Both the position numbers and the translations under genes were made by a program. A DNA stretch of 54,566 bases from contig JAGWYA010000001.1 in the NCBI GenBank assembly GCA_018969615.1, positions 1 to 54,566 on the forward strand, read 5' to 3'. This DNA comes from Patescibacteria group bacterium (GTDB lineage: Bacteria > Patescibacteriota > Minisyncoccia > UBA6257 > 02-FULL-45-10c). Position 1 is the first letter of the stretch; the number at the start of each line of letters is the position of its first letter. This document shows positions 1 to 54,566 of this stretch, piece by piece. The notes under the pieces are model-generated. The model did no database searches. It saw only the letters and a list, made by a program, of their open reading frames with translations, and was not told where the DNA came from.

Positions 1-1
1 G

Positions 2-76
2 CTGGCGCGGGTAAAGAATAAGAAAGCTGACGAGCGGGGGAAGTTTGTTAAGCGTATTATCCTTGATGAGTCCTAA
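2..76 (+). CDS. C-terminal end of a gene cut by the window edge
   Basis: Only 24 codons are present, open from the window edge to a TAA stop, reading LARVKNKKADERGK and ending in ILDES. The tail is basic and lysine-rich. A strong terminator follows one base after the stop, which supports this being a true gene end. The product cannot be identified from so little sequence. Confidence 0.55.
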   Translation: MARVKNKKADERGKFVKRIILDES

Positions 77-107
77 TACAAAAACCGCCTTGAAGGCGGT
101 TTTTGTA
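77..107. terminator. Bidirectional intrinsic terminator
   Basis: The inverted repeat AAAAACCGCC-ttgaa-GGCGGTTTTT has an A-run on one side and a T-run on the other, so it can end transcription both ways. It sits between the left-edge + strand gene and the convergent minus-strand pilin-like gene. Confidence 0.85.
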
Positions 108-119
108 TAGATTTTCAAT

Positions 120-2144
120 CTATTGGTATTCGGTCCAGGTAGCCGGGCAGCTTCCATAGCCGGATGCCGCGTTTATTTGATAGGCATATCCCGGCGGGAC
201 AATAAAGAATGCAGATGCGTAAGATCCGGATGCACCGCCATTATTTACAGTAACCGACGCTTGAACAAGATACGTAGGGTTTGTCTTGGCGCTTGGAGTT
301 CCGAGATAGGAAAAGAAACCGGCTACAACGTTTCCGTTGCTCAAGAGCCCGGACTGTGCCGCGACGAAGATCGGCTTCGAGGTGTTGTTGGTATAAACGG
401 TGCTGCATGCCCGGCTTGTGCTGACCGGGCTTGAGAAATAAGTACTCCCATTTTCCGCGATCGAAGAGCCGGGAGCGCCGGTAAGCATAGAGCCGTCGGG
501 GAATTTAATGCCGTCCACACCCGGTGTGCCGCCGATGGTGAGCTTTGCGGACGGGCTGGTCGTTCCGATGCCGACATTTTGCGTCGTGTCTTGAACATAG
601 GTGCTGCTTCCGGACGTTCCCCAGATGGAGTTTGAGGTTGCGGAATCGGCGGTTGTTTTCATGCAGTAAGTTAAAGCAATGTTCGCCGGGCGGGTTTCTG
701 CTCCAGTGCGTGGAGTGCCGTTCGCCCCGTCTGCGCGGAAACCTATTGTTCCTACGCTGCCCCCCGTAGGTGAACTTCCCTGAACTAAGCTTTGATATCC
801 GCTCGCAGAAACTCCTATAGGCACACTCATCTCGAATCCTTGGAGTTGATCGTTTTGTTCTGCGTCAAGTGTTCCTGAGAAAAATGCTCCGTTTGCGTTG
901 GTATAGGTTCCGTTCGTTCCTGCGCCGCGGACGAACATACCGCGAAGGTCGGGGGTTCCGCTGGTGCCGTCGGCAAGGATCCAGCCGGTCGGGCAGGTTG
1001 ACTGATTGAAGGCTGCGATCGTATTTGCCGGGATGCCGCTTCCCAATGAGGCAGTTGATTGTACCGTCCCATCCGGGAATTTAAAACCTCCGGTCTCGGA
1101 GTAGATCGTTCCGTTCGCGTCGAGCGCCGAATTTGGCGTAGAGGTTCCGATCCCGACATATCCCTGGTTGCCGTCCACCTCAAGGATATTTGCGTGCTTA
1201 TAATTCCCCGCATCATCAGTCGAGCTGAATTCGAGTTTTTGGTTCGCCTGGCGGAGGAAGATCTGCTTGGTATTTGCCGCGCCGCCGGAGTGGATGAAGT
1301 CGAGCTCGGCGCTGTTCGCGCCCGCGATCGCAATGACCGCACCGATCGAGCCGGTTCCATTTACTTCCAGCGCCGGGCTGTAAGTGTAAGAAAGCCCGGT
1401 CGCACCGATCGCGCCCGGATTCGCCGTTCCGATGCCGACCTGTCCGGAAACAATGAGTCCGCCGGTCGGAGCGGTATTCGCTCCAGCGAATGTCCCAAAT
1501 GCCGCACCGCCATTGACGTCGAGGCTATTGGCCAGAGAGGTGACTCCAATCCCGGCGCCGCCGCTCAAAAGCAGGTTCTGCCAGCGGGCGCTGGTCTGGC
1601 CGACGCTGTAGGTGTTGTCGGTTCCCGGGACGATGTCGGAATCGAAGGTTGCGGCGCTTACCCGCGCGACGGCGGAGGTGAGCGTCTTCGTAAACGCGCT
1701 TTGTGTATTGGTGGTGTTATAGCTCAGAGAAATGTTCACCTGGACGGAGTCATGGCCCGGATAGGCAGTGACTTTTGTGAACTGCAATTGATCCGCATTC
1801 ACTTTACTATTCGTCAGAGCAAGAGGGCTCGCCGTGCCTTTTTTCATATAGATCGTTGTCCCGGAGGTATAGATCGTGGTCGGATCTAATGCCGGGTCCG
1901 CCATCCGAAGCTTCAAAGTCGTTGTCGCCACATTTGCATCGGTATCGATCTCGCTTGAATCGCGCACCTCGGTTTGGATGTTCTTTAAGACGAAGTCGAT
2001 CTGCTGATTCACTTCGGTCGAGGCATCCTGTGAATTTTGGAGTTTTAAAACGCTCAGAAGCGTTTGGTTCAAAAAAACACCCGCGACTCCGACGAGGGCG
2101 GTGTAGATCATAACCTCAGCTAATGAAAAGCCTTTTCTGTGCAT
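120..2144 (-). CDS. Type IV prepilin-like protein fused to a phage tail collar-like adhesin
   Basis: The 674-residue protein opens with a prepilin peptidase site (KGFSLAEVMIY) and a hydrophobic helix, as in type IV pilins and pseudopilins. Residues about 30-165 look like a pilin or minor pilin globular part. From about 170 onward come repeats of the VGIGT-x-xP type (for example YVGIGTSTPNSALD), common in tail-fibre and adhesin stalks. Around residue 375 is a collar-like segment (CPTGWILADGTSGTPDLRGMF) resembling phage tail collar domains; the fibre motif VGIGTTSP recurs after it. Length far exceeds a usual pilin (120-200 aa). Known: such prepilins are inserted in the membrane and cleaved by PilD. 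Inferred: a surface appendage tip that binds a host or surface. No pilus assembly genes are adjacent. An extended -10 (TGGTATACT) lies 32 nt upstream of the ATG. Confidence 0.82.
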   Translation of the reverse strand: MHRKGFSLAEVMIYTALVGVAGVFLNQTLLSVLKLQNSQDASTEVNQQIDFVLKNIQTEVRDSSEIDTDANVATTTLKLRMADPALDPTTIYTSGTTIYMKKGTASPLALTNSKVNADQLQFTKVTAYPGHDSVQVNISLSYNTTNTQSAFTKTLTSAVARVSAATFDSDIVPGTDNTYSVGQTSARWQNLLLSGGAGIGVTSLANSLDVNGGAAFGTFAGANTAPTGGLIVSGQVGIGTANPGAIGATGLSYTYSPALEVNGTGSIGAVIAIAGANSAELDFIHSGGAANTKQIFLRQANQKLEFSSTDDAGNYKHANILEVDGNQGYVGIGTSTPNSALDANGTIYSETGGFKFPDGTVQSTASLGSGIPANTIAAFNQSTCPTGWILADGTSGTPDLRGMFVRGAGTNGTYTNANGAFFSGTLDAEQNDQLQGFEMSVPIGVSASGYQSLVQGSSPTGGSVGTIGFRADGANGTPRTGAETRPANIALTYCMKTTADSATSNSIWGTSGSSTYVQDTTQNVGIGTTSPSAKLTIGGTPGVDGIKFPDGSMLTGAPGSSIAENGSTYFSSPVSTSRACSTVYTNNTSKPIFVAAQSGLLSNGNVVAGFFSYLGTPSAKTNPTYLVQASVTVNNGGASGSYASAFFIVPPGYAYQINAASGYGSCPATWTEYQ

Positions 2145-2247
2145 AGGATGCGATAGATTAATTAAAATATACCTTTAGTATACCACAAACTGAAAGCCTA
2201 AAGCCTATTGAGCATCCGACATTTAACTTTTGACATTCGACTATTGT

Positions 2248-2856
2248 CTATACTGCCGTCGGATCGAAGAATAAGATCAGAAGGGTTCGGGCAACGATCT
2301 TCATATCCAGTGAAGGGGACTGATGTTTCACATAGAAGTCATCAAGCGAGAGTTCTTTCAGGAAAGGAAGGCTTGAGGCGCCTTGGACCTGCGAATAGCC
2401 GGTAATGCCGGCTTTTGCGAGCGGAAGGTGGCGGTACTCGGCAGGATAATGGGCTATTTCTTCAGGTTCATGCGGCCGCGGGCCAACCAGTGAAAGTTCG
2501 CCTTTGAGCACATTGATGAATTGAGGGAACTCATCGATCCGGAACTTTCGGAGCACTTTGCCGACGCGGGTTAGACGGGGATCGCGGCGCATCTTAAAGA
2601 ACGGGCCATCGTGGCGCTCGTTGAGCGGAGCAAGCTCGCCATATTTAAGCTGATGGGAGTTCGCGCGCATCGAACGGAACTTATAGACCTTGATCAGTTT
2701 TCCTTCGCTGACGCGGTCGAGGGCAACAATGACCGGTCCGCGGGAATCGATCAGGATCGCCAGGGCGACGAACGGGTAGAGGACGACCATGATCGCAACG
2801 CCGATCAGCGATCCGATGATATCCGCAGTTCGCTTTGCAATTTGATACGAAAGCAT
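2248..2856 (-). CDS. Undecaprenyl-phosphate sugar-1-phosphate transferase
   Basis: This 202-aa protein matches the bacterial sugar transferase family (PglC/WcaJ catalytic core). It has one N-terminal hydrophobic segment (residues about 12-36), the KVYKFRSM block, the RIDEFPQFINVLKGELSLVG block and the PRPHEP motif. Such enzymes move a sugar phosphate from a nucleotide sugar to undecaprenyl phosphate, the first membrane step of surface polysaccharide or glycan assembly. It is the short form without the extra N-terminal membrane bundle. TATAAT ends exactly 6 nt before the ATG, suggesting a leaderless mRNA. It is divergent from the glycosyltransferase at 3014, likely its pathway partner. Confidence 0.9.
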   Translation of the reverse strand: MLSYQIAKRTADIIGSLIGVAIMVVLYPFVALAILIDSRGPVIVALDRVSEGKLIKVYKFRSMRANSHQLKYGELAPLNERHDGPFFKMRRDPRLTRVGKVLRKFRIDEFPQFINVLKGELSLVGPRPHEPEEIAHYPAEYRHLPLAKAGITGYSQVQGASSLPFLKELSLDDFYVKHQSPSLDMKIVARTLLILFFDPTAV

Positions 2857-2862
2857 AGGATA

Positions 2863-2868
2863 ATTATA
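2863..2868 (-). promoter_or_regulatory. -10 box of sugar transferase, leaderless spacing
   Basis: TATAAT on the minus strand is followed by 6 nt (tatcct) and then the ATG at 2856, so transcription would begin at or next to the A of the start codon. Confidence 0.6.
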
Positions 2869-2881
2869 TAGTAATTAGCGC

Positions 2882-3012
2882 GTAGGCAGTAGCACGTAGG
2901 CAGTAAAAATAAAAAGTAGTGAGTAGGCAGTAGTACGTAGAGAATAAAAAACTCTACTATCCACTTCCTATTCGCTATCTCTACTGCCCACGTACTACTT
3001 CCTACTTACTAT
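2882..3012. repeat. Hairpin-forming GTAGGCAGTAG repeat cluster
   Basis: The intergenic region is built from variants of a short unit (GTAGGCAGTAG-N-ACGTAG). Left-arm copies such as AGTGAGTAGGCAGTAGTACG pair with a right arm ending in GTACTACTTCCTACTTACT, giving an imperfect inverted repeat of about 30 bp around an A/T-rich centre. A second cluster of the same family lies at 4100. No coding potential is visible. It is not a CRISPR: there is no constant repeat/spacer period. Confidence 0.75.
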
Positions 3013-3013
3013 C

Positions 3014-4105
3014 ATGAGAATCGCACTTGTCCATGATTATCTGAACCAATACGGCGGAGCCGAACGCGTTTTAGAGGCGTTCAATGAGCTGTATCCGGAG
3101 GCGCCGATCTATACGCTGTTCTATGATCAGGAAGGAACGATGAACCGCTTCGAGCACAAACCGCGCATCACCAGTTTTTTGGACCATCCTTTGGTGACCA
3201 AGCATCATCGTCCGTTTATCCCGCTGATGCCGATGGCGGCAACATCGATCAATCTCGGAAAGGATTTTGATGTGATCCTTTCGTCGAGCGCAGGGTATGG
3301 AAAAGGAGTGCGATATGGCGGCGATGCGGTGCATATCGCGTATTGCCATACGCCGCTTCGGTACGCCTGGGAGCATACGAAATATTTCAACTGGCATCCG
3401 ATGCTCAAAACCGCGGCGATGCCGGCGTTCTGGTATTTGAAGCAATGGGATTATCGCGCCGGACAGAAGCCGGACCGCATGTTCGCGAACTCTTCGTTCA
3501 TCGCGGAGAAGATCAAGCGCTATTACGGCCGTTCCGCGGAAGTGTTGTTCCCGCCGGTTGATCTGAAAGTGTTCTATCGGGATAAGCGGATCCCGAAGCA
3601 GGGGTATTTTCTTGCGGTAGGCAGGATCCTGCATTATAAAAAGTTCGATCTGATCATCCAGGCGTTCAATAAGCTGAACCTGCCGCTGTATATCATCGGC
3701 GACGGCCCCGACCTCGAGCATTTGAAATCGTTAGTGCGCTCACCGCAGATCCGCTTCCTGTCATTTTTAGGCGAGGATGAACTGCGGGCGTATTACAACG
3801 GCGCGGAAGCGGTCATTTTCCCGCAGGAAGAGGATTTCGGATTGGTCGCCGCCGAAGCGCAGGCATGCGGCACGCCGGTTATCGCTTTTGCGCAGGGTGG
3901 AGCCCGCGAGATCGTGCTTGACGGCACGACCGGCGTTCTCTTTCATCACCAGTCTCCGGAGGACCTTATGATGGCCGTGAAGAAATTCCAGCTGATGGTC
4001 TTTGATCCGCAGGTGGTCAGAAATTCCGCGAAGCGGTTCTCAAAAACGCATTTTAAAAAAGTGATCGCAAAAGCGGTGAGTGAGGCGACTAAAAATAGGA
4101 AGTAG
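3014..4105 (+). CDS. GT4-type glycosyltransferase
   Basis: The 363-aa protein has the two-lobed layout of family 4 (GT-B) glycosyltransferases. The N-terminal acceptor domain begins MRIALVHDYLNQYGGAERV, with the GGAE glycine motif. The C-terminal nucleotide-sugar domain has VGRILHYKKFDLII (residues about 200) and the E-x7-E signature in EDFGLVAAEAQACGTPVIAF (about 270). It probably adds a hexose to a lipid-linked or surface glycan, working with the divergent sugar transferase at 2248. Donor and acceptor cannot be read from sequence. The stop lies inside the next repeat cluster. Confidence 0.9.
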   Translation: MRIALVHDYLNQYGGAERVLEAFNELYPEAPIYTLFYDQEGTMNRFEHKPRITSFLDHPLVTKHHRPFIPLMPMAATSINLGKDFDVILSSSAGYGKGVRYGGDAVHIAYCHTPLRYAWEHTKYFNWHPMLKTAAMPAFWYLKQWDYRAGQKPDRMFANSSFIAEKIKRYYGRSAEVLFPPVDLKVFYRDKRIPKQGYFLAVGRILHYKKFDLIIQAFNKLNLPLYIIGDGPDLEHLKSLVRSPQIRFLSFLGEDELRAYYNGAEAVIFPQEEDFGLVAAEAQACGTPVIAFAQGGAREIVLDGTTGVLFHHQSPEDLMMAVKKFQLMVFDPQVVRNSAKRFSKTHFKKVIAKAVSEATKNRK

Positions 4106-4168
4106 GGAGTAGGCAGTAGCTCGTAGGGATTAAAGCCCTCTACTGCCCACGGGCTACTTACTACGCGC
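4100..4168. repeat. Second GTAGGCAGTAG hairpin repeat
   Basis: The sequence AGTAGGCAGTAGCTCGTAGGG, a 7-nt centre, then CCCTCTACTGCCCACGGGCT forms a long imperfect hairpin from the same unit family as at 2882. It begins within the last codons of the glycosyltransferase and could act as its transcript end, although it lacks a T-run. Confidence 0.7.
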
Positions 4169-4181
4169 CATCTCTGCTGCC

Positions 4182-4210
4182 TTGGATTTGGTAATTCGGC
4201 GTGCTACCAT
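4182..4210 (+). promoter_or_regulatory. Candidate promoter of lepA
   Basis: TTGGAT, a 17-nt spacer and TACCAT match the usual -35/-10 layout. The -10 ends 6 nt before the lepA ATG, the same leaderless spacing as other genes here. The -10 is a weak match. Confidence 0.45.
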
Positions 4211-4216
4211 CTCTGC

Positions 4217-6031
4217 ATGCAAGACATCCGCAACTTTTGTATCATTGCGCACGTCGACCACGGGAAGTCCACGCTGGCTGACCGTCTTTTGGAGATCACC
4301 GGAACCGTGGAGAAGCGCCGGATGAAAGCGCAGTATCTGGACCAGCTTGAGCTTGAGCGGGAGCGAGGGATCACGATCAAAATGGCGCCGGTACGCATGG
4401 CGTATACCTATCAGGGGCGTCCGTTCACACTGAACTTGATTGACACGCCGGGGCACACCGATTTTTCGTACGAAGTATCCCGCGCGCTCGCCGCGGTGGA
4501 CGGCGCGATCCTGCTGGTGGACGCCTCACAGGGGATCCAGGCGCAGACCTTGGCGAACTTTAATGCCGCCAAGCGCGCAGGCCTGACGATCGTCGGCGCA
4601 GTGAATAAAGTCGACCTTGCGCCGCTGATGGCGGATGAGGTCGTGAAGAGCACTGCCGAGCTGCTCGGCGTCGATCCGTCGGAGATCTTCCGCGTTTCCG
4701 GAAAGACCGGATTGGGCGTCGAAGAGCTTTTGCGCGCGGTCATTGAGAAAGTTCCTGCGCCGCGCCCGCGCCCCAGCCCCAGCGCAACTCCGCTGCCGTT
4801 CAGGGCATTGATCTTCGACTCTTTCTATCATGAACACAAAGGGATCGTTGCGACGGTCCGTGTTACGAACGGCAGCATCAAAAACGGCGATGCGGTCAAT
4901 TTGATCGCAACCAAGACGCCGTTCAAAGTGAAAGAGCTCGGACATTTTGCGCCGGAGATGCGGACCGATGCCGAGATCGGCGAAGGGCAGATCGGCTATG
5001 TCGCGACCGGGCTCAAGGACCCTGAGCTTCTGAAGATCGGCGATACGATGCTGGTCGCCCCGCTTGATGCCGCCGAGCAGCTGGCTCATGCGCTTCCGGG
5101 TTATAAGGACCCGCAGCCGGTCGTCTTCGTTTCATTCTATCCGGAAGAGAGCGATAACTATGACGATCTGAAGAGCGCGTTCGGAAAATTACGCTTGAAC
5201 GATTCGGCCCTCCGATTCGAGCCTGATGCGAACGAATTTTTGGGACGCGGTTTTAAGACCGGATTTCTGGGGAAGCTTCATTTCGAGATCACCGCCGAGC
5301 GGCTGGAAAAAGAGTTCCACATTCGCACCGTGCATAGTTTCCCGTCGGTATCGTACAAGGTGCATTTGCGGAACGGGGAGTGGCTTATGGTGACCAATCC
5401 GAAAGATTTTCCCGATGATCATCAGGAGGTGCTTGAGCCGATCGCGAAAGTGGACATTCTGACGCCGCCGGAGTACGTCGGAACCGTGCTGCGGTTGCAG
5501 GAAGTGTTCCGCCTCCGCAATATCACTACGAACACGCTGGGCGGCATTATGCTGATCTCAGCGAGCCTGCCGCTCTCGGATCTGATCCGCGATTTTGACG
5601 ATCAATTGAAATCGATCTCCGCCGGCTATGCGTCATTGAGCTATGAGATCGCTTCGTTCGAACCGGCTAATGTGGCGAAATTGGAAGTATTGGTCGCAAC
5701 TCATGACGTCGGCGGTTTGACGCGGATCGTGCATGCTGATGACGTGGAACGCGACGCGCGGAAGACCGTGGAGCGGCTGAAGGACCTTCTGCCGCAGCAG
5801 CAGTTCTCCCAGGCGATCCAGGCGGTCGTCAGCGGAAAAGTGGTCGCGCGCGAGACGATCCCGGCGATCAAGAAAGAGCTCGGTAATTTCGGGAAGAACG
5901 GGGGCGATATTACGCGAAAAATGAAGTTATGGAAGAAACAGCAGCGCGGAAAGGAGAACCTGAAGGAGCGCTCGCTGAAATCGAAGATCGATGTTCCCGC
6001 CAGCGTTTTTAAAGAGCTACTAAAGAAATAA
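4217..6031 (+). CDS. lepA: Elongation factor 4 (LepA), ribosome-associated GTPase
   Basis: The 604-aa protein is full length for EF4. The GTPase domain has G1 AHVDHGKST (residues about 11-19), switch/G2 RERGITIK, G3 DTPGHTDF, and G4 NKVD. Then come the domain II barrel (from about 190), the EF-G-like domains, and the LepA-specific C-terminal domain with the basic tail GGDITRKMKLWKKQQRGKENLK that reaches the peptidyl transferase centre. Known role: a translation GTPase acting on stalled or misfolded ribosomal states in the cytoplasm. The codons for its last residues (SVFKELLKK) are duplicated just downstream of the stop. Confidence 0.97.
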   Translation: MQDIRNFCIIAHVDHGKSTLADRLLEITGTVEKRRMKAQYLDQLELERERGITIKMAPVRMAYTYQGRPFTLNLIDTPGHTDFSYEVSRALAAVDGAILLVDASQGIQAQTLANFNAAKRAGLTIVGAVNKVDLAPLMADEVVKSTAELLGVDPSEIFRVSGKTGLGVEELLRAVIEKVPAPRPRPSPSATPLPFRALIFDSFYHEHKGIVATVRVTNGSIKNGDAVNLIATKTPFKVKELGHFAPEMRTDAEIGEGQIGYVATGLKDPELLKIGDTMLVAPLDAAEQLAHALPGYKDPQPVVFVSFYPEESDNYDDLKSAFGKLRLNDSALRFEPDANEFLGRGFKTGFLGKLHFEITAERLEKEFHIRTVHSFPSVSYKVHLRNGEWLMVTNPKDFPDDHQEVLEPIAKVDILTPPEYVGTVLRLQEVFRLRNITTNTLGGIMLISASLPLSDLIRDFDDQLKSISAGYASLSYEIASFEPANVAKLEVLVATHDVGGLTRIVHADDVERDARKTVERLKDLLPQQQFSQAIQAVVSGKVVARETIPAIKKELGNFGKNGGDITRKMKLWKKQQRGKENLKERSLKSKIDVPASVFKELLKK

Positions 6032-6090
6032 TGGGCGAGGCTCGCCTTCGGCGGCCGGCAAGCGTCTTTAAAGAGCTGCTGAAAAAATGA
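6032..6090 (+). repeat. Palindromic insert plus duplicated lepA 3' tail
   Basis: After the lepA stop comes a G+C-rich palindromic stretch (GGCGAGgCTCGCC, then GCCttcGGC), then 30 nt that again encode SVFKELLKK-stop. The two tails (6002-6031 and 6061-6090) differ at 5 of 30 positions, and all five changes are synonymous, including TAA against TGA. The palindrome shares its GGCCGGCA end with the element inside the tRNA-Gly remnant at 7698. Confidence 0.8.
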
Positions 6091-6103
6091 TACGATAAAA
6101 GAA

Positions 6104-6427
6104 ATGAACTCCGGAATGAAACGGCTTCTCTTCGGTCTTATGCTTATCGTTACGGGCACGCTTTTGTACGGGACCGTAAAGCTTTATCTTGAGCACGAAA
6201 GTTTGGCCGCGGAATATTCGTCCGTGGAAGCGCATTTGAGGTCGCTGCAAACCGATACCGCGAACCTGTCGTCGGACATTCAGTATTATCAGGACCCTGC
6301 GAACCTGGAAAAAGAACTGCGGAGCAAGTTCAATTATAAAGCGCCCGGCGAGCATTTAGTGATCGTCGTTCCGGGAAGCGATGCGTCTTCGAGCGTTTCC
6401 TCGGCCACGTCTTCTTTAAGCAACTAA
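6104..6427 (+). CDS. Septum formation initiator family protein (FtsB/DivIC-like)
   Basis: This 107-aa protein has a short cytoplasmic start, one membrane segment (residues about 7-26), then a coiled-coil-prone stretch (YLEHESLAAEYSSVEAHLRS) and the short DPANLEKELRSKFNYKAPGE block typical of FtsB/DivIC/FtsL-like division proteins. Such proteins link early and late division proteins and help activate septal wall synthesis. The C-terminus is Ser-rich and probably disordered. TACGAT lies 7 nt before the ATG, consistent with its own promoter. The next gene starts 7 nt later, so they may be co-transcribed. Family assignment rests on architecture and the short motif. Confidence 0.78.
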   Translation: MNSGMKRLLFGLMLIVTGTLLYGTVKLYLEHESLAAEYSSVEAHLRSLQTDTANLSSDIQYYQDPANLEKELRSKFNYKAPGEHLVIVVPGSDASSSVSSATSSLSN

Positions 6428-6434
6428 TTCCACT

Positions 6435-7019
6435 ATGTCATTTAAACGTTCAGTCGCGATCTTCGGGATCATGATGGGATGCGGGCTCGGCGCTTATCTG
6501 ATCGCCTGGAACGGATGGTATCCGATCGCGATGGTCAATTACCACGTGATCTCCGCCGCCGCGCTTGAGCAGAACACGGGCATCGCCTATACGTACTATA
6601 AGAATGCGCTGTCGTTGTCCGGCGGCGATACGTCGGCGCTGAACGCTCCTCAGTCGTCGCAGGAACTTCACCGGGCGGCGCTTGATGAGCTTATTTCCCG
6701 TGCGCTCATTCTTCAGGAGCTTCAGCATCGCATGAGCTCGTCCGATCTCCAGGCGGTCGTAGACCGCAAGATCGCCGATCTGACCAGCGCGACGACCACC
6801 GACCTGAGCGCGGGCGTTGAAAAGCTGTACGGCATGACCCTTGATACGTTCAAGCAGGAAGTGCTTACGCCGGAGGCGTATACGGAGGTCCTCCAGGGAA
6901 GAATGAATTTTACGAGCCAGGATTTTACGACGTGGCTGGCAAGCGCGCGACAGAACGCCTCGGTGATCATTTTGTACCCCGGCCTTTCTTGGAACGGGAC
7001 CCGGGTCGCTGCGCAGTAG
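6435..7019 (+). CDS. Membrane-anchored SurA-N/peptidyl-prolyl isomerase-like protein
   Basis: The 194-aa protein has an N-terminal signal anchor (residues about 6-27) followed by an all-helical outward domain. The pattern ALDELISRALILQELQHRM, then VDRKIADL and YGMTLDTFKQEVLTPEAYTEVL, resembles the SurA/PrsA N-terminal chaperone domain, but no parvulin isomerase domain follows. The likely role is an extracytoplasmic chaperone or assembly factor; this is inference. It sits 7 nt after the FtsB-like gene, suggesting one transcript. Confidence 0.6.
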   Translation: MSFKRSVAIFGIMMGCGLGAYLIAWNGWYPIAMVNYHVISAAALEQNTGIAYTYYKNALSLSGGDTSALNAPQSSQELHRAALDELISRALILQELQHRMSSSDLQAVVDRKIADLTSATTTDLSAGVEKLYGMTLDTFKQEVLTPEAYTEVLQGRMNFTSQDFTTWLASARQNASVIILYPGLSWNGTRVAAQ

Positions 7020-7033
7020 GCCGGTGGATATAG

Positions 7034-7039
7034 TATACT
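7034..7039 (+). promoter_or_regulatory. -10 box for the DUF1003 gene
   Basis: TATACT ends 1 nt before one ATG (7041) and 7 nt before a second in-frame ATG (7047). Because transcription should start near 7046-7047, the box favours the second ATG and a leaderless message. Confidence 0.55.
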
Positions 7040-7046
7040 GATGAGT

Positions 7047-7496
7047 ATGGAAACTTCATCGCATCGTTCATCGCGGGAGCGGACCACGACCCCGATCCGA
7101 AATGTGAACATCGAACACAAAGAGAACCTGACCCGTCTGGAGCGGGTCGCTTTATGGATCACGGAACGCGTGGGGACGATGGGTTTTACGGCGATCGTGG
7201 TCGGATGGACCATCGGTTGGCTGCTCTGGAACACCTTTGCGCCGCACGGGATGCGGTTCGATCCGTATCCGGGATTTGTTTTGTGGTTGTTCATTTCGAA
7301 CGTGATCCAATTGTTCCTGACGCCGATGATCATGATCGGACAGAACCTTCAGTCCCGCCATTCTGAAGCGCGGGCGGAAGCGGATTTTGAAGTGAACGTC
7401 CATTCCGAGGAGCAGATCGAAATGATCTTGCAGCATCTCGAAGATCAAACGGATCTTATTTTGCAGATCGTCAAAAAACTTGAGGAACGGAAGTAG
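7047..7496 (+). CDS. DUF1003 membrane protein
   Basis: The 149-aa protein fits the DUF1003 family. A polar N-terminus contains NVNIEHKENLTRLERVALWI, followed by two membrane segments (FTAIVVGWTIGWLLWN and FVLWLFISNVIQLFLTPMI) and a charged cytoplasmic helix with QSRHSEARAEADFEVN and paired acidic/coiled-coil heptads. The function of the family is not established. I chose the ATG at 7047 rather than 7041 because the TATACT box lies too close to the first ATG. Confidence 0.85.
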   Translation: METSSHRSSRERTTTPIRNVNIEHKENLTRLERVALWITERVGTMGFTAIVVGWTIGWLLWNTFAPHGMRFDPYPGFVLWLFISNVIQLFLTPMIMIGQNLQSRHSEARAEADFEVNVHSEEQIEMILQHLEDQTDLILQIVKKLEERK

Positions 7497-7523
7497 ACGG
7501 GATGGTGAGCAGGGCGTGGGCAG

Positions 7524-7559
7524 CCCCGACCGCAGTCGGGGAGCCGACAAGGGTCGGCT
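7524..7559. repeat. Two tandem palindromes
   Basis: CCCCGAC-cgca-GTCGGGG is followed directly by AGCCGAC-aagg-GTCGGCT. Each can form a 7-bp hairpin. A similar element (GCTCCGAT-cctgt-ATCGGAGC) lies before ftsE. There is no T-run, so these look like interspersed palindromes rather than terminators. Confidence 0.65.
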
Positions 7560-7573
7560 TAGGCAGTAAAAAT

Positions 7574-7599
7574 AAAAAATACCCTTAAGGGTATTTTTT
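7574..7599. terminator. Bidirectional terminator
   Basis: AAAAAATACCCTTAAGGGTATTTTTT is a perfect 26-bp palindrome with A and T tails. It separates the + strand DUF1003 gene from the convergent minus-strand tRNA-Gly. Confidence 0.8.
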
Positions 7600-7606
7600 A
7601 TTTGGG

Positions 7607-7677
7607 AGCGGAATACCGGAATCGAACCGGCACCTCAACCTTGGGAAGGTTGCGTACTACCACTATACTAATTCCGC
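7607..7677 (-). tRNA. tRNA-Gly (anticodon CCC)
   Basis: The minus strand folds into a full cloverleaf: acceptor GCGGAAT/ATTCCGC, D-arm with TAGTGGTAGTA, anticodon stem CAACC/GGTTG around loop TTCCCAA (anticodon CCC), and T-arm CCGGTTCGATTCCGG. The discriminator is T. The 3' CCA is not encoded (CCC follows), so CCA is added after transcription. A truncated second tRNA-Gly lies just upstream. Confidence 0.93.
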
Positions 7678-7687
7678 ATTATTGATC

Positions 7688-7777
7688 ACCTTGGGAACCT
7701 GCCTGCTCGCCTCGCTGGCGCTTTGGCGAAGCGGGCCGGCAGGCAGGGGTCGCATACTACCACTGTACTATACCCGC
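7688..7777 (-). pseudogene. tRNA-Gly remnant split by a palindromic insert
   Basis: Minus-strand positions 7777-7748 give GCGGGTATAGTACAGTGGTA and onward through GCGACC, an intact tRNA-Gly 5' half up to the anticodon stem. A 50-bp palindromic element then interrupts it. After it, TTCCCAAGGT resumes the anticodon loop (again CCC) and the start of the 3' stem, then homology ends. The variable loop, T-arm and 3' acceptor strand are missing, so no functional tRNA can form. The intact tRNA-Gly(CCC) begins 10 nt further on. Confidence 0.75.
7698..7747. repeat. 50-bp palindromic element inside the tRNA-Gly remnant
   Basis: The element begins CCTGCCTGC and ends GCAGGCAGG (a perfect 9-bp terminal inverted repeat), with an imperfect G+C-rich palindromic core containing CGCCTCGCTGGCG and GGCGAAGCGGGCCGG. 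It sits exactly between the 5' anticodon stem and the anticodon loop of the remnant. No ORF fits, so movement would need helper functions from elsewhere. Confidence 0.7.
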
Positions 7778-7811
7778 AAAACTGCTATAGTTGAGTATAC
7801 TTAAAGATACT

Positions 7812-8510
7812 ATGCATCTCGAGCAGCATGCAACAGGGTTGGGAAGTTATATCAAAGATATCGTCTACGGCGCGAACGACGGGATCATTACGACGTTTGC
7901 GATCATTGCCGGCTCCGTCGGCGCCAAGTTTCCGCTGAAGGTCATTGTGATCCTCGGCATTGCGAACCTGATCGCGGACGGTTTTTCGATGGCGGCGAGC
8001 AATTTCCTCGGGACGCGGTCCGAGAACGCGTTGTTCCGGAGCGAACAGAGGCGCGAGATCGACGAAGTGGAGCATAAGACCGAGATCGAAAAGCAGGAGA
8101 TCCGCGAGATCTTCGCCGAGAAAGGGTTCGATCAGGAAAAGACCGAACAGCTGGTCGGTCTGGTGAGCGGGAACAAGCCGTTTTGGATCGATTTCATGAT
8201 GCGCTATGAACTGGGCCTGACCGTTCCTGAAGAGGACAGCGAATGGAAGGCCGGTTTACTGACGTTCTTCTCGTTCGTGATCGCCGGATCGCTTCCGTTG
8301 CTTCCGTTCCTGATCCTCGGAACCGGCGGGCATACGTTCATCTATTCCATCATTTCCACGGCCGTTTCGCTGTTCATTGTCGGCGCTGCGCGGCAGATCA
8401 TTACCAAGGAGCATTGGCTGAAAGGAGGGCTTGAAATGCTCTTGGTCGGGGGGGTAGCGGCAATTGCGGCATATATGTTAGGATATTTTGTCGGCGGGAT
8501 CGCCGGTTGA
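7812..8510 (+). CDS. VIT1/CCC1-family divalent metal transporter
   Basis: This 232-aa protein matches the vacuolar iron transporter family. The first helix region carries DIVYGANDGIITTFAIIAG, the second FSMAASNFLGTRSE. A Glu-rich cytoplasmic metal-binding helix bundle follows (residues about 76-120, EQRREIDEVEHKTEIEK), then three more membrane helices. Five helices are expected for the family. It moves Fe2+ or Mn2+ across the membrane, usually out of the cytoplasm. The ORF track uses a TTG at 7791, but the ATG at 7812 is preferred because TATACT at 7796-7801 overlaps the earlier start. Confidence 0.88.
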   Translation: MHLEQHATGLGSYIKDIVYGANDGIITTFAIIAGSVGAKFPLKVIVILGIANLIADGFSMAASNFLGTRSENALFRSEQRREIDEVEHKTEIEKQEIREIFAEKGFDQEKTEQLVGLVSGNKPFWIDFMMRYELGLTVPEEDSEWKAGLLTFFSFVIAGSLPLLPFLILGTGGHTFIYSIISTAVSLFIVGAARQIITKEHWLKGGLEMLLVGGVAAIAAYMLGYFVGGIAG

Positions 8511-8532
8511 CCGGCCGTTTTTCCTCCGCGCT

Positions 8533-8605
8533 GCCACTTTAGCTCAGCTGGTAGAGCAGTCCCTTCGTAAGGGAAAGGTCCCCGGTTCGAATCCGGGAAG
8601 TGGCT
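8533..8605 (+). tRNA. tRNA-Thr (anticodon CGT)
   Basis: Acceptor GCCACTT/AAGTGGC, D-arm AGCTCAGCTGGTAGAGC, anticodon loop TTCGTAA (anticodon CGT) and T-arm CCCGGTTCGAATCCGGG fold normally. The discriminator is T and CCA is not encoded. The outermost anticodon-stem pair is G-A. prfB starts 13 nt downstream, so the two may share a transcript. Confidence 0.93.
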
Positions 8606-8618
8606 CACGTTTTGTATT

Positions 8619-9341
8619 ATGTTCAAACAACTCGACAAGAAATACGATCAGGGGCATGCGCATCTGTCCATTTATCCCGGCGTCGGCGGGGATGATGCGA
8701 AAGACTGGGCGAACATGCTTCTGAGCATGTATACGAAGTACGCGCAGAAGCGCGGCTGGAAAGTGGCGCTGATCGACGACCGCGCGATCGATATCCGGGG
8801 CGAGTATGCGTTCGGTACGCTGCGGAACGAAACCGGCGTGCACCGTCTGGTCCGCATTTCACCGTTCGATTCAAAAAAATTGAGGCACACCTCGTTCGCA
8901 CTTGTCGAGGTCCTTCCGGAACTGCCGGAGCTTGAAGCGCGGAACATGGTCATTCCTCCCGAGGACCTGAAAATGGAGCTTTCGCGCTCGAGCGGTCCCG
9001 GCGGGCAGAATGTGAACAAGCGCGAGACCGCGGTCAGGATCGTCCATCTTCCGACGGGTATCGCCGCGGCATCCCAAGCCGAACGCGGCCAGGCGCAGAA
9101 CCGGGAAAAGGCCCTCGCGCTCCTGAAGGCGAAATTGTTCACGGTCATGCAGCAGCGCCAGGAAAAAGAGCTGAAAAACCTTCGAACCCAGGTGAAGCCG
9201 GAATGGGGCCAGCAGATCCGTTCATACGTTCTGCATCCGTATCAGCAGGTCAAAGACCACCGGACGGGGGCGGTCAGCCATCAGCCGGACAAGGTTCTGA
9301 ACGGTGAACTTGATAAGTTCATTGATGCCGAGTTAAACTGA
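8619..9341 (+). CDS. prfB: Peptide chain release factor 2, lacking domain 1
   Basis: At 240 aa this is about 120 residues shorter than a usual RF2. It starts where domain 2 begins and keeps the stop-codon-reading tripeptide SPF (in VRISPFDSKKLRHTSF, about residue 88) that marks RF2, so it should read UGA and UAA. The catalytic GGQ loop is intact in SSGPGGQNVNKRETAVRI. The missing N-terminal domain normally contacts the ribosomal stalk base and RF3. The upstream space is filled by tRNA-Thr and the VIT gene end, so domain 1 and the usual programmed frameshift are not encoded nearby. Confidence 0.93.
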   Translation: MFKQLDKKYDQGHAHLSIYPGVGGDDAKDWANMLLSMYTKYAQKRGWKVALIDDRAIDIRGEYAFGTLRNETGVHRLVRISPFDSKKLRHTSFALVEVLPELPELEARNMVIPPEDLKMELSRSSGPGGQNVNKRETAVRIVHLPTGIAAASQAERGQAQNREKALALLKAKLFTVMQQRQEKELKNLRTQVKPEWGQQIRSYVLHPYQQVKDHRTGAVSHQPDKVLNGELDKFIDAELN

Positions 9342-9362
9342 TAGGGTAGTTTCGGGTGGTTC

Positions 9363-9383
9363 GCTCCGATCCTGTATCGGAGC
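9363..9383. repeat. Perfect hairpin between prfB and ftsE
   Basis: GCTCCGAT-cctgt-ATCGGAGC forms an 8-bp stem with a 5-nt loop and no T-run. It resembles the CCCCGAC-cgca-GTCGGGG palindrome at 7524 and probably belongs to the same interspersed family. Confidence 0.6.
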
Positions 9384-9395
9384 TTCACATTCACT

Positions 9396-10079
9396 ATGAT
9401 CTCATTTCAAAATGTATCGAAGGTGTATAACGACCGATCGGTCGCACTGGAGAACATCAATTTTTCCGTAAAACCAAACGAATTCATTTCGTTAGTGGGC
9501 AGGAACGGAGCAGGGAAATCAACGATCATAAAATTATTGATCGGCGAAGACCGGCCGACCAAGGGGCGGATCGTTTTCGGTCCGTATGAAGTGAATAAGC
9601 TTTCGCCGAAGGACCTGTCCATGCTGCGCCGTCAGATCGGCATCGTCTTCCAGGATTTTCGCCTGCTTCCGATGAAGAACACGTACGAGAACATTGCCTT
9701 CGCGCTCGAAGTGGAGGGGCGTCCGCAATCCGAGATCAATCAGTATGTTCCGCAGGTATTGGATATGGTCGGGCTTTCCCATCGCGCGTATAACTTCCCG
9801 CATGAGCTTTCCGGCGGCGAAAAGCAGCGGGCGGCCATCGCACGGGCTATGATCCATCGCCCGGCGGTGATCGTAGCGGATGAGCCGACGGGCAATCTCG
9901 ATCCGATCAATACCGCTGAGATCCTGAAGCTTCTGCTGAAGATCAATGAGCTCGGCACGACCGTGATCCTCGTCACCCATAATAAAGATATCGTGAACAG
10001 CATTGAACGCCGCGTGATCAGCCTGGACAACGGGAAGATCATCCGCGACGAAGAGAAAGGAAAATATATTCTTGCCTAA
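9396..10079 (+). CDS. ftsE: Cell division ATP-binding protein FtsE
   Basis: The 227-aa ABC ATPase has Walker A GRNGAGKST (residues about 35-43), Q-loop FQDFRLLP (the FtsE/LolD group form), signature ELSGGEKQR, Walker B VIVADEPTGNLD and H-loop LVTHNKD. FtsE with FtsX forms a membrane complex that uses ATP hydrolysis to activate septal peptidoglycan hydrolases. ftsX begins 9 nt after its stop, the conserved pair order. Confidence 0.95.
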   Translation: MISFQNVSKVYNDRSVALENINFSVKPNEFISLVGRNGAGKSTIIKLLIGEDRPTKGRIVFGPYEVNKLSPKDLSMLRRQIGIVFQDFRLLPMKNTYENIAFALEVEGRPQSEINQYVPQVLDMVGLSHRAYNFPHELSGGEKQRAAIARAMIHRPAVIVADEPTGNLDPINTAEILKLLLKINELGTTVILVTHNKDIVNSIERRVISLDNGKIIRDEEKGKYILA

Positions 10080-10088
10080 TACCAATCT

Positions 10089-10997
10089 ATGATCACCACG
10101 CTGTACCGCATCATCAAATACGGAGTTCAGGGATTCGTCCGGAACGGATGGCAGATATTGCCGACGCTTTCGGTCATGACGCTGACCCTGTTCGTGTTCC
10201 TGAACCTGATGCTTTTTAACGTATTGACGGGGAACGCCCTGTCCCTGTTGCGCGATAAGATCGATATCAGCGTGTATTTCCAGAATACGACCCAGGAATC
10301 TGACATTTTAAAATTGAAACAATCGCTTGAGAGCCTGGCGGAAGTAAAGAGCGTCGAATATATCTCCCAAGGAGAGGCCCTTGCGAACTTCCAGACGCGC
10401 CATCAGAACGATCCGACGATCACGCAGGCGCTGAATGTGCTTAATGATAACCCGCTTTCAGCTTCTTTGAATATCAAAGCGAACGATCCGAAAGACTATC
10501 CGATCATTGCGGCGTATTTGAACAATCCTTCGATCACGCCGTTGATCGATCAGGTGACCTATAATCAGAATCAGACGGTGATCGATAAGCTCGCTTCAAT
10601 GGTGGACACGGCCCAGAAGGCGGGTCTGGCGCTGACGATCATTCTTTCCATTATCGCGGTCCTCGTCACGCTGAACACGATCATTCTGACGATCTATTCG
10701 ACCCGCGATGAGATCGGCGTCATGCGCCTGGTGGGCGCCGGAAATAAGTTCATCCGCGGCCCGTATATTGTGCAGGGGATCCTCTATGGCATTCTTGCCG
10801 CAGTTGCGAGCCTTATCATCGCCGCTCCGCTTGTCTATGCCGCAGGGCCGTATGTCTCCGTGCTGATGCCCGAGCTCGACCTTGTCGCGTATTTTATGGC
10901 GAACCTCGCATCGCTTTTCGCCTATCAGATCCTGTTCGGCGTCGTGCTGGGAACCGTTTCCAGCGTGATCGCGGTGAGCCGGTATCTGACCATTTAG
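10089..10997 (+). CDS. ftsX: Cell division protein FtsX (permease-like)
   Basis: The 302-aa protein has the FtsX layout: a short cytoplasmic N-terminus, membrane helix 1 (residues about 23-45), an extracytoplasmic domain of about 130 residues (YISQGEALANFQTRHQNDPT and NPLSASLNIKANDP, typical of FtsX), then three C-terminal helices. IYSTRDEIGVMRLVGAGNKFIRGP is the conserved coupling segment after helix 2. It pairs with FtsE to transmit ATP hydrolysis to wall hydrolases outside the membrane. A terminator follows. Confidence 0.95.
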   Translation: MITTLYRIIKYGVQGFVRNGWQILPTLSVMTLTLFVFLNLMLFNVLTGNALSLLRDKIDISVYFQNTTQESDILKLKQSLESLAEVKSVEYISQGEALANFQTRHQNDPTITQALNVLNDNPLSASLNIKANDPKDYPIIAAYLNNPSITPLIDQVTYNQNQTVIDKLASMVDTAQKAGLALTIILSIIAVLVTLNTIILTIYSTRDEIGVMRLVGAGNKFIRGPYIVQGILYGILAAVASLIIAAPLVYAAGPYVSVLMPELDLVAYFMANLASLFAYQILFGVVLGTVSSVIAVSRYLTI

Positions 10998-11014
10998 CGA
11001 GTTTTTCCGAAGAT

Positions 11015-11047
11015 GAAAAAGACCCCGTAATGAACGGGGCCTTTTTC
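11015..11047. terminator. Intrinsic terminator after ftsX
   Basis: AAAAAGACCCCGT-aatga-ACGGGGCCTTTTTC forms a G+C stem with A and T tails, suited to end transcription from ftsX and from the minus-strand genes on the right. Confidence 0.8.
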
Positions 11048-11067
11048 TTTGAGATGCGGAGATCCGG

Positions 11068-11172
11068 CTAGCGCCCTGCTCCGAAGATAAAGAGCATGCC
11101 GCTTCCGAGCATGCCGATCGTGACGATAAGGATGATGATGATCGTCATGATCTGAGAGAATCGTTTGTTCAT
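11068..11172 (-). CDS. Small single-pass membrane protein (34 aa)
   Basis: Not in the ORF track. The frame starts MNKRFSQIM and continues through a hydrophobic helix rich in Ile, Leu, Met and Gly, ending FIFGAGR-stop. TATAGT lies 7 nt before the ATG, the same leaderless arrangement as neighbouring genes. Basic residues at the N-terminus suggest the N-terminus stays inside. No function can be assigned. Confidence 0.5.
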   Translation of the reverse strand: MNKRFSQIMTIIIILIVTIGMLGSGMLFIFGAGR

Positions 11173-11179
11173 AAATATC

Positions 11180-11185
11180 ACTATA
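11180..11185 (-). promoter_or_regulatory. -10 box of the 34-aa membrane protein
   Basis: TATAGT followed by 7 nt (gatattt) and the ATG at 11172; no clear -35 is visible. Confidence 0.45.
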
Positions 11186-11187
11186 CG

Positions 11188-12162
11188 CTAGTGCGTTGGA
11201 AAAATAAACTGCGCGCTGAGGACGCGGGCAAGCGATTCCAAGCTGCCGACATCGGCGAAGGTCGGGATGCCGAGGTAGCAGTCCTTTTGCAATGCGATCG
11301 CGGCTCCTCCTGAATTCCCGCGTTCAACTTTTGCCGAAGTAATGAAGAAGTCCGAGTCGTAGCCGGAGATGATGCCTTCAGTGGCGGTGATGTCGTTCCG
11401 TGTTCCGATGCCGGGATAGCCGATGATCACAATGTTCGTTCCGATCGGCGGCGTGGTCGCGCAGACAGAGAACTTTTGCGCGGCAAGGGTGACGAGATGC
11501 TGATCGGTATTGGAAAGATCGAGCCGCGCCCAGTCATATCCTGCCGATGACCGGGAGATCTGGGAGACATTGACTGTCGTGGTCGCCGGATCATCCGGAA
11601 CATGAACGCGGCAGCCGGAGGTGGGGACGCCTGACGGGTCAACGACCAGGTGCGCGCTGGTCACGACCGCGGGGTTGCCGTTCGTCTGCTGTGTTATGAC
11701 GCCGGACCCGCTTTCGGTCTGATAAACAGCTCCGGTATTATCCGTCCAATCGCACTCCACATAAGCGATCCGCGGCCGCCATTCGGCAACGATGGCGGAA
11801 GTGTCATAGGTCTTTGCCGCGGCTGCGCTCAGAGCCGAAAGCTGCTGCTGGGTCTGCGTCGCATTCGCCTGCTGTTGCGCCTGGGTCTGGTCGAGCTTTT
11901 GGGTCAAGGTTGTCACTTCTTGGGTGGCGGTATTTTGCTGGACGCCGAGCTCTTTGCGCAGGGATGTGACATTGTCCTGCAGGACCTGGATCTGACGCTG
12001 CTGGATGCTTACCTGGGTCTGATTTTGCTCGCTTTGGCGGATCACATCCAGTTTTGAGAAAAGATACAGCGATGCGCCGAAAATGATCACTGAAACGAGA
12101 ATGATCACGTTAAAAACGACGAGCGTACTGAGGGTCAATTCTCCTCCTTTGAGAAAACGCAT
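11188..12162 (-). CDS. Membrane-anchored trypsin-like serine protease
   Basis: From the ATG at 12162 the protein is 324 aa. It has one N-terminal membrane helix (residues about 10-34), then a Gln-rich coiled coil (about 35-115, QQRQIQVLQDNVTSLRKEL), then a trypsin-like domain. The catalytic set can be read as His in VVTSAHLVV, Asp in SAGYDWARLDL and Ser in VERGNSGGAAI. It probably cleaves or senses proteins outside the membrane. There is no PDZ domain, unlike HtrA/DegP. The later ATG was chosen because TATACT sits exactly 6 nt before it; the track start at 12201 would lie upstream of the promoter. Confidence 0.85.
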   Translation of the reverse strand: MRFLKGGELTLSTLVVFNVIILVSVIIFGASLYLFSKLDVIRQSEQNQTQVSIQQRQIQVLQDNVTSLRKELGVQQNTATQEVTTLTQKLDQTQAQQQANATQTQQQLSALSAAAAKTYDTSAIVAEWRPRIAYVECDWTDNTGAVYQTESGSGVITQQTNGNPAVVTSAHLVVDPSGVPTSGCRVHVPDDPATTTVNVSQISRSSAGYDWARLDLSNTDQHLVTLAAQKFSVCATTPPIGTNIVIIGYPGIGTRNDITATEGIISGYDSDFFITSAKVERGNSGGAAIALQKDCYLGIPTFADVGSLESLARVLSAQFIFPTH

Positions 12163-12168
12163 ATATTC

Positions 12169-12174
12169 AGTATA
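12169..12174 (-). promoter_or_regulatory. -10 box of the trypsin-like protease
   Basis: TGC-TATACT (extended -10) followed by gaatat and the ATG at 12162, giving leaderless spacing. It is back-to-back with the promoter of the AI-2E family gene. Confidence 0.6.
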
Positions 12175-12203
12175 GCAAACATTCCACCCCTCTTTGTTCA
12201 TGG

Positions 12204-12209
12204 TATACT
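12204..12209 (+). promoter_or_regulatory. -10 box of the AI-2E family gene
   Basis: TGG-TATACT (extended -10) followed by 6 nt (gtacat) and the ATG at 12216. The predicted transcription start coincides with the start codon. Confidence 0.65.
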
Positions 12210-12215
12210 GTACAT

Positions 12216-13250
12216 ATGCCCGAATCGACGAAGGTACAGCATTATTTCTTTCTCGGCCTGCTGACGCTGGTTCTGGCGCTCAATGCGCTCATCTTTTTGC
12301 CGTATCTGGGTCCGATCGTTTTCGCTTTGATGCTTGCGGTCGTCTGTACGCCGTGGCACCGGAAGATCTCCGCAGTGATGCCCCGGCTTCCGAATATCTC
12401 GGCCTTGATCACGCTTATTCTGGTGGCGGTCATTATTTTCGTTCCGCTGACCTTTGTGGGAGTCCTGGTCGTACATCAGGCGCAGAGCGTCTATACCACG
12501 ATGGCGAACAGCACCAGCGGCGCGCAGTTCTTGACCAGTATCTCCGATGCCATCGCTCAGAACTTTCCCTCATCCCAATCCCATTCCGTCAGCGCCTTTT
12601 TGTATAATTTGAATGAGAACACGAAGCTGGTCCTTCAATATGCGCTCGGGAACGCCTCGCTGGTCTTTTCAAGCGCGGCGAACATCGTGCTGCAGATCCT
12701 GCTCGTGCTACTCGCCCTTTTCTTCTTTTTGCGGGATGGCGACCGATTAAAGAAGGTCGTGATCCATATCAGCCCGCTCCACAATGACGACGACGAGATC
12801 ATTTTGGACCACTTGGAGCGCGCGGTTGACTCTATCGTACGGGGTTCCGTGGTAATGGGTTTGCTCCAGGCGATCGTCGCCAGTATCGGCTTTTTGATCT
12901 TTGGTGTGCCGAACGTCGCTCTCTTAGGCGCATTGACCTTTTTCGCTGCATTTATACCGGGAATCGGCAGCGCCCTGGTTGTCGTCCCGGTCGCGCTCTA
13001 CCTGCTGTTATTGGTTTCGCCGGCGGCGGGGATCGGCATGTTCTTATGGGCGTTCCTGGTGGGGATCGTGGATAATTTTGTCCGTCCGAAGATCATTTCC
13101 CGCGGGACCGGGATCCATCCGCTTCTGGTCCTATTGTCCGTGTTCGGCGGTATCGGCCTCTTGGGTCCGTACGGCATTTTGATCGGCCCGCTGCTTCTTA
13201 GTTTCTTGTTCGCACTGACCGACCTCTATAAGCGGGGGATCGTTGAGTAG
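12216..13250 (+). CDS. AI-2E family transporter (TqsA/YdiK-like)
   Basis: The 344-aa protein shows the AI-2E family pattern: two N-terminal membrane helices, a central soluble or amphipathic segment (residues about 90-135), then a bundle of C-terminal helices. Family motifs include LFFFLRDGDRLKK, the GSVVMGLLQAIVASIGF stretch, FAAFIPGIGSALV, and the end motif with KIISRGTGIHPLLVLLSVFGG. Members export signalling molecules or Na+; the substrate here is unknown. Confidence 0.9.
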   Translation: MPESTKVQHYFFLGLLTLVLALNALIFLPYLGPIVFALMLAVVCTPWHRKISAVMPRLPNISALITLILVAVIIFVPLTFVGVLVVHQAQSVYTTMANSTSGAQFLTSISDAIAQNFPSSQSHSVSAFLYNLNENTKLVLQYALGNASLVFSSAANIVLQILLVLLALFFFLRDGDRLKKVVIHISPLHNDDDEIILDHLERAVDSIVRGSVVMGLLQAIVASIGFLIFGVPNVALLGALTFFAAFIPGIGSALVVVPVALYLLLLVSPAAGIGMFLWAFLVGIVDNFVRPKIISRGTGIHPLLVLLSVFGGIGLLGPYGILIGPLLLSFLFALTDLYKRGIVE

Positions 13251-13252
13251 CG

Positions 13253-13762
13253 TTAGTGAACGAACGCGTTTGCGAGCATGATCGCCAGCGCAGCGATCGC
13301 CGCCTGCATGGCGATGCCGCTGAGATGATAGGCATCGATATCGGTCTTTGAATGGATCCAGAGATGAAAACGCTGCAATGCGCGGAGGACGCGGTCTGGG
13401 AGTTTCCAGAAAACGAATTGAAGCGCATCAGGCACGACCGCGCCGAGCGCACCGGCAAGGATCGAGATAAGCGATGAATCGATCGCCGCCTGCGGGTGCA
13501 AAAAAACAACCGCAACGATGATGCCGAGCAGGCAGTCGACGCCGATATTGAAAAGATCGACAATGAACCACTTATTGATCAGCATGTCGTTCTTCATCGG
13601 ATCGTTCCGGTCGATCTTCGCCGAGAAGAGCGGATAGTGCCAGTGCGGGATCGCATCGGCGACGAAATGGCTTGCGAAGCCGAGCGTAAAAGCGAGTATC
13701 GGATCGTTCGGAAAGAACTTTCCTATGGCGCCTCCGATGATCGCATGAGTTGCAAGTATCAT
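13253..13762 (-). CDS. Predicted membrane-bound metal-dependent hydrolase-like protein
   Basis: From the ATG at 13762 the protein is 169 aa. It begins MILATHAIIGGAIGKFF and carries GFASHFVADAIPHWHYPL, an H/D-rich pattern like YdjM/DUF457 metal-dependent hydrolases and the zinc phospholipase C-like fold. Two or three hydrophobic segments follow, and a basic/aromatic RFHLWIHSKTD stretch near residue 140. The ORF-track N-terminal extension is low-complexity and antisense to the next gene, so it was dropped. The enzymatic activity is not proven. Confidence 0.65.
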   Translation of the reverse strand: MILATHAIIGGAIGKFFPNDPILAFTLGFASHFVADAIPHWHYPLFSAKIDRNDPMKNDMLINKWFIVDLFNIGVDCLLGIIVAVVFLHPQAAIDSSLISILAGALGAVVPDALQFVFWKLPDRVLRALQRFHLWIHSKTDIDAYHLSGIAMQAAIAALAIMLANAFVH

Positions 13763-13828
13763 ATAGGGGAATAGAACCACTCTAACGAAGATGGAGTAAC
13801 AATGCAAAAGAACCCGTAGGGAATATGG

Positions 13829-13834
13829 TATACT
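13829..13834 (+). promoter_or_regulatory. -10 box of the 90-aa membrane protein
   Basis: TGG-TATACT followed by gaaaac and the ATG at 13841: leaderless spacing of exactly 6 nt. Confidence 0.6.
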
Positions 13835-13840
13835 GAAAAC

Positions 13841-14113
13841 ATGACTACTATGCTTATGTTCGCTCAGACGCTTTTTTATCTGACGGTCTCTTTGGCGATC
13901 ATCGGCCTCGGGATCCTGTTCGGCATGATCACGTATTATCTGATGAAGGTGGCGCGCGAGTTGAATCGGATCGCGAACAACGTCGGCGAAGCTTCCGACG
14001 ATCTCCGCGTCCAGCTTGAGGATATTCTGGAACAGCTCGCCTCGATCCCGTTCCTGTCCGCGTTCATCCGTCCCGCAGCTTTCCGGAAACATTCTAAGAA
14101 AGGTCGCGAATAG
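13841..14113 (+). CDS. Small membrane protein with cytoplasmic helix (DUF948-like architecture)
   Basis: This 90-aa protein has one membrane helix (residues about 10-35) and a following amphipathic helix (ARELNRIANNVGEASDDLRVQ). The combination of one anchor plus a coiled helix, next to a YtxH-like gene, is typical of small Firmicutes/Patescibacteria stress-envelope pairs. The function is unknown. The YtxH-like gene starts 25 nt after its stop. Confidence 0.65.
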   Translation: MTTMLMFAQTLFYLTVSLAIIGLGILFGMITYYLMKVARELNRIANNVGEASDDLRVQLEDILEQLASIPFLSAFIRPAAFRKHSKKGRE

Positions 14114-14138
14114 TATAAATAACGATAGCTTACTTTAT

Positions 14139-14471
14139 ATGAAAAAAACAAAGAAAAAGAAAGATGGTATGCGCGTAGCGAAGGGGGCATTGGTAGGCGC
14201 GGCGCTGGGCGCTGCGGCGGGGTTATTGCTTGCGCCGGAATCCGGCGATCGGCTTCGCAAGGATATGACCAAGCACGCGGCGCGGCTGTATAAGCATGCG
14301 GCGCCGAAGCTGAAGAAACTCTCGGCAATGGGCGAGAAGGAATACAAGGATGTTATGCAAAAAGCGCTTGCCGCATACGGCAAAGCTCAGGAACTTTCCG
14401 GTCCGGAGCTGAAAACGCTCCAGAAACACGCCGAAGATACGTGGAATATCGTGAAGAAAAATCTTCAATAG
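14139..14471 (+). CDS. YtxH-like protein
   Basis: From the ATG at 14139 the protein is 110 aa. A Lys-rich start (MKKTKKKKDGMRVAKG) leads into a Gly/Ala helix (ALVGAALGAAAGLLLAPESG) followed by GDRLRKDM, which is the YtxH signature. The remainder is a charged helix. YtxH-type proteins are linked to general stress in Bacillus; function here is inferred only from the family. It is probably co-transcribed with the gene at 13841. The ORF-track N-terminal extension overlaps that gene and was dropped. Confidence 0.8.
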   Translation: MKKTKKKKDGMRVAKGALVGAALGAAAGLLLAPESGDRLRKDMTKHAARLYKHAAPKLKKLSAMGEKEYKDVMQKALAAYGKAQELSGPELKTLQKHAEDTWNIVKKNLQ

Positions 14472-14497
14472 AAAACAGCCCCTTTGGGGCTGTTTTT
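14472..14497. terminator. Intrinsic terminator
   Basis: AAAACAGCCCC-ttt-GGGGCTGTTTTT closes the YtxH-like gene and can also serve the convergent small gene at 14502. Confidence 0.85.
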
Positions 14498-14501
14498 GTT
14501 T

Positions 14502-14654
14502 TTAAGAATGGAACGATCCTTTACGGGTGATCCCGTACAGGATCAGCATCGCGCCGAGCATCATCAGCAGGCAGATCGCGCTGTGCGTGACTGCGACGAC
14601 GATCCCGCCGCCGATCACCGCTGCGGCCATCCACGCCTTATCGTTTTTGGACAT
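14502..14654 (-). CDS. Small two-helix membrane protein (50 aa)
   Basis: Not in the ORF track. The frame begins MSKNDKAWMAAAVIGGG, contains two hydrophobic segments and ends TRKGSFHS-stop. A good Shine-Dalgarno sequence (GAGGAGG) lies 4 nt before the ATG, one of few in this window, which supports real translation. The gene ends next to the shared terminator. No function can be assigned. Confidence 0.6.
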   Translation of the reverse strand: MSKNDKAWMAAAVIGGGIVVAVTHSAICLLMMLGAMLILYGITRKGSFHS

Positions 14655-14780
14655 ACGGCCTCCTCGAGGGTTCTGTTGTCAGTAAACCACGGCGCTTATC
14701 TGAATACAATATCCCATTGTTTTCCGGCTCTTTTTTCGCTAAAATGGCTTCAGTACATTTCCAGCCGCAGAGGAGGAGGG

Positions 14781-15071
14781 ATGAGCCCATTACGCTCCTG
14801 GGCGAGGATCATGATCCGCGCATGTCCGAAGAAGCCGATCGATCCGTGTGATCGACGGCGCCGGATCTCCCGATGGACCGCATGGACCACCAGCTGCTTC
14901 ATCTCGTTATCGATCGACGGCGCCTATTTCACGCTCGACAAGGCATTGCCTGAATATAAAGCCGCATGGGCGATCCTTTTCCTAACCGTCGGCTTTCTCA
15001 TGTATTGGGTGTTTTTCAAACGATTCTGGGGCGTTCTGCGTTATAAAAAGCGGATCAAAACCCGCCGTTGA
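14781..15071 (+). CDS. Possible small single-pass membrane protein
   Basis: The 96-aa frame begins MSPLRSWARIM and ends in a clear membrane helix (AAWAILFLTVGFLMYWVFF) with a basic cytoplasmic tail (KRFWGVLRYKKRIKTRR). The stop codon lies inside a strong terminator stem, as expected for a real gene end. The N-terminal half is rich in Arg, Cys and Trp and looks less natural, so the true start may be later. An AGGAGG run sits directly against the ATG, too close for a standard ribosome-binding site. Confidence 0.4.
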   Translation: MSPLRSWARIMIRACPKKPIDPCDRRRRISRWTAWTTSCFISLSIDGAYFTLDKALPEYKAAWAILFLTVGFLMYWVFFKRFWGVLRYKKRIKTRR

Positions 15072-15086
15072 TCGGCGGGTTTTTTA
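15057..15086 (+). terminator. Intrinsic terminator
   Basis: AAAACCCGCCG-ttgat-CGGCGGGTTTTTT has a strong G+C stem with a T-run. It ends the small ORF at 14781 and insulates the ABC importer genes that follow. Confidence 0.85.
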
Positions 15087-15124
15087 TCCCCGAGTATGGG
15101 ATAATAGAAAGGAGGGATACGCTT

Positions 15125-15946
15125 ATGAAACCGGAGACGAAGATCATCCATCACCGCCATCACAGCGGCATCAGTTACGGCAGTACGCGCGGACAGCGGT
15201 TCTATTCCGCGTTTGTCATGCCGCTTGTTTTGTTCGGGGTTCTGTTTCTGGCGCTGAACTATTTTTCCAAGACGACCCTGAATGTCACCACGCTGACGTT
15301 CGCGAAGTTGTCGCTCGCGCTGGGCGCGACGTTCCTGCGCCTGTCGGTGGCGTATATTTTTTCGCTTGCCGCGGCGTTCTTTCTGGTGTTCCTTATTTAT
15401 TACAGTCCCCGGGCGGAAGAGATCCTGTTGCCGCTGTACGATATTACTGAATCCGTCCCGACGCTGGCTTTTTTCCCGGTCATTATTCTGCTGTTCATTC
15501 GATTTGGTTTTTTCAACGGAGCGGCGATCTTCATTTTGTTTTTAAGCATGCTGTGGAACATTGTTTTCAGCCTGGTCGGCGGGCTCAGTACGATCCCCGC
15601 GGACCTGAAGTCCGCGGCTGAAGTCTTCGGCATCCGCGGGTGGATGTTCGTTAAAAAGGTGCTGTTGCCGGCGCTGGTCCCGCAACTGGTGACCGGGTCG
15701 CTGCTTGCATGGGCGCAGGGATGGAACATCATCATCGTGGCCGAGGTCTTGCATACGTATATTCCTGGCGGAACGCCCGCGCAGGACGTCTTTGGCATCG
15801 GCAGCGCCCTGGTGAACGCCTCCGCCTCAGGACAGAGTAACGTATTTTTTGTCGCCATCCTGCTGATGATCCTCGCCATCGCCTTGCTCAACTTCCTGGT
15901 CTGGCAAAAACTTCTTCAATATGCCGAACGGTACAAATTCGATTAA
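15125..15946 (+). CDS. ABC importer permease (SsuC/TauC/NitT type)
   Basis: From the ATG at 15125 the protein is 273 aa with six expected membrane helices. The EAA-type loop that docks the ATPase is visible as LKSAAEVFGIRGWMFVKKVLLPALVPQLV. It resembles permeases for sulfonate, taurine, nitrate or thiamine precursors. An AGGAGGG Shine-Dalgarno lies about 8 nt before the start. The N-terminus is His-rich (IIHHRHHSG). The ATPase gene overlaps its 3' end by 26 nt. No substrate-binding protein is adjacent, so the substrate is unknown. Confidence 0.88.
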   Translation: MKPETKIIHHRHHSGISYGSTRGQRFYSAFVMPLVLFGVLFLALNYFSKTTLNVTTLTFAKLSLALGATFLRLSVAYIFSLAAAFFLVFLIYYSPRAEEILLPLYDITESVPTLAFFPVIILLFIRFGFFNGAAIFILFLSMLWNIVFSLVGGLSTIPADLKSAAEVFGIRGWMFVKKVLLPALVPQLVTGSLLAWAQGWNIIIVAEVLHTYIPGGTPAQDVFGIGSALVNASASGQSNVFFVAILLMILAIALLNFLVWQKLLQYAERYKFD

Positions 15947-16652
15947 AAATATCATCGTTTTCGACCATGTCGGCAAGGTGTTCGAGCCGGCCGGCGACGT
16001 GGCGCTCCGCGACGTCAGTTTTTCCGTGCGGCAAGGGGAGTTAGTGTCGCTGATCGGCGGCTCCGGCTGCGGGAAGTCGACAGTGCTGAAGATCATCGCC
16101 GGGCTCACCGAACCGTCCTCGGGCAGCGTGACGAAACCCGGCAAGGTTTCCATGGTGTTCCAGGCGGGCGCGCTGTTCCCGTGGCTGAGCGTGCTGGATA
16201 ACGTCGCTATCGCGCTGGAGGCGAAGGGCGCGGCGAAGGAGCACGCCCGGAAGGAAAGTTTGAAATATCTCGAAATGGTCCGGCTTGGCGATTTCATCGG
16301 GAAGTTTCCGCGGGAGCTGTCCGGCGGCCAGCGCCAGCGCGTCGGCATCGCCCGGGCGTTGAGCGTTGATCCGGAAGTGCTGCTCCTCGACGAGCCGTTT
16401 GCCGCGCTGGATCAGAAGACCGTCGACGAAATGCACCAGGACCTGCTGCGGATCTGGAAGGAAACCGGGACGACTATTATTCTGGTGTCGCATCTGATCG
16501 CCGAAGCGGTTGCGCTGTCGGAGCGGGTACTGCTGATGAAAGCCGGGGTGATCGCGGGGGAATTTCCGATCACGATCCCGCGTCCGCGCCGGGAACAGGG
16601 GGCTGAGTTTTCGGCCGAGGTCATGAAGATTCGCCGGGAGTTCTTTAAATAG
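15921..16652 (+). CDS. ABC importer ATPase (SsuB/TauB/NitT type)
   Basis: The 243-aa protein has Walker A GGSGCGKST (residues about 43-51), Q-loop VFQAGALFPWLSVLDN (the nitrate/sulfonate/taurine subgroup form), signature ELSGGQRQR, Walker B VLLLDEPFAALD and H-loop LVSHLIAEAV. It energises the permease encoded just upstream, with which its start overlaps. It is likely the last gene of this operon. Confidence 0.92.
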   Translation: MPNGTNSIKNIIVFDHVGKVFEPAGDVALRDVSFSVRQGELVSLIGGSGCGKSTVLKIIAGLTEPSSGSVTKPGKVSMVFQAGALFPWLSVLDNVAIALEAKGAAKEHARKESLKYLEMVRLGDFIGKFPRELSGGQRQRVGIARALSVDPEVLLLDEPFAALDQKTVDEMHQDLLRIWKETGTTIILVSHLIAEAVALSERVLLMKAGVIAGEFPITIPRPRREQGAEFSAEVMKIRREFFK

Positions 16653-16656
16653 ACCT

Positions 16657-16684
16657 TTGCTTTCAAGCCTCGTTTTGCTAGAGT
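16657..16684 (+). promoter_or_regulatory. Promoter in front of the interrupted tRNA-Gln
   Basis: TTGCTT, a 16-nt spacer and TAGAGT place a transcription start about 8-9 nt before the first base of the tRNA-Gln 5' half at 16700. It would drive the tRNA fragment, the GIY-YIG ORF and the inner tRNA. Confidence 0.5.
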
Positions 16685-16714
16685 AGGGAAGTATTTCATT
16701 GGGAGATCGTCTAA

Positions 16715-17096
16715 CTTGCCCCGCCAAACTGTACGCAGTATGGAATGCTATTTATACATACTTAAAAATGATTGGAATAGGTACTATACTGGTATTACAG
16801 AATTGGCGCCGCAAAAGAGGTTAGTGAAGCATAATAGAGGTGATGTTTTTTCAACAAAATTTGGAAGGCCATGGCAGATCGTCTATGTTGAGAAACATGT
16901 TGATATGGCATCTGCGCGCAAGCGCGAGAAGCAGATCAAAAGTTGGCATGGCGGAGAAACTTTAAAAAGATTTCTAGGCAAAGCTGCGGGATCGTCTAAT
17001 GGTAGGACATCGGCCTTTGGAGCCGAGTATCTTGGTTCGAATCCAAGTCCCGCAGCTTTGCCCGGAAAGAAAGGATCTAAGTTTGGCGGGGTGAAG
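16715..17096 (+). mobile_element. GIY-YIG/tRNA-Gln cassette with terminal inverted repeats
   Basis: The insert starts CTTGCCCCGCCAAACT and ends AGTTTGGCGGGGTGAAG. These ends pair over 12 continuous bases plus an outer CTT/AAG. It replaces TGG of the D-loop (compare AATGGTA in the inner tRNA). Cargo: a GIY-YIG nuclease ORF and an intact tRNA-Gln. The layout suggests a selfish insertion that brings its own replacement tRNA. No transposase, group I or group II intron core is visible. Confidence 0.7.
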
Positions 17097-17099
17097 TAG
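16740..17099 (+). CDS. GIY-YIG endonuclease domain protein
   Basis: From the ATG at 16740 the frame is 119 codons. Residues about 1-80 form a stand-alone GIY-YIG domain: CYLYIL (GIY strand), YYTGIT (YIG strand), a basic helix QKRLVKHNRG, FGRPWQIVYVE, and KREKQIKSWHGG with the conserved Glu. The tail after about residue 82 (AAGSSNGRTSAFGAEYLGSN) is a read-through of the tRNA-Gln gene and the stop falls in the outer tRNA half, so the biological C-terminus may be disordered. Such domains nick or cut DNA in homing or repair; its location inside a split tRNA supports a homing role (inference). Confidence 0.8.
   Translation: MECYLYILKNDWNRYYTGITELAPQKRLVKHNRGDVFSTKFGRPWQIVYVEKHVDMASARKREKQIKSWHGGETLKRFLGKAAGSSNGRTSAFGAEYLGSNPSPAALPGKKGSKFGGVK
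16985..17055 (+). tRNA. tRNA-Gln (anticodon TTG), intact copy inside the cassette
   Basis: Acceptor TGCGGGA/TCCCGCA, D-arm GTCTAATGGTAGGAC, anticodon stem TCGGC/GCCGA around CTTTGGA (anticodon TTG), T-arm CTTGGTTCGAATCCAAG. CCA is not encoded. Flanking bases GGCAAAGC and GCTTTGCC extend the acceptor stem by 8 perfect pairs, which is unusual for a tRNA gene because G73 and the base before position 1 would pair. It is likely the working tRNA-Gln of this locus. Confidence 0.9.
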
Positions 17100-17200
17100 G
17101 ACAGCGGCCTTTGAAGCCGTCAATCATGGTTCGAATCCATGTCTCCCTAGCAAATTTGAAGTAGTTTCGAACGTCGAAGAGCTTCTAAAAATTACTTATT

Positions 17201-17878
17201 ATGGGAAAATATTCGGTTGATGACTTAAAAAAGATGATTCCAGGAGTGTCAGAAGAAAAATTTCTTGTAGTTATTTCAAAAGGAGTTTTAAAACTGAACG
17301 ACGAAGAAATAAATACTATAACTTTTGTTTTCTTTCTTTGTTTATTAGCAGAGCTTAATATGGGCGCAGTTCTAACTGAGCCCTGGAAGCAGATAGAAAA
17401 TATTTCTTCTTTTGAAAAAGTAAAAGAAGCAAAAAAGTTATTAAACGAATTTATAACTGATAAAAAATTTACTGAACCACCATTAGACGAAGTTCTTAAG
17501 GGTTTACCAAATGAAATTGCATCAAAAATTCGCGCAGTTGTTATCGACCGCTATCGAGATAAGTCAATACTTGATATGGATAATCTAAATACATTTGGTG
17601 ATAAAATACTAGCGTATCAAGCTATTAAATCAAAAAATAATGTTACAAAAATTCTTTGGATATTAAAAGGAATGCGAGATGATATAAGTCATGGCAGAAT
17701 TATGGAATTAAAATACGAAGGTCAATTGCTTGTTAATAGAAAAGTAAAAGAGAAGCTCCTTATTGATTACATGGAAGCTTTTAGTAATCCAGACCATACC
17801 AAGTCTAATTTAAGCAGTCATTTACAGTTTACAGAAGAGGAACATAGAGAGATACAAAGATTGCTTGGGATGTTATAG
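17201..17878 (+). CDS. HEPN-like protein of unknown function, A+T-rich
   Basis: This 225-aa protein is not recognised with certainty. Near the C-terminus, TFGDKILAYQAI then LWILKGMRDDISHGRIM follows the common HEPN layout, with RDDISH matching the R-x4-H RNase/nucleotidyl-binding motif. HEPN proteins often act in toxin-antitoxin or antiphage abortive responses. No membrane segments are present. The gene and its flanks are visibly richer in A+T and use AAA/ATT/TTA codons far more than neighbours, suggesting recent transfer. No partner antitoxin (MNT-type) gene is adjacent. Confidence 0.55.
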   Translation: MGKYSVDDLKKMIPGVSEEKFLVVISKGVLKLNDEEINTITFVFFLCLLAELNMGAVLTEPWKQIENISSFEKVKEAKKLLNEFITDKKFTEPPLDEVLKGLPNEIASKIRAVVIDRYRDKSILDMDNLNTFGDKILAYQAIKSKNNVTKILWILKGMRDDISHGRIMELKYEGQLLVNRKVKEKLLIDYMEAFSNPDHTKSNLSSHLQFTEEEHREIQRLLGML

Positions 17879-17932
17879 ATTTTTAATCTCAAGTTATAGT
17901 CTTATTATAAGTCGACCGAGGTAACTCGATCA

Positions 17933-17945
17933 GGTGGGGCAAGTT
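17933..17945. repeat. Inverted partial copy of the cassette left end
   Basis: GGTGGGGCAAGTT is the reverse complement of AACTTGCCCC-A-CC, matching the left junction AACTTGCCCC-G-CC (16713-16725) at 12 of 13 positions. It could mark the right end of a larger island that includes the HEPN-like gene, or be chance. Confidence 0.3.
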
Positions 17946-18026
17946 TGAATTAGTATGGTACCGGCAGATTTTTATTCAATAGAAAATAGTTGTATAATTA
18001 TAGTAAATATTATCTTTATAAAATTT

Positions 18027-18479
18027 ATGACAACAATTCTTTTGGTGGGTATCGCGGGGGCGGTCATTAGTGCGATTACCGGAACGCTTTGGTATTCGAA
18101 CGCAACTCCTATGGGGAGGTGGCATATGCAATACCTTGGTTTTGACCGATTATCGAATGAAGAGAAGGAAAAAATGATCGCCGACGCAAAGCCGAGGATG
18201 TGGAAAAGCTATTCCGCGCAAATGCTCCTTTCGTTTCTCACTTCCTTTTTTATCGCGTTCGTGACGAGCTATACCGTTCAGAACGGCGGACCGGCGAGCG
18301 CTGTCTTTTTTTATGTTCCGATGATCTGGATCGCGTTTACGGTGCCGGTGATCGGACAGAATATCCTGTGGGGGAGATCTAAGGGAAGCCTTGCATGGAA
18401 AAGATTCATCTCCGAAAGTTCCTACAACTTGATCACGTTTCTTATCATCGCTTCCGTAGCGGCTGCGGTGATCAAATAG
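18027..18479 (+). CDS. DUF1761 membrane protein
   Basis: From the ATG at 18027 the protein is 150 aa with four hydrophobic segments. The pattern AITGTLWYSNATPMGRWHM near the first helix, a polar loop (EEKEKMIADAKPRM) and the closing ILWGRSKGSLAWKRFISESSY fit DUF1761. The family has no established function. The earlier ATG at 17955 adds an A+T-rich, Ile-rich leader from the transferred segment and was not used. Confidence 0.82.
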   Translation: MTTILLVGIAGAVISAITGTLWYSNATPMGRWHMQYLGFDRLSNEEKEKMIADAKPRMWKSYSAQMLLSFLTSFFIAFVTSYTVQNGGPASAVFFYVPMIWIAFTVPVIGQNILWGRSKGSLAWKRFISESSYNLITFLIIASVAAAVIK

Positions 18480-18553
18480 AGGTTTTTTAGATCCGATACT
18501 CAGTGTGATATTAATTTGGGACGAAAGTTATCCGAGAAGGACGATTTTTACAT

Positions 18554-19069
18554 ATGAAGGCAAAAGTTGTACGAGTGAACGACACGATGCAAAAAGGATA
18601 CCGGTATACTTTGACTGAGCCGATGGGGAAGCATTTTGATCCGCGATTCAAACCCGAGCTCACCCCGAAGCAAATGCTCGCGCTCGGTGTTTTCGGCGGC
18701 GTCTATATGCGCGACTGTGTTAAAGAGTTTCCGCGGGATTGGTTTACCAAAGCAAAGCTTCAAAAGAAAGGTACCTTTGAACATGATCCAAGGATCAATC
18801 TCTTCGGCGTGAATGCCAGTCAGCCGCTTTCGGTTTGGCGCAAGAAGGGCTGGATCTATAAAGATGATCCGCGCGGATGGTTCCAATGGTATTGCCGGTA
18901 TTATTGCGGCCGCCGATCCGCTGATGACGACCGTCAGATCAAGCGATGGAGGGCTATAGCGCGCCATGTCGCGCAGCTCAAAAAGCATTGCCGGAAAGGG
19001 GACCGCTCCTGCCGGCCGGTGCAGCGCCAAGCGCTTTTGCACTGGGCATATGACAGCAGGAAAATATAG
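18554..19069 (+). CDS. Conserved protein of unknown function (DPRGWFQWYCRYY type)
   Basis: The 171-aa protein is soluble and basic, rich in Trp, Tyr, Arg and Lys. It carries distinctive blocks: LALGVFGGVYMRDCVKEFP, LSVWRKKGWIYKDDPRGW, WCRYYCGRR-like spacing, and a closing CRPVQRQALLHWAYDS. I recall similar uncharacterised proteins in several bacteria and some eukaryotes, but know no assigned function. Cysteines and histidines (DC, YC, HC, SC, HW) could bind a metal. It stands alone between the DUF1761 gene and the exoribonuclease. Confidence 0.7.
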   Translation: MKAKVVRVNDTMQKGYRYTLTEPMGKHFDPRFKPELTPKQMLALGVFGGVYMRDCVKEFPRDWFTKAKLQKKGTFEHDPRINLFGVNASQPLSVWRKKGWIYKDDPRGWFQWYCRYYCGRRSADDDRQIKRWRAIARHVAQLKKHCRKGDRSCRPVQRQALLHWAYDSRKI

Positions 19070-19115
19070 CTTTTTGAGCCTATAAGGCGCGGGCGTGTGT
19101 TACTATAAAAGGACT

Positions 19116-20582
19116 ATGGCGAAGACGTCCCAGCATCAGCACATTGATCTTCAGGAGATCGCGCGGCAGGTTATGCGGGCGCGGGGGTTCGATCCGGATT
19201 TCCCTCCTCAGGTTCGCCGTCAGGTAAAGGGATTAAAAGCGCATGCATCGCGGGTTTCGCCGAATGTAGACATCCAAGATCTGCGCAAGCTTCCGTGGTC
19301 TTCAATCGACAATGACACATCGCGTGATCTGGACCAGATCGAAGTGGCTGAGCGATCGCGGAATGGCGATGTGAAAGTCAGGGTTGCGATCGCTGATCTC
19401 GATGTGTTCGTGGGCAAAGAGACGCCGATTGACGCTTACGCCGGCTTTGAGACCACGACGGTCTATGCGGGCGTCACAAATTTTCCGATGCTTCCGGAAG
19501 AGCTCTGTTACGATGCGTCTTCGCTGGTCGAGAATGCCGACCGGTTTGCGATCGTGACTGAGTTCGTTGTCCGGTCTGACGGCACGCTCCGTTCCGGAGA
19601 TATTTATCGCGCGATCGTGCGGAATCATGCTCAGCTGACCTATGTCGCCGTGGGAAGGTGGCTTGAAGGAAAGGGACCGGTCCCGCCGAAGGCGAGCTCG
19701 CCGGCCATCCAGGCTCAGTTGAAGCTGCAGGATGCGGTTGCACAAAAACTGAAGCAGCGGCGCTATGAGCAGGGCGCGCTTTATGTGGAATCGATCGAGA
19801 TCAGTCCGGTGTTCCAGCGAAATAAGATCGTTGATATTGTGAACCAGGAAAAGAGCCGCGCGACTGATCTTATCGAAGATTTTATGATCGCCGCGAACGG
19901 CGTTGTCGCTCGCAGATTGGAAGGGGTCTCTTCGATCCGCCGCGTAGTAAAAACGCCGCAACGCTGGGACCGAATCGTGAGCCTTGCCGCCGCTAACGGC
20001 AGCAAGCTTCCCGCCGCTCCCTCAAGCAAAGCGCTGAACCAATTCTTGTTAAAACGGAAAGCCGCCGACCCTGATCATTTTGCCGATCTTTCGTTGGCGG
20101 TGATCAAGCTGATCGGCCGGGGAGAATATGTCTTAGAACAAAAAGGAGGAAAGCGGCAGGGGCATTTTGGGCTTGCAGTGCAGGATTATGCGCACTCCAC
20201 CGCACCGAACCGCCGCTTCGCCGATATGGTGACGCAGCGGCTGATCAAAGCGATGCTTGCCGGTAATCCCGCTCCGTATACGGATAGTGAACTTGCTGCG
20301 ATCGCCCAGGACTGCACATTGAAAGAAGACCAGGCGAATCGCGTTGAGCGTGATATGTCAAAGCGGATCGCCGCGGTCGCGATGAGCCGGAGGATCGGCG
20401 AGGTTTTCAGCGCCGTGGTCACCGGCGTGAAGCCGCAGGGAACGTTCGTGCGCATCCTTCATCCTCACGTGGAGGGCATGTTGGTACAAGGCGGGGCAAG
20501 GCTTGATGTCGGCGATCGGTTGCAGGTGAAGCTGGTGCATACCGATATCGCGCGGGGATACATCGATTTTGCGGCGGTATAA
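19116..20582 (+). CDS. RNB-domain 3'-5' exoribonuclease (RNase II/R family)
   Basis: From the ATG at 19116 the protein is 488 aa, shorter than RNase R (about 800) or RNase II (about 640). The RNB active site is SIDNDTSRDLDQIEV (residues about 64-78), with the clustered Asp residues that bind Mg2+; the fourth Asp of the usual DDA is Gln here. Further RNB blocks include the ALYVESIEISP region and YAHSTAPNRRFADMVTQRL. A short C-terminal S1-like region follows (AVVTGVKPQGTFVRI). N-terminal cold-shock domains are missing, so RNA unwinding may be weaker. It degrades RNA in the cytoplasm. Confidence 0.9.
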   Translation: MAKTSQHQHIDLQEIARQVMRARGFDPDFPPQVRRQVKGLKAHASRVSPNVDIQDLRKLPWSSIDNDTSRDLDQIEVAERSRNGDVKVRVAIADLDVFVGKETPIDAYAGFETTTVYAGVTNFPMLPEELCYDASSLVENADRFAIVTEFVVRSDGTLRSGDIYRAIVRNHAQLTYVAVGRWLEGKGPVPPKASSPAIQAQLKLQDAVAQKLKQRRYEQGALYVESIEISPVFQRNKIVDIVNQEKSRATDLIEDFMIAANGVVARRLEGVSSIRRVVKTPQRWDRIVSLAAANGSKLPAAPSSKALNQFLLKRKAADPDHFADLSLAVIKLIGRGEYVLEQKGGKRQGHFGLAVQDYAHSTAPNRRFADMVTQRLIKAMLAGNPAPYTDSELAAIAQDCTLKEDQANRVERDMSKRIAAVAMSRRIGEVFSAVVTGVKPQGTFVRILHPHVEGMLVQGGARLDVGDRLQVKLVHTDIARGYIDFAAV

Positions 20583-20636
20583 GTTAGCACTCCGGTCCCA
20601 TGACGGACGTTGTAAGGATATGATACGATGTTATTT

Positions 20637-21212
20637 ATGGATGCACTTATTTTCGATAAAACAAAGACGGCATTAGTGGTGATCGATCTCCAGAAAGGGA
20701 TCGTGAACCGGAATGTCGGGCCGCATACCTCGGCTGAGGTGGTAAAGAATGCGGCGTCGCTCGCCGACGTATTCCGGAAGAATGCCATGCCGGTGTTTTT
20801 GGTTCGTGTCACGCCTTCGTTTGACCGGAAAGATGCGTTGCATCCTGATGCGGACGCGCCGATGCCGGCGCATATGCCTCCGGCGGATTGGGCGGAGATC
20901 GTTCCCGAGATGGGACCGAAGGAAGGCGACTTTATCATCACCAAGCGTCAGTGGGGTGCATTTTATGGGACCGAGCTGGATCTCCAGATGCGCCGGCGCG
21001 GGATCACGACGATCGTGCTGTGCGGGATCTCGACGAACATCGGCGTTGAAAGCACGGCGCGAGCGGCGTACGAGCTTGGGTATCATCAGGTCTTCGCCGA
21101 AGATGCGACCGCGGCGTTATCCGCCGAAGAGCATTCTTTCACCATGGCGCATATCTTTCCGCGCATGGGCAAAGTTCGTTCCACGGCGGATATTCTAACG
21201 GCCATTCACTAA
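20637..21212 (+). CDS. Isochorismatase-family cysteine hydrolase
   Basis: From the ATG at 20637 the protein is 191 aa, the usual length. The catalytic triad is visible: Asp in ALVVIDLQKG (about residue 17), Lys in IITKRQWGAF (about 102) and Cys in VLCGISTNIGVESTAR (about 130), with the cis-peptide GIST loop. Family members hydrolyse isochorismate, nicotinamide or N-carbamoyl compounds; the substrate here is not evident. The second ATG was chosen because a TATGAT box ends 3 nt before the first. The next gene begins 1 nt after its stop. Confidence 0.88.
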   Translation: MDALIFDKTKTALVVIDLQKGIVNRNVGPHTSAEVVKNAASLADVFRKNAMPVFLVRVTPSFDRKDALHPDADAPMPAHMPPADWAEIVPEMGPKEGDFIITKRQWGAFYGTELDLQMRRRGITTIVLCGISTNIGVESTARAAYELGYHQVFAEDATAALSAEEHSFTMAHIFPRMGKVRSTADILTAIH

Positions 21213-21213
21213 A

Positions 21214-22353
21214 ATGTTCAGCGCATTCTTTAAAAGTAAATTCACGCTGGTAACCTTTGGTCTTGCGGCGGTTGTCGCAGGGACTCTTTTTTTGGCTCAA
21301 GGAGCTCATATTACGGTTCTGACCGCCGACGAGTATCCTCAGACGGGGATCGTGAATCCCGATCTCGCGGCTTTGGCCGCGGCATCGATCACGCCGATGT
21401 ATCTGGTTCCAATGACGCCGGTCGACAAAGTTTCCTATGATGCGAACATGCTGTCCCTTGCGAACCTTTCCCGGTCAGAGCTCAAAGCCTATTACGCGAC
21501 CGCAACCTCGACCGCGACGACCACGGTGCAAAAGCCGTTATGGCCGGTGACGACCGCACCTTACCCGCTCGCGGGAGCGCTTCTGCCGTCCCATCGTATC
21601 GTGGCGTATTATGGAAATTTGGCGACGACGCAGCTGGGGGTCCTGGGGCGTTATCCGGTCCCGCAGATGCTCGATATGCTCGCAAGCACGACCGCGCAGT
21701 GGGCTGCCGCTGATCCGTCAACGCCGGTCATCCCCGCGTTCGATTATATTGTGGTGACCGCGCAGGGGCAGCCGGGAGCGGACGGGAAATACCGGCTCCG
21801 CATGCCTGATTCAGAGATTGACAAAGTTCTTCGCCTTGCCGGGCAGGCACATGCCATTGTGATCCTCGACATCCAGGTCGGACTGAGCACGGTCCAGGAT
21901 GAGCTGCCGCTGTTAAAAAAGTATCTGGAACTGCCGCAGGTGCATGTGGCGCTTGACCCGGAATTTGCGATGCATAACGGCATGGCGCCTGAGACCGTCA
22001 TCGGAACGTTGGATGCGTCCGATATCAATTATGCGGCGAACTACCTTGCGCAGATCGTTCAGGAATATCACCTGCCGCCGAAGGTGCTGATCGTTCATCG
22101 GTTCACTGAACATATGATAACGAACCCCGAAAAGATCACGCCGCTGCCGGAAGTGCAGATCGTTGTGGATATGGATGGCTTCGGCTCGCCGGCGAAGAAA
22201 GAAGGGACCTATGATTCAGTGATCGTCCCCGAACCGATCCAGTTCACCGGTTTTAAACTTTTCTACATCAACGATGTTGATGCCGGTCATATGATGAACC
22301 CTTCGGAAGTGCTGAAATTGAGCCCGCAGCCGAGCTTCATCCAGTATCAATAG
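21214..22353 (+). CDS. Secreted protein of unknown function
   Basis: The 379-aa protein starts with a signal or anchor segment (residues about 10-32, VTFGLAAVVAGTLFLAQGA). The outside domain alternates beta and alpha elements: SHRIVAYYGNLATTQLGVLG, then FDYIVVTAQG, AHAIVILDIQVG, VHVALDPEFAMHNGM, KVLIVHRFTEHM, VQIVVDMDGFGSP. This order suggests a TIM-barrel-like enzyme or lipoprotein; the conserved Asp/His residues could form an active site. No lipobox is clear. It follows the isochorismatase gene by 1 nt, so the two are probably co-transcribed. Confidence 0.7.
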   Translation: MFSAFFKSKFTLVTFGLAAVVAGTLFLAQGAHITVLTADEYPQTGIVNPDLAALAAASITPMYLVPMTPVDKVSYDANMLSLANLSRSELKAYYATATSTATTTVQKPLWPVTTAPYPLAGALLPSHRIVAYYGNLATTQLGVLGRYPVPQMLDMLASTTAQWAAADPSTPVIPAFDYIVVTAQGQPGADGKYRLRMPDSEIDKVLRLAGQAHAIVILDIQVGLSTVQDELPLLKKYLELPQVHVALDPEFAMHNGMAPETVIGTLDASDINYAANYLAQIVQEYHLPPKVLIVHRFTEHMITNPEKITPLPEVQIVVDMDGFGSPAKKEGTYDSVIVPEPIQFTGFKLFYINDVDAGHMMNPSEVLKLSPQPSFIQYQ

Positions 22354-22365
22354 CGGAAGAGGTTA

Positions 22366-23646
22366 TTAGGCCTTGTTGATCACGACCTTCTCGACCGTGA
22401 ATACTTCGCCCAGGTTATAGCGGCTTGAAAAGCTGACGTCCTTGCTGTTGATGAAGTACGGATCGCGCATGATATACCCGTTCGCGTCGCGGCCGGTCAG
22501 GACGATAAAGTGCGTTCCGCCGAAGACGTTCAGGCCGAGGATCACCGGATTGCCGGTTGCAAGCGTTGCATTAATGGTCGCGCCGACCCGGGATGCGGTG
22601 ACGCCGTCCACATTGATGGTATAGAGAAGATAGGCCGGATAATAGGATGCGAAATTGTTCGGATCGGCATCGATCGTCGCCGGCGTGACATCCCGGTAGC
22701 CGTAATGGGTCATGACCATCGCCATTGAGGTGACCAGGCACCCGGCGTCGGCAAGCGTATATTTTGTTCCGTTGAGCGATTGATCGCCCCACGCCGCATC
22801 GCGCTGATTGTAGTAGCATCCCCATGAATCGCAATTCGTTTGGTCGAGGAGAAGGCCTTTCGCGCCGGCGTTGGCGGCGAATGCAGAAAAGCTCGCGAGC
22901 TGCGCTTTTGCCTCAGAGAGGAGGGCTTGGTATTTTGATTCCTGACTGTTCGTTTGGACTAAGAGCTGGTCTTTGGCGCTTTTATTTGCGACGAGGTCGG
23001 CCTGCTGATTGATCAGGGCCTGTTTTTGATAGGAGAGCGTTGCCTGTTTTTGTTTGCTTGCCGTCTGGGAGTCCGCAAGCTGCGTGCCGAGGTTTTGCAG
23101 GGTCTGTACTTTGTTTTGGATCGCCCCCTGGATCTTGATCAATGCGTCGATGTTATTCCATGCGTCGGAAAGCGACCCCGAGATAAGGAGCTGTTCAAGC
23201 GGGGATTGCTCATCAGCTTTTTGAAGGCTGCGGATATAAACGGCGAGCGCCTGCTGATCGGTCTCGATCGTTTGCTGGGTGTCGGCGATGTCGGCGCTGT
23301 ATTGCTGGATCTGAATACTGGTGATATTGATCTGGCTTTGCGTGATGGAGATCTGAGCCTGTACCTTATTGCGCTGGATCGTCAGTGCGTTGATCGCATC
23401 CTGAAGCGTTTTTTTATCGGCGCCGATCTTGGTCAGCTGCGTTTCGTAATCGGCGATCTGCTGGTTCAGGGCCTGGACCTTCGCCGTATTCGCATCAAGC
23501 TGGCTTTGAAGCGTTGTGGTGCTCGTCGTGCTATCGGCATGAGCCTGCGGCACCTGCGGCCAGGGGGCTATACCGATGACGCCCGTGAGAATGCCGGCAA
23601 GAAGGAGCGTTATCCCGTGTTTATGCCGTTTTTGCATGCGATCCAT
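22366..23646 (-). CDS. Secreted coiled-coil protein with C39-like cysteine peptidase domain
   Basis: The 426-aa protein has a signal peptide (residues about 12-37, AxA-like end PQAHADS), a long Gln/Leu-rich coiled coil (about 45-245) of the PcsB/CwlO N-terminal type, and a C-terminal peptidase_C39-like domain. Catalytic candidates are Cys in LADAGCLVTSMAMV, His in VFGGTHFIVLTGRD and Asp in IMRDPYF. It probably acts on cell wall or surface peptides outside the membrane. TATAAT lies 8 nt before the ATG at 23646. It is convergent with the upstream secreted gene. Confidence 0.85.
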   Translation of the reverse strand: MDRMQKRHKHGITLLLAGILTGVIGIAPWPQVPQAHADSTTSTTTLQSQLDANTAKVQALNQQIADYETQLTKIGADKKTLQDAINALTIQRNKVQAQISITQSQINITSIQIQQYSADIADTQQTIETDQQALAVYIRSLQKADEQSPLEQLLISGSLSDAWNNIDALIKIQGAIQNKVQTLQNLGTQLADSQTASKQKQATLSYQKQALINQQADLVANKSAKDQLLVQTNSQESKYQALLSEAKAQLASFSAFAANAGAKGLLLDQTNCDSWGCYYNQRDAAWGDQSLNGTKYTLADAGCLVTSMAMVMTHYGYRDVTPATIDADPNNFASYYPAYLLYTINVDGVTASRVGATINATLATGNPVILGLNVFGGTHFIVLTGRDANGYIMRDPYFINSKDVSFSSRYNLGEVFTVEKVVINKA

Positions 23647-23654
23647 AATACCTT

Positions 23655-23660
23655 ATTATA
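23655..23660 (-). promoter_or_regulatory. -10 box of the C39-like peptidase gene
   Basis: TGG-TATAAT followed by 8 nt and the ATG at 23646; extended -10 with near-leaderless spacing. Confidence 0.55.
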
Positions 23661-23727
23661 CCAAACTTTTCCTCCCTTCCCGCAAGTAAAAAACAGACTC
23701 GCGCAAGCGCTGTGGATAGGCCCGTTC

Positions 23728-23756
23728 TTGACCGGCACCGCATACTTAGTTAAGAT
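23728..23756 (+). promoter_or_regulatory. Promoter and likely operator of the MarR efflux operon
   Basis: TTGACC, a 17-nt spacer and TAAGAT make the best sigma70-type promoter seen here. The inverted repeat CTTA-gt-TAAG, followed by AAG-ATA-CTT, overlaps the -10 and would suit autorepression by the MarR protein encoded just downstream. Operator function is inferred from position. Confidence 0.6.
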
Positions 23757-23787
23757 ACTTATGTATTTATGCCAGTGCAGTCTTTTT

Positions 23788-24222
23788 ATGCCTGACCGGA
23801 AAAAGATCATTGAAGATATCGTGACGAACATCCATGTGATGAAGCATACGCTTCAGCCGCATCTGTTCCGTTCGGTCGGACAAACGCACGTTACCCCTTC
23901 TCAGCTTTTTGCGCTGATGCTGATCGAGCATGAAGAGGAAATAGGCGTCAAAGAGCTCGCGCAGCGGCTCGCCATATCTTCGAGCGCGGCAACGCAGCTC
24001 GTTGACGGGCTTGTGAAAGGAGGATATGCCCTGAGAAAAGCCGATCCCCGGGACGGCCGCGCGCTCCATATTGTGTTATCGCGAAAAGGGGAAAAACAGC
24101 TCTCGGTCCTGTGGAAAAAGCGCATGCAGCTCATGGGGGCTTTGTTCCGGGCGTTGAGCACTAGGGAATTGCTGGCCTATCGCTCGCTTCAGAAAAAAAT
24201 ACTTTCGCGCCTGACGTCCTAA
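23788..24222 (+). CDS. MarR-family transcriptional regulator
   Basis: From the ATG at 23788 the protein is 144 aa, normal for MarR. The winged helix-turn-helix reads IGVKELAQRLAISSSAATQLVDGLVKGGYA (two blocks), with the wing KADPRDGRALHIVLSRKGEK. MarR proteins usually repress an adjacent efflux operon and release DNA on ligand binding. The operon order (regulator, two HlyD-type adaptors, MFS pump) fits this. The long N-terminal extension in the ORF track is antisense to the peptidase gene and was dropped. Confidence 0.9.
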   Translation: MPDRKKIIEDIVTNIHVMKHTLQPHLFRSVGQTHVTPSQLFALMLIEHEEEIGVKELAQRLAISSSAATQLVDGLVKGGYALRKADPRDGRALHIVLSRKGEKQLSVLWKKRMQLMGALFRALSTRELLAYRSLQKKILSRLTS

Positions 24223-24226
24223 TACT

Positions 24227-25687
24227 ATGCATATCAATTCACGACAATTTACGCTTTTGGCGCTCATTGCTGCGACCGCGATCATCGCGGCCGCCTTCTG
24301 GGCTTTTTCAGGCGCGCTTCTTCCGTCGTCCGCCGTGCATACGGTGACGGTGACGCGCGGCGACCTCACTGAGGTGGTCACCGCAACCGGTCCCGTAACG
24401 CCGGTTCAGAGCGTTGATCTTGCATTTCAGATCGGCGGGAGCATCCGTACGGTAGACGCGAATGTCGGAATGCAGGTGGCGGCAGGTCAACAGGTCGCAA
24501 CGCTGGATAGCACTGATCTGCAGGCGCAGCTTGATAAGGCGAAAGCAGATCTTGCCACGCAGCAGGCGATCCTGCATACCGACCAGGTCACCTTGGCGAA
24601 CCATTATACGAGCGTGATCACCGCGTTGAACGATGCCTTTGCCAAAACGAACGACGCGGTCCGCAATCAGATTGATAATCTTTTCATCAACGGGGAAACC
24701 GATACGCCGAAATTGACGTTCATGACGTTCGATCTTTCCGCGCAGACGGCGGCTGAAGGCGGCAGATTGCACGCGCAATCCGAACTTGATACCTGGCGCT
24801 CTGAGCTCGACGCCCTTTCCGCCTCTCAGCCTGAGACTGCGCTCTATGCGGCGCTCCAGAACGGCCAAGAGCATATGCAAACGATCCGGGGCTTTCTCAG
24901 TTCTGTAAGCGATGCGTTGAACAAGTATTACGGGATCAGCCAGAGCCAAGCTGATACTGCGAAGGGCTATTTGGCGACGGCTACCAGCGAGGTGAACGCG
25001 GCGATCACAGAAACGATCGCGGAGCAGCAGGCGATCGATGCTCAGCAGGCCGCCATCGCGGCGCAGCAGGCGAATATCTCGTCATACGATGCGAACGTTC
25101 AGACGATCACGGCGCAGCTTTCGAAGACCGTGCTTGCTTCGCCGATCAGCGGCGTGGTATCCGTTCAGAATGCGAAAGTCGGCCAGATCGCGGCTCCGAA
25201 CGCGGTCATCGCCACGATCATCTCTTCGGCGCAGTTCCAGATCGAAGCCTATGTTCCCGAGACCGATATCGCCAAGGTTGCGGTCGGTGACGCCGCCTCA
25301 ACGACGCTTGACGCGTACGGGAACGGAGCTGTGTTTCCGGGAAGGATCGTGAAGGTCGATCCGGCGGCAACGATCGTGCAGGGCGTGTCGCAATATAAGA
25401 TCACAATGCTTTTTACCGCGTTCGATCCCCGCATTAAAGCTGGCATGAACGGCAACATCGCGATCACGACCGCCCATCGATCTCAGGTCTTGGTCATTCC
25501 TCAGGATTCCGTTATTTTAAAGAACGGTGCGCCGACCGTGCTCGTCGATGCCGGTCAAGGAACTATGGAGGAACGAGCGGTGCAGTTGGGAGTTTCAGGA
25601 AGCAATGGGATGGTCGAAGTGATCTCAGGACTGACCGAGGGCGAGCAGATCGCCGGTTTCGGTAATCCGCAATACGAACGAATGTAA
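24227..25687 (+). CDS. HlyD-type membrane fusion (adaptor) protein
   Basis: The 486-aa protein has one N-terminal membrane helix (residues about 8-28), the first lipoyl half (VTATGPVTPVQSVDLAFQIG), a long helical hairpin (about 90-285, with Gln/Ala repeats), the second lipoyl half (TVLASPISGVVSVQNAKVGQ) and a beta-barrel domain (QIEAYVPETDIAKVAVGD). Adaptors of this type link inner-membrane pumps to the outside. It starts 4 nt after the MarR gene. Confidence 0.9.
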   Translation: MHINSRQFTLLALIAATAIIAAAFWAFSGALLPSSAVHTVTVTRGDLTEVVTATGPVTPVQSVDLAFQIGGSIRTVDANVGMQVAAGQQVATLDSTDLQAQLDKAKADLATQQAILHTDQVTLANHYTSVITALNDAFAKTNDAVRNQIDNLFINGETDTPKLTFMTFDLSAQTAAEGGRLHAQSELDTWRSELDALSASQPETALYAALQNGQEHMQTIRGFLSSVSDALNKYYGISQSQADTAKGYLATATSEVNAAITETIAEQQAIDAQQAAIAAQQANISSYDANVQTITAQLSKTVLASPISGVVSVQNAKVGQIAAPNAVIATIISSAQFQIEAYVPETDIAKVAVGDAASTTLDAYGNGAVFPGRIVKVDPAATIVQGVSQYKITMLFTAFDPRIKAGMNGNIAITTAHRSQVLVIPQDSVILKNGAPTVLVDAGQGTMEERAVQLGVSGSNGMVEVISGLTEGEQIAGFGNPQYERM

Positions 25688-25694
25688 TAGTGAT

Positions 25695-26396
25695 ATGCCA
25701 CACGATCACACCACAACAGAAACGCTTCTTCGCGAAGAGAAAAAAGTTCTCTCGGAGATCAAGGCCGAAGAAAAGATGCTCGCACGGATCTTGCGCAACA
25801 TATGGGTTATCGCAGGGATCACGATCCTTGTATGCGCGGGGATCGTTGCCGGAGCCTTATATTGGAATGCGCTCCAGAGCCGGGTGTATATTGAGAACGC
25901 AGTGGTCACTGCGACCGAGACCGATCTTGCTCCGCAAGGGCCCGGCATTCTTCAGCAGATTTTTGTAAAAGAAGGGGACACGGTGCCGACCAATGCGGTA
26001 GTCGCGCGCGTCGGAAATGAGCTGATCAAGACCACTGAAGCGGGAACTATCATCAGCGTGAACGCCGCCATCGGGAAACTTTTTAATCCGGGGGAAACCG
26101 TTGTGGGCATGATCGGGAGCGAAGAGCTTCGGGTCGTGGGTCATTTGGATGAGGATAAGGGATTGCAGTATGTTCATGTCGGCCAGGCGGCGGTGTTTAC
26201 GGTCGACGCGTTCAGTTCCAAGGAATATTACGGCGTTGTCGACGAGGTGAGCCCGTCATCGCGGCAGGGCGATGTGGTCTTCAATATCTCCGATCAGCGG
26301 CAAACCAATCAATTCGATGTGAAGATCCGTTTTGACGCCGCTCAATATCCGGAACTGAAGAACGGCATGTCCGCAAAGATCTGGATCTATAAATGA
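25695..26396 (+). CDS. Short HlyD/EmrA-like adaptor protein
   Basis: The 233-aa protein has a charged cytoplasmic N-terminus (EEKKVLSEIKAEEKML), one membrane helix (about 38-60), a lipoyl-like stretch without a helical hairpin (LAPQGPGILQQIFVKEGDTVP, in which two halves are nearly fused), and a barrel region (RVVGHLDEDKGLQYVHVGQ). It resembles a reduced EmrA. A second adaptor beside a full-length one is uncommon; they may form a mixed assembly with the MFS pump. Its stop overlaps the MFS start (ATGA). Confidence 0.82.
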   Translation: MPHDHTTTETLLREEKKVLSEIKAEEKMLARILRNIWVIAGITILVCAGIVAGALYWNALQSRVYIENAVVTATETDLAPQGPGILQQIFVKEGDTVPTNAVVARVGNELIKTTEAGTIISVNAAIGKLFNPGETVVGMIGSEELRVVGHLDEDKGLQYVHVGQAAVFTVDAFSSKEYYGVVDEVSPSSRQGDVVFNISDQRQTNQFDVKIRFDAAQYPELKNGMSAKIWIYK

Positions 26397-27910
26397 GCAC
26401 CGAGCGGTCTCTCGCGCAGAATACGCAGGATTCGTCCGCCGACCGATCGCTTCGGTGGTGGGTTTTGGTTACGGTCATTCTCGGGACCTTTCTGGGGAGG
26501 CTTGATCAGACGATCGTAAACCTCGCCCTTCCGAAGATCATCATTGATTTCAATATTTCCGTTTCCGCGGCAGGGTGGATCGCGACCGCGTATATCCTTG
26601 CGAACGCGGTTTTTGTGCCGGTATGGGGCAAACTCGGCGATACGATCGGAAGGAAGAAGGTCTATGTGATGGGATTCATCGGATTTTTATTCGGATCTGC
26701 GTTGGCCGGATTTGCGTGGAACCTGACCTCCATGATCGGATTCCGGATCCTTCAGGCGATCGCCGGATCGGCAGATTATCCGACGGCGATGGCGATCCTG
26801 ACCATTACCTTTACCGATATGAAAGAGCGGGCGCAGGTATTGGGATTGTGGTCGTCTTCGTTCGCGGCCGCGTCCGTGTTCGGCCCGCTGATCGGCGGAT
26901 TTTTGATCGACTCATTCGGGTGGCGGTCGATCTTTCTCGTGAACATCCCCGTCGGCCTCCTCGGTCTTTTTATGGCGTTGAAATTCATCGACGAATCGGT
27001 GTCGGATAACGAGAGCCATTATTTCGATTGGTGGGGATCGCTTACGCTGGGCGGCTCATTAGCCACGCTGGTCCTGGTGCTTGACCAGGGAGCGACCTGG
27101 GGATGGCTCTCGACGAACAGCGTTCTATGTTACGCCTCCAGCATTCTTCTGTTTCTCGCGTTCCTGTATGTTGAACAGCGCGCTCCGGAGCCGATCATCG
27201 ACCTGAAGTTCTTTAAGATCAACGCCTTTGTTACGACCTTGGTGAACAGTTTCATTGTCTTTATGGGTATGATGGGAAGCGTTTTTTTGATCCCGATATT
27301 TGCGGAAACGTTTTTGGGATTCAATGCGACCCAAACCGGGTATCTTTTTATGCCGATGGCTTTTGCGATCATGATCGCGGCGCCGCTGGGAGGCAGTTTG
27401 ACCGGCAAGGTCCAGTCCCGGTTCGTGATCATGGGAAGCACGCTGGTCGCGGCGTTCGGCGTCTATCTCTTTTCCTATCTTGATCCGCGCTCGAGCGCGC
27501 TGGCGATCATTGTTCCGCTTGCGATCATGGCGTTCGGGATCGGCTTCGGCATGGCGCCGCGTACGAATATCGTGGCATCGTCGGTCCCTCCGCAGGAGAT
27601 CGGCAGCGCATCGGCGATCCTTGCCTTGGTCAGGAACATCGCCGGGGCGTTCGGGATCGCGTTATTCGGAACTTTATTGACCACGACGACCGGACAGAAT
27701 GTCTTGCGGATCGCCCAGAACAGTCAGCTGAACCTCATGACGCCGGAAACGTACAAACAGTTCATCGGCCTTATTATATTGAAAGCGCAAGTATCGGCCT
27801 ATGGGACGGTTTTTGCGGTGGCAGCCGCTCTGCTGGTTGTGGGTGCGATCTCTTCTTTGTGGATCAGAGTTGAAAAAGAGGAAAAAGGCGAGGATCTCTT
27901 TATGGAATGA
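26393..27910 (+). CDS. MFS drug efflux pump, DHA2 (EmrB/QacA) family
   Basis: The 505-aa protein has 14 expected membrane helices. DHA2 motifs are visible: LGRLDQTIVNLALP (motif D1), the loop GKLGDTIGRKKVY (motif A) and the antiporter motif C-like GPLIGGFLIDSFGWRSIFLVNIP. It likely exports drugs or lipophilic compounds by proton antiport, working with the two adaptors in this operon under MarR control. Confidence 0.92.
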   Translation: MSTERSLAQNTQDSSADRSLRWWVLVTVILGTFLGRLDQTIVNLALPKIIIDFNISVSAAGWIATAYILANAVFVPVWGKLGDTIGRKKVYVMGFIGFLFGSALAGFAWNLTSMIGFRILQAIAGSADYPTAMAILTITFTDMKERAQVLGLWSSSFAAASVFGPLIGGFLIDSFGWRSIFLVNIPVGLLGLFMALKFIDESVSDNESHYFDWWGSLTLGGSLATLVLVLDQGATWGWLSTNSVLCYASSILLFLAFLYVEQRAPEPIIDLKFFKINAFVTTLVNSFIVFMGMMGSVFLIPIFAETFLGFNATQTGYLFMPMAFAIMIAAPLGGSLTGKVQSRFVIMGSTLVAAFGVYLFSYLDPRSSALAIIVPLAIMAFGIGFGMAPRTNIVASSVPPQEIGSASAILALVRNIAGAFGIALFGTLLTTTTGQNVLRIAQNSQLNLMTPETYKQFIGLIILKAQVSAYGTVFAVAAALLVVGAISSLWIRVEKEEKGEDLFME

Positions 27911-28005
27911 CCGCCGGCCGGGCGGGTAGCCGGGCCGCGCTGTTTTTGCCCCGGATGTGCATCAGGTGTCCTTCTGTACTACAATAAAAAGGACGGTTAT
28001 TTTTT

Positions 28006-29292
28006 ATGCCTATGAAGAAGATCATTATTGCGGGAGCCGGGTTCGGCGGATTGAAGACGGCGCTGCTGCTGCATGCCGAACTTTTGCGTCTGGGCTTGTT
28101 GGAAAAATATGAGATCGTTCTGATTGACCGAAACCCGTATCACACGTATACGCCGCTTTTATATGAAGCCGCGACGACCTCGAAAGAGTTCGTTGATCTG
28201 GCGGGGCTTGAGTCGGTCGTCACCTTCCCGATCTCTATGATCCTGAAAGGGAAGAAGATCACGTTCTTGGAGCGATCGATGAGCCGTATTGATCTGGAAA
28301 AAGGAGTGATCTCTTTTGTAAATCACGGCGACCTTCTCTTCGACTACGCAGTCCTTGCGCTCGGATCCGAGACGAATTATTTCAATATTCCCGGCATGGC
28401 AGAACATGCATTAACTTTAAAATCGTTCCGCGATGCAGTAGAGATCCGCGATGCGCTTTGGAACAAGATGGAGCAGCATGTCCGCGGCCTGCGTGTAGTG
28501 ATCGGCGGCGGCGGATCGACCGGCGTGGAGCTTGCCGGTGAGGTGAGATTATGGCTGGAAGAGCTTGAACAGGAATTCAAAACCAACGGCAGCTCGGTGA
28601 CCATCATCGAAGGGATGCCCACGGTCCTCGGCGGTTTTGCGCCGAAGATCGTAGCGAAAGTGATGAGTCGTCTTCAAAAGATCGGCGTTACGCTGATGAC
28701 CCAAGAATTCATTCAGACCGTGAGTGCGACGGCCGCATCGTTGAAAAGCGGGAAAACCGTTCCGTTCGATGTTTTGATCTGGACCGGCGGCGTGAAGCCG
28801 TCCTCATTGACCGACCAGCTGCCGTTGCGCCGCGATAAGCGCGGGCACATTGATCCTTCGGACTCTATGGATTGCCCGGCCATATCTGACGGAATAAGCC
28901 TCCACGGGAGGATCTATGCCTTAGGGGATGCGACCTCTTTTTATCCGTCCGGCGCCGAGCGTCCGATCCCGATGACCGCGCAAACGGCCATCGGCCAGGC
29001 GAAAGTGGTTGCTCATAATCTTATTGAAGACATTGAGGCTGCGGAAGGAAGGCGCGCGAAGGGGTCATATGTTTCGTATACGCCGAAAGAATATCCCTAT
29101 GTCATCCCGGTCGGCGGGAAATACGCGGTCGCGAAGATCGGCCCCCTGGTCCTTTCCGGTATCGCAGGATGGATCGTCAAATGTTTCGTTGAGCTCTATT
29201 ATCTGCTGGGGGACGTTCTGCCGAACGGCCATGCCATGCGTATCTGGCTGAAGGGGCTCGGCATCTTTTTGCGCAACGATCGGCTGGGATAA
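28006..29292 (+). CDS. Type II NADH dehydrogenase-like FAD oxidoreductase
   Basis: The 428-aa protein has an N-terminal FAD-binding GxGxxG (IIIAGAGFGGLKTA), a second nucleotide-binding site (VVIGGGGSTGVELAGEVRLW, about residue 165) and the closing FAD motif GRIYALGDATSF. A C-terminal amphipathic/hydrophobic region (LVLSGIAGWIVKCFVELYYL) fits membrane association in NDH-2, which moves electrons from NADH to quinone without pumping protons. Whether this organism has quinones is unknown; it could reduce another acceptor. AAGGACGG lies about 10 nt before the ATG. Confidence 0.88.
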   Translation: MPMKKIIIAGAGFGGLKTALLLHAELLRLGLLEKYEIVLIDRNPYHTYTPLLYEAATTSKEFVDLAGLESVVTFPISMILKGKKITFLERSMSRIDLEKGVISFVNHGDLLFDYAVLALGSETNYFNIPGMAEHALTLKSFRDAVEIRDALWNKMEQHVRGLRVVIGGGGSTGVELAGEVRLWLEELEQEFKTNGSSVTIIEGMPTVLGGFAPKIVAKVMSRLQKIGVTLMTQEFIQTVSATAASLKSGKTVPFDVLIWTGGVKPSSLTDQLPLRRDKRGHIDPSDSMDCPAISDGISLHGRIYALGDATSFYPSGAERPIPMTAQTAIGQAKVVAHNLIEDIEAAEGRRAKGSYVSYTPKEYPYVIPVGGKYAVAKIGPLVLSGIAGWIVKCFVELYYLLGDVLPNGHAMRIWLKGLGIFLRNDRLG

Positions 29293-29310
29293 CGATCTTT
29301 TGGATGCTTC

Positions 29311-29916
29311 TTAAGACTTTGCCATGCGCGCCAGGGCGGCAAAGTCTTTTTTAAGCGCAGCGATCCGGCGTGCGTCATAGACCGCGACCGCCGGGTGGTA
29401 TTGAATATTGATCAGGACCTCGCCGTATGGGAGCGAGGCTTTGAATGTTTTACCGTGGAGGGCGCCGATCGGTCCGCAGCGCTTTTCAAGCCCGTATTTT
29501 TCCATGATATAACGCATGGAAAAACGGCCCAGGGTCACGATGATCTTCGGCCGGATGATCGCGATCTGCCGGTCCAGGAACGGGGCATAGAGCGCAAGTT
29601 CTTTCGGCGTCGGATCGCGGTTGAACGGCGGGCGATCTTTGACGATATTGGTGATGTAAACGCCCGCGCGGTCGATCTTGGCGGATCGCAGAAGCTCGTC
29701 CAATACCTTTCCCGCCGCGCCGCAGAACGGACGGCCCGTTTTCGCTTCATTTCTGCCCGGCGCTTCGCCGATGAGCATGATCCGCGCATGATGGCTTCCT
29801 TCGCCGATCACGGGGAGGGTCTTATTTTTGATCCGTTCTTTATAGAGCGGTGACACGGTCAGATGGAGCACTTCATCGCGGATCTTTTTCAGGGATGCGG
29901 TTCGGTCGTTGGTCAT
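29311..29916 (-). CDS. Family 4-like uracil-DNA glycosylase without Fe-S cysteines
   Basis: From the ATG at 29916 the protein is 201 aa. Motif A is GEAPGRNEAKTGRPFCG (about residue 50), motif B is the HP in IQYHPAVAVYD (about 180), and the conserved YITNIVKDRPPFNRDPTP and ALYAPFLDRQI blocks are present. In classic family 4 enzymes the four cluster cysteines sit in C-x2-C-P, K-C-R-P and a Cys before the FL-x-Q block. Here these read TVSP, KDRP and LYAPFLDRQ, so none remain. It should remove uracil from DNA but without an iron-sulfur cluster. Start codon overlaps the stop of the upstream small gene. Confidence 0.85.
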   Translation of the reverse strand: MTNDRTASLKKIRDEVLHLTVSPLYKERIKNKTLPVIGEGSHHARIMLIGEAPGRNEAKTGRPFCGAAGKVLDELLRSAKIDRAGVYITNIVKDRPPFNRDPTPKELALYAPFLDRQIAIIRPKIIVTLGRFSMRYIMEKYGLEKRCGPIGALHGKTFKASLPYGEVLINIQYHPAVAVYDARRIAALKKDFAALARMAKS

Positions 29917-30065
29917 GGTCTTTTTTTTGTTCGGACTGTCCGGTGCTTGAAGTATTCGACTTGCCGCAAGCGGCGCTGCGCCTCTTCTTTGGTCGCGTAG
30001 GCGCCGAAAGAGCGCTCTCCGGTCTCCGAAAGTACGACATATTTTCCTTTTATTTTCTTGATCAT
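29913..30065 (-). CDS. Small basic protein (50 aa) upstream of the glycosylase
   Basis: Not in the ORF track. It reads MIKKIKGKYVVLSETGERSF and continues GAYATKEEAQRRLRQVEYFK to a basic tail. The pattern of a short beta pair, a small turn and an RRLRQVEYFKH helix recurs in small phage and Patescibacteria proteins of unknown role. The stop overlaps the glycosylase ATG, so the two genes are translationally coupled. A strong promoter lies upstream. Confidence 0.78.
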   Translation of the reverse strand: MIKKIKGKYVVLSETGERSFGAYATKEEAQRRLRQVEYFKHRTVRTKKRP

Positions 30066-30094
30066 CGCAGTGGCGGGCTGAGGCCTTTGTCTTT

Positions 30095-30123
30095 AGTATA
30101 GGTTCTTTAAAAATTTCGCTCAA
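30095..30123 (-). promoter_or_regulatory. Promoter of the small protein/UDG operon
   Basis: On the minus strand TTGAGC, a 17-nt spacer and TATACT form a near-consensus sigma70-type promoter, with the ATG at 30065 about 29 nt further on. Confidence 0.7.
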
Positions 30124-30173
30124 TGCTTCGGTGAGGAAAGAGAAGGGGTCACGACGCTCCTGTCATTAAATGG

Positions 30174-30179
30174 TATATT
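30174..30179 (+). promoter_or_regulatory. -10 box of the giant glucan synthase gene
   Basis: TGG-TATATT followed by 7 nt (gaattat) and the ATG at 30187. This supports the ATG over the upstream TTG used by the ORF track, because the TTG overlaps the box. Confidence 0.55.
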
Positions 30180-30186
30180 GAATTAT

Positions 30187-33100
30187 ATGGCAGCATCAGA
30201 CCCCGATCACATCATAGCTCCGCACACGCCGGAGCATCTGGGTAAAGAGCTCGCCGCGTCCGTGAAGCTTTCGTTCAATGAGCGGCAGGCCGCCGCCTTC
30301 ATGAAAAAGACGCGGGAGACGTTCGTTCGGACCCGGAAGGTCTATCGCAGCTTGGCGCGCAATATCGACGCACGGACCCAGTATAATCAGGGATTGGAGG
30401 TCCTTTTGGATAATTTTTATATCGTTGACGCCGCGATCACCCAGCTTGCGTCGCGGTGGAAGGAGAAAGAATCGTTGCGCGTTCCGCAGATCGTGGATGC
30501 GGACGGGAAAACGCAGCTTCGCGTCTATATGATCGCGCGCGCGCTAGTGAAGCAGACCAACGGCGCGGTCGGACGGGAAGCGATCCTTTCTTTCTTGAAG
30601 GCGTATCAGCGGACCGCTCCGCTTTCGATCCGGGAGCTGGACATCTTTCCGGACATGCTCCGTTTCGCCCTGACCGAATCGATCGCGCGCTTTATTGAGA
30701 CGAACCTCGCCACGCTGCAGGAAATGAAGGAGGCGGATCGCTGGTATGACCAGATCGTAAAGGCTGGCCGCCGCAAGAACGCCTTTGTGCATCTCAAGAA
30801 GATCACCTCGCGGCTTGCGGCGCAGTACAGTATCATCCCGCAGTCATTCGGTCTGCATTTACTGCATCGGCTTTCTCAGACGGGAAAGGAGGGCGGCATC
30901 CGTATCGTTAGCAAGTGGCTGAAGCTCTCCATTTCCAAGCACGGCGTCAGCCATGCACAGCTTGCGAGCATGAATTCGCGTACGGAGCGGGAACAGATGG
31001 CGATCATCGCCAGTGCGATCTCAAGCCTGCGGTACTTGGGGCAGGTGCGCTGGGACCGGGTTTCGCTCGAATTGAACATGATCGACGCGGTTCTTGCCAA
31101 GGACCCTGCCGGCGCATTTTTGCCGCTGACGGAGGAGACTCGTTCGTTCTACCGGCGGACGATCGTCAGGATCGCCGACCGGACCGGAACCCATGATATT
31201 GAAGTTGCGCGCGAAGCGGTGCGCCTTGCCCGGCATGCCGCGGATACGGTAGCGGGGAACAGCCCTCGGACCGGGCATGTCGGCTATTATCTCATTGATA
31301 CCGGCATCGCCGATCTTGAGGCCGCGCTTTCTTATGAGCCCACTCCGCTGGAACGCCTCAGAGCTTTTATTCTGCGGCATGGAACCCGTGTTTATTTCAG
31401 CTTCATCGGCATCGCGATGCTTTTTTCGTTAGGGGCTCTTTTGGAGGCAAGCGATACGCTCCGGCTTTCTCCCGCTCCTTTTATTGCGATGCTCATCGCG
31501 GGCCTTTTGCTTTCATCCGAGGTCGCGACGGCGCTTGCGCACTTTATTTTCACTCGTGTTTTGAAACCGCGGCCGCTTCCGGCGCTTGATCTTCGCAGGG
31601 GAGTGGGCGAGGAGCGCCGCACGATCGTGGTGGTTCCGTCGATGTTTCGGGGCGGCGGGTTCGCAGAGAAGATAACCCGTCGGCTGGAAACGAACTTTAT
31701 CGGAAATAACGATCCGAATATCTTTTATGCGCTGCTGATGGATTTTCGCGATGCCGATTCGGCTGACATGCCGGATGATGAGGATCGCGTCCGGGAGCTG
31801 GAAGAAGAGATCGCGGCGCTGAATAAACGGTATCCATCGGTTCCGCAGCGATTCTCTCTTTTTTACCGTTCCCGTAAATGGAACGCCGCTGAAGGATGTT
31901 TTATGGGGTGGGAGCGCAAGCGGGGTAAGCTCCGCGAGTTCAATGCGCTGTTGCGGGGGAAGACAACGACCTATAGCGGTGATGCCGCTGCGCGCGCCCG
32001 GGCATACGGGAATGTCCCGTATATCCTTACGCTTGATGAGGATACCGAACTGGTCCGTGATTCCGGAAAGATGCTGATCGGCACGATCGATCATCCGCTG
32101 AACCGTCCGGTCATTGATCCGGTGCGCGCGGTGGTGACGGAGGGATACGGTATCGTCCAGCCGCGTTCAGCGCTGCGGTTCCGCGACGGGAACGCTTCGG
32201 TCTTTTCGAGGCTTTTCGGAAATTTCCCCGGCGTGGATACTTATTCGTTGCTTATCTCCGATCTCCATCAAGATCTGTTCGGCGAAGGGATCTTCCACGG
32301 AAAAGGAGTGTATAACATTGATGCGATCGAAGCGACGATGGGAGACCGTATTCCGGAGAACACCGTTCTTTCGCATGATCTTTTAGAAGGATTATATGCG
32401 CGGGTGGGCATTGCAAGCGATGCACGTATCTTCGAGGGGTTTCCGGCGAATTACCGCGAGTATATGCAGCGTTCGCATCGATGGATCAGGGGTGATTGGC
32501 AGATCATCTCGTGGCTTTTCGGTTCCCGAGGGAGCGTATTTTCGCCGATCGGCCGCTATCGGATCTTCGATAATCTTCGCCGGAGCGTGCTTCCGATCGC
32601 GGCGGTAGGCGGGATCATCGGTGCCGCATGGACCGCGGCGTATGTATCGACGTGGAGCATTCTTATTTTTCTTGCCCTGGGATCAGGCCAGCTCATCTCG
32701 TCATTCCTGACCATCACTGAGCGGACGATCAACTGGCAAAGTTCCATGAGCGCTTTCGCCCGTTTTGAATCTATGGTGAGCGGATTCGTCATCGCACTGA
32801 TCAAAACGGCCTTTCTCGGCATTTTTCTTTTGAATTATGCGGTTATCGCATTCGATGCGATCGTCCGCAGTATGTACCGTCTTTTTGTCTCCAAGCGGAG
32901 ACTGCTCGAATGGCAGACCGCTTATGAGGCGCTCGCCCAGCGGAAGAACTCGCTTTTGGGATTCGTGCGGTTCATGTGGCGGAGCCTCTTTTTCACCGCA
33001 GCATTTTTCTTTATTGAAGTGCATGTCAGCGCATTGAGCGATCCGGCAGCGCTTGCATGGGTGGCGGCATGGCTTGCCGCTCCGTTCTTTGCCGTTTTGA

Positions 33101-36100
33101 TCAGCGCAGAGCCGCGGCAGAAAGATCCGCTTTCAAAGCGTGAACGCCTTTATCTGCGGAAGATCGCGGCACGGACCCATTGGTTCTTTACCGATCTGGT
33201 GACGGAGCAGGACCATTGGCTTGTTCCGGACCATCTCCAGGAGGATCCTCCGAGCAAGCAGCATTCTCACGGCCCCGGCATGTCGCCGACCAATCTGGGC
33301 ATGTATCTTCTCGGCATGTCCTGCGGCCGCGAGCTTGGATTTCTGTCGCTGGAGGAGTATCGCGATCGAATCGAACGGGCGTTCACAAGCCTGGAAAAGC
33401 TCGAGCTGTATCGCGGACATTTCTTTAACTGGTATGAATTGAAGGAACTGACCCCGCTGGCGCCCAAATATGTATCATCGGTCGACAGCGCAAACCTCGC
33501 CCTGTCCCTTCTGTCAGTGCATGCCGCTTTAAAGAGCAGTACTGCGGCTCCGGTCATCGATACGGAAACCTTCGAGGGGTTCCGCGCGCAGCTGATGGTC
33601 TTGCGGGATGGATGCGATACGGCATTGGCGGGGCCATTGGACCGGAACGAGCGCCCCCTGATCGAAGAGATCAAGGCGGCGAGCGGGGAATCCCTTTCAT
33701 TGATCGGCAGGGCTTTTACCGAGGAGATCACGCCGCGCGGAAGCGATTTTATTTGGAGCGGAGTCGTGCATCGCTCCATTCAAATTCGGAATGCGCTTGA
33801 GACCTTGCGTCTTGAGGGGAAAAGCGAACGTTTTGAAGAGATATTCCTTGCGGTGCGCCATATGGAGGTCATTGCGGTCGCGCACCGCGATACCCTAGCG
33901 CATTATGTGGGATATGCGATGGTTCCCGTCGTTTCTTCGGTGGTCAGCAACAGCCGTTTGCATTCTTTGTATCTGAAACTGGCGGCATTCTTACAGAAGG
34001 TTCCGACGATCGATGCCCTGACCGACGGGCGCGTGCGGCGTGAGATCGAAGCGCTTGGCATGGATGAAGCGATCGCGCTTTCCGAACTTCCCCCTCCGGA
34101 GAAGGAACATGCGCGGGCATGGTATGCCGAAGTTCTGGAGCGCTTAGCTCTTGCCGAGCATAATGCCCGGGAGACCGCATACTCTCTTCATACGTCTGCG
34201 GAGAAGGCCGCTGCTTACGCGTACCGGATGGATTTTCGCTTCCTATATAACAAGGAGCGCGGATTGTTCCACATCGGATATAACCATACGACCGGCCGGC
34301 TCGACGAAGCGTTCTATGACCTCTTTGCCTCTGAGGCGAATTCGGCAAGCATCGTCAGTATCGCGAAAAACGATGTTTCGGAAAAACATTGGGGGTATCT
34401 GGGAAGAACGGTTGTAAAGAGCAGCGCCGGCGAAGCGGTGGTCGCCTCATGGGCAGGATCGCTTTTTGAATACCTGGGGACGCTGATCTATTTCGACGTC
34501 CCGGCCGAAAGCTTCTGGGGGACCTCGGCGCGGCATGCGATCGCCGCCCATCAATGGTTCGCGCGACGATACCGTATTCCATGGGGAATGGGCGAATCCG
34601 CATCCTCCCGCCAAGACGCCGAGCAGAATTACCATTATCAGGCATTTGGAGAGCCCTCGCTCGGATATAAGCGGGACCTTTCCGAATCGATCGTGGTTGC
34701 GCCGTATACCAGCGCGCTCGCCCTTTCGTTCGTTCCGCGCGCCGCGCTGATGAATTTCAAGCACCTGGAGCGCGCGGGCGGGTTTGGAAGATACGGATTT
34801 TATGACGCGATCGATTTTACGTTCGCGGAGCATCCCGCGAACCGGGAAGGAGGCGGCCGCCCTGCGCGGGTTTATTATGCGCATCATCAGGGCTTTATCC
34901 TTTCGTCGATCACGAACGTCCTTCGCGATAATTGGGTGCGGAAAATGATAGCCCGGGACCCAAGCATGGATGTCGCTTCGCAGTTATTTGAAGAAAAAAT
35001 GCCGGAGAATATTCCGTTGGAACGCATCAGCGTTGTCGTGCCGCGCGTGACCAAAACCGCGGAGGCGCCGCCGGTCGTTGAAGCGCGTCGCCAGTATCTT
35101 CCTTGGCACACGAAGGAAACCGCGTCGATCTTTATTTCTTCCGATAAGTATCGGTCCCGGATCACGTCTGCCGGCGCGGGGGAGAGCTGTTTTGATGACG
35201 TCTATATTACCCGGCCATCCCGCGATATGCTGCGCGAATCGACCGGAACGTTCTTTTATCTGTATGACAAGGCTAAGAACCGGATCTGGTCGCCGACGTT
35301 CATGCCGACGAAAGATCCCGGCGAGAAACTCTCGGTTTCGGCGGGGGAGCAGCTTATGGTATTTGACCGCCATGCCGATCCGGTTACGTCGTCGCTTGTG
35401 GCGACTCCGCTCCCTCGTGAGAATGGCGAACTGCGTGAACTGACCGTTCTGAACACAGGCGATTCCGACCGGACGCTGACATTCGGGGTTTGCGCGGAGC
35501 TTTCGCTGTCCCGGATCTCTGACGGTGCGGCGAACGAGAACTATGAGCGCCTTTTTGTATCGACTGAAACACAGTGGGACGGTCAGGCGATCATCGCTTC
35601 GCGGCCTGACCCGCATGATCGAAGCCGCACGATCGTCGCCGGATTTCTTCTGGCGAGCGATGCGAAAATTTCCGATCTCCGTACGATCCGCGAGAAGGAG
35701 GTATTCTATGGTTCGCCCCGCCGCATTGCCGCGCCTCCGGTGCTTGCCGATCTGAGCCGCGCCGATCACGCATTCCCTGTACATACGCTCGACAGCGTTG
35801 CCGCATTCGCCGGAAGCGTCCGTTTGCGCCCGCATGAGTCCCGCCGCATTACGCTGGTGTCCGCCGCAGGATACTCAAAGGAGCAGGTTCTTGCGACCCT
35901 GCGGCGATACCGTGACCAAAAGAGCATCCGAAGAGTCATTGAAAATGCCGATCAGGAAGGTTCGCGCTTCTTATCTGACCTCGGGATCGTTTCACAGCAG
36001 GGGTCGGTCTATGGAACGCTTGCGTCGCTCGCGATCGCACGCATGCTGCATAACCGCGATCTGTCGCCCGCAGGGAAGCCGACGCGGCCTTGGGTCTCTC

Positions 36101-38970
36101 CGTTATGGAAAATGGGCATTTCGGGAGTGCGCCCGATCATCCTGCTCTCGGTGGGCGGGGTGACCGATCTTCCTATGGTCCGTCAGCTGCTGGGATGCCA
36201 TGCGTATTTTGCGAAAAAAGGCATCCCGGTCGATATCGTGATCTTCAATACGCATGCGGGCGGCTATTTGAAAACATTTGAAGACGAGATCGAATTTCTT
36301 TTGAACGCGCAGACGCCGCCCGATCCGGCGACCGCAACGAGCAAGGTCTATCATGCCCGTGCCGAACAGCTTCGCGAAGATGAACGCACTGCGCTATTAA
36401 GCGCGGCGGCGATCCGCATCGATGCGAAAAAAGGATTTTTGACCGATGTGGTCGCTCAATTGCAGCGGGAGCACAACAAGGCGATCCCGCCTCAGCGCTT
36501 TGAGCCGCAGCGGGTTTCTTCGGGGAGCGTCTACGAGCCGATCATGCGCACTGATGTTTCAGCGCTTCAGTCGTTCAATGGGATCGGCGGTTATGATCCA
36601 AAGACCCGTGAATATGTGATCGAGCATACCCGCAAAGTACGCCCTCCACGCCCGTGGTCCAATATCATTTCGAATGACCGGATCGGGTTCATCGCGACCG
36701 ATCGCGGCATGTCATTTACCTGGGCGCGGAACAGCCACGACAATAAACTGACCGTTGCTTATAATGATCCGCTTTCCGAATCAAGCGCTGAAGCCTTTTA
36801 TGTGCGCGATGATGCATCGGGAGCATCGGCAAGCCTTACGCCGCTGTTCGGCCCTTCGAATGCGGAATACGAGGTGCGTTTCGGTGAGCAGACCTGCGCC
36901 TATCGGACGAGAGCGCTGGGGATCGATATGGAATTGACGATGTATCTTGATCCGGCCGAGGCCGTGAAATATTATCGCATCGCTTTCACGAATACCGGCG
37001 GCGTTGAAAAGCGCTTGTCCGTGTTCGGATATTTCGAGCTTTTATTGGGAAGTATGCCGAATGAAACGAAGAAACTTTTCTCGCTGACGGCGCATGCCGG
37101 AAAATCGATCGCCGCCGTCCAGAACTATCGCCATACATTCCTTGAAAGCCGGGCGGTTGCCGGAATTGTCGGCGGAGCCGATGTGATCAGCGGCAGCAGG
37201 GAGGAGTTCTTGGGCCGGTTCGGTGACGGGAGCGCCCCCGCTGCGTTAGCGAAAGCAACTCTGAGCGATGCGATCGATACCGGCGATGAGGCTGCCGCCT
37301 CATTCCAAAAGAAGCTCGTGATCCCGGCGGGCGGATCGGCGGTTACTACATTCTTCCTCGGGGAAACGACCGAACCGAATATCGATCATTTTATCCGTTC
37401 CGTTGCCGATGTTTTCGCAGCGGACCGTGCGCTTCGGGATGTCCGAACCGTTCCGGTTGCCCTGGCGCTTCCGGCGTTCGATCTGCCTGATAAGACATTG
37501 ACGACGCTTATGAACCGTTTTCTGCCGCATCAGACCGTTATGTCGCGTATCCATGCGCGGCTCGGATTCTCTCAGATCGGCGGTGCGTTCGGATTCCGCG
37601 ATCAGTTACAGGATGCGCTGGCGGCGCTTTGGTATGATCCGCAGTGGGCGCGGGAGCATATCCTCGCCTGTGCCGCCCATCAGTTCAGGGAGGGCGATGT
37701 CTTATCGTGGTGGATGCCGTATAACAATTTTGGAGCCCGTACGCTTCTGTCCGATCCGCAGTTGTGGCTTCCGTATGTGGCCCTGTCCTATGTCTCGTTT
37801 ACCGGCGACCAGGCGATCCTTGATGAGGTCGTTCCGTATTTGGTCGGCGAGATCCCCGACTGGGAAGAAAGACCGAGCGTCACGAATGTGTTCGAAATAA
37901 GTTCTGAAAAAAGTTCGCTCTATGAGCATCTGATCCGCGCGGTTGAACACTCGCTAACCGCCGGTTCCCATGGATTGCCGCTGATGGGAACGGCCGATTG
38001 GAATGACTCCATGAATCGGGTAGGCAGCGAAGGCGCCGGTGAAAGCGTCTGGCTTGCATGGCTTACTGTCGCCGTATTGGATACCATGAGCAAAGTAACC
38101 GACGAACGAAAGGATCCCGACCGCGCTGCCCGATACCGGTCCCACGCTGAACAGTATCGCGCTGCGCTCGAGCAGGCGGGATGGGATGGCCGCTGGTACC
38201 GGCGTGCTTTTACCGATACCGGCGCGCTGGTCGGCAGCAATGGTTCGCGGGCATTCCGCCTTGATTCGATCGCGCAATCATGGGCGTATTTCACGAACGG
38301 AGCTTCCGATAAAACAAAAGAAGCGCTCCGGTCAGCGAAAGAAGTGCTTGGGATCTATGAAGGCCAGGTGCCTTTGGGCTGGCCGCCGTTATCACGAACC
38401 ACGCTTGATCTGGGAACGATCTCCGATTATCCGCCGGGTGTCCGCGAGAATGCATCGCAGTATGATCATGCGGCGTTATGGCTTGCGCAGGCGCTGTTTG
38501 CGGTGGGCGATCCGGACGCCGGAAAACTGATCCTTGATGCGGTGAATCCTTTCCTTCGCAGTGAAACGCGCGAGAAAGCACTGGTCTATCAGGGAGAACC
38601 GTATGCGGTCGCTGCGGAGATCTATTCATCGCCGACCTATCCGGGCAGAGCGGGATGGACCTGGTATACCGCTTCGGCGGGTGCGTTCTATCGGACCGTG
38701 ATCGAGTATCTTTTGGGTATGATGCGAAGCGGCCAGGCGCTCTCATTCTCGCCGTCGTTTCCTTCCGATTGGCGTTCGGCGCATGTCATGCTTCCGTTCG
38801 GATCGGCCCGGTATTCCATCGAGTACTCAGTGGAGGGCGGAAGCGTTTCATCGGTGGAAGTCCATTGTGATAAAGTTCTTTGCTCGGACGGCGTGGTAAC
38901 GCTCGTCGATGATGCACAAGAGCATACGGTTCAGGTGAAGATCACGCACGCCTCGCAGGGAAAGAAGTGA
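30187..38970 (+). CDS. ndvB: Cyclic beta-1,2-glucan synthase-like giant enzyme (GT84 + glycoamylase-like + GH94)
   Basis: The 2,927-aa protein has the length and order of NdvB/Cgs. The N-terminal region (about 1-380) is helical; membrane helices lie near 400-460. The GT84 glycosyltransferase core follows: IVVVPSMFRGGG, LTLDEDTELV (metal-binding Asp), HGKGVYNID, LSHDLLEG and QRSHRWIRGDWQ (about 480-780), then more helices (800-1000). About 1345-1590 is a glycoamylase-like (DUF3131/GH144-type) domain. The C-terminal part is GH94 phosphorylase-like with the acid ADWNDSMNRVG and YPPGVRENASQYDHAA. Known CGS proteins polymerise UDP-glucose on themselves, set ring size by GH94 and release cyclic glucan. 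That reaction here is inferred. It is a single-gene unit; the NdvA exporter is not adjacent. Confidence 0.9.
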   Translation: MAASDPDHIIAPHTPEHLGKELAASVKLSFNERQAAAFMKKTRETFVRTRKVYRSLARNIDARTQYNQGLEVLLDNFYIVDAAITQLASRWKEKESLRVPQIVDADGKTQLRVYMIARALVKQTNGAVGREAILSFLKAYQRTAPLSIRELDIFPDMLRFALTESIARFIETNLATLQEMKEADRWYDQIVKAGRRKNAFVHLKKITSRLAAQYSIIPQSFGLHLLHRLSQTGKEGGIRIVSKWLKLSISKHGVSHAQLASMNSRTEREQMAIIASAISSLRYLGQVRWDRVSLELNMIDAVLAKDPAGAFLPLTEETRSFYRRTIVRIADRTGTHDIEVAREAVRLARHAADTVAGNSPRTGHVGYYLIDTGIADLEAALSYEPTPLERLRAFILRHGTRVYFSFIGIAMLFSLGALLEASDTLRLSPAPFIAMLIAGLLLSSEVATALAHFIFTRVLKPRPLPALDLRRGVGEERRTIVVVPSMFRGGGFAEKITRRLETNFIGNNDPNIFYALLMDFRDADSADMPDDEDRVRELEEEIAALNKRYPSVPQRFSLFYRSRKWNAAEGCFMGWERKRGKLREFNALLRGKTTTYSGDAAARARAYGNVPYILTLDEDTELVRDSGKMLIGTIDHPLNRPVIDPVRAVVTEGYGIVQPRSALRFRDGNASVFSRLFGNFPGVDTYSLLISDLHQDLFGEGIFHGKGVYNIDAIEATMGDRIPENTVLSHDLLEGLYARVGIASDARIFEGFPANYREYMQRSHRWIRGDWQIISWLFGSRGSVFSPIGRYRIFDNLRRSVLPIAAVGGIIGAAWTAAYVSTWSILIFLALGSGQLISSFLTITERTINWQSSMSAFARFESMVSGFVIALIKTAFLGIFLLNYAVIAFDAIVRSMYRLFVSKRRLLEWQTAYEALAQRKNSLLGFVRFMWRSLFFTAAFFFIEVHVSALSDPAALAWVAAWLAAPFFAVLISAEPRQKDPLSKRERLYLRKIAARTHWFFTDLVTEQDHWLVPDHLQEDPPSKQHSHGPGMSPTNLGMYLLGMSCGRELGFLSLEEYRDRIERAFTSLEKLELYRGHFFNWYELKELTPLAPKYVSSVDSANLALSLLSVHAALKSSTAAPVIDTETFEGFRAQLMVLRDGCDTALAGPLDRNERPLIEEIKAASGESLSLIGRAFTEEITPRGSDFIWSGVVHRSIQIRNALETLRLEGKSERFEEIFLAVRHMEVIAVAHRDTLAHYVGYAMVPVVSSVVSNSRLHSLYLKLAAFLQKVPTIDALTDGRVRREIEALGMDEAIALSELPPPEKEHARAWYAEVLERLALAEHNARETAYSLHTSAEKAAAYAYRMDFRFLYNKERGLFHIGYNHTTGRLDEAFYDLFASEANSASIVSIAKNDVSEKHWGYLGRTVVKSSAGEAVVASWAGSLFEYLGTLIYFDVPAESFWGTSARHAIAAHQWFARRYRIPWGMGESASSRQDAEQNYHYQAFGEPSLGYKRDLSESIVVAPYTSALALSFVPRAALMNFKHLERAGGFGRYGFYDAIDFTFAEHPANREGGGRPARVYYAHHQGFILSSITNVLRDNWVRKMIARDPSMDVASQLFEEKMPENIPLERISVVVPRVTKTAEAPPVVEARRQYLPWHTKETASIFISSDKYRSRITSAGAGESCFDDVYITRPSRDMLRESTGTFFYLYDKAKNRIWSPTFMPTKDPGEKLSVSAGEQLMVFDRHADPVTSSLVATPLPRENGELRELTVLNTGDSDRTLTFGVCAELSLSRISDGAANENYERLFVSTETQWDGQAIIASRPDPHDRSRTIVAGFLLASDAKISDLRTIREKEVFYGSPRRIAAPPVLADLSRADHAFPVHTLDSVAAFAGSVRLRPHESRRITLVSAAGYSKEQVLATLRRYRDQKSIRRVIENADQEGSRFLSDLGIVSQQGSVYGTLASLAIARMLHNRDLSPAGKPTRPWVSPLWKMGISGVRPIILLSVGGVTDLPMVRQLLGCHAYFAKKGIPVDIVIFNTHAGGYLKTFEDEIEFLLNAQTPPDPATATSKVYHARAEQLREDERTALLSAAAIRIDAKKGFLTDVVAQLQREHNKAIPPQRFEPQRVSSGSVYEPIMRTDVSALQSFNGIGGYDPKTREYVIEHTRKVRPPRPWSNIISNDRIGFIATDRGMSFTWARNSHDNKLTVAYNDPLSESSAEAFYVRDDASGASASLTPLFGPSNAEYEVRFGEQTCAYRTRALGIDMELTMYLDPAEAVKYYRIAFTNTGGVEKRLSVFGYFELLLGSMPNETKKLFSLTAHAGKSIAAVQNYRHTFLESRAVAGIVGGADVISGSREEFLGRFGDGSAPAALAKATLSDAIDTGDEAAASFQKKLVIPAGGSAVTTFFLGETTEPNIDHFIRSVADVFAADRALRDVRTVPVALALPAFDLPDKTLTTLMNRFLPHQTVMSRIHARLGFSQIGGAFGFRDQLQDALAALWYDPQWAREHILACAAHQFREGDVLSWWMPYNNFGARTLLSDPQLWLPYVALSYVSFTGDQAILDEVVPYLVGEIPDWEERPSVTNVFEISSEKSSLYEHLIRAVEHSLTAGSHGLPLMGTADWNDSMNRVGSEGAGESVWLAWLTVAVLDTMSKVTDERKDPDRAARYRSHAEQYRAALEQAGWDGRWYRRAFTDTGALVGSNGSRAFRLDSIAQSWAYFTNGASDKTKEALRSAKEVLGIYEGQVPLGWPPLSRTTLDLGTISDYPPGVRENASQYDHAALWLAQALFAVGDPDAGKLILDAVNPFLRSETREKALVYQGEPYAVAAEIYSSPTYPGRAGWTWYTASAGAFYRTVIEYLLGMMRSGQALSFSPSFPSDWRSAHVMLPFGSARYSIEYSVEGGSVSSVEVHCDKVLCSDGVVTLVDDAQEHTVQVKITHASQGKK

Positions 38971-38977
38971 CGGCCGG

Positions 38978-39142
38978 TCAGCTGCTGATCCGATAGGCGA
39001 TCCAAATGCCTGCGACGCCGCCGACGCCCGAAAAGAAGATCGCGGAAAAAGAAAGCAGGTCTCCGCCCCACAGAAGCGGAAGATATCCGCCGATCGTCGC
39101 GCCGATCACCATCCCTCCCCAAATGATCGTTTTGCGTTCCAT
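38978..39142 (-). CDS. Small two-helix membrane protein (54 aa)
   Basis: Not in the ORF track in this frame. It starts MERKTIIWGGMVIGATIGGY, has a second Gly-rich hydrophobic helix (FFSGVGGVAGIWIAYRI) and ends SS-stop. TATACT lies exactly 6 nt before the ATG. The two-helix, Gly-rich form resembles a small hairpin envelope protein; no function is known. It is divergent from the lysozyme-inhibitor-like gene. Confidence 0.7.
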   Translation of the reverse strand: MERKTIIWGGMVIGATIGGYLPLLWGGDLLSFSAIFFSGVGGVAGIWIAYRISS

Positions 39143-39148
39143 GCACCC

Positions 39149-39154
39149 AGTATA
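39149..39154 (-). promoter_or_regulatory. -10 box of the 54-aa membrane protein
   Basis: TGG-TATACT then gggtgc (6 nt) and the ATG at 39142: leaderless spacing with an extended -10. Confidence 0.6.
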
Positions 39155-39183
39155 CCATGCGCGGAATACCGGCCGTTCATTTT

Positions 39184-39211
39184 TTGAACGATCCGTTTTT
39201 GGGCGTATACT
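39184..39211 (+). promoter_or_regulatory. Promoter of the MliC-like gene
   Basis: TTGAAC, 16-nt spacer, TATACT, then 6 nt (tacggt) and the ATG at 39218. Both elements are good matches and predict a message starting at the ATG. Confidence 0.7.
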
Positions 39212-39217
39212 TACGGT

Positions 39218-40138
39218 ATGAAACGATCGGTATTCTTTTTTCTTATTGCCGCGGTCATGAGCGCGGGATATTTTGCATGGCTCTTTTTCTCTGCGCCCCG
39301 CATTTCCGTAACGGTTCCGATCGCCAGTGTTTCATATGTATGCGACGCCGGAAAAACGATCCAGGCGGATTATTATACGGGGGTTTCCCGGTCAGGCGCT
39401 CCCGGACAGCCTCCGGTCCCCGGCGGCAGCGTTCATATCGTTTTAAGCGACGGACGGGATCTGATACTGCCGCAGACGCTCTCCGCATCGGGCATCCGTT
39501 ATTCCGACGGCGATCCGTCGGTGCCGGGAAACGAATCGATCGTTTTCTGGTCAAAAGGGAATACCGCGTTCGTTTTGGAACACAATAGCGATATGACCTA
39601 TCGGGGATGTATTAAAGTCGTTCCTGACACGGGAGGAACGCCGCAGACCTATGAAAGCGGCTCGAATGGTTTTTCGATCAGGTATCCTGCGGGCTATACG
39701 GCCGATCAGACGTATGTGTATACGGAACTGGGCCCGAATACTTCGATCGCCGGCGTGAAGTTTACGATCCCTTCCGCTCTTGCCTCCGGAACGAACTTAA
39801 GTTCCGGATCATATATCTCAGTGGAAGAGATCCCGAATACGCACGAGTGTACCGCCGGTCTTTTTCTTCCGCCGGGCGTGAGATCGGGCGCTCCGCTCAC
39901 GATAACCGATCAGGGGACGACCTATTCGGTCGCCAGTTCGACGGATGCGGCGGTGGGAAACCGCTATGAAGAGGATGTGTATGCGATCCCGGGAACGGAT
40001 CCCTGCATCGCTGTCCGCTATTTCATTCATTGGAGCGTCCTTGAGAACTATCCGCAGGGGAGCGTCAATTCTTTCGATCGCGACTCGCTTCTTGCGCAAT
40101 TTGATGCGGTCCGCCGGACGCTGACGCTGGGGCAGTGA
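39218..40138 (+). CDS. Secreted protein with MliC-like lysozyme inhibitor domain
   Basis: The 306-aa protein has a signal anchor (residues about 4-25). Residues about 35-135 match the MliC/PliC layout: VSYVCDAGKTIQADYYTG, VHIVLSDGRDLILPQTLSAS (the SASG-x-RY loop that enters the lysozyme active site), VFWSKGNTAFVLEH, and the second Cys in YRGCIKV, giving the expected disulfide. A second domain (about 145-305) has NGFSIRYPAGY and two more Cys. It likely protects the cell from lysozyme or lytic enzymes in its host niche. It heads a run of secreted genes. Confidence 0.82.
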   Translation: MKRSVFFFLIAAVMSAGYFAWLFFSAPRISVTVPIASVSYVCDAGKTIQADYYTGVSRSGAPGQPPVPGGSVHIVLSDGRDLILPQTLSASGIRYSDGDPSVPGNESIVFWSKGNTAFVLEHNSDMTYRGCIKVVPDTGGTPQTYESGSNGFSIRYPAGYTADQTYVYTELGPNTSIAGVKFTIPSALASGTNLSSGSYISVEEIPNTHECTAGLFLPPGVRSGAPLTITDQGTTYSVASSTDAAVGNRYEEDVYAIPGTDPCIAVRYFIHWSVLENYPQGSVNSFDRDSLLAQFDAVRRTLTLGQ

Positions 40139-40166
40139 GCTTTTTGCGCGCTCAGGGAAGGAGGAC

Positions 40167-40172
40167 TATACT
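40167..40172 (+). promoter_or_regulatory. -10 box upstream of the gene at 40181
   Basis: TATACT followed by 8 nt and the ATG. A GGAAGGAGG run just upstream of the box lies before the predicted transcription start, so it cannot serve as a ribosome-binding site for this message. Confidence 0.5.
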
Positions 40173-40180
40173 GGATACAT

Positions 40181-40735
40181 ATGTCCCGGAAATTCCTCAT
40201 ACGCTCCGCCGGCACGCTTCTTTTGATCGGAGCGGGGACGGTCCTTATTTTTGTGTTCCGCGCTTCAGCGCCATCCCGTTTCGCACCTGATTATCGCAAT
40301 GGAACGTATTATATCAATGACCAGGCAGTGACGCTGGTCAACGGAGTCTCCGCGGTTCCTGCGGCTCCGGGATCCGCGGCTCAGATCGTGACGCGGTACT
40401 TTGGCAACGGGGTCTCCGCCGATCTCAACGGCGACGGGCGTCCTGATGCCGCTTTCCTGATTACACAGGATACCGGCGGAAGCGGTACGTTCTATTATAT
40501 CGTTGCAGCGCTCAATACGCCGCAGGGCTATGAGGGATCCCGCGCTTTTTTCTTAGGAGATCGTATCGCTCCGCAACCGACCACGGTCACTGCGGACGGC
40601 ACTATCATTGTGAACTATGCCGACCGGGCGCCGGGAGAAAGCTTTGCGGTAGCGCCGTCAGTGGGGACGAGCATCTATCTCCGGTTCGATCCCTCCTCTC
40701 TTTCATTTGAAGAAATAACGCCCGCTCATTCCTGA
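40181..40735 (+). CDS. Secreted/anchored protein with calcium-loop-like motif
   Basis: The 184-aa protein has an N-terminal membrane anchor (residues about 8-27) followed by a beta-rich domain. The motif SADLNGDGRPDAAFLI is an EF-hand-like/FG-GAP-type calcium loop (DxNxDGxxD). No catalytic residues are obvious. I do not recognise a named family; similar small extracytoplasmic proteins are common in Patescibacteria. It lies between the MliC-like gene and the amidase and probably belongs to the same surface set. Confidence 0.65.
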   Translation: MSRKFLIRSAGTLLLIGAGTVLIFVFRASAPSRFAPDYRNGTYYINDQAVTLVNGVSAVPAAPGSAAQIVTRYFGNGVSADLNGDGRPDAAFLITQDTGGSGTFYYIVAALNTPQGYEGSRAFFLGDRIAPQPTTVTADGTIIVNYADRAPGESFAVAPSVGTSIYLRFDPSSLSFEEITPAHS

Positions 40736-40751
40736 TCTTACTTTTATTTTT

Positions 40752-41009
40752 ATGCGATCACTTCGTACGATCTTACTTTCACTTTTCCTTATTTCTCTCG
40801 CCGGTCTGGCGTTCTCGGGCGTGCTGAGCTATCAGGAGCTCTGGGGCGGAACCGGGATCAGTTGTCCTGCGCCGGGGGCACCGGGAACGGTCGGGGGGTA
40901 TCCCGCATGCGTCTATGGATTTTTTATGTACCTTCTGCTTGCGTTGATCGCGGGGCGGGGAGTAATGCTCTCCCGCCGCTGGTCAGAAAAAGGCGAACCA
41001 CTTCCATGA
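40752..41009 (+). CDS. Small two-helix membrane protein
   Basis: The 85-aa protein has an N-terminal helix (about 7-27), a short outside loop with two Cys (SCPAPGAPGTVGGYPACVYG) and a second helix (FFMYLLLALIAGRGVML) with a basic inside tail. The Cys pair may form a disulfide. Its TGA overlaps the amidase ATG (ATGA), so the two are translationally coupled. Function unknown. Confidence 0.7.
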   Translation: MRSLRTILLSLFLISLAGLAFSGVLSYQELWGGTGISCPAPGAPGTVGGYPACVYGFFMYLLLALIAGRGVMLSRRWSEKGEPLP

Positions 41010-42280
41010 GACGTTTCATTTTCAGTGCGCTGATCATAGCCATGATCGGCGGCGCGGGGTGGTATGGAGCCATGCTGCTTCAGACCACGTCATCCCTGAA
41101 CCTTGCCGCAACCGCGTCGACGGCAGCTTCCTCGACGCAAACCACTACGGTTTCTGAGGCTCCCGCTCCAGCGCCGGATCCTTCTCTTACCTTTGGTTCG
41201 CCTCAGGCTCCGGTGTTCACGCAGAAACCGCGCATTCTTATCATTCCCGGCCATGAGCCTGATTACGGCGGCGCACAGTTCGGCTCGCTCAATGAACGGG
41301 ATATGACGGCGGAATTAGGGGTTGATCTTCAGCAATTCTTGGACCAGGACCCGAACTATCAGGCGTTCATTACGCGAAGCGACACGGCATGGAACCCGAC
41401 GTTCGCGAATTATTTTACAACGGACTGGAATGCGATCGTCGCCTGGGAAGCGGCCGCCCGGAAGAACGGCACCATGCTTGCTGCGCTGAAAGATTCACCG
41501 ACACCGGCCATACAGCATAATGCCGCCGAAGCCGATGTGGCGCTCCGCTTGTACGGAGTTACAAAATGGGCGGACGAGAACAATATCGATCTGATGATCC
41601 ATATCCATTTCAATGACTATCCGGGTCATCCTGACGGCGTTCCCGGAGAGTATTCCGGTGTCGTGATCTACACTCCGGCTGCCCAATATGACAACAGTTC
41701 AAGCACTCAGCCGATCGCCCAGGCAATGCTCCGCCGGCTTGCTCTTTATAATCCCATTGATGATCTGCCGATCGAATCCACGGGGATCGTTCAGGATCCG
41801 GAGCTTATTGCCATCGGCGCGAACAATACCGCCAAACCCGCCAGCATGCTCATTGAATATAATTATATTTATGAGCCCCAGTTCGTGAATTCCGCGGTCC
41901 GCTCCGTTGCATTGAAAGACCTCGCCTATCAGACCTATCTGGGATTGCAGGATTTCTATACGAACGCGCAAAATGTATCCGCGCTCACGAACTATTTTCC
42001 TGCGAACGTCTACCGCTGGACGACGCCGGTCAGCGATAACTCGGGTGACCCGAACGATGTCTACGCATTGCAAACCGCTTTGATCATGGACGGCGATTTT
42101 CCGCCTGCGCCCTTAACCGGGTACGATTGCCCGCACAGCGGCTTCTTCGGTACATGCACGCAAAACGCGGTTCAGGCGCTTCAGGCGAAATACGGGATCA
42201 CCGGCGAGGACGCTTCAGGACCGCACACATTCGCATTGCTCCAAAAGATCTATAATGGAGAAATGACCCCGCGGTCATAA
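41006..42280 (+). CDS. N-acetylmuramoyl-L-alanine amidase-like protein with peptidoglycan-binding tail
   Basis: From the ATG at 41006 the protein is 424 aa. After a membrane anchor (about 5-24) and a Ser/Thr/Pro/Ala linker, the amidase_3-like domain starts ILIIPGHEPDYGGAQFGSLN; the His and Glu there fit zinc ligands. MIHIHFNDYP supplies the next His, and MLIEYNYIYEP carries the catalytic-type Glu. Residues about 345-420 look like a peptidoglycan-binding-1 domain (DVYALQTALIMDGDFPP, FFGTCTQNAVQALQAKYGIT). It would cut the amide bond between muramic acid and the stem peptide, in its own wall or that of a host. Confidence 0.83.
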   Translation: MRRFIFSALIIAMIGGAGWYGAMLLQTTSSLNLAATASTAASSTQTTTVSEAPAPAPDPSLTFGSPQAPVFTQKPRILIIPGHEPDYGGAQFGSLNERDMTAELGVDLQQFLDQDPNYQAFITRSDTAWNPTFANYFTTDWNAIVAWEAAARKNGTMLAALKDSPTPAIQHNAAEADVALRLYGVTKWADENNIDLMIHIHFNDYPGHPDGVPGEYSGVVIYTPAAQYDNSSSTQPIAQAMLRRLALYNPIDDLPIESTGIVQDPELIAIGANNTAKPASMLIEYNYIYEPQFVNSAVRSVALKDLAYQTYLGLQDFYTNAQNVSALTNYFPANVYRWTTPVSDNSGDPNDVYALQTALIMDGDFPPAPLTGYDCPHSGFFGTCTQNAVQALQAKYGITGEDASGPHTFALLQKIYNGEMTPRS

Positions 42281-42297
42281 ATTAAAATATCATTTGT

Positions 42298-42999
42298 ATG
42301 GAAATTAAAGACAAGGTGATCGTTATTACGGGAGCATCACAGGGGATCGGCCGTGCGGCAGCGCTTCAGCTTGCCGAACAAGGCGCCCGGTTAGTTCTTG
42401 CCGCGCGTTCAGCGGATGCCTTGACCGAGCTTGCGAAGTCATTGCCGGATGCCATTGCGGTTCCGACGGATATGATCGATCCCGCTGCGATCCGCCGCCT
42501 CATTGAGAAAGCCGTGGAGCAGTATGGAAAGATCGACATTCTTATTAATAATGCAGGGAAGGGGATGTACGGCTCCTTGGAATCGATCCAACCGGACCAG
42601 TATCGGGAGATCATGGATCTGAATGTCTTTGGCCCCTTGATCGCCATGCAGGAAGTCATCCCGCATATGCGCGCAGCCGGCGGCGGGATGATCATCAATG
42701 TCAGCTCCCGTGTTTCCAAGAACTTCTTTCCGAACCTTTCGGCGTACGCCTCGACCAAATATGCCCTGAACGCTCTCTCATTGACCGCCCGCGAAGAATT
42801 AAAGCCCGATCATATCGTGGTCAGCGTTCTCCATCCGAAAATGACCGCGACTGATTTTGGGAAGAATGCGTTCCACGCAGAACCGTTCCGCGATGTCCGT
42901 CCCGGCGACCGGGCGCATATGCCGGTTGATACCGCTGAGGATGTCGCGAGAAAGCTCCTTGAGCTCATCCGGTCCGAAGACGCTGAGGCGGAACTGTAA
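42298..42999 (+). CDS. Short-chain dehydrogenase/reductase (SDR)
   Basis: The 233-aa protein is a classical SDR: cofactor motif TGASQGIG (residues about 11-18), NNAG at about 86, catalytic Ser in INVSSRVS and the YASTK active site (Y-x3-K, about 150). It oxidises or reduces an alcohol/ketone with NAD(P); the acidic/basic residue after strand 2 (AARSADAL) favours NADP. Substrate unknown. It follows the amidase by 17 nt. Confidence 0.92.
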   Translation: MEIKDKVIVITGASQGIGRAAALQLAEQGARLVLAARSADALTELAKSLPDAIAVPTDMIDPAAIRRLIEKAVEQYGKIDILINNAGKGMYGSLESIQPDQYREIMDLNVFGPLIAMQEVIPHMRAAGGGMIINVSSRVSKNFFPNLSAYASTKYALNALSLTAREELKPDHIVVSVLHPKMTATDFGKNAFHAEPFRDVRPGDRAHMPVDTAEDVARKLLELIRSEDAEAEL

Positions 43000-43097
43000 A
43001 AGTTATGCCCCGAAGAGCCGTTTTTCTTGCCGGAGGAAAGGCGTATTATAATGATAAAGGTCCTTTAAGAAGGATATAATAATTAAGGTAATTTCTT

Positions 43098-43403
43098 ATG
43101 AACGTACAAGAATTAAAAAAAGAGCTTGCCAAAGGCGAGCAGGTTGAGCTGATCGATGTTCGGGAAAAGGATGAGTTCGCGCAGGGCGACAAGATCCCGG
43201 GATCGAAGAACGTCCCGATGGGTCAGATGTTCGTGGATGCCGCCGGAGGGCGTCTTCCGAAAGACAAGAAGATCGTGACGATCTGCAAATCGGGGAAGCG
43301 GTGCGAGATCGTGGCCAATGAATTGAAGAAGAGCGGATACAACATTGAGCATCTCGAAGGCGGGGTCAATGCGTGGGAAACCGACGGTGCAGCTCACTCT
43401 TAA
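43098..43403 (+). CDS. Rhodanese-like sulfur carrier domain protein
   Basis: The 101-aa single-domain protein begins with the rhodanese motif VELIDVREKDEFAQGDKIPG and has the active-site loop ICKSGKRC (Cys at about residue 62), followed by LEGGVNAW near the end. It transfers sulfur as a persulfide or reduces similar groups. Two TATAAT boxes (43047 and 43075) precede it. Confidence 0.92.
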   Translation: MNVQELKKELAKGEQVELIDVREKDEFAQGDKIPGSKNVPMGQMFVDAAGGRLPKDKKIVTICKSGKRCEIVANELKKSGYNIEHLEGGVNAWETDGAAHS

Positions 43404-43445
43404 GGATCTTGGCGGCGCGGTACAAGAAATGTCTTGTTCTTATGA

Positions 43446-43919
43446 CTAAGCTTTTTGCCGGCTCAGATACCGGTATTCGTGCCATACCAATACGATAATA
43501 AAGGCATCAAATGCGCTGAGCGCAAGAAGCCCCCAAAGATGCGTAAACGTGTACTGATAGAGCTGGTAGACGATAAAGAGCGCGAGGACGCCGATGGACA
43601 AAGGATATGACCAGAGCCGTTTTGTGAGAAGTCCGGCAACGATCAGGACCTTAATGATCCCATGGCTGAGCAGATAGAGCGCCGCAAAGAGGCGCGTCGA
43701 TGAGGACAGGGTCGGAAGCAGGTGCCGGGCGAAATTGGCGACGAGGTCCTGCGGATCTTCCAGAAGTTCATGCTGCGTGAGAATGAGGATCAGGTGGTTC
43801 GTCGTGCCGTAAAAAACGAACGCAAGCCCGCCGATCAGCTCAAGGACGCCGTCGAGGGCCTTGAGGAGAACGCTGATCTCAAAGATGCGGTAGATGTTTT
43901 TTTCTTTCAGATGAAACAT
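43446..43919 (-). CDS. DUF2127 membrane protein
   Basis: The 157-aa protein has four membrane helices and fits DUF2127: IYRIFEISVLLKALDGVLEL in helix 1, ALYLLSHGIIKVLIVAGLL in the middle with its conserved His, and YQLYQYTFTHLWGLLALS. The family has no known function. It is convergent with the rhodanese gene; the short hairpin ACAAGA-aatg-TCTTGT just downstream may end both transcripts. Confidence 0.87.
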   Translation of the reverse strand: MFHLKEKNIYRIFEISVLLKALDGVLELIGGLAFVFYGTTNHLILILTQHELLEDPQDLVANFARHLLPTLSSSTRLFAALYLLSHGIIKVLIVAGLLTKRLWSYPLSIGVLALFIVYQLYQYTFTHLWGLLALSAFDAFIIVLVWHEYRYLSRQKA

Positions 43920-43978
43920 AGCTCTTTCGAAGAAATGCTATACTGATGATATAGGCATTATAATTAATATTCATCTTA

Positions 43979-44188
43979 ATGACCATTGAAGGACTTATTT
44001 TTTACCTTTTGCTGCTCGACAGCCTGACCGCGAATGCGGTCGCCTGGTGGGGGGAGCAGTGGTATTCCCGCCATTTCCGCGTCAGTTCGCGGCTTTTCCC
44101 GGTAACGAAGGCATGGGCGCTGTACTATCTGATCCTGGTTTTGTGGGCCGGATCGTTGCTCTATCGCGCCGGGGCATTGGGATTCTAA
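43979..44188 (+). CDS. Small two-helix membrane protein (69 aa)
   Basis: The protein begins MTIEGLIFYLLLLDSLTANA and has a central basic/aromatic loop (WWGEQWYSRHFRVSSRLFPV) and a second helix (ALYYLILVLWAGSLLYRAG). A TATAAT box lies 14 nt before the ATG, and the gene ends at a strong terminator. Function unknown; similar short Trp-rich membrane proteins are found in Patescibacteria. Confidence 0.7.
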   Translation: MTIEGLIFYLLLLDSLTANAVAWWGEQWYSRHFRVSSRLFPVTKAWALYYLILVLWAGSLLYRAGALGF

Positions 44189-44219
44189 TAAAAATATCCG
44201 GCAAGACCGGATATTTTTA
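44189..44219. terminator. Bidirectional terminator
   Basis: AAAAATATCCGG-caaga-CCGGATATTTTT lies between convergent genes and can stop transcription from both sides. Confidence 0.88.
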
Positions 44220-44843
44220 TTGCGCTTCTTGCTCTTCTTTTTCTCCCGCTTTTTCTTCGGCTTCTTGCAGCCGCCGGGTGACATATTTCTTGAAGAAGTA
44301 ATAGGCGGTGAAGATCAGGATGCCGCCGCCGACGATGTATTGGATCTTTTCAAGGATCGCTGAAGCGGTGCCGAATGCGCTTCCGAAGAAATAGCCGAGG
44401 AACAAAAGAGTGCCGTAGTGAGTGAGCGCGATCAATGATCCGTACAGAATGAAGGAATTGAACGGCATCTCTACCATGCCTGCGACGACGATCAGTCCCG
44501 CAGCGACGCCATAGGAGAGCTTGCTAAAGAACATCGTTTTGCCGGGATGATGGTTCCACAGCAGGCGGATATCTTCCATTTCAGCATCGGTAATGCCGAG
44601 GCGATGCAGTAATCGGCGAATGAAACTTGTTTTTGCGGTATATTTCCCGGTGACATAACACAGCACATCAACGGTGACATCGCGGAGCAGGAAAAAGACC
44701 AGAAGAATATACACATTAAAATACCCGAGTGACGCAAGGGTTCCCGCAATGAACGCGATGATCGGTCCTTCGACGAACGAAAGCGGCAGAAGGATCCAAT
44801 AGCGGTAGGCGATAATAAGCGTTGAAATTGATCCGAGAGACAT
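44217..44843 (-). CDS. DedA/SNARE-associated family membrane protein
   Basis: From the ATG at 44843 the protein is 208 aa. It shows the DedA pattern: FVEGPIIAFIAGTLASLG near the first re-entrant region, RDVTVDVLCYVTGKYT (in place of GD-x-x-x-Y-x-x-G), the middle FFSKLSYGVAAGLIVVAG, and a C-terminal helix with a charged tail of Glu/Lys. DedA proteins act as lipid scramblases for undecaprenyl phosphate or phospholipids. The start at 44891 was rejected because TATACT lies 6 nt before the ATG at 44843. Confidence 0.82.
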   Translation of the reverse strand: MSLGSISTLIIAYRYWILLPLSFVEGPIIAFIAGTLASLGYFNVYILLVFFLLRDVTVDVLCYVTGKYTAKTSFIRRLLHRLGITDAEMEDIRLLWNHHPGKTMFFSKLSYGVAAGLIVVAGMVEMPFNSFILYGSLIALTHYGTLLFLGYFFGSAFGTASAILEKIQYIVGGGILIFTAYYFFKKYVTRRLQEAEEKAGEKEEQEAQ

Positions 44844-44849
44844 AATTTC

Positions 44850-44855
44850 AGTATA
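44850..44855 (-). promoter_or_regulatory. -10 box of the DedA-like gene
   Basis: TGG-TATACT then gaaatt (6 nt) and the ATG at 44843. Confidence 0.6.
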
Positions 44856-44918
44856 CCATCGTAAAAAGATCCCGTCCCGGAGGTCGGGCATCCGCTCTTC
44901 AAAAATGGCAGTATTTGG

Positions 44919-44924
44919 TACACT
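44919..44924 (+). promoter_or_regulatory. -10 box of the 94-aa repeat protein
   Basis: TGG-TACACT then ggatac (6 nt) and the ATG at 44931; same leaderless spacing. Confidence 0.5.
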
Positions 44925-44930
44925 GGATAC

Positions 44931-45215
44931 ATGGTTAAGATCACCGGGAACGACATTTGGCGCGACGGACAGCGGATCGGCTGGATCGAGAACAATTATA
45001 TCCGCGCGCGGGACGGTAAAAGGCTCGGTTATTATTCGGGGAAATATATCTATGCCGAAAACGGGAGCAAGCTTGCCTTTATAGAGGGGGATTACCTTTG
45101 CTCCGAGACCGACCCCGCGAAAAAGGTCCGCCTTGAAACGATCAATGAAACCATCACCGGCGGTATTTTCCCGGAGATCTGCAAATGCACAGTGTATATT
45201 TTGCTTGGAAATTGA
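44931..45215 (+). CDS. Small protein of four DG-x-x-(I/L)-G-type repeats
   Basis: The 94-aa protein is built from short beta repeats of about 12-14 residues: IWRDGQRIGWIENNYI, RARDGKRLGYYSGKYI, YAENGSKLAFIEGDYL. Each gives a strand-turn-strand unit, so a small beta-fan or solenoid is likely. There is no signal peptide. I recognise the repeat style from uncharacterised bacterial proteins but know no function. Confidence 0.65.
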   Translation: MVKITGNDIWRDGQRIGWIENNYIRARDGKRLGYYSGKYIYAENGSKLAFIEGDYLCSETDPAKKVRLETINETITGGIFPEICKCTVYILLGN

Positions 45216-45229
45216 TCTTCGGGTATACT
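45201..45229 (+). promoter_or_regulatory. Promoter of the gene at 45238
   Basis: TTGCTT, a 17-nt spacer and TATACT, with 8 nt to the ATG. It overlaps the last codons of the upstream gene. Confidence 0.55.
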
Positions 45230-45237
45230 ATGGGCAT

Positions 45238-45804
45238 ATGAAAAAAACATCTTTTTTATTCGATGGCGCAATGGCGCTCGCGGTGATCACGACGCTTGTT
45301 TTCGTGACGATGTATGTGGCGTTTCAGCAGAATATTCGGCTTTCTGCGAACGATAATCAGGTGCAGCTTGCCGAATACTCGGCGAATTTACTTGCGCAGG
45401 GTCTTTCTCCGCAGGATGCGACCGGCCCGGCTCGCGTTGAGATCGCCCGCGATCTGGTCCCGTATATGATGGTCTATAGCGCGACCGATACGCTTCTTTC
45501 GACGGACGCAACTTTGAACGGCGCAGCACCTGTTCTTCCGAGCGGGGTTTTGGATGCGGCAAGTACGACCGGCGAGACGCGGATCACCTGGGAGCCTGAA
45601 CAGGGCGTCCGCAGTGCGATCGTGGTGGTTCCGTATAACGGCGTGAGCTCCGGTTTTGTCGTCGTCGGAAAATCGCTTCGGGAATCGGAAACGCGCGACA
45701 CCGAGATCTTCTCGATCATCTTCGTTGCATGGCTCCTTTCCCTCGGATATATCTTCGCACTCCCGTATCTGCTTCAATTCGTGAACGACATGCATAATCG
45801 CTAG
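45238..45804 (+). CDS. Membrane protein with extracytoplasmic sensor-like domain
   Basis: From the ATG at 45238 the protein is 188 aa: an N-terminal helix (about 9-28), an outside domain of about 125 residues (ARVEIARDLVPYMMVYSATD, then LSTDATLNGAAPVLPSG, ending SSGFVVVGKSLRES) and a C-terminal helix. The order and the VVPYNGVSSGFVVVG strand pair resemble a Cache/PAS-like sensor, but no signalling domain follows. Function unknown. The ORF-track start at 45133 overlaps the upstream gene and was dropped. Confidence 0.7.
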   Translation: MKKTSFLFDGAMALAVITTLVFVTMYVAFQQNIRLSANDNQVQLAEYSANLLAQGLSPQDATGPARVEIARDLVPYMMVYSATDTLLSTDATLNGAAPVLPSGVLDAASTTGETRITWEPEQGVRSAIVVVPYNGVSSGFVVVGKSLRESETRDTEIFSIIFVAWLLSLGYIFALPYLLQFVNDMHNR

Positions 45805-45834
45805 CAAATGAGTGACAGCGGGTATTCAGAAAAA

Positions 45835-45862
45835 GCATCGTGCACCTTTCGGCGCACGATGC
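45835..45862. terminator. Hairpin between the sensor-like gene and the flavin module
   Basis: GCATCGTGC, a 10-nt loop, GCACGATGC form a 9-bp stem. Only a weak T content follows, so termination is likely but not certain. Confidence 0.5.
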
Positions 45863-45905
45863 TCGTAATAAGGTGTATACGTAATTAGCAGCAGCCTTTC
45901 ATCCT

Positions 45906-46508
45906 ATGCCTATGCCGTTCCGATCCGCAGCAAAGTTCGTTTGGTCCTTCTTTCTTATTGGTACTTTTGCGCTTTTTGCCTATTGGAACAGTTATCAGAG
46001 CAATCAGCTTGCCTACGTCGTCCCGAGCGCTACGACCGGAACCACGCCTGCGCCCGCCGCACAGCAAACACCCCCCGTTCCGGCGGCGTCAAATCCTCCT
46101 TCTCAGTCTCCGACGGCATCAACGCCGGCCGCTCCGGCTCAGTCAGCCCCGGTATCACAGCCGGCACCGGCTCCGACCCCTACGCCAGCTCCTCAACCCG
46201 CACCGGCCCCAAAACCTGCCGGAATGTATAAAGACGGCACTTATACCGGCCCCTCGGTCTATGTTTATTACGGCAATGTGCAAGTTCAGGCAACGATCAG
46301 CGGCGGCAAGCTTACGGATGTCCAATTCTTAGACCATCCGCAGGACCGCTATACGTCAATTGCGATCAATGATTATGCGATGCCGATCCTTCAGCAGGAG
46401 GCCCTGCAGGCGCAAAGTGCGAATGTGAACGGCGTTTCCGGTGCAAGCGAGACCAGCGGCGGCTTCGTTCAGTCGCTGGGAGCGGCACTGGCTCAGGCAA
46501 AAAATTAA
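45906..46508 (+). CDS. Membrane-anchored FMN-binding domain protein (covalent flavin acceptor)
   Basis: The 200-aa protein has an N-terminal signal anchor (about 9-28), a long Pro/Ala/Ser/Thr linker (about 40-105) and a C-terminal FMN_bind domain. YKDGTYTGPSVYVYYGNVQV begins the domain, and GVSGASETSGGF near residue 180 matches the flavinylation motif (S/T-G-A-S/T-x-S/T), where ApbE links FMN to a Ser/Thr. The linker would let the flavin domain reach through the wall. It is the first gene of a module with an RnfD-like reductase, a ZIP transporter and ApbE. Confidence 0.88.
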   Translation: MPMPFRSAAKFVWSFFLIGTFALFAYWNSYQSNQLAYVVPSATTGTTPAPAAQQTPPVPAASNPPSQSPTASTPAAPAQSAPVSQPAPAPTPTPAPQPAPAPKPAGMYKDGTYTGPSVYVYYGNVQVQATISGGKLTDVQFLDHPQDRYTSIAINDYAMPILQQEALQAQSANVNGVSGASETSGGFVQSLGAALAQAKN

Positions 46509-46525
46509 TTTTTCTCCGTTTTATT

Positions 46526-48064
46526 ATGTGGGATGATCTCTCCGCCGCAATTGAACAGTTTCTGAACACAACGACCATGTACCGGGTGGTCTTGTACTAT
46601 CTTGCCTTTTTGCTGATCGCCGGCTTCGGCCTCAGTATGTTCGGTGTTCTTGCGTTTACGCCGGTCGCGCTCGTCGTTTCGACGATCCTGCTGCTGTTCA
46701 CTTGCTGGACCATCAATACGATCACGGCCTACATCTTTGGCGGACCCCAGAACGTTGAATCAGTGTTCATTACGGCGTTCATTCTTGCGCTCATTATTAC
46801 GCCGCCGGAAGCCTCTCATTACGCGACTGCACTTCCGATGCTTTTTTGGGCCGGAACGATCGCCATGGCCTCAAAGTTCATTTTTAGCATCGGAAAGAAG
46901 CATCTTTTCAATCCGGCAGCGTTCGCAGTCGCGACGACCGCCATTGTTCTGAACTTTACCGCAAGCTGGTGGGTAGGGAACCCGTGGATGCTTCCGTTCG
47001 TCCTGGTCGGCGTCCTCATTCTGCGGAAGATCCATCGCTGGGACCTGGGTACCGCTTTTTTCACCGCCGCTTTCCTGACCATCGTCGCATCAGGGGTTTT
47101 GCAGAATGCCTCACCGTTGGATATGCTTCCGCGCATCCTTTTGGAAACGCCGATCTTTTTCTTCACCTTCGTTATGATCACGGAGCCGCTGACGACGCCG
47201 CCGACGCGGCCGCTGCGGATCGCTTACGGCGTTTTGGTCGGCGTCTTGTTCGCCCCCGCGATGCATATCGGATCGCTGTATTCAACTCCTGAGCTGGCGC
47301 TTCTTGCCGGCAACCTTTTTTCCTATGCGGTAAGCCCGAAACAAAAACTCATCCTTAAATTAAAGGAACGGATCCCGATCGCGGGCTCGGTCTATGATTT
47401 TGTGTTCGAATCGCCGCAGCCCCTCCGCTTCGCTCCGGGGCAGTATATGGAATGGACCCTTGGCCATTATCATCCTGACAACCGCGGCATCCGCAGATAC
47501 TTCACGATCGCGTCATCTCCGGCTGACCGCGAAGTGCGGCTGGGCGTGAAGTTCTATCAGTCTCCGAGCAGCTTTAAAAAAGCGCTGGGCGCATTATATC
47601 CCGGTGACGAGATCATCGCCTCCCATGTCGCGGGGGACTTTACGCTGCCTAAGGACGCGGGGCAGAAGCTCGCTTTTATCGCCGGCGGGATCGGTGTTAC
47701 GCCGTTCCGGAGCATGATCAAGCATCTGATCGACCGGAATGAGCGGCGGAATATTGTCTTGCTCTATTCGAACCGTTCGCCGGCGGATATCGCCTATAAG
47801 GACATATTCGATCAGGCGCAGGAAAAACTGGGCATTGAAACGGTTTACGTCGTGAACGCGATTGATCCGAAATCGGTCCCTGCCTGGTGCAAAACGGGCA
47901 TGATCAACGCGCAAATGATCGCCGAGGAGGTTCCGGATTACCGGGAGCGTACGTTCTACATCTCGGGCCCGCAAGTGATGGTGGATGCGTTCCGTTCAAC
48001 GCTTCGCGCGATGGGGCTGAAGAAGCGGCAGATCAAGACCGATTTCTTCCCCGGTCTTGCATAA
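46526..48064 (+). CDS. RnfD/NqrB-like membrane domain fused to an NAD(P)H flavin reductase
   Basis: The 512-aa protein has about eight or nine N-terminal membrane helices (residues about 15-275). The block SIGKKHLFNPAAFAVATTAI resembles the NQR2/RnfD/RnfE family. A cytoplasmic FNR-type domain follows: RRYFTIASSP (FAD-binding R-x-Y-S/T-like), FIAGGIGVTPFRSMI (NAD(P) glycine motif) and FYISGPQVMVDAFRSTLRAM at the end. It is expected to take electrons from NAD(P)H, pass them across the membrane and deliver them to the covalently flavinylated partner encoded 17 nt upstream. Confidence 0.88.
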   Translation: MWDDLSAAIEQFLNTTTMYRVVLYYLAFLLIAGFGLSMFGVLAFTPVALVVSTILLLFTCWTINTITAYIFGGPQNVESVFITAFILALIITPPEASHYATALPMLFWAGTIAMASKFIFSIGKKHLFNPAAFAVATTAIVLNFTASWWVGNPWMLPFVLVGVLILRKIHRWDLGTAFFTAAFLTIVASGVLQNASPLDMLPRILLETPIFFFTFVMITEPLTTPPTRPLRIAYGVLVGVLFAPAMHIGSLYSTPELALLAGNLFSYAVSPKQKLILKLKERIPIAGSVYDFVFESPQPLRFAPGQYMEWTLGHYHPDNRGIRRYFTIASSPADREVRLGVKFYQSPSSFKKALGALYPGDEIIASHVAGDFTLPKDAGQKLAFIAGGIGVTPFRSMIKHLIDRNERRNIVLLYSNRSPADIAYKDIFDQAQEKLGIETVYVVNAIDPKSVPAWCKTGMINAQMIAEEVPDYRERTFYISGPQVMVDAFRSTLRAMGLKKRQIKTDFFPGLA

Positions 48065-48095
48065 GGTCGTCCTGGCATTGGCGGTATCCGTTTGG

Positions 48096-48101
48096 TATAG
48101 T
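48096..48101 (+). promoter_or_regulatory. Candidate -10 box before the ZIP transporter
   Basis: TGG-TATAGT with 11 nt to the ATG at 48113, suggesting that the ZIP gene can be transcribed apart from the reductase. Confidence 0.45.
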
Positions 48102-48112
48102 GAGGTATCATT

Positions 48113-48835
48113 ATGATCTTTCTTATCGCATGTGCGACTGCGGCGGCGACGCTCCTGGGAGGCATGTTCGCCCTTCGTTTTCGCGACAAACTGCATCTTA
48201 TCCTCGGGTTCAGCGCCGGAGCGCTTATCGGAGTCGCTTTTTTTGATCTTCTGCCGGAAGCGATCAATTTGGGATCGACCCAGTACGGCATCCCGACGGT
48301 CACCGCGACCGTCGCGCTCGGATTTCTGGTCTTTATGACGCTCGACCGTTCGGTGCACTTATATGCAAAGGATGATGAGTTCGATGCGCATAGCCATTCC
48401 CATCGGGGGAAATTGGGGGCGGGGAGCCTTTCCATTCACAGTTTTATGGACGGTCTTGCGATCGGTCTTGCATTCCATGTATCGGCTGCGATCGGCTGGA
48501 TCGTGGCGACCGCCGTGCTCGTTCATGATTTCTCCGACGGCATCAATACCGTAAATTTGATATTAAAAGACCACGGAACGCCGCGCCAGGCGTTCCAGTG
48601 GCTTCTTACTGACGCGATCGCACCCGTTCTCGGCGTTCTTTCCACGCTCTTTTTCACGCTCCCCGAGGCGTCCCTCGGCCTGGTATTGGCCCTTTTCTGC
48701 GGATTCTTCCTGTATATCGGGGCGAGCGACCTTCTTCCTGAAAGCTATCATCAGCACCAAACTCATTGGGCAACGGTCATGACCGCGCTTGGCATGGCGG
48801 TCTTATATCTTGCGGTCCATTTTGCAAGCCTCTAA
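48113..48835 (+). CDS. ZIP-family divalent metal importer
   Basis: The 240-aa protein has about seven or eight membrane helices. ZIP metal-site motifs are visible: SLSIHSFMDGLAIGLAF (helix 4, H-S/N-x-x-D/E-G) and LVHDFSDGINTVNLI (helix 5, H-x-x-x-D-G). A His-rich cytoplasmic loop (DAHSHSHRG) precedes helix 4. It imports Zn2+, Fe2+ or Mn2+. Its place between a flavin reductase and ApbE suggests Fe2+ uptake after extracytoplasmic Fe3+ reduction (inference). Confidence 0.88.
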   Translation: MIFLIACATAAATLLGGMFALRFRDKLHLILGFSAGALIGVAFFDLLPEAINLGSTQYGIPTVTATVALGFLVFMTLDRSVHLYAKDDEFDAHSHSHRGKLGAGSLSIHSFMDGLAIGLAFHVSAAIGWIVATAVLVHDFSDGINTVNLILKDHGTPRQAFQWLLTDAIAPVLGVLSTLFFTLPEASLGLVLALFCGFFLYIGASDLLPESYHQHQTHWATVMTALGMAVLYLAVHFASL

Positions 48836-48851
48836 ACGAGCCAAAAAGTGT

Positions 48852-49601
48852 TTACCGGGCAGTAAACCGCCGGAATCCTGATGTTTCGGTGCCCGTGCCC
48901 TGCTTATCGATCATATATCCCTCGAACCCTTTTAATCGTTCGATAAAATAGATCCCGCGTTCACCCATGGCAAAAGCCGCGGTCGCGAAACGATCGGCCT
49001 CATAAATGTTCTTTCCGATGACGGTCAGGCTTACGATCGCATTGGCGGGGGCATGCTGATGGACCGGATCATAGATATGCTCGCCGCGAACGTAGGTCCC
49101 GGACGTGGCGATGCCCTCATTTCCGCCCAGCAAGACCGTTTTGATGATCTGCGATCCGTCGAACGGATTCCTGATGCCGATCGACCAGGGGAGGATCTCT
49201 TTGTTCTTTCCGAATACCTGAATATCGCCGCCGACATCGACATAAAAGTTCGCATAGCCTTCCTTCCGCAGGATCTGCGCGGCGTTCCAGATCGCCCATC
49301 CTTTCACAAGACCTGAGGGGTCATATCCTTTTTGCGCAGTACGGATATCGAAGTAGCCCCCCGTTTCTCCCCGCGTTTGCTCCGAGAGAAGGAAGACGCG
49401 CCGCATATCATCGCTATAGTCGACTTCGGCGATCTCACCCCGATTGATCCTGGATATCTCGCTGGTCGTCTTATACGTGCTGAATTTCTCATCCACGTAA
49501 TGGAAATAGGAGATCACCTTTTTGATCGATTCGGCGCGTGCATCCGCATCGACGATCTCTATGATGATCGGCATTCCCATCATGACGAGTGATTCTTTCA
49601 T
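48852..49601 (-). CDS. apbE: FAD:protein FMN transferase ApbE
   Basis: From the ATG at 49601 the protein is 249 aa, somewhat short for ApbE (about 330). Motifs: MGMPIIIEI (start strand), YDPSGLVKGWAIWNAAQIL (D-x-x-G-x-x-KG), ANFYVDVGGDIQVFG, the TSG-Y in GIATSGTYVRGEHIYDP (with the H-x-x-DP FAD/Mg site) and ADRFATAAFAMG. It transfers FMN from FAD to a Ser/Thr of a partner protein. No signal peptide or lipobox is seen, so it may act in the cytoplasm. The acceptor is probably the FMN-binding protein at 45906. It is convergent with the ZIP gene. Confidence 0.9.
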   Translation of the reverse strand: MKESLVMMGMPIIIEIVDADARAESIKKVISYFHYVDEKFSTYKTTSEISRINRGEIAEVDYSDDMRRVFLLSEQTRGETGGYFDIRTAQKGYDPSGLVKGWAIWNAAQILRKEGYANFYVDVGGDIQVFGKNKEILPWSIGIRNPFDGSQIIKTVLLGGNEGIATSGTYVRGEHIYDPVHQHAPANAIVSLTVIGKNIYEADRFATAAFAMGERGIYFIERLKGFEGYMIDKQGTGTETSGFRRFTAR

Positions 49602-49653
49602 AAGGAGTGGTAAGTTTCGCTGCGGATATATCGTCCTGACAGCGAGGCTGATC

Positions 49654-50112
49654 CTACTGACCCGTTCCCGGAAGCGAGAGCGGCCGGATCTGAACGTCCT
49701 GCGCCTGGATACTGCCGTCGGTGTTTGTGGTACCGGTGATGACCACATGTGTTCCGACGCCGAGGTCCTGCAGCGTCCCGGCCGTCGTTTTCATGATCGG
49801 CGTCGCGGAATTCAGAAAAACGATCTTTGATCCCGTTGCCGCAGCCGGTGTCGTCGTGCTTCCATTCGAAAGCTGCACCGTGATGCTTTGCGACCCCGTC
49901 ACAATAACATCTCCTGCCACCAGAGTCGTAGGAGTTCCTGCGGCCTCGCCCGCAAAACGCGACCCGCGTGCTCCGGCGGTAAAATTCCCAAATCTGCCAG
50001 TGGGGGAGTTCGCCGCCGCGGCACTGGAGCGCCCATAGAGCATGCCTCCATAAAATGCACCTCCCGCGATCACGATCGCCCCGATGATCCCGATAACCCA
50101 TTTATTGTTCAT
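49654..50112 (-). CDS. Anchored DUF5666-like protein
   Basis: The 152-aa protein has an N-terminal anchor (about 5-27, Gly-rich) and a Gly/Arg/Ala-rich linker. A small beta domain follows (DVIVTGSQSITVQLSNGSTT, GTLQDLGVGTHVVITGTTNT, SIQAQDVQIRPL), the strand pattern of DUF5666/OB-like extracytoplasmic domains. It is the last gene of the MacAB-type operon, 26 nt after the permease. The role is unknown; perhaps it binds the exported substrate or the adaptor. Confidence 0.7.
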   Translation of the reverse strand: MNNKWVIGIIGAIVIAGGAFYGGMLYGRSSAAAANSPTGRFGNFTAGARGSRFAGEAAGTPTTLVAGDVIVTGSQSITVQLSNGSTTTPAAATGSKIVFLNSATPIMKTTAGTLQDLGVGTHVVITGTTNTDGSIQAQDVQIRPLSLPGTGQ

Positions 50113-50138
50113 AATATTAGTATTTTTATCTTTTTATA

Positions 50139-51362
50139 TTATTCGTACCTCAATGCCTCGATCGGATTGAGACCTGCCGCACGGCGCGCCGGATAGTATC
50201 CGAATACGATCCCGATCGCCGCCGATACGCCGAATGCAAGAAGGATCGAGGGGAGCGAGACCTGAGTTTGCAGAACGCCGAAATATTGTATGAGGAAGGA
50301 TATGCTCCATCCTAGCGCAATGCCTAGGGCGCCGCCGGTAAAGGTAAGCATGACCGCTTCCATCAGGAATTGCGTATTGATGTCCTTGCGTTTTGCGCCG
50401 ACGGCTTTCCGCAATCCGATCTCGCGGGTCCGCTCGGTGACCGTGGTCAGCATCATGTTCATAATGCCGATCCCGCCGACGATCAGAGAGATGCCGGCAA
50501 CCGCACCGAGGAGGATCGTGAGCGTCCCGGTCACATTGGAGGCGGTCGCCACGATATCCGACTGGTTCATGATGCTGAAATCAGCCAGGGTAGGATCGGC
50601 GATGGCGTGGCGCTGCAAAAGCAGGGTCGTGATCTGCTGCTGAACAGCGGTCATCACGCTCGTGTCCTGGGCTTGCACGCTGATCGTGCTGAGATATTGG
50701 TTGCCTGCCAGATAGCGCTGTGCGGTCGTAAGCGGGATGTAGATACGGTCATCCTGGCTTCCAAAGCCGGTTCCGCCTTTGGCGACCGTAACGCCGATAA
50801 CGGTAAAATCGATATTATTGATGCGGATCGTTTGTCCGATCGGATCGGCTCCGGCGCCGAAAAGATCGTCGCGGGTCGTCGGGCCCAGAACGGCAACCTT
50901 TGAAAGACCAGTGAGATTCTGTGTCGTAATGAAATTGCCGGTATCGATCTCTACGTTCCGGACGGTCGGGTAGTTTGGATCAACGCCGATAACGCTTGTA
51001 TTCGTGTTGGTACCCCGCGCATTGACCTGATAGCGTCCGTCTACTTCGGGAGCAACGGCGGCGACGCCGGGAACGCTTTGCGCGATCGCATCGGCATCCG
51101 CCTGCGTAAGCGATCGCGCACTGCCGCGTCCGGAGCTTACCTGAAATCCGGGTCCGCGCTGGGCGCCCGGCTGGATCAGGATCAGGTTCGAGCCGATCGA
51201 TTGAATGCTTTGCTGGATGGAGTTTTGCGCGCCCTGTCCGATCGAGATCATGGCGATCACCGAGCTGATACCGATAACAATGCCGAGCATCGTCAGGCCG
51301 GTGCGCACCTTATTCGCTGAAAGCGCCGCATAGGTCTCTTGGAGCATGTCGAGTGTGGTCAT
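50139..51362 (-). CDS. MacB/YknZ-type ABC permease
   Basis: The 407-aa protein has the MacB permease layout: a first helix (about 17-40, LTMLGIVIGISSVIAMISIG), a large extracytoplasmic domain (about 45-270), and three C-terminal helices with RTREIGLRKAVGAKRKDI as the mechanotransmission/coupling segment and a closing PARRAAGLNPIEALRYE. Together with the ATPase and adaptor it forms a mechanotransmission exporter for peptides, drugs or lipids. ATPase and permease are separate polypeptides, as in Gram-positive YknYZ. Confidence 0.93.
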   Translation of the reverse strand: MTTLDMLQETYAALSANKVRTGLTMLGIVIGISSVIAMISIGQGAQNSIQQSIQSIGSNLILIQPGAQRGPGFQVSSGRGSARSLTQADADAIAQSVPGVAAVAPEVDGRYQVNARGTNTNTSVIGVDPNYPTVRNVEIDTGNFITTQNLTGLSKVAVLGPTTRDDLFGAGADPIGQTIRINNIDFTVIGVTVAKGGTGFGSQDDRIYIPLTTAQRYLAGNQYLSTISVQAQDTSVMTAVQQQITTLLLQRHAIADPTLADFSIMNQSDIVATASNVTGTLTILLGAVAGISLIVGGIGIMNMMLTTVTERTREIGLRKAVGAKRKDINTQFLMEAVMLTFTGGALGIALGWSISFLIQYFGVLQTQVSLPSILLAFGVSAAIGIVFGYYPARRAAGLNPIEALRYE

Positions 51363-51368
51363 GGATCT

Positions 51369-52079
51369 TTAGGAAATACTTGTTCGTTGTTTATGGTTCT
51401 TCGAATCTTCAAGGACTAAGCCGTCCCGGATATAAATGATCCGCTGGGCATATTCCGCAACATCCCGTTCGTGAGTGATCAGGACGATCGTCCGGCCGTA
51501 CTCCTTATTGAGCCGCTGGAATGTTCCCAGGACGATCTCACCGGTCTTCGTATCAAGGTTGCCGGTCGGCTCATCGGCGAGGATCAGCGAAGGATCGTTC
51601 ACGAGCGCTCGCGCGATCGCCACGCGCTGGATCTGGCCTCCGGACAGCTGATTTGAAAGGTTCGCATAATGCCCTTCATCCAGCCCCGCAGCATGCAGGG
51701 ATCCTTTTGCTCTTCGCTCGCGTTCTTCCGCCGGGATCTGATCGTCATAAATGAGCGGCAGCATGACGTTCCGGAGAACGGTTGTTCGCGGGAGAAGATT
51801 AAATGATTGAAAAACGAATCCGATCTTGTTCTTGCGGATGTCCGCAAGTTCATCATCGCTCAGGGTCGATACGTCCTTCCCGTCGAGAAGATATTTCCCG
51901 CCGGTCGGGGTATCAAGCGCCCCGAGGATATGCATCAGCGTTGATTTACCCGAACCGGACGGGCCCATGATCGCAACGAACTCTCCATCCTGAATGGTGA
52001 AGCTGACGCCTTTGAGCGCCCGGAACGCCATGGTCGTGCCGGCCTGGTATGTTTTTTCTACGTTTTGGACGTCGATCAT
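51369..52079 (-). CDS. MacB/YknY/LolD-type ABC ATPase
   Basis: The 236-aa protein has Walker A GPSGSGKST (about 38-46), Q-loop FVFQSFNLLP, signature QLSGGQIQR, Walker B LILADEPTGNLD and H-loop LITHERDVAEYA. The NLLPR-x-TVLRNV segment is typical of this exporter group. It powers the permease encoded 6 nt downstream. Confidence 0.93.
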   Translation of the reverse strand: MIDVQNVEKTYQAGTTMAFRALKGVSFTIQDGEFVAIMGPSGSGKSTLMHILGALDTPTGGKYLLDGKDVSTLSDDELADIRKNKIGFVFQSFNLLPRTTVLRNVMLPLIYDDQIPAEERERRAKGSLHAAGLDEGHYANLSNQLSGGQIQRVAIARALVNDPSLILADEPTGNLDTKTGEIVLGTFQRLNKEYGRTIVLITHERDVAEYAQRIIYIRDGLVLEDSKNHKQRTSIS

Positions 52080-52085
52080 ATGGTG

Positions 52086-53771
52086 TTACCCTCCAGGGCC
52101 CCGGCCGGCAAATCGGCCGCCAATGCTTGAAAGAAGACTTGGCGCCGCCGTCGCCGATGCTGCTGCGGCTCCGGTGACCGTACGCGTCACCACGTTTTGC
52201 CCTTCGCTCAAACCCGAGACGACCTCGGTTGACGCATCGTTCGAGAGGCCGGTTTGGATCGGCGTTTGGACCGGCGCAGGGGACGCGCCCGGCTGGGCGG
52301 TCGCAGCGTCCAGAACATCAACATAGGTCTGAGTGCCGCTGGTCTTGATCGCGCTATTCGGAACCAAGAGGACATTTTGCTTGACCGCAGTAACGATCGA
52401 TGCGTTAACGCTCATGCTCGCTTTTACGCGCGTATCCTGAGTATCAAATGCGATCTCGATATTATACGTCACGACGCCCTGACTCACGGTGCCCAGGGCA
52501 TCAATCTGCGTTACTTTTCCGGCGATAGTGAGATCGGGGATCGCGTCGAACGTAAGCGTCACTTGCTGGCCGAGAGCGACTTTCGCCGCATCCACTTCGT
52601 TCAGGGAAATGTCGGCGAGTTTTTGGTTCGTAATGATCGTTGCCGCCGCGGAGCCTGATGAGGCCGTATCGCCGGGGATCACATCGACTTTTGCAACGAT
52701 CCCGCTCAGCGGCGCGGTGACTGTGTAATACGCAAGGTTGCTTTGCGCATCGGCAAGCGCGTTCTTACTTTGCTGCAGGGAAAGTTCCTGCGCCTGGATC
52801 GAAATGCCCGCATTTGTGATCGCATCCTTATCGCTTTGGATGCTGTTCGTAATGCCGAGCAGCGAGCTCACATGCGAATTGGTAAGTCCGGTATATGAGT
52901 TCAAGTTGCTCAAATAGGTATCCGCGAGCGCCTGCGGCTGAAGGTTTACATTCGTAAGGTTATCCTCGTACAGCTGGATCAAATTCGTAGAGCTTTTCAC
53001 CGCATCAGCGATCGTTTTCGTCGTTGCGTAGGTTTCAGTGATCAGCGCGTCGATCGTCGTGCTCGCGGAGAACCGGCTTGCGGCTTTGTAATCATTGAAC
53101 GCTTTGGTATATTCGGAGCGCGCTTCCTGGTATTTTGCCGCCGTGTCGGTACGGTACACATCGGCGGTCGTCGGGTCATATCGTTCGGATACGCTGGTAA
53201 AATAGTCGATGTTCAGCTGGTTCCCGCCGCCGAGGGTCCGGTCGCTGCCGTAGAGGATGTTTTGAAGGCCCGTCATGATCGTCGGCAGGTCAAGGAACGT
53301 GTTCGCAACATCGTTGAATCCGGTGTCGTAATCCTGGGCGAGGGTATTCTGGGCGGTCGCGGTGACGAGCGGAACCGAAGGATTCCCCGGACCGAGAAGC
53401 TTCTCAAGATTCAGTTCGGCATTGGAAAGGTTCAGCTGCGCGTCCCGAACGGTTTTGAGCGCGCTGGTGTTGTCGATCGTCATGATCACATCTCCGGTAT
53501 GGATCGTTTGACCCGGCTGGACGTTCACGGAAAGGATCGTTCCGGAAACCTGCGGTTTCACATCAAGCTGGTTCGCAACCGCAACCTGTCCGCTTCCGCT
53601 CACCGAAGTGATCAGCGTTCCTTTTTGGACCGGCGCTGTTATATATTGTGTTTGCGTAGGCGTAGCGGTCGCTGCGCTATACAGCCGATAGCCGCCCCAA
53701 AGCAGCACGAGTCCGAGAACGGTGCTTAAAAAAATATGCGCACGAAGGAACGAACGAAGGCGGGCGAGCAT
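52086..53771 (-). CDS. MacA/YknX-like membrane fusion protein
   Basis: The 561-aa protein has an N-terminal membrane helix (about 10-30), lipoyl half 1 (SGSGQVAVANQLDVKPQVSG), an extended helical hairpin (about 100-335), lipoyl half 2 (YYTVTAPLSGIVAKVDVIPGD) and barrel domains (LNEVDAAKVALGQQVTLTFD). The C-terminus is Ala/Ser/Gly-rich. Its helical hairpin is longer than in usual MacA (about 370 aa total). It connects the ABC permease with the wall or outside. Confidence 0.9.
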   Translation of the reverse strand: MLARLRSFLRAHIFLSTVLGLVLLWGGYRLYSAATATPTQTQYITAPVQKGTLITSVSGSGQVAVANQLDVKPQVSGTILSVNVQPGQTIHTGDVIMTIDNTSALKTVRDAQLNLSNAELNLEKLLGPGNPSVPLVTATAQNTLAQDYDTGFNDVANTFLDLPTIMTGLQNILYGSDRTLGGGNQLNIDYFTSVSERYDPTTADVYRTDTAAKYQEARSEYTKAFNDYKAASRFSASTTIDALITETYATTKTIADAVKSSTNLIQLYEDNLTNVNLQPQALADTYLSNLNSYTGLTNSHVSSLLGITNSIQSDKDAITNAGISIQAQELSLQQSKNALADAQSNLAYYTVTAPLSGIVAKVDVIPGDTASSGSAAATIITNQKLADISLNEVDAAKVALGQQVTLTFDAIPDLTIAGKVTQIDALGTVSQGVVTYNIEIAFDTQDTRVKASMSVNASIVTAVKQNVLLVPNSAIKTSGTQTYVDVLDAATAQPGASPAPVQTPIQTGLSNDASTEVVSGLSEGQNVVTRTVTGAAAASATAAPSLLSSIGGRFAGRGPGG

Positions 53772-53793
53772 AGGTGAGAGTATTACTTTTTAA

Positions 53794-54312
53794 TTAGTGA
53801 GTAAGAACGGTTGTCGTGGAAGATGCGGAAACAGATGCAGGCGGGGAGGGGATCACGCGGATCAATCGCGCCATGATCTGTCCCTGGCTGTTCGGGTCGC
53901 CGACCACGACGACGAAGTCGTTGAGCCGAAGATCGCCGGTGGTAAGATCGTTCCGATACTTCCGGACAGCGGTATCGTCATCCGTGAGGAGCGCTTTTTC
54001 CACGCCGTCTTGGCCTGCGATCACGATCGAAGGAAGATCGATCTTGATCACGGTTCCGATCGCGCCGTATGAATTGGTGAAGCTCTGAGCGCTCACCCCG
54101 GGAATGGCTTCGGTCGTTTCTTCCCCGAAGGCTTTGAAATAATTCTCGCCCCATTCGGATGAGAATTCCGCTTTCCGGTATCCGACGAACATGCCTGCCT
54201 GGAAAATAAGGAGAGCAACGATAAGACCGCCGAGACCGTACACGGTTATTCTCAAAGCGCGCGACCGAAGCGGTCCCTGCGATGGCGTCGATGAAGAAGG
54301 TTTGTTTTCCAT
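53794..54312 (-). CDS. Anchored DUF5666-like protein at the head of the ABC operon
   Basis: The 172-aa protein has a polar start, one membrane helix (about 24-46), a short helical linker (EFSSEWGENYFKAFGEE) and a beta domain (GAIGTVIKIDLPSIVIAG, then DLRLNDFVVVVGDPNSQG, IMARLIRVIP) resembling DUF5666/OB-like domains. It starts the five-gene MacAB-type operon; the adaptor begins 22 nt later. A second DUF5666-like protein ends the operon. Confidence 0.7.
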   Translation of the reverse strand: MENKPSSSTPSQGPLRSRALRITVYGLGGLIVALLIFQAGMFVGYRKAEFSSEWGENYFKAFGEETTEAIPGVSAQSFTNSYGAIGTVIKIDLPSIVIAGQDGVEKALLTDDDTAVRKYRNDLTTGDLRLNDFVVVVGDPNSQGQIMARLIRVIPSPPASVSASSTTTVLTH

Positions 54313-54327
54313 AGGGAGGAAGCGGTG

Positions 54328-54566
54328 TTAGTACCTATACTCTAGCATAACGATCCGCATGTTCTTAAGCGCGAGGATCATCGAGGCCAAAAAGGTTCCG
54401 ACCGCGGAGAGCATGAAGACAACGCCCAACACCGGGATCGATTCGATGACCGTCATCACGAATTCCCTCCAGTACGTCGCCATTAACGATCCGTCCGAGA
54501 ACAAAAGGGACGCATACTGGAAAACGCCTGTTCGCGCGAATTCCTGAGCGGTATAGTGGAACGCCG
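54328..54566 (-). CDS. C-terminal part of a membrane protein gene running off the window
   Basis: The frame is open from the right edge to TAA at 54328 (79 codons). It reads EFARTGVFQYASLLFSD, then WREFVMTVIESIPVLG, a hydrophobic segment (GVVFMLSAVGTFLASMIL) and a short basic tail (LKNMRIVMLEYRY). It ends 15 nt before the DUF5666-like gene, so it may be the first gene of the same operon. The family is not recognised; the ORF track shows only its antisense shadow. Confidence 0.65.
   Translation of the reverse strand, partial: AFHYTAQEFARTGVFQYASLLFSDGSLMATYWREFVMTVIESIPVLGVVFMLSAVGTFLASMILALKNMRIVMLEYRY

Follow-up and report, generated by a model that had tools for sequence, protein, structure and literature searches.

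The modular type IV pilins carry a non-pilus module on the C terminus of a small pilin, as in PilB and PilC of S. sanguinis (Raynaud et al. 2021, PMC8179133). The survey in that paper counts more than 1,200 modular pilins in 264 architectures. According to its main text, pilins joined to S74 (IPR030392) and to PF13385 (LamG) are among the commonest, and CPR pilins, such as those of Wolfebacteria, are included. S74 is taken there for a peptidase, and the word "tail" is absent from the main text. The mosaic adhesive trimer (MAT) fibres of Bdellovibrio (Caulton et al. 2024, PMC10769870) are VGIGT beta-helices in which one end is conserved and the tips are mosaic (S74, C1q/TNF-like, lectin). At their N terminus, a signal peptide precedes a conserved, beta-rich domain of ~130 aa, and the surface element that holds them is unknown according to the authors.

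Several minor pilins are also relevant here. TcpB is homotrimeric, and its C-terminal part trimerises at the pilus tip (PMC9565799); CofB is homotrimeric as well, as cited in PMC9045228. In PilV of conjugative plasmids, an exchangeable C terminus sets the recipient range, and the exchange, by a shufflon, uses a dedicated recombinase (PMC9045228). In the Patescibacteria, the minor pilins PilX1 and PilX2 of TM7x have additional domains at the C terminus (jelly roll, beta-propeller), and the T4P-2 pilus of TM7x contributes to host binding (PMC12206443). The Kil pilus of Myxococcus uses interchangeable minor-pilin tips in predation (PMC12075869).

The window, that is, the whole stretch of 54,566 nucleotides analysed here, contains a gene in which a prepilin is joined in frame to sequence related to phage tail fibres. 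The gene, its parts and the neighbouring gene are as follows.

120-2144, reverse strand: pilin-fibre fusion gene, one uninterrupted open reading frame of 674 aa with an ATG start and without internal stops or a frameshift.
2130..2144, reverse strand: class III (prepilin) leader MHRKG with predicted cleavage after Gly5 (sequence; N_methyl, 22.3 bits).
1959..2129, reverse strand: pilin alpha-1 helix, residues 6-62, predicted assembly and membrane helix (AlphaFold helix 8-62, pLDDT 90-97).
1665..1919, reverse strand: pilin beta-sheet head, residues 76-160 (AlphaFold strands 76-160, pLDDT 86-97 in nearly all blocks).
1554..1652, reverse strand: graft point and first fibre repeat, residues 165-197, FDSDIVPGTDNTYSVGQTSARWQN..LSG (most conserved motif of the family).
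1056..1553, reverse strand: fibre shaft with VGIGT-xx-P repeats, residues 198-363 (phmmer match to Bd2133; PHROG tail fibre families).
645..1055, reverse strand: T4 gp12-like receptor-binding ("collar") head, residues 364-500 (PHROG 1800; profile against the PDB).
429..644, reverse strand: second fibre repeat, residues 501-572, VGIGTTSPSAKLTIGG...IKFPDGS (PHROG 28668, 4.5e-5).
123..428, reverse strand: C-terminal tail-fibre tip, residues 573-674, SRACSTVYTNNTSKPIFV...FFIVPPG..Y..WTEYQ (29 viral contigs; BFVD fold match).
2248..2856, reverse strand: neighbouring sugar transferase gene (Bac_transf), part of a locus conserved in 12 genomes.

On sequence grounds, residues 1-160 are assigned to a type IV minor pilin. 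The N terminus reads MHRKG followed by FSLAEVMIYTALVG, with a Gly before the predicted cut and a Glu at +5 (residues 1-10, MHRKG/FSLAE). Among 76 relatives, G5 and F6 are nearly invariant and E10 is invariant. In hmmscan, the Pfam N_methyl profile reaches 17.2 bits and falls short of the 21.2 cut-off, which it passes with 22.3 bits in a six-frame genome search. No match to the CofB or TcpB domains was found for the 674-aa protein in the Pfam hmmscan; one relative shows a sub-threshold match to the CofB pilin domain. An AlphaFold model of the stem, built from an alignment of 58 relatives, has a mean pLDDT of 85 and consists of a 55-residue helix (8-62), a beta-sheet head (76-160) and a less certain linker. 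An earlier note on this DNA had claimed a prepilin cleavage site and a pilin helix in one frame with a fibre, and the leader, the high-confidence stem model and the unbroken 674-aa frame bear this out.

A fold search with the stem model gave no significant match to a solved pilin, the best hit being avidin-like (E 0.02). Profile matches of the stem to solved pilins are weak and lie mainly over the N-terminal helix, and homology settles the identity of the stem better than the fold search does. When 380 Patescibacteria genomes were searched with the stem profile, relatives were found in 154. Outside the order, these are mostly stand-alone minor pilins of ~165-240 aa, and the match ends at about residue 140-160. 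Because the homologous pilins mostly end there, the pilin is the old part and the fibre an addition, grafted on at about residue 160-165. The protein is like the modular type IV pilins in its class III leader, its alpha-1 helix and beta-sheet head, its extra C-terminal module, and the presence of PilD and pilus machinery in the genome. It differs from those in the main text of PMC8179133 in that a complete phage-type fibre, receptor-binding heads included, has been grafted on, and in that the tips turn over at one syntenic locus.

The most conserved motif of the family lies at residues 167-188, FDSD..PGTDN.Y.VG....RWQN, and includes F167, P173, G182 and W188. Since this motif already belongs to the fibre, the fibre begins at about residue 165 and not at residue 170, where the earlier note had placed the start of what it correctly described as a fibre body. 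Residues 165-197 match a phage tail spike weakly (6eu4, E 0.047) and have low pLDDT as a monomer. The VGIGT-xx-P repeats described in that note are present in three exact copies, at residues 236, 330 and 524, and in one degenerate copy (GIGVT) at 198. The closest match for the VGIGT repeats is Bd2133, a crystallised MAT fibre of Bdellovibrio (8ond; phmmer E 1.5e-6, residues 300-370). The pilin-fibre family has in common with the MAT fibres both the VGIGT beta-helix and mosaic, divergent tips on a conserved base. Instead of the signal peptide and the ~130-aa domain of the MATs, however, the pilin-fibre protein has a prepilin stem, so that it works like a MAT fibre but belongs with the modular pilins.

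Mid-protein, the fibre carries a head with the motifs CPTGW at residue 384 and TPDLRG at 397 (segment 384-402). The PHROG "tail collar fiber" family phrog_1800 matches residues 289-497 (5e-13). Pfam Collar (PF07484) scores 13.2 bits with this protein alone, below the 24-bit cut-off, which is passed by the relatives L082 and L046 (84.7) and L187 (81). A profile of residues 364-500 and their viral homologues matches the receptor-binding domain of T4 gp12 (1ocy, 8e-21; 9cuy, 2e-21) and the tip of T4 gp37 (2xgf, 9e-8), and the gp12 match spans the whole receptor-binding domain (1ocy residues 10-196). Relatives of the collar head are encoded on 188 viral contigs. The tail collar-like segment of the earlier note is thus supported by the PHROG and gp12 profiles, although not by the Pfam model. 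The head does not have the HxH motif that most of its viral relatives possess, and QGFEM stands there instead. In gp12, the HxH histidines form the axial metal site; in the present head this site, should it be important, is not conserved. Unlike in T4 gp12, the head here is part of a cellular pilin gene and is followed by further shaft and a tip.

This tip, residues 573-674, is a second phage-type module, which the earlier note had not named. Tail proteins of Rhodoferax phage P26218 and of Pseudomonas phage PG1 ("tail fiber protein H") can be aligned with it at their ends, and these matches are weak when taken alone (E 0.07-0.4). A single-sequence scan of viral contigs with residues 330-674 gave no match, but alignment-based scans did; with the tip, 29 viral contigs were found, with the common motif SRALGTTYTNSTGKPI...FIVPxGxTY...WxE. 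The tip is the one part of the fibre heads for which a fold model was made. The model is all-beta (pLDDT 72) and matches phage tail fibre ends in BFVD (E 1.4e-4, probability 1.00); in the PDB, the nearest folds are C1q/TNF-like trimers, at a non-significant level. The Peptidase_S74 domain is absent from the C terminus of the protein and present in 4 of the 76 relatives. Collar and fibre folds are indicated by homology to the solved gp12 and gp37 structures and by the tip model. A phage-style receptor-binding module on a minor pilin, as the note had suggested, is supported by the sequence, homology and structure data, and the fused architecture together with the motif matches is well beyond chance.

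Fusions of this stem to fibres occur in about 75 Paceibacteria genes, among others from Candidatus Harrisonbacteria, Liptonbacteria, Colwellbacteria, Wolfebacteria and Jorgensenbacteria. It is conserved in 63 loci in a scan of genome contigs and in most close relatives. In contrast to the conserved stem, the part behind it ranges from 31 to more than 1,700 residues in 76 proteins. Among the tips that could be named are S74 (4), LamG (2), Collar, C1q, LVIVD, EPTP, F5/8C and kelch; the LVIVD and kelch tips are propellers, and these two, like the LamG, C1q, F5/8 and S74 tips, resemble adhesins. Many tails also match phage tail PHROGs. The 44 long tails fall into 31 end clusters, as defined by a 90-residue test, since the VGIGT repeats inflate looser counts of shared ends.

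In 12 genomes, the gene lies in a conserved locus with the sugar transferase, a GT4 glycosyltransferase and usually LepA, which was not found near the gene in L082, L093 and L138 and is on the other side in L090. These 12 syntenic genes have 10 different tips (collar, S74, C1q, lectin and others) at a stem identity of 31-70%. Stem duplicates with different tips also occur within one genome, in L131/L132 (95.7% identical stems) and L065/L066 (87.5%), and the genes L097 and L105 of two genomes have a 98%-identical stem and unrelated tips. Variation of the C-terminal half, which had been named as a point to check, is real and large.

Collar heads are found on the pilin stem in at least three genes, the present one, L082 and L187. 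The same collar module also occurs on a different, non-pilin N-terminal anchor in about 20 paralogues of genome G068, and therefore modules move between anchors. G068 belongs to the same order (L175-L180), and its dispersed genes have one anchor, AIGLFACAISIFAFSSPGSNQPPNGNPxFWLLSGTSMYY, with varied collar and other fibre tips. This is a large adhesin repertoire for a genome of ~0.9 Mb.

Like PilV, the protein is a minor pilin with an exchangeable C terminus; the dedicated recombinase of PilV has no counterpart noted at the pilin-fibre loci read, and the downstream flank of the present gene lies beyond the contig end. Diversification of the adhesin by a DGR was ruled out, as no reverse transcriptase (RVT_1) was found in the genome. 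Repeats near L132 were considered as tip cassettes and rejected, as no tip reading frame was seen at the repeat copies.

Some of the fibre genes have an unusual structure. An S74-tipped fibre protein (L189:1616-4369, reverse strand) contains an intein (PF14890, E 3e-19) between its fibre repeats. In genome G040, one of three pilin-fibre copies (L064:4607-7567, reverse strand) is split by a TAG exactly between the pilin (157 aa) and the fibre (823 aa); pilin and fibre may here be two distinct proteins, or the gene may be broken. At L054:7353-11636 (forward strand), three genes stand in tandem, with a pilin-anchored LVIVD-propeller fibre between two fibres with ordinary hydrophobic N termini, and all three have a linker motif in common.

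The best reading of these data, as judged from sequence, is a pilus-anchored, MAT-like adhesin with exchangeable tips. We think it likely, with good though not full confidence, that the gene encodes a minor pilin of a Paceibacteria type IV pilus with a grafted phage-tail-fibre-like adhesin, the phage-type heads of which are swappable across the lineage. The adhesin is probably trimeric; TcpB and CofB are a precedent for a trimer at the pilus tip, although the accounts of them cited here describe no gp12-like or VGIGT modules. PilD would cut the leader after Gly5, and the alpha-1 helix would enter the pilus, most likely within a minor-pilin tip complex. From about residue 165, three copies would be held together by the fibre as a beta-helical shaft, which would display the gp12-like head mid-protein and the tail-fibre tip at the C terminus. 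The target of the heads on a partner or host cell would be some surface structure, probably a glycan, and retraction of the pilus would then pull the cells together. With the stem kept and the heads exchanged across the lineage, the target range could shift while the pilus is left untouched. PilX1 and PilX2 of TM7x differ in that they have other domains, are not predicted PilD substrates and carry no phage-type fibre, and the Kil pilus differs in being a Tad pilus with tip complexes of several proteins. Four observations count against the preferred reading: the position of the gene outside a pilus operon in this genome, the lack of a significant fold match for the stem, the missing HxH motif, and the relatives with only short caps.

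The target of the fibre might be an environmental polymer, a mineral or the bacterium's own kind, as in aggregation or biofilm, instead of a host cell. The tips of the relatives include generic lectin-like and C1q-like folds, and the genes around the pilin-fibre gene are glycan-synthesis genes. As both heads belong to families used on phage tails, and as the fast turnover of the tips would be expected for a biological target that changes more than for one that stays constant, we regard such a non-host target as rather unlikely. Host attachment is the likely function of the pilin-fibre protein, and this we hold with moderate confidence. The source bacterium is probably host-dependent, episymbiosis being judged from its lineage only.

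The prepilin helix might also serve as a mere membrane anchor for a MAT-like surface fibre that is processed by PilD and not built into a pilus. In the genome, the gene for the prepilin peptidase PilD shares a row with genes for PilB, another T2SSE ATPase, PilC, PilM and pilins, and a second row contains PilB and PilC again, along with pilins and two further fibres. The pilin-fibre gene lies outside both rows, and the two other fibres start with ordinary hydrophobic segments, which, with the non-pilin anchors of the collar modules in G068, would fit simple anchoring. Against this, conservation extends beyond the helix to the whole pilin head, which has homologues throughout the phylum in stand-alone minor pilins. 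Several relatives moreover encode the gene within pilus operons: in L096 it lies 24 bp upstream of PilM-N-O, in L109-L111, L121 and L143 it is near PilM-N-O, and in L133 it is part of a PilB-PilC-pilin row. We therefore consider simple anchoring improbable and incorporation into a pilus the better explanation. The two other fibres are VGIGT fibres of 1994 aa (L041:7-5991, reverse strand) and 717 aa (L041:9341-11494, reverse strand), among the pilin genes of the second PilB/PilC locus, and the 717-aa fibre has kelch repeats. Between them, a 428-aa reading frame (L041:6540-7826, reverse strand) has a 23S rRNA intervening-sequence/bAvd-like domain in frame with a pilin-like membrane segment, and is perhaps two genes read as one. 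Elsewhere in the window, a reading frame of 2930 aa (30178-38970, forward strand) combines the supersandwich and catalytic domains of GH94 with a domain similar to glucoamylase, and it matches a glycosyltransferase weakly; it resembles a cyclic beta-glucan synthase, which is unusual for a 0.8-Mb genome.

The protein might also be a plain minor pilin whose C-terminal extension, degenerate or passive, functions only in pilus assembly or secretion. This would agree with the relatives in which the stem is capped by just 31-76 residues; indeed, not every member of the family needs a long adhesive fibre. The tail of the present protein, however, retains intact phage-like domain motifs across 474 residues, and the long tails are diverse, many of them resembling recognisable fibre or adhesin architectures, which makes a passive extension very improbable. 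Finally, an assembly chimera, a frameshift or a prophage fragment attached to a pilin gene, which the position of the gene at the contig end (contig C4 starts at base 1) might suggest, is practically ruled out by the recurrence of the same fusion in about 75 genes from dozens of independent genomes, 12 of them at the same locus, by the stop of the reading frame inside the contig, and by the housekeeping and glycan genes next to it.

A search of the literature, mostly outside subscription journals and preprints, found no paper that joins phage-type receptor heads or tail fibres to pilins of Patescibacteria. Modular pilins, including pilin with S74, pilin with LamG and CPR examples, are already in the main text of PMC8179133, and MAT fibres with mosaic tips have been published as well (PMC10769870). 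"Pilin plus collar" may be listed somewhere as a single architecture, for example in the supplementary dataset of PMC8179133. As far as we found, three things are new: phage-type receptor heads on a pilin, the turnover of tips at one syntenic locus, and the connection with MAT fibres.

The published pilin and S74 "peptidase" architecture is more likely a self-processing trimeric fibre. The results also bear on what holds the MAT fibres of Bdellovibrio to the cell, as in Paceibacteria a pilin serves as the carrier of such a fibre. The kept pilus end and the swapped gripping end suggest exchangeable recognition of partner cells. It is possible, though we advance it only tentatively, that the type IV pilus of Paceibacteria is a cellular counterpart of the phage tail, with exchangeable heads, some of them phage-derived, that are swapped to change the partner organism. 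For the way in which uncultured Patescibacteria select and keep hold of their hosts, the pilin-fibre protein is a concrete candidate, the head of which can be produced alone.
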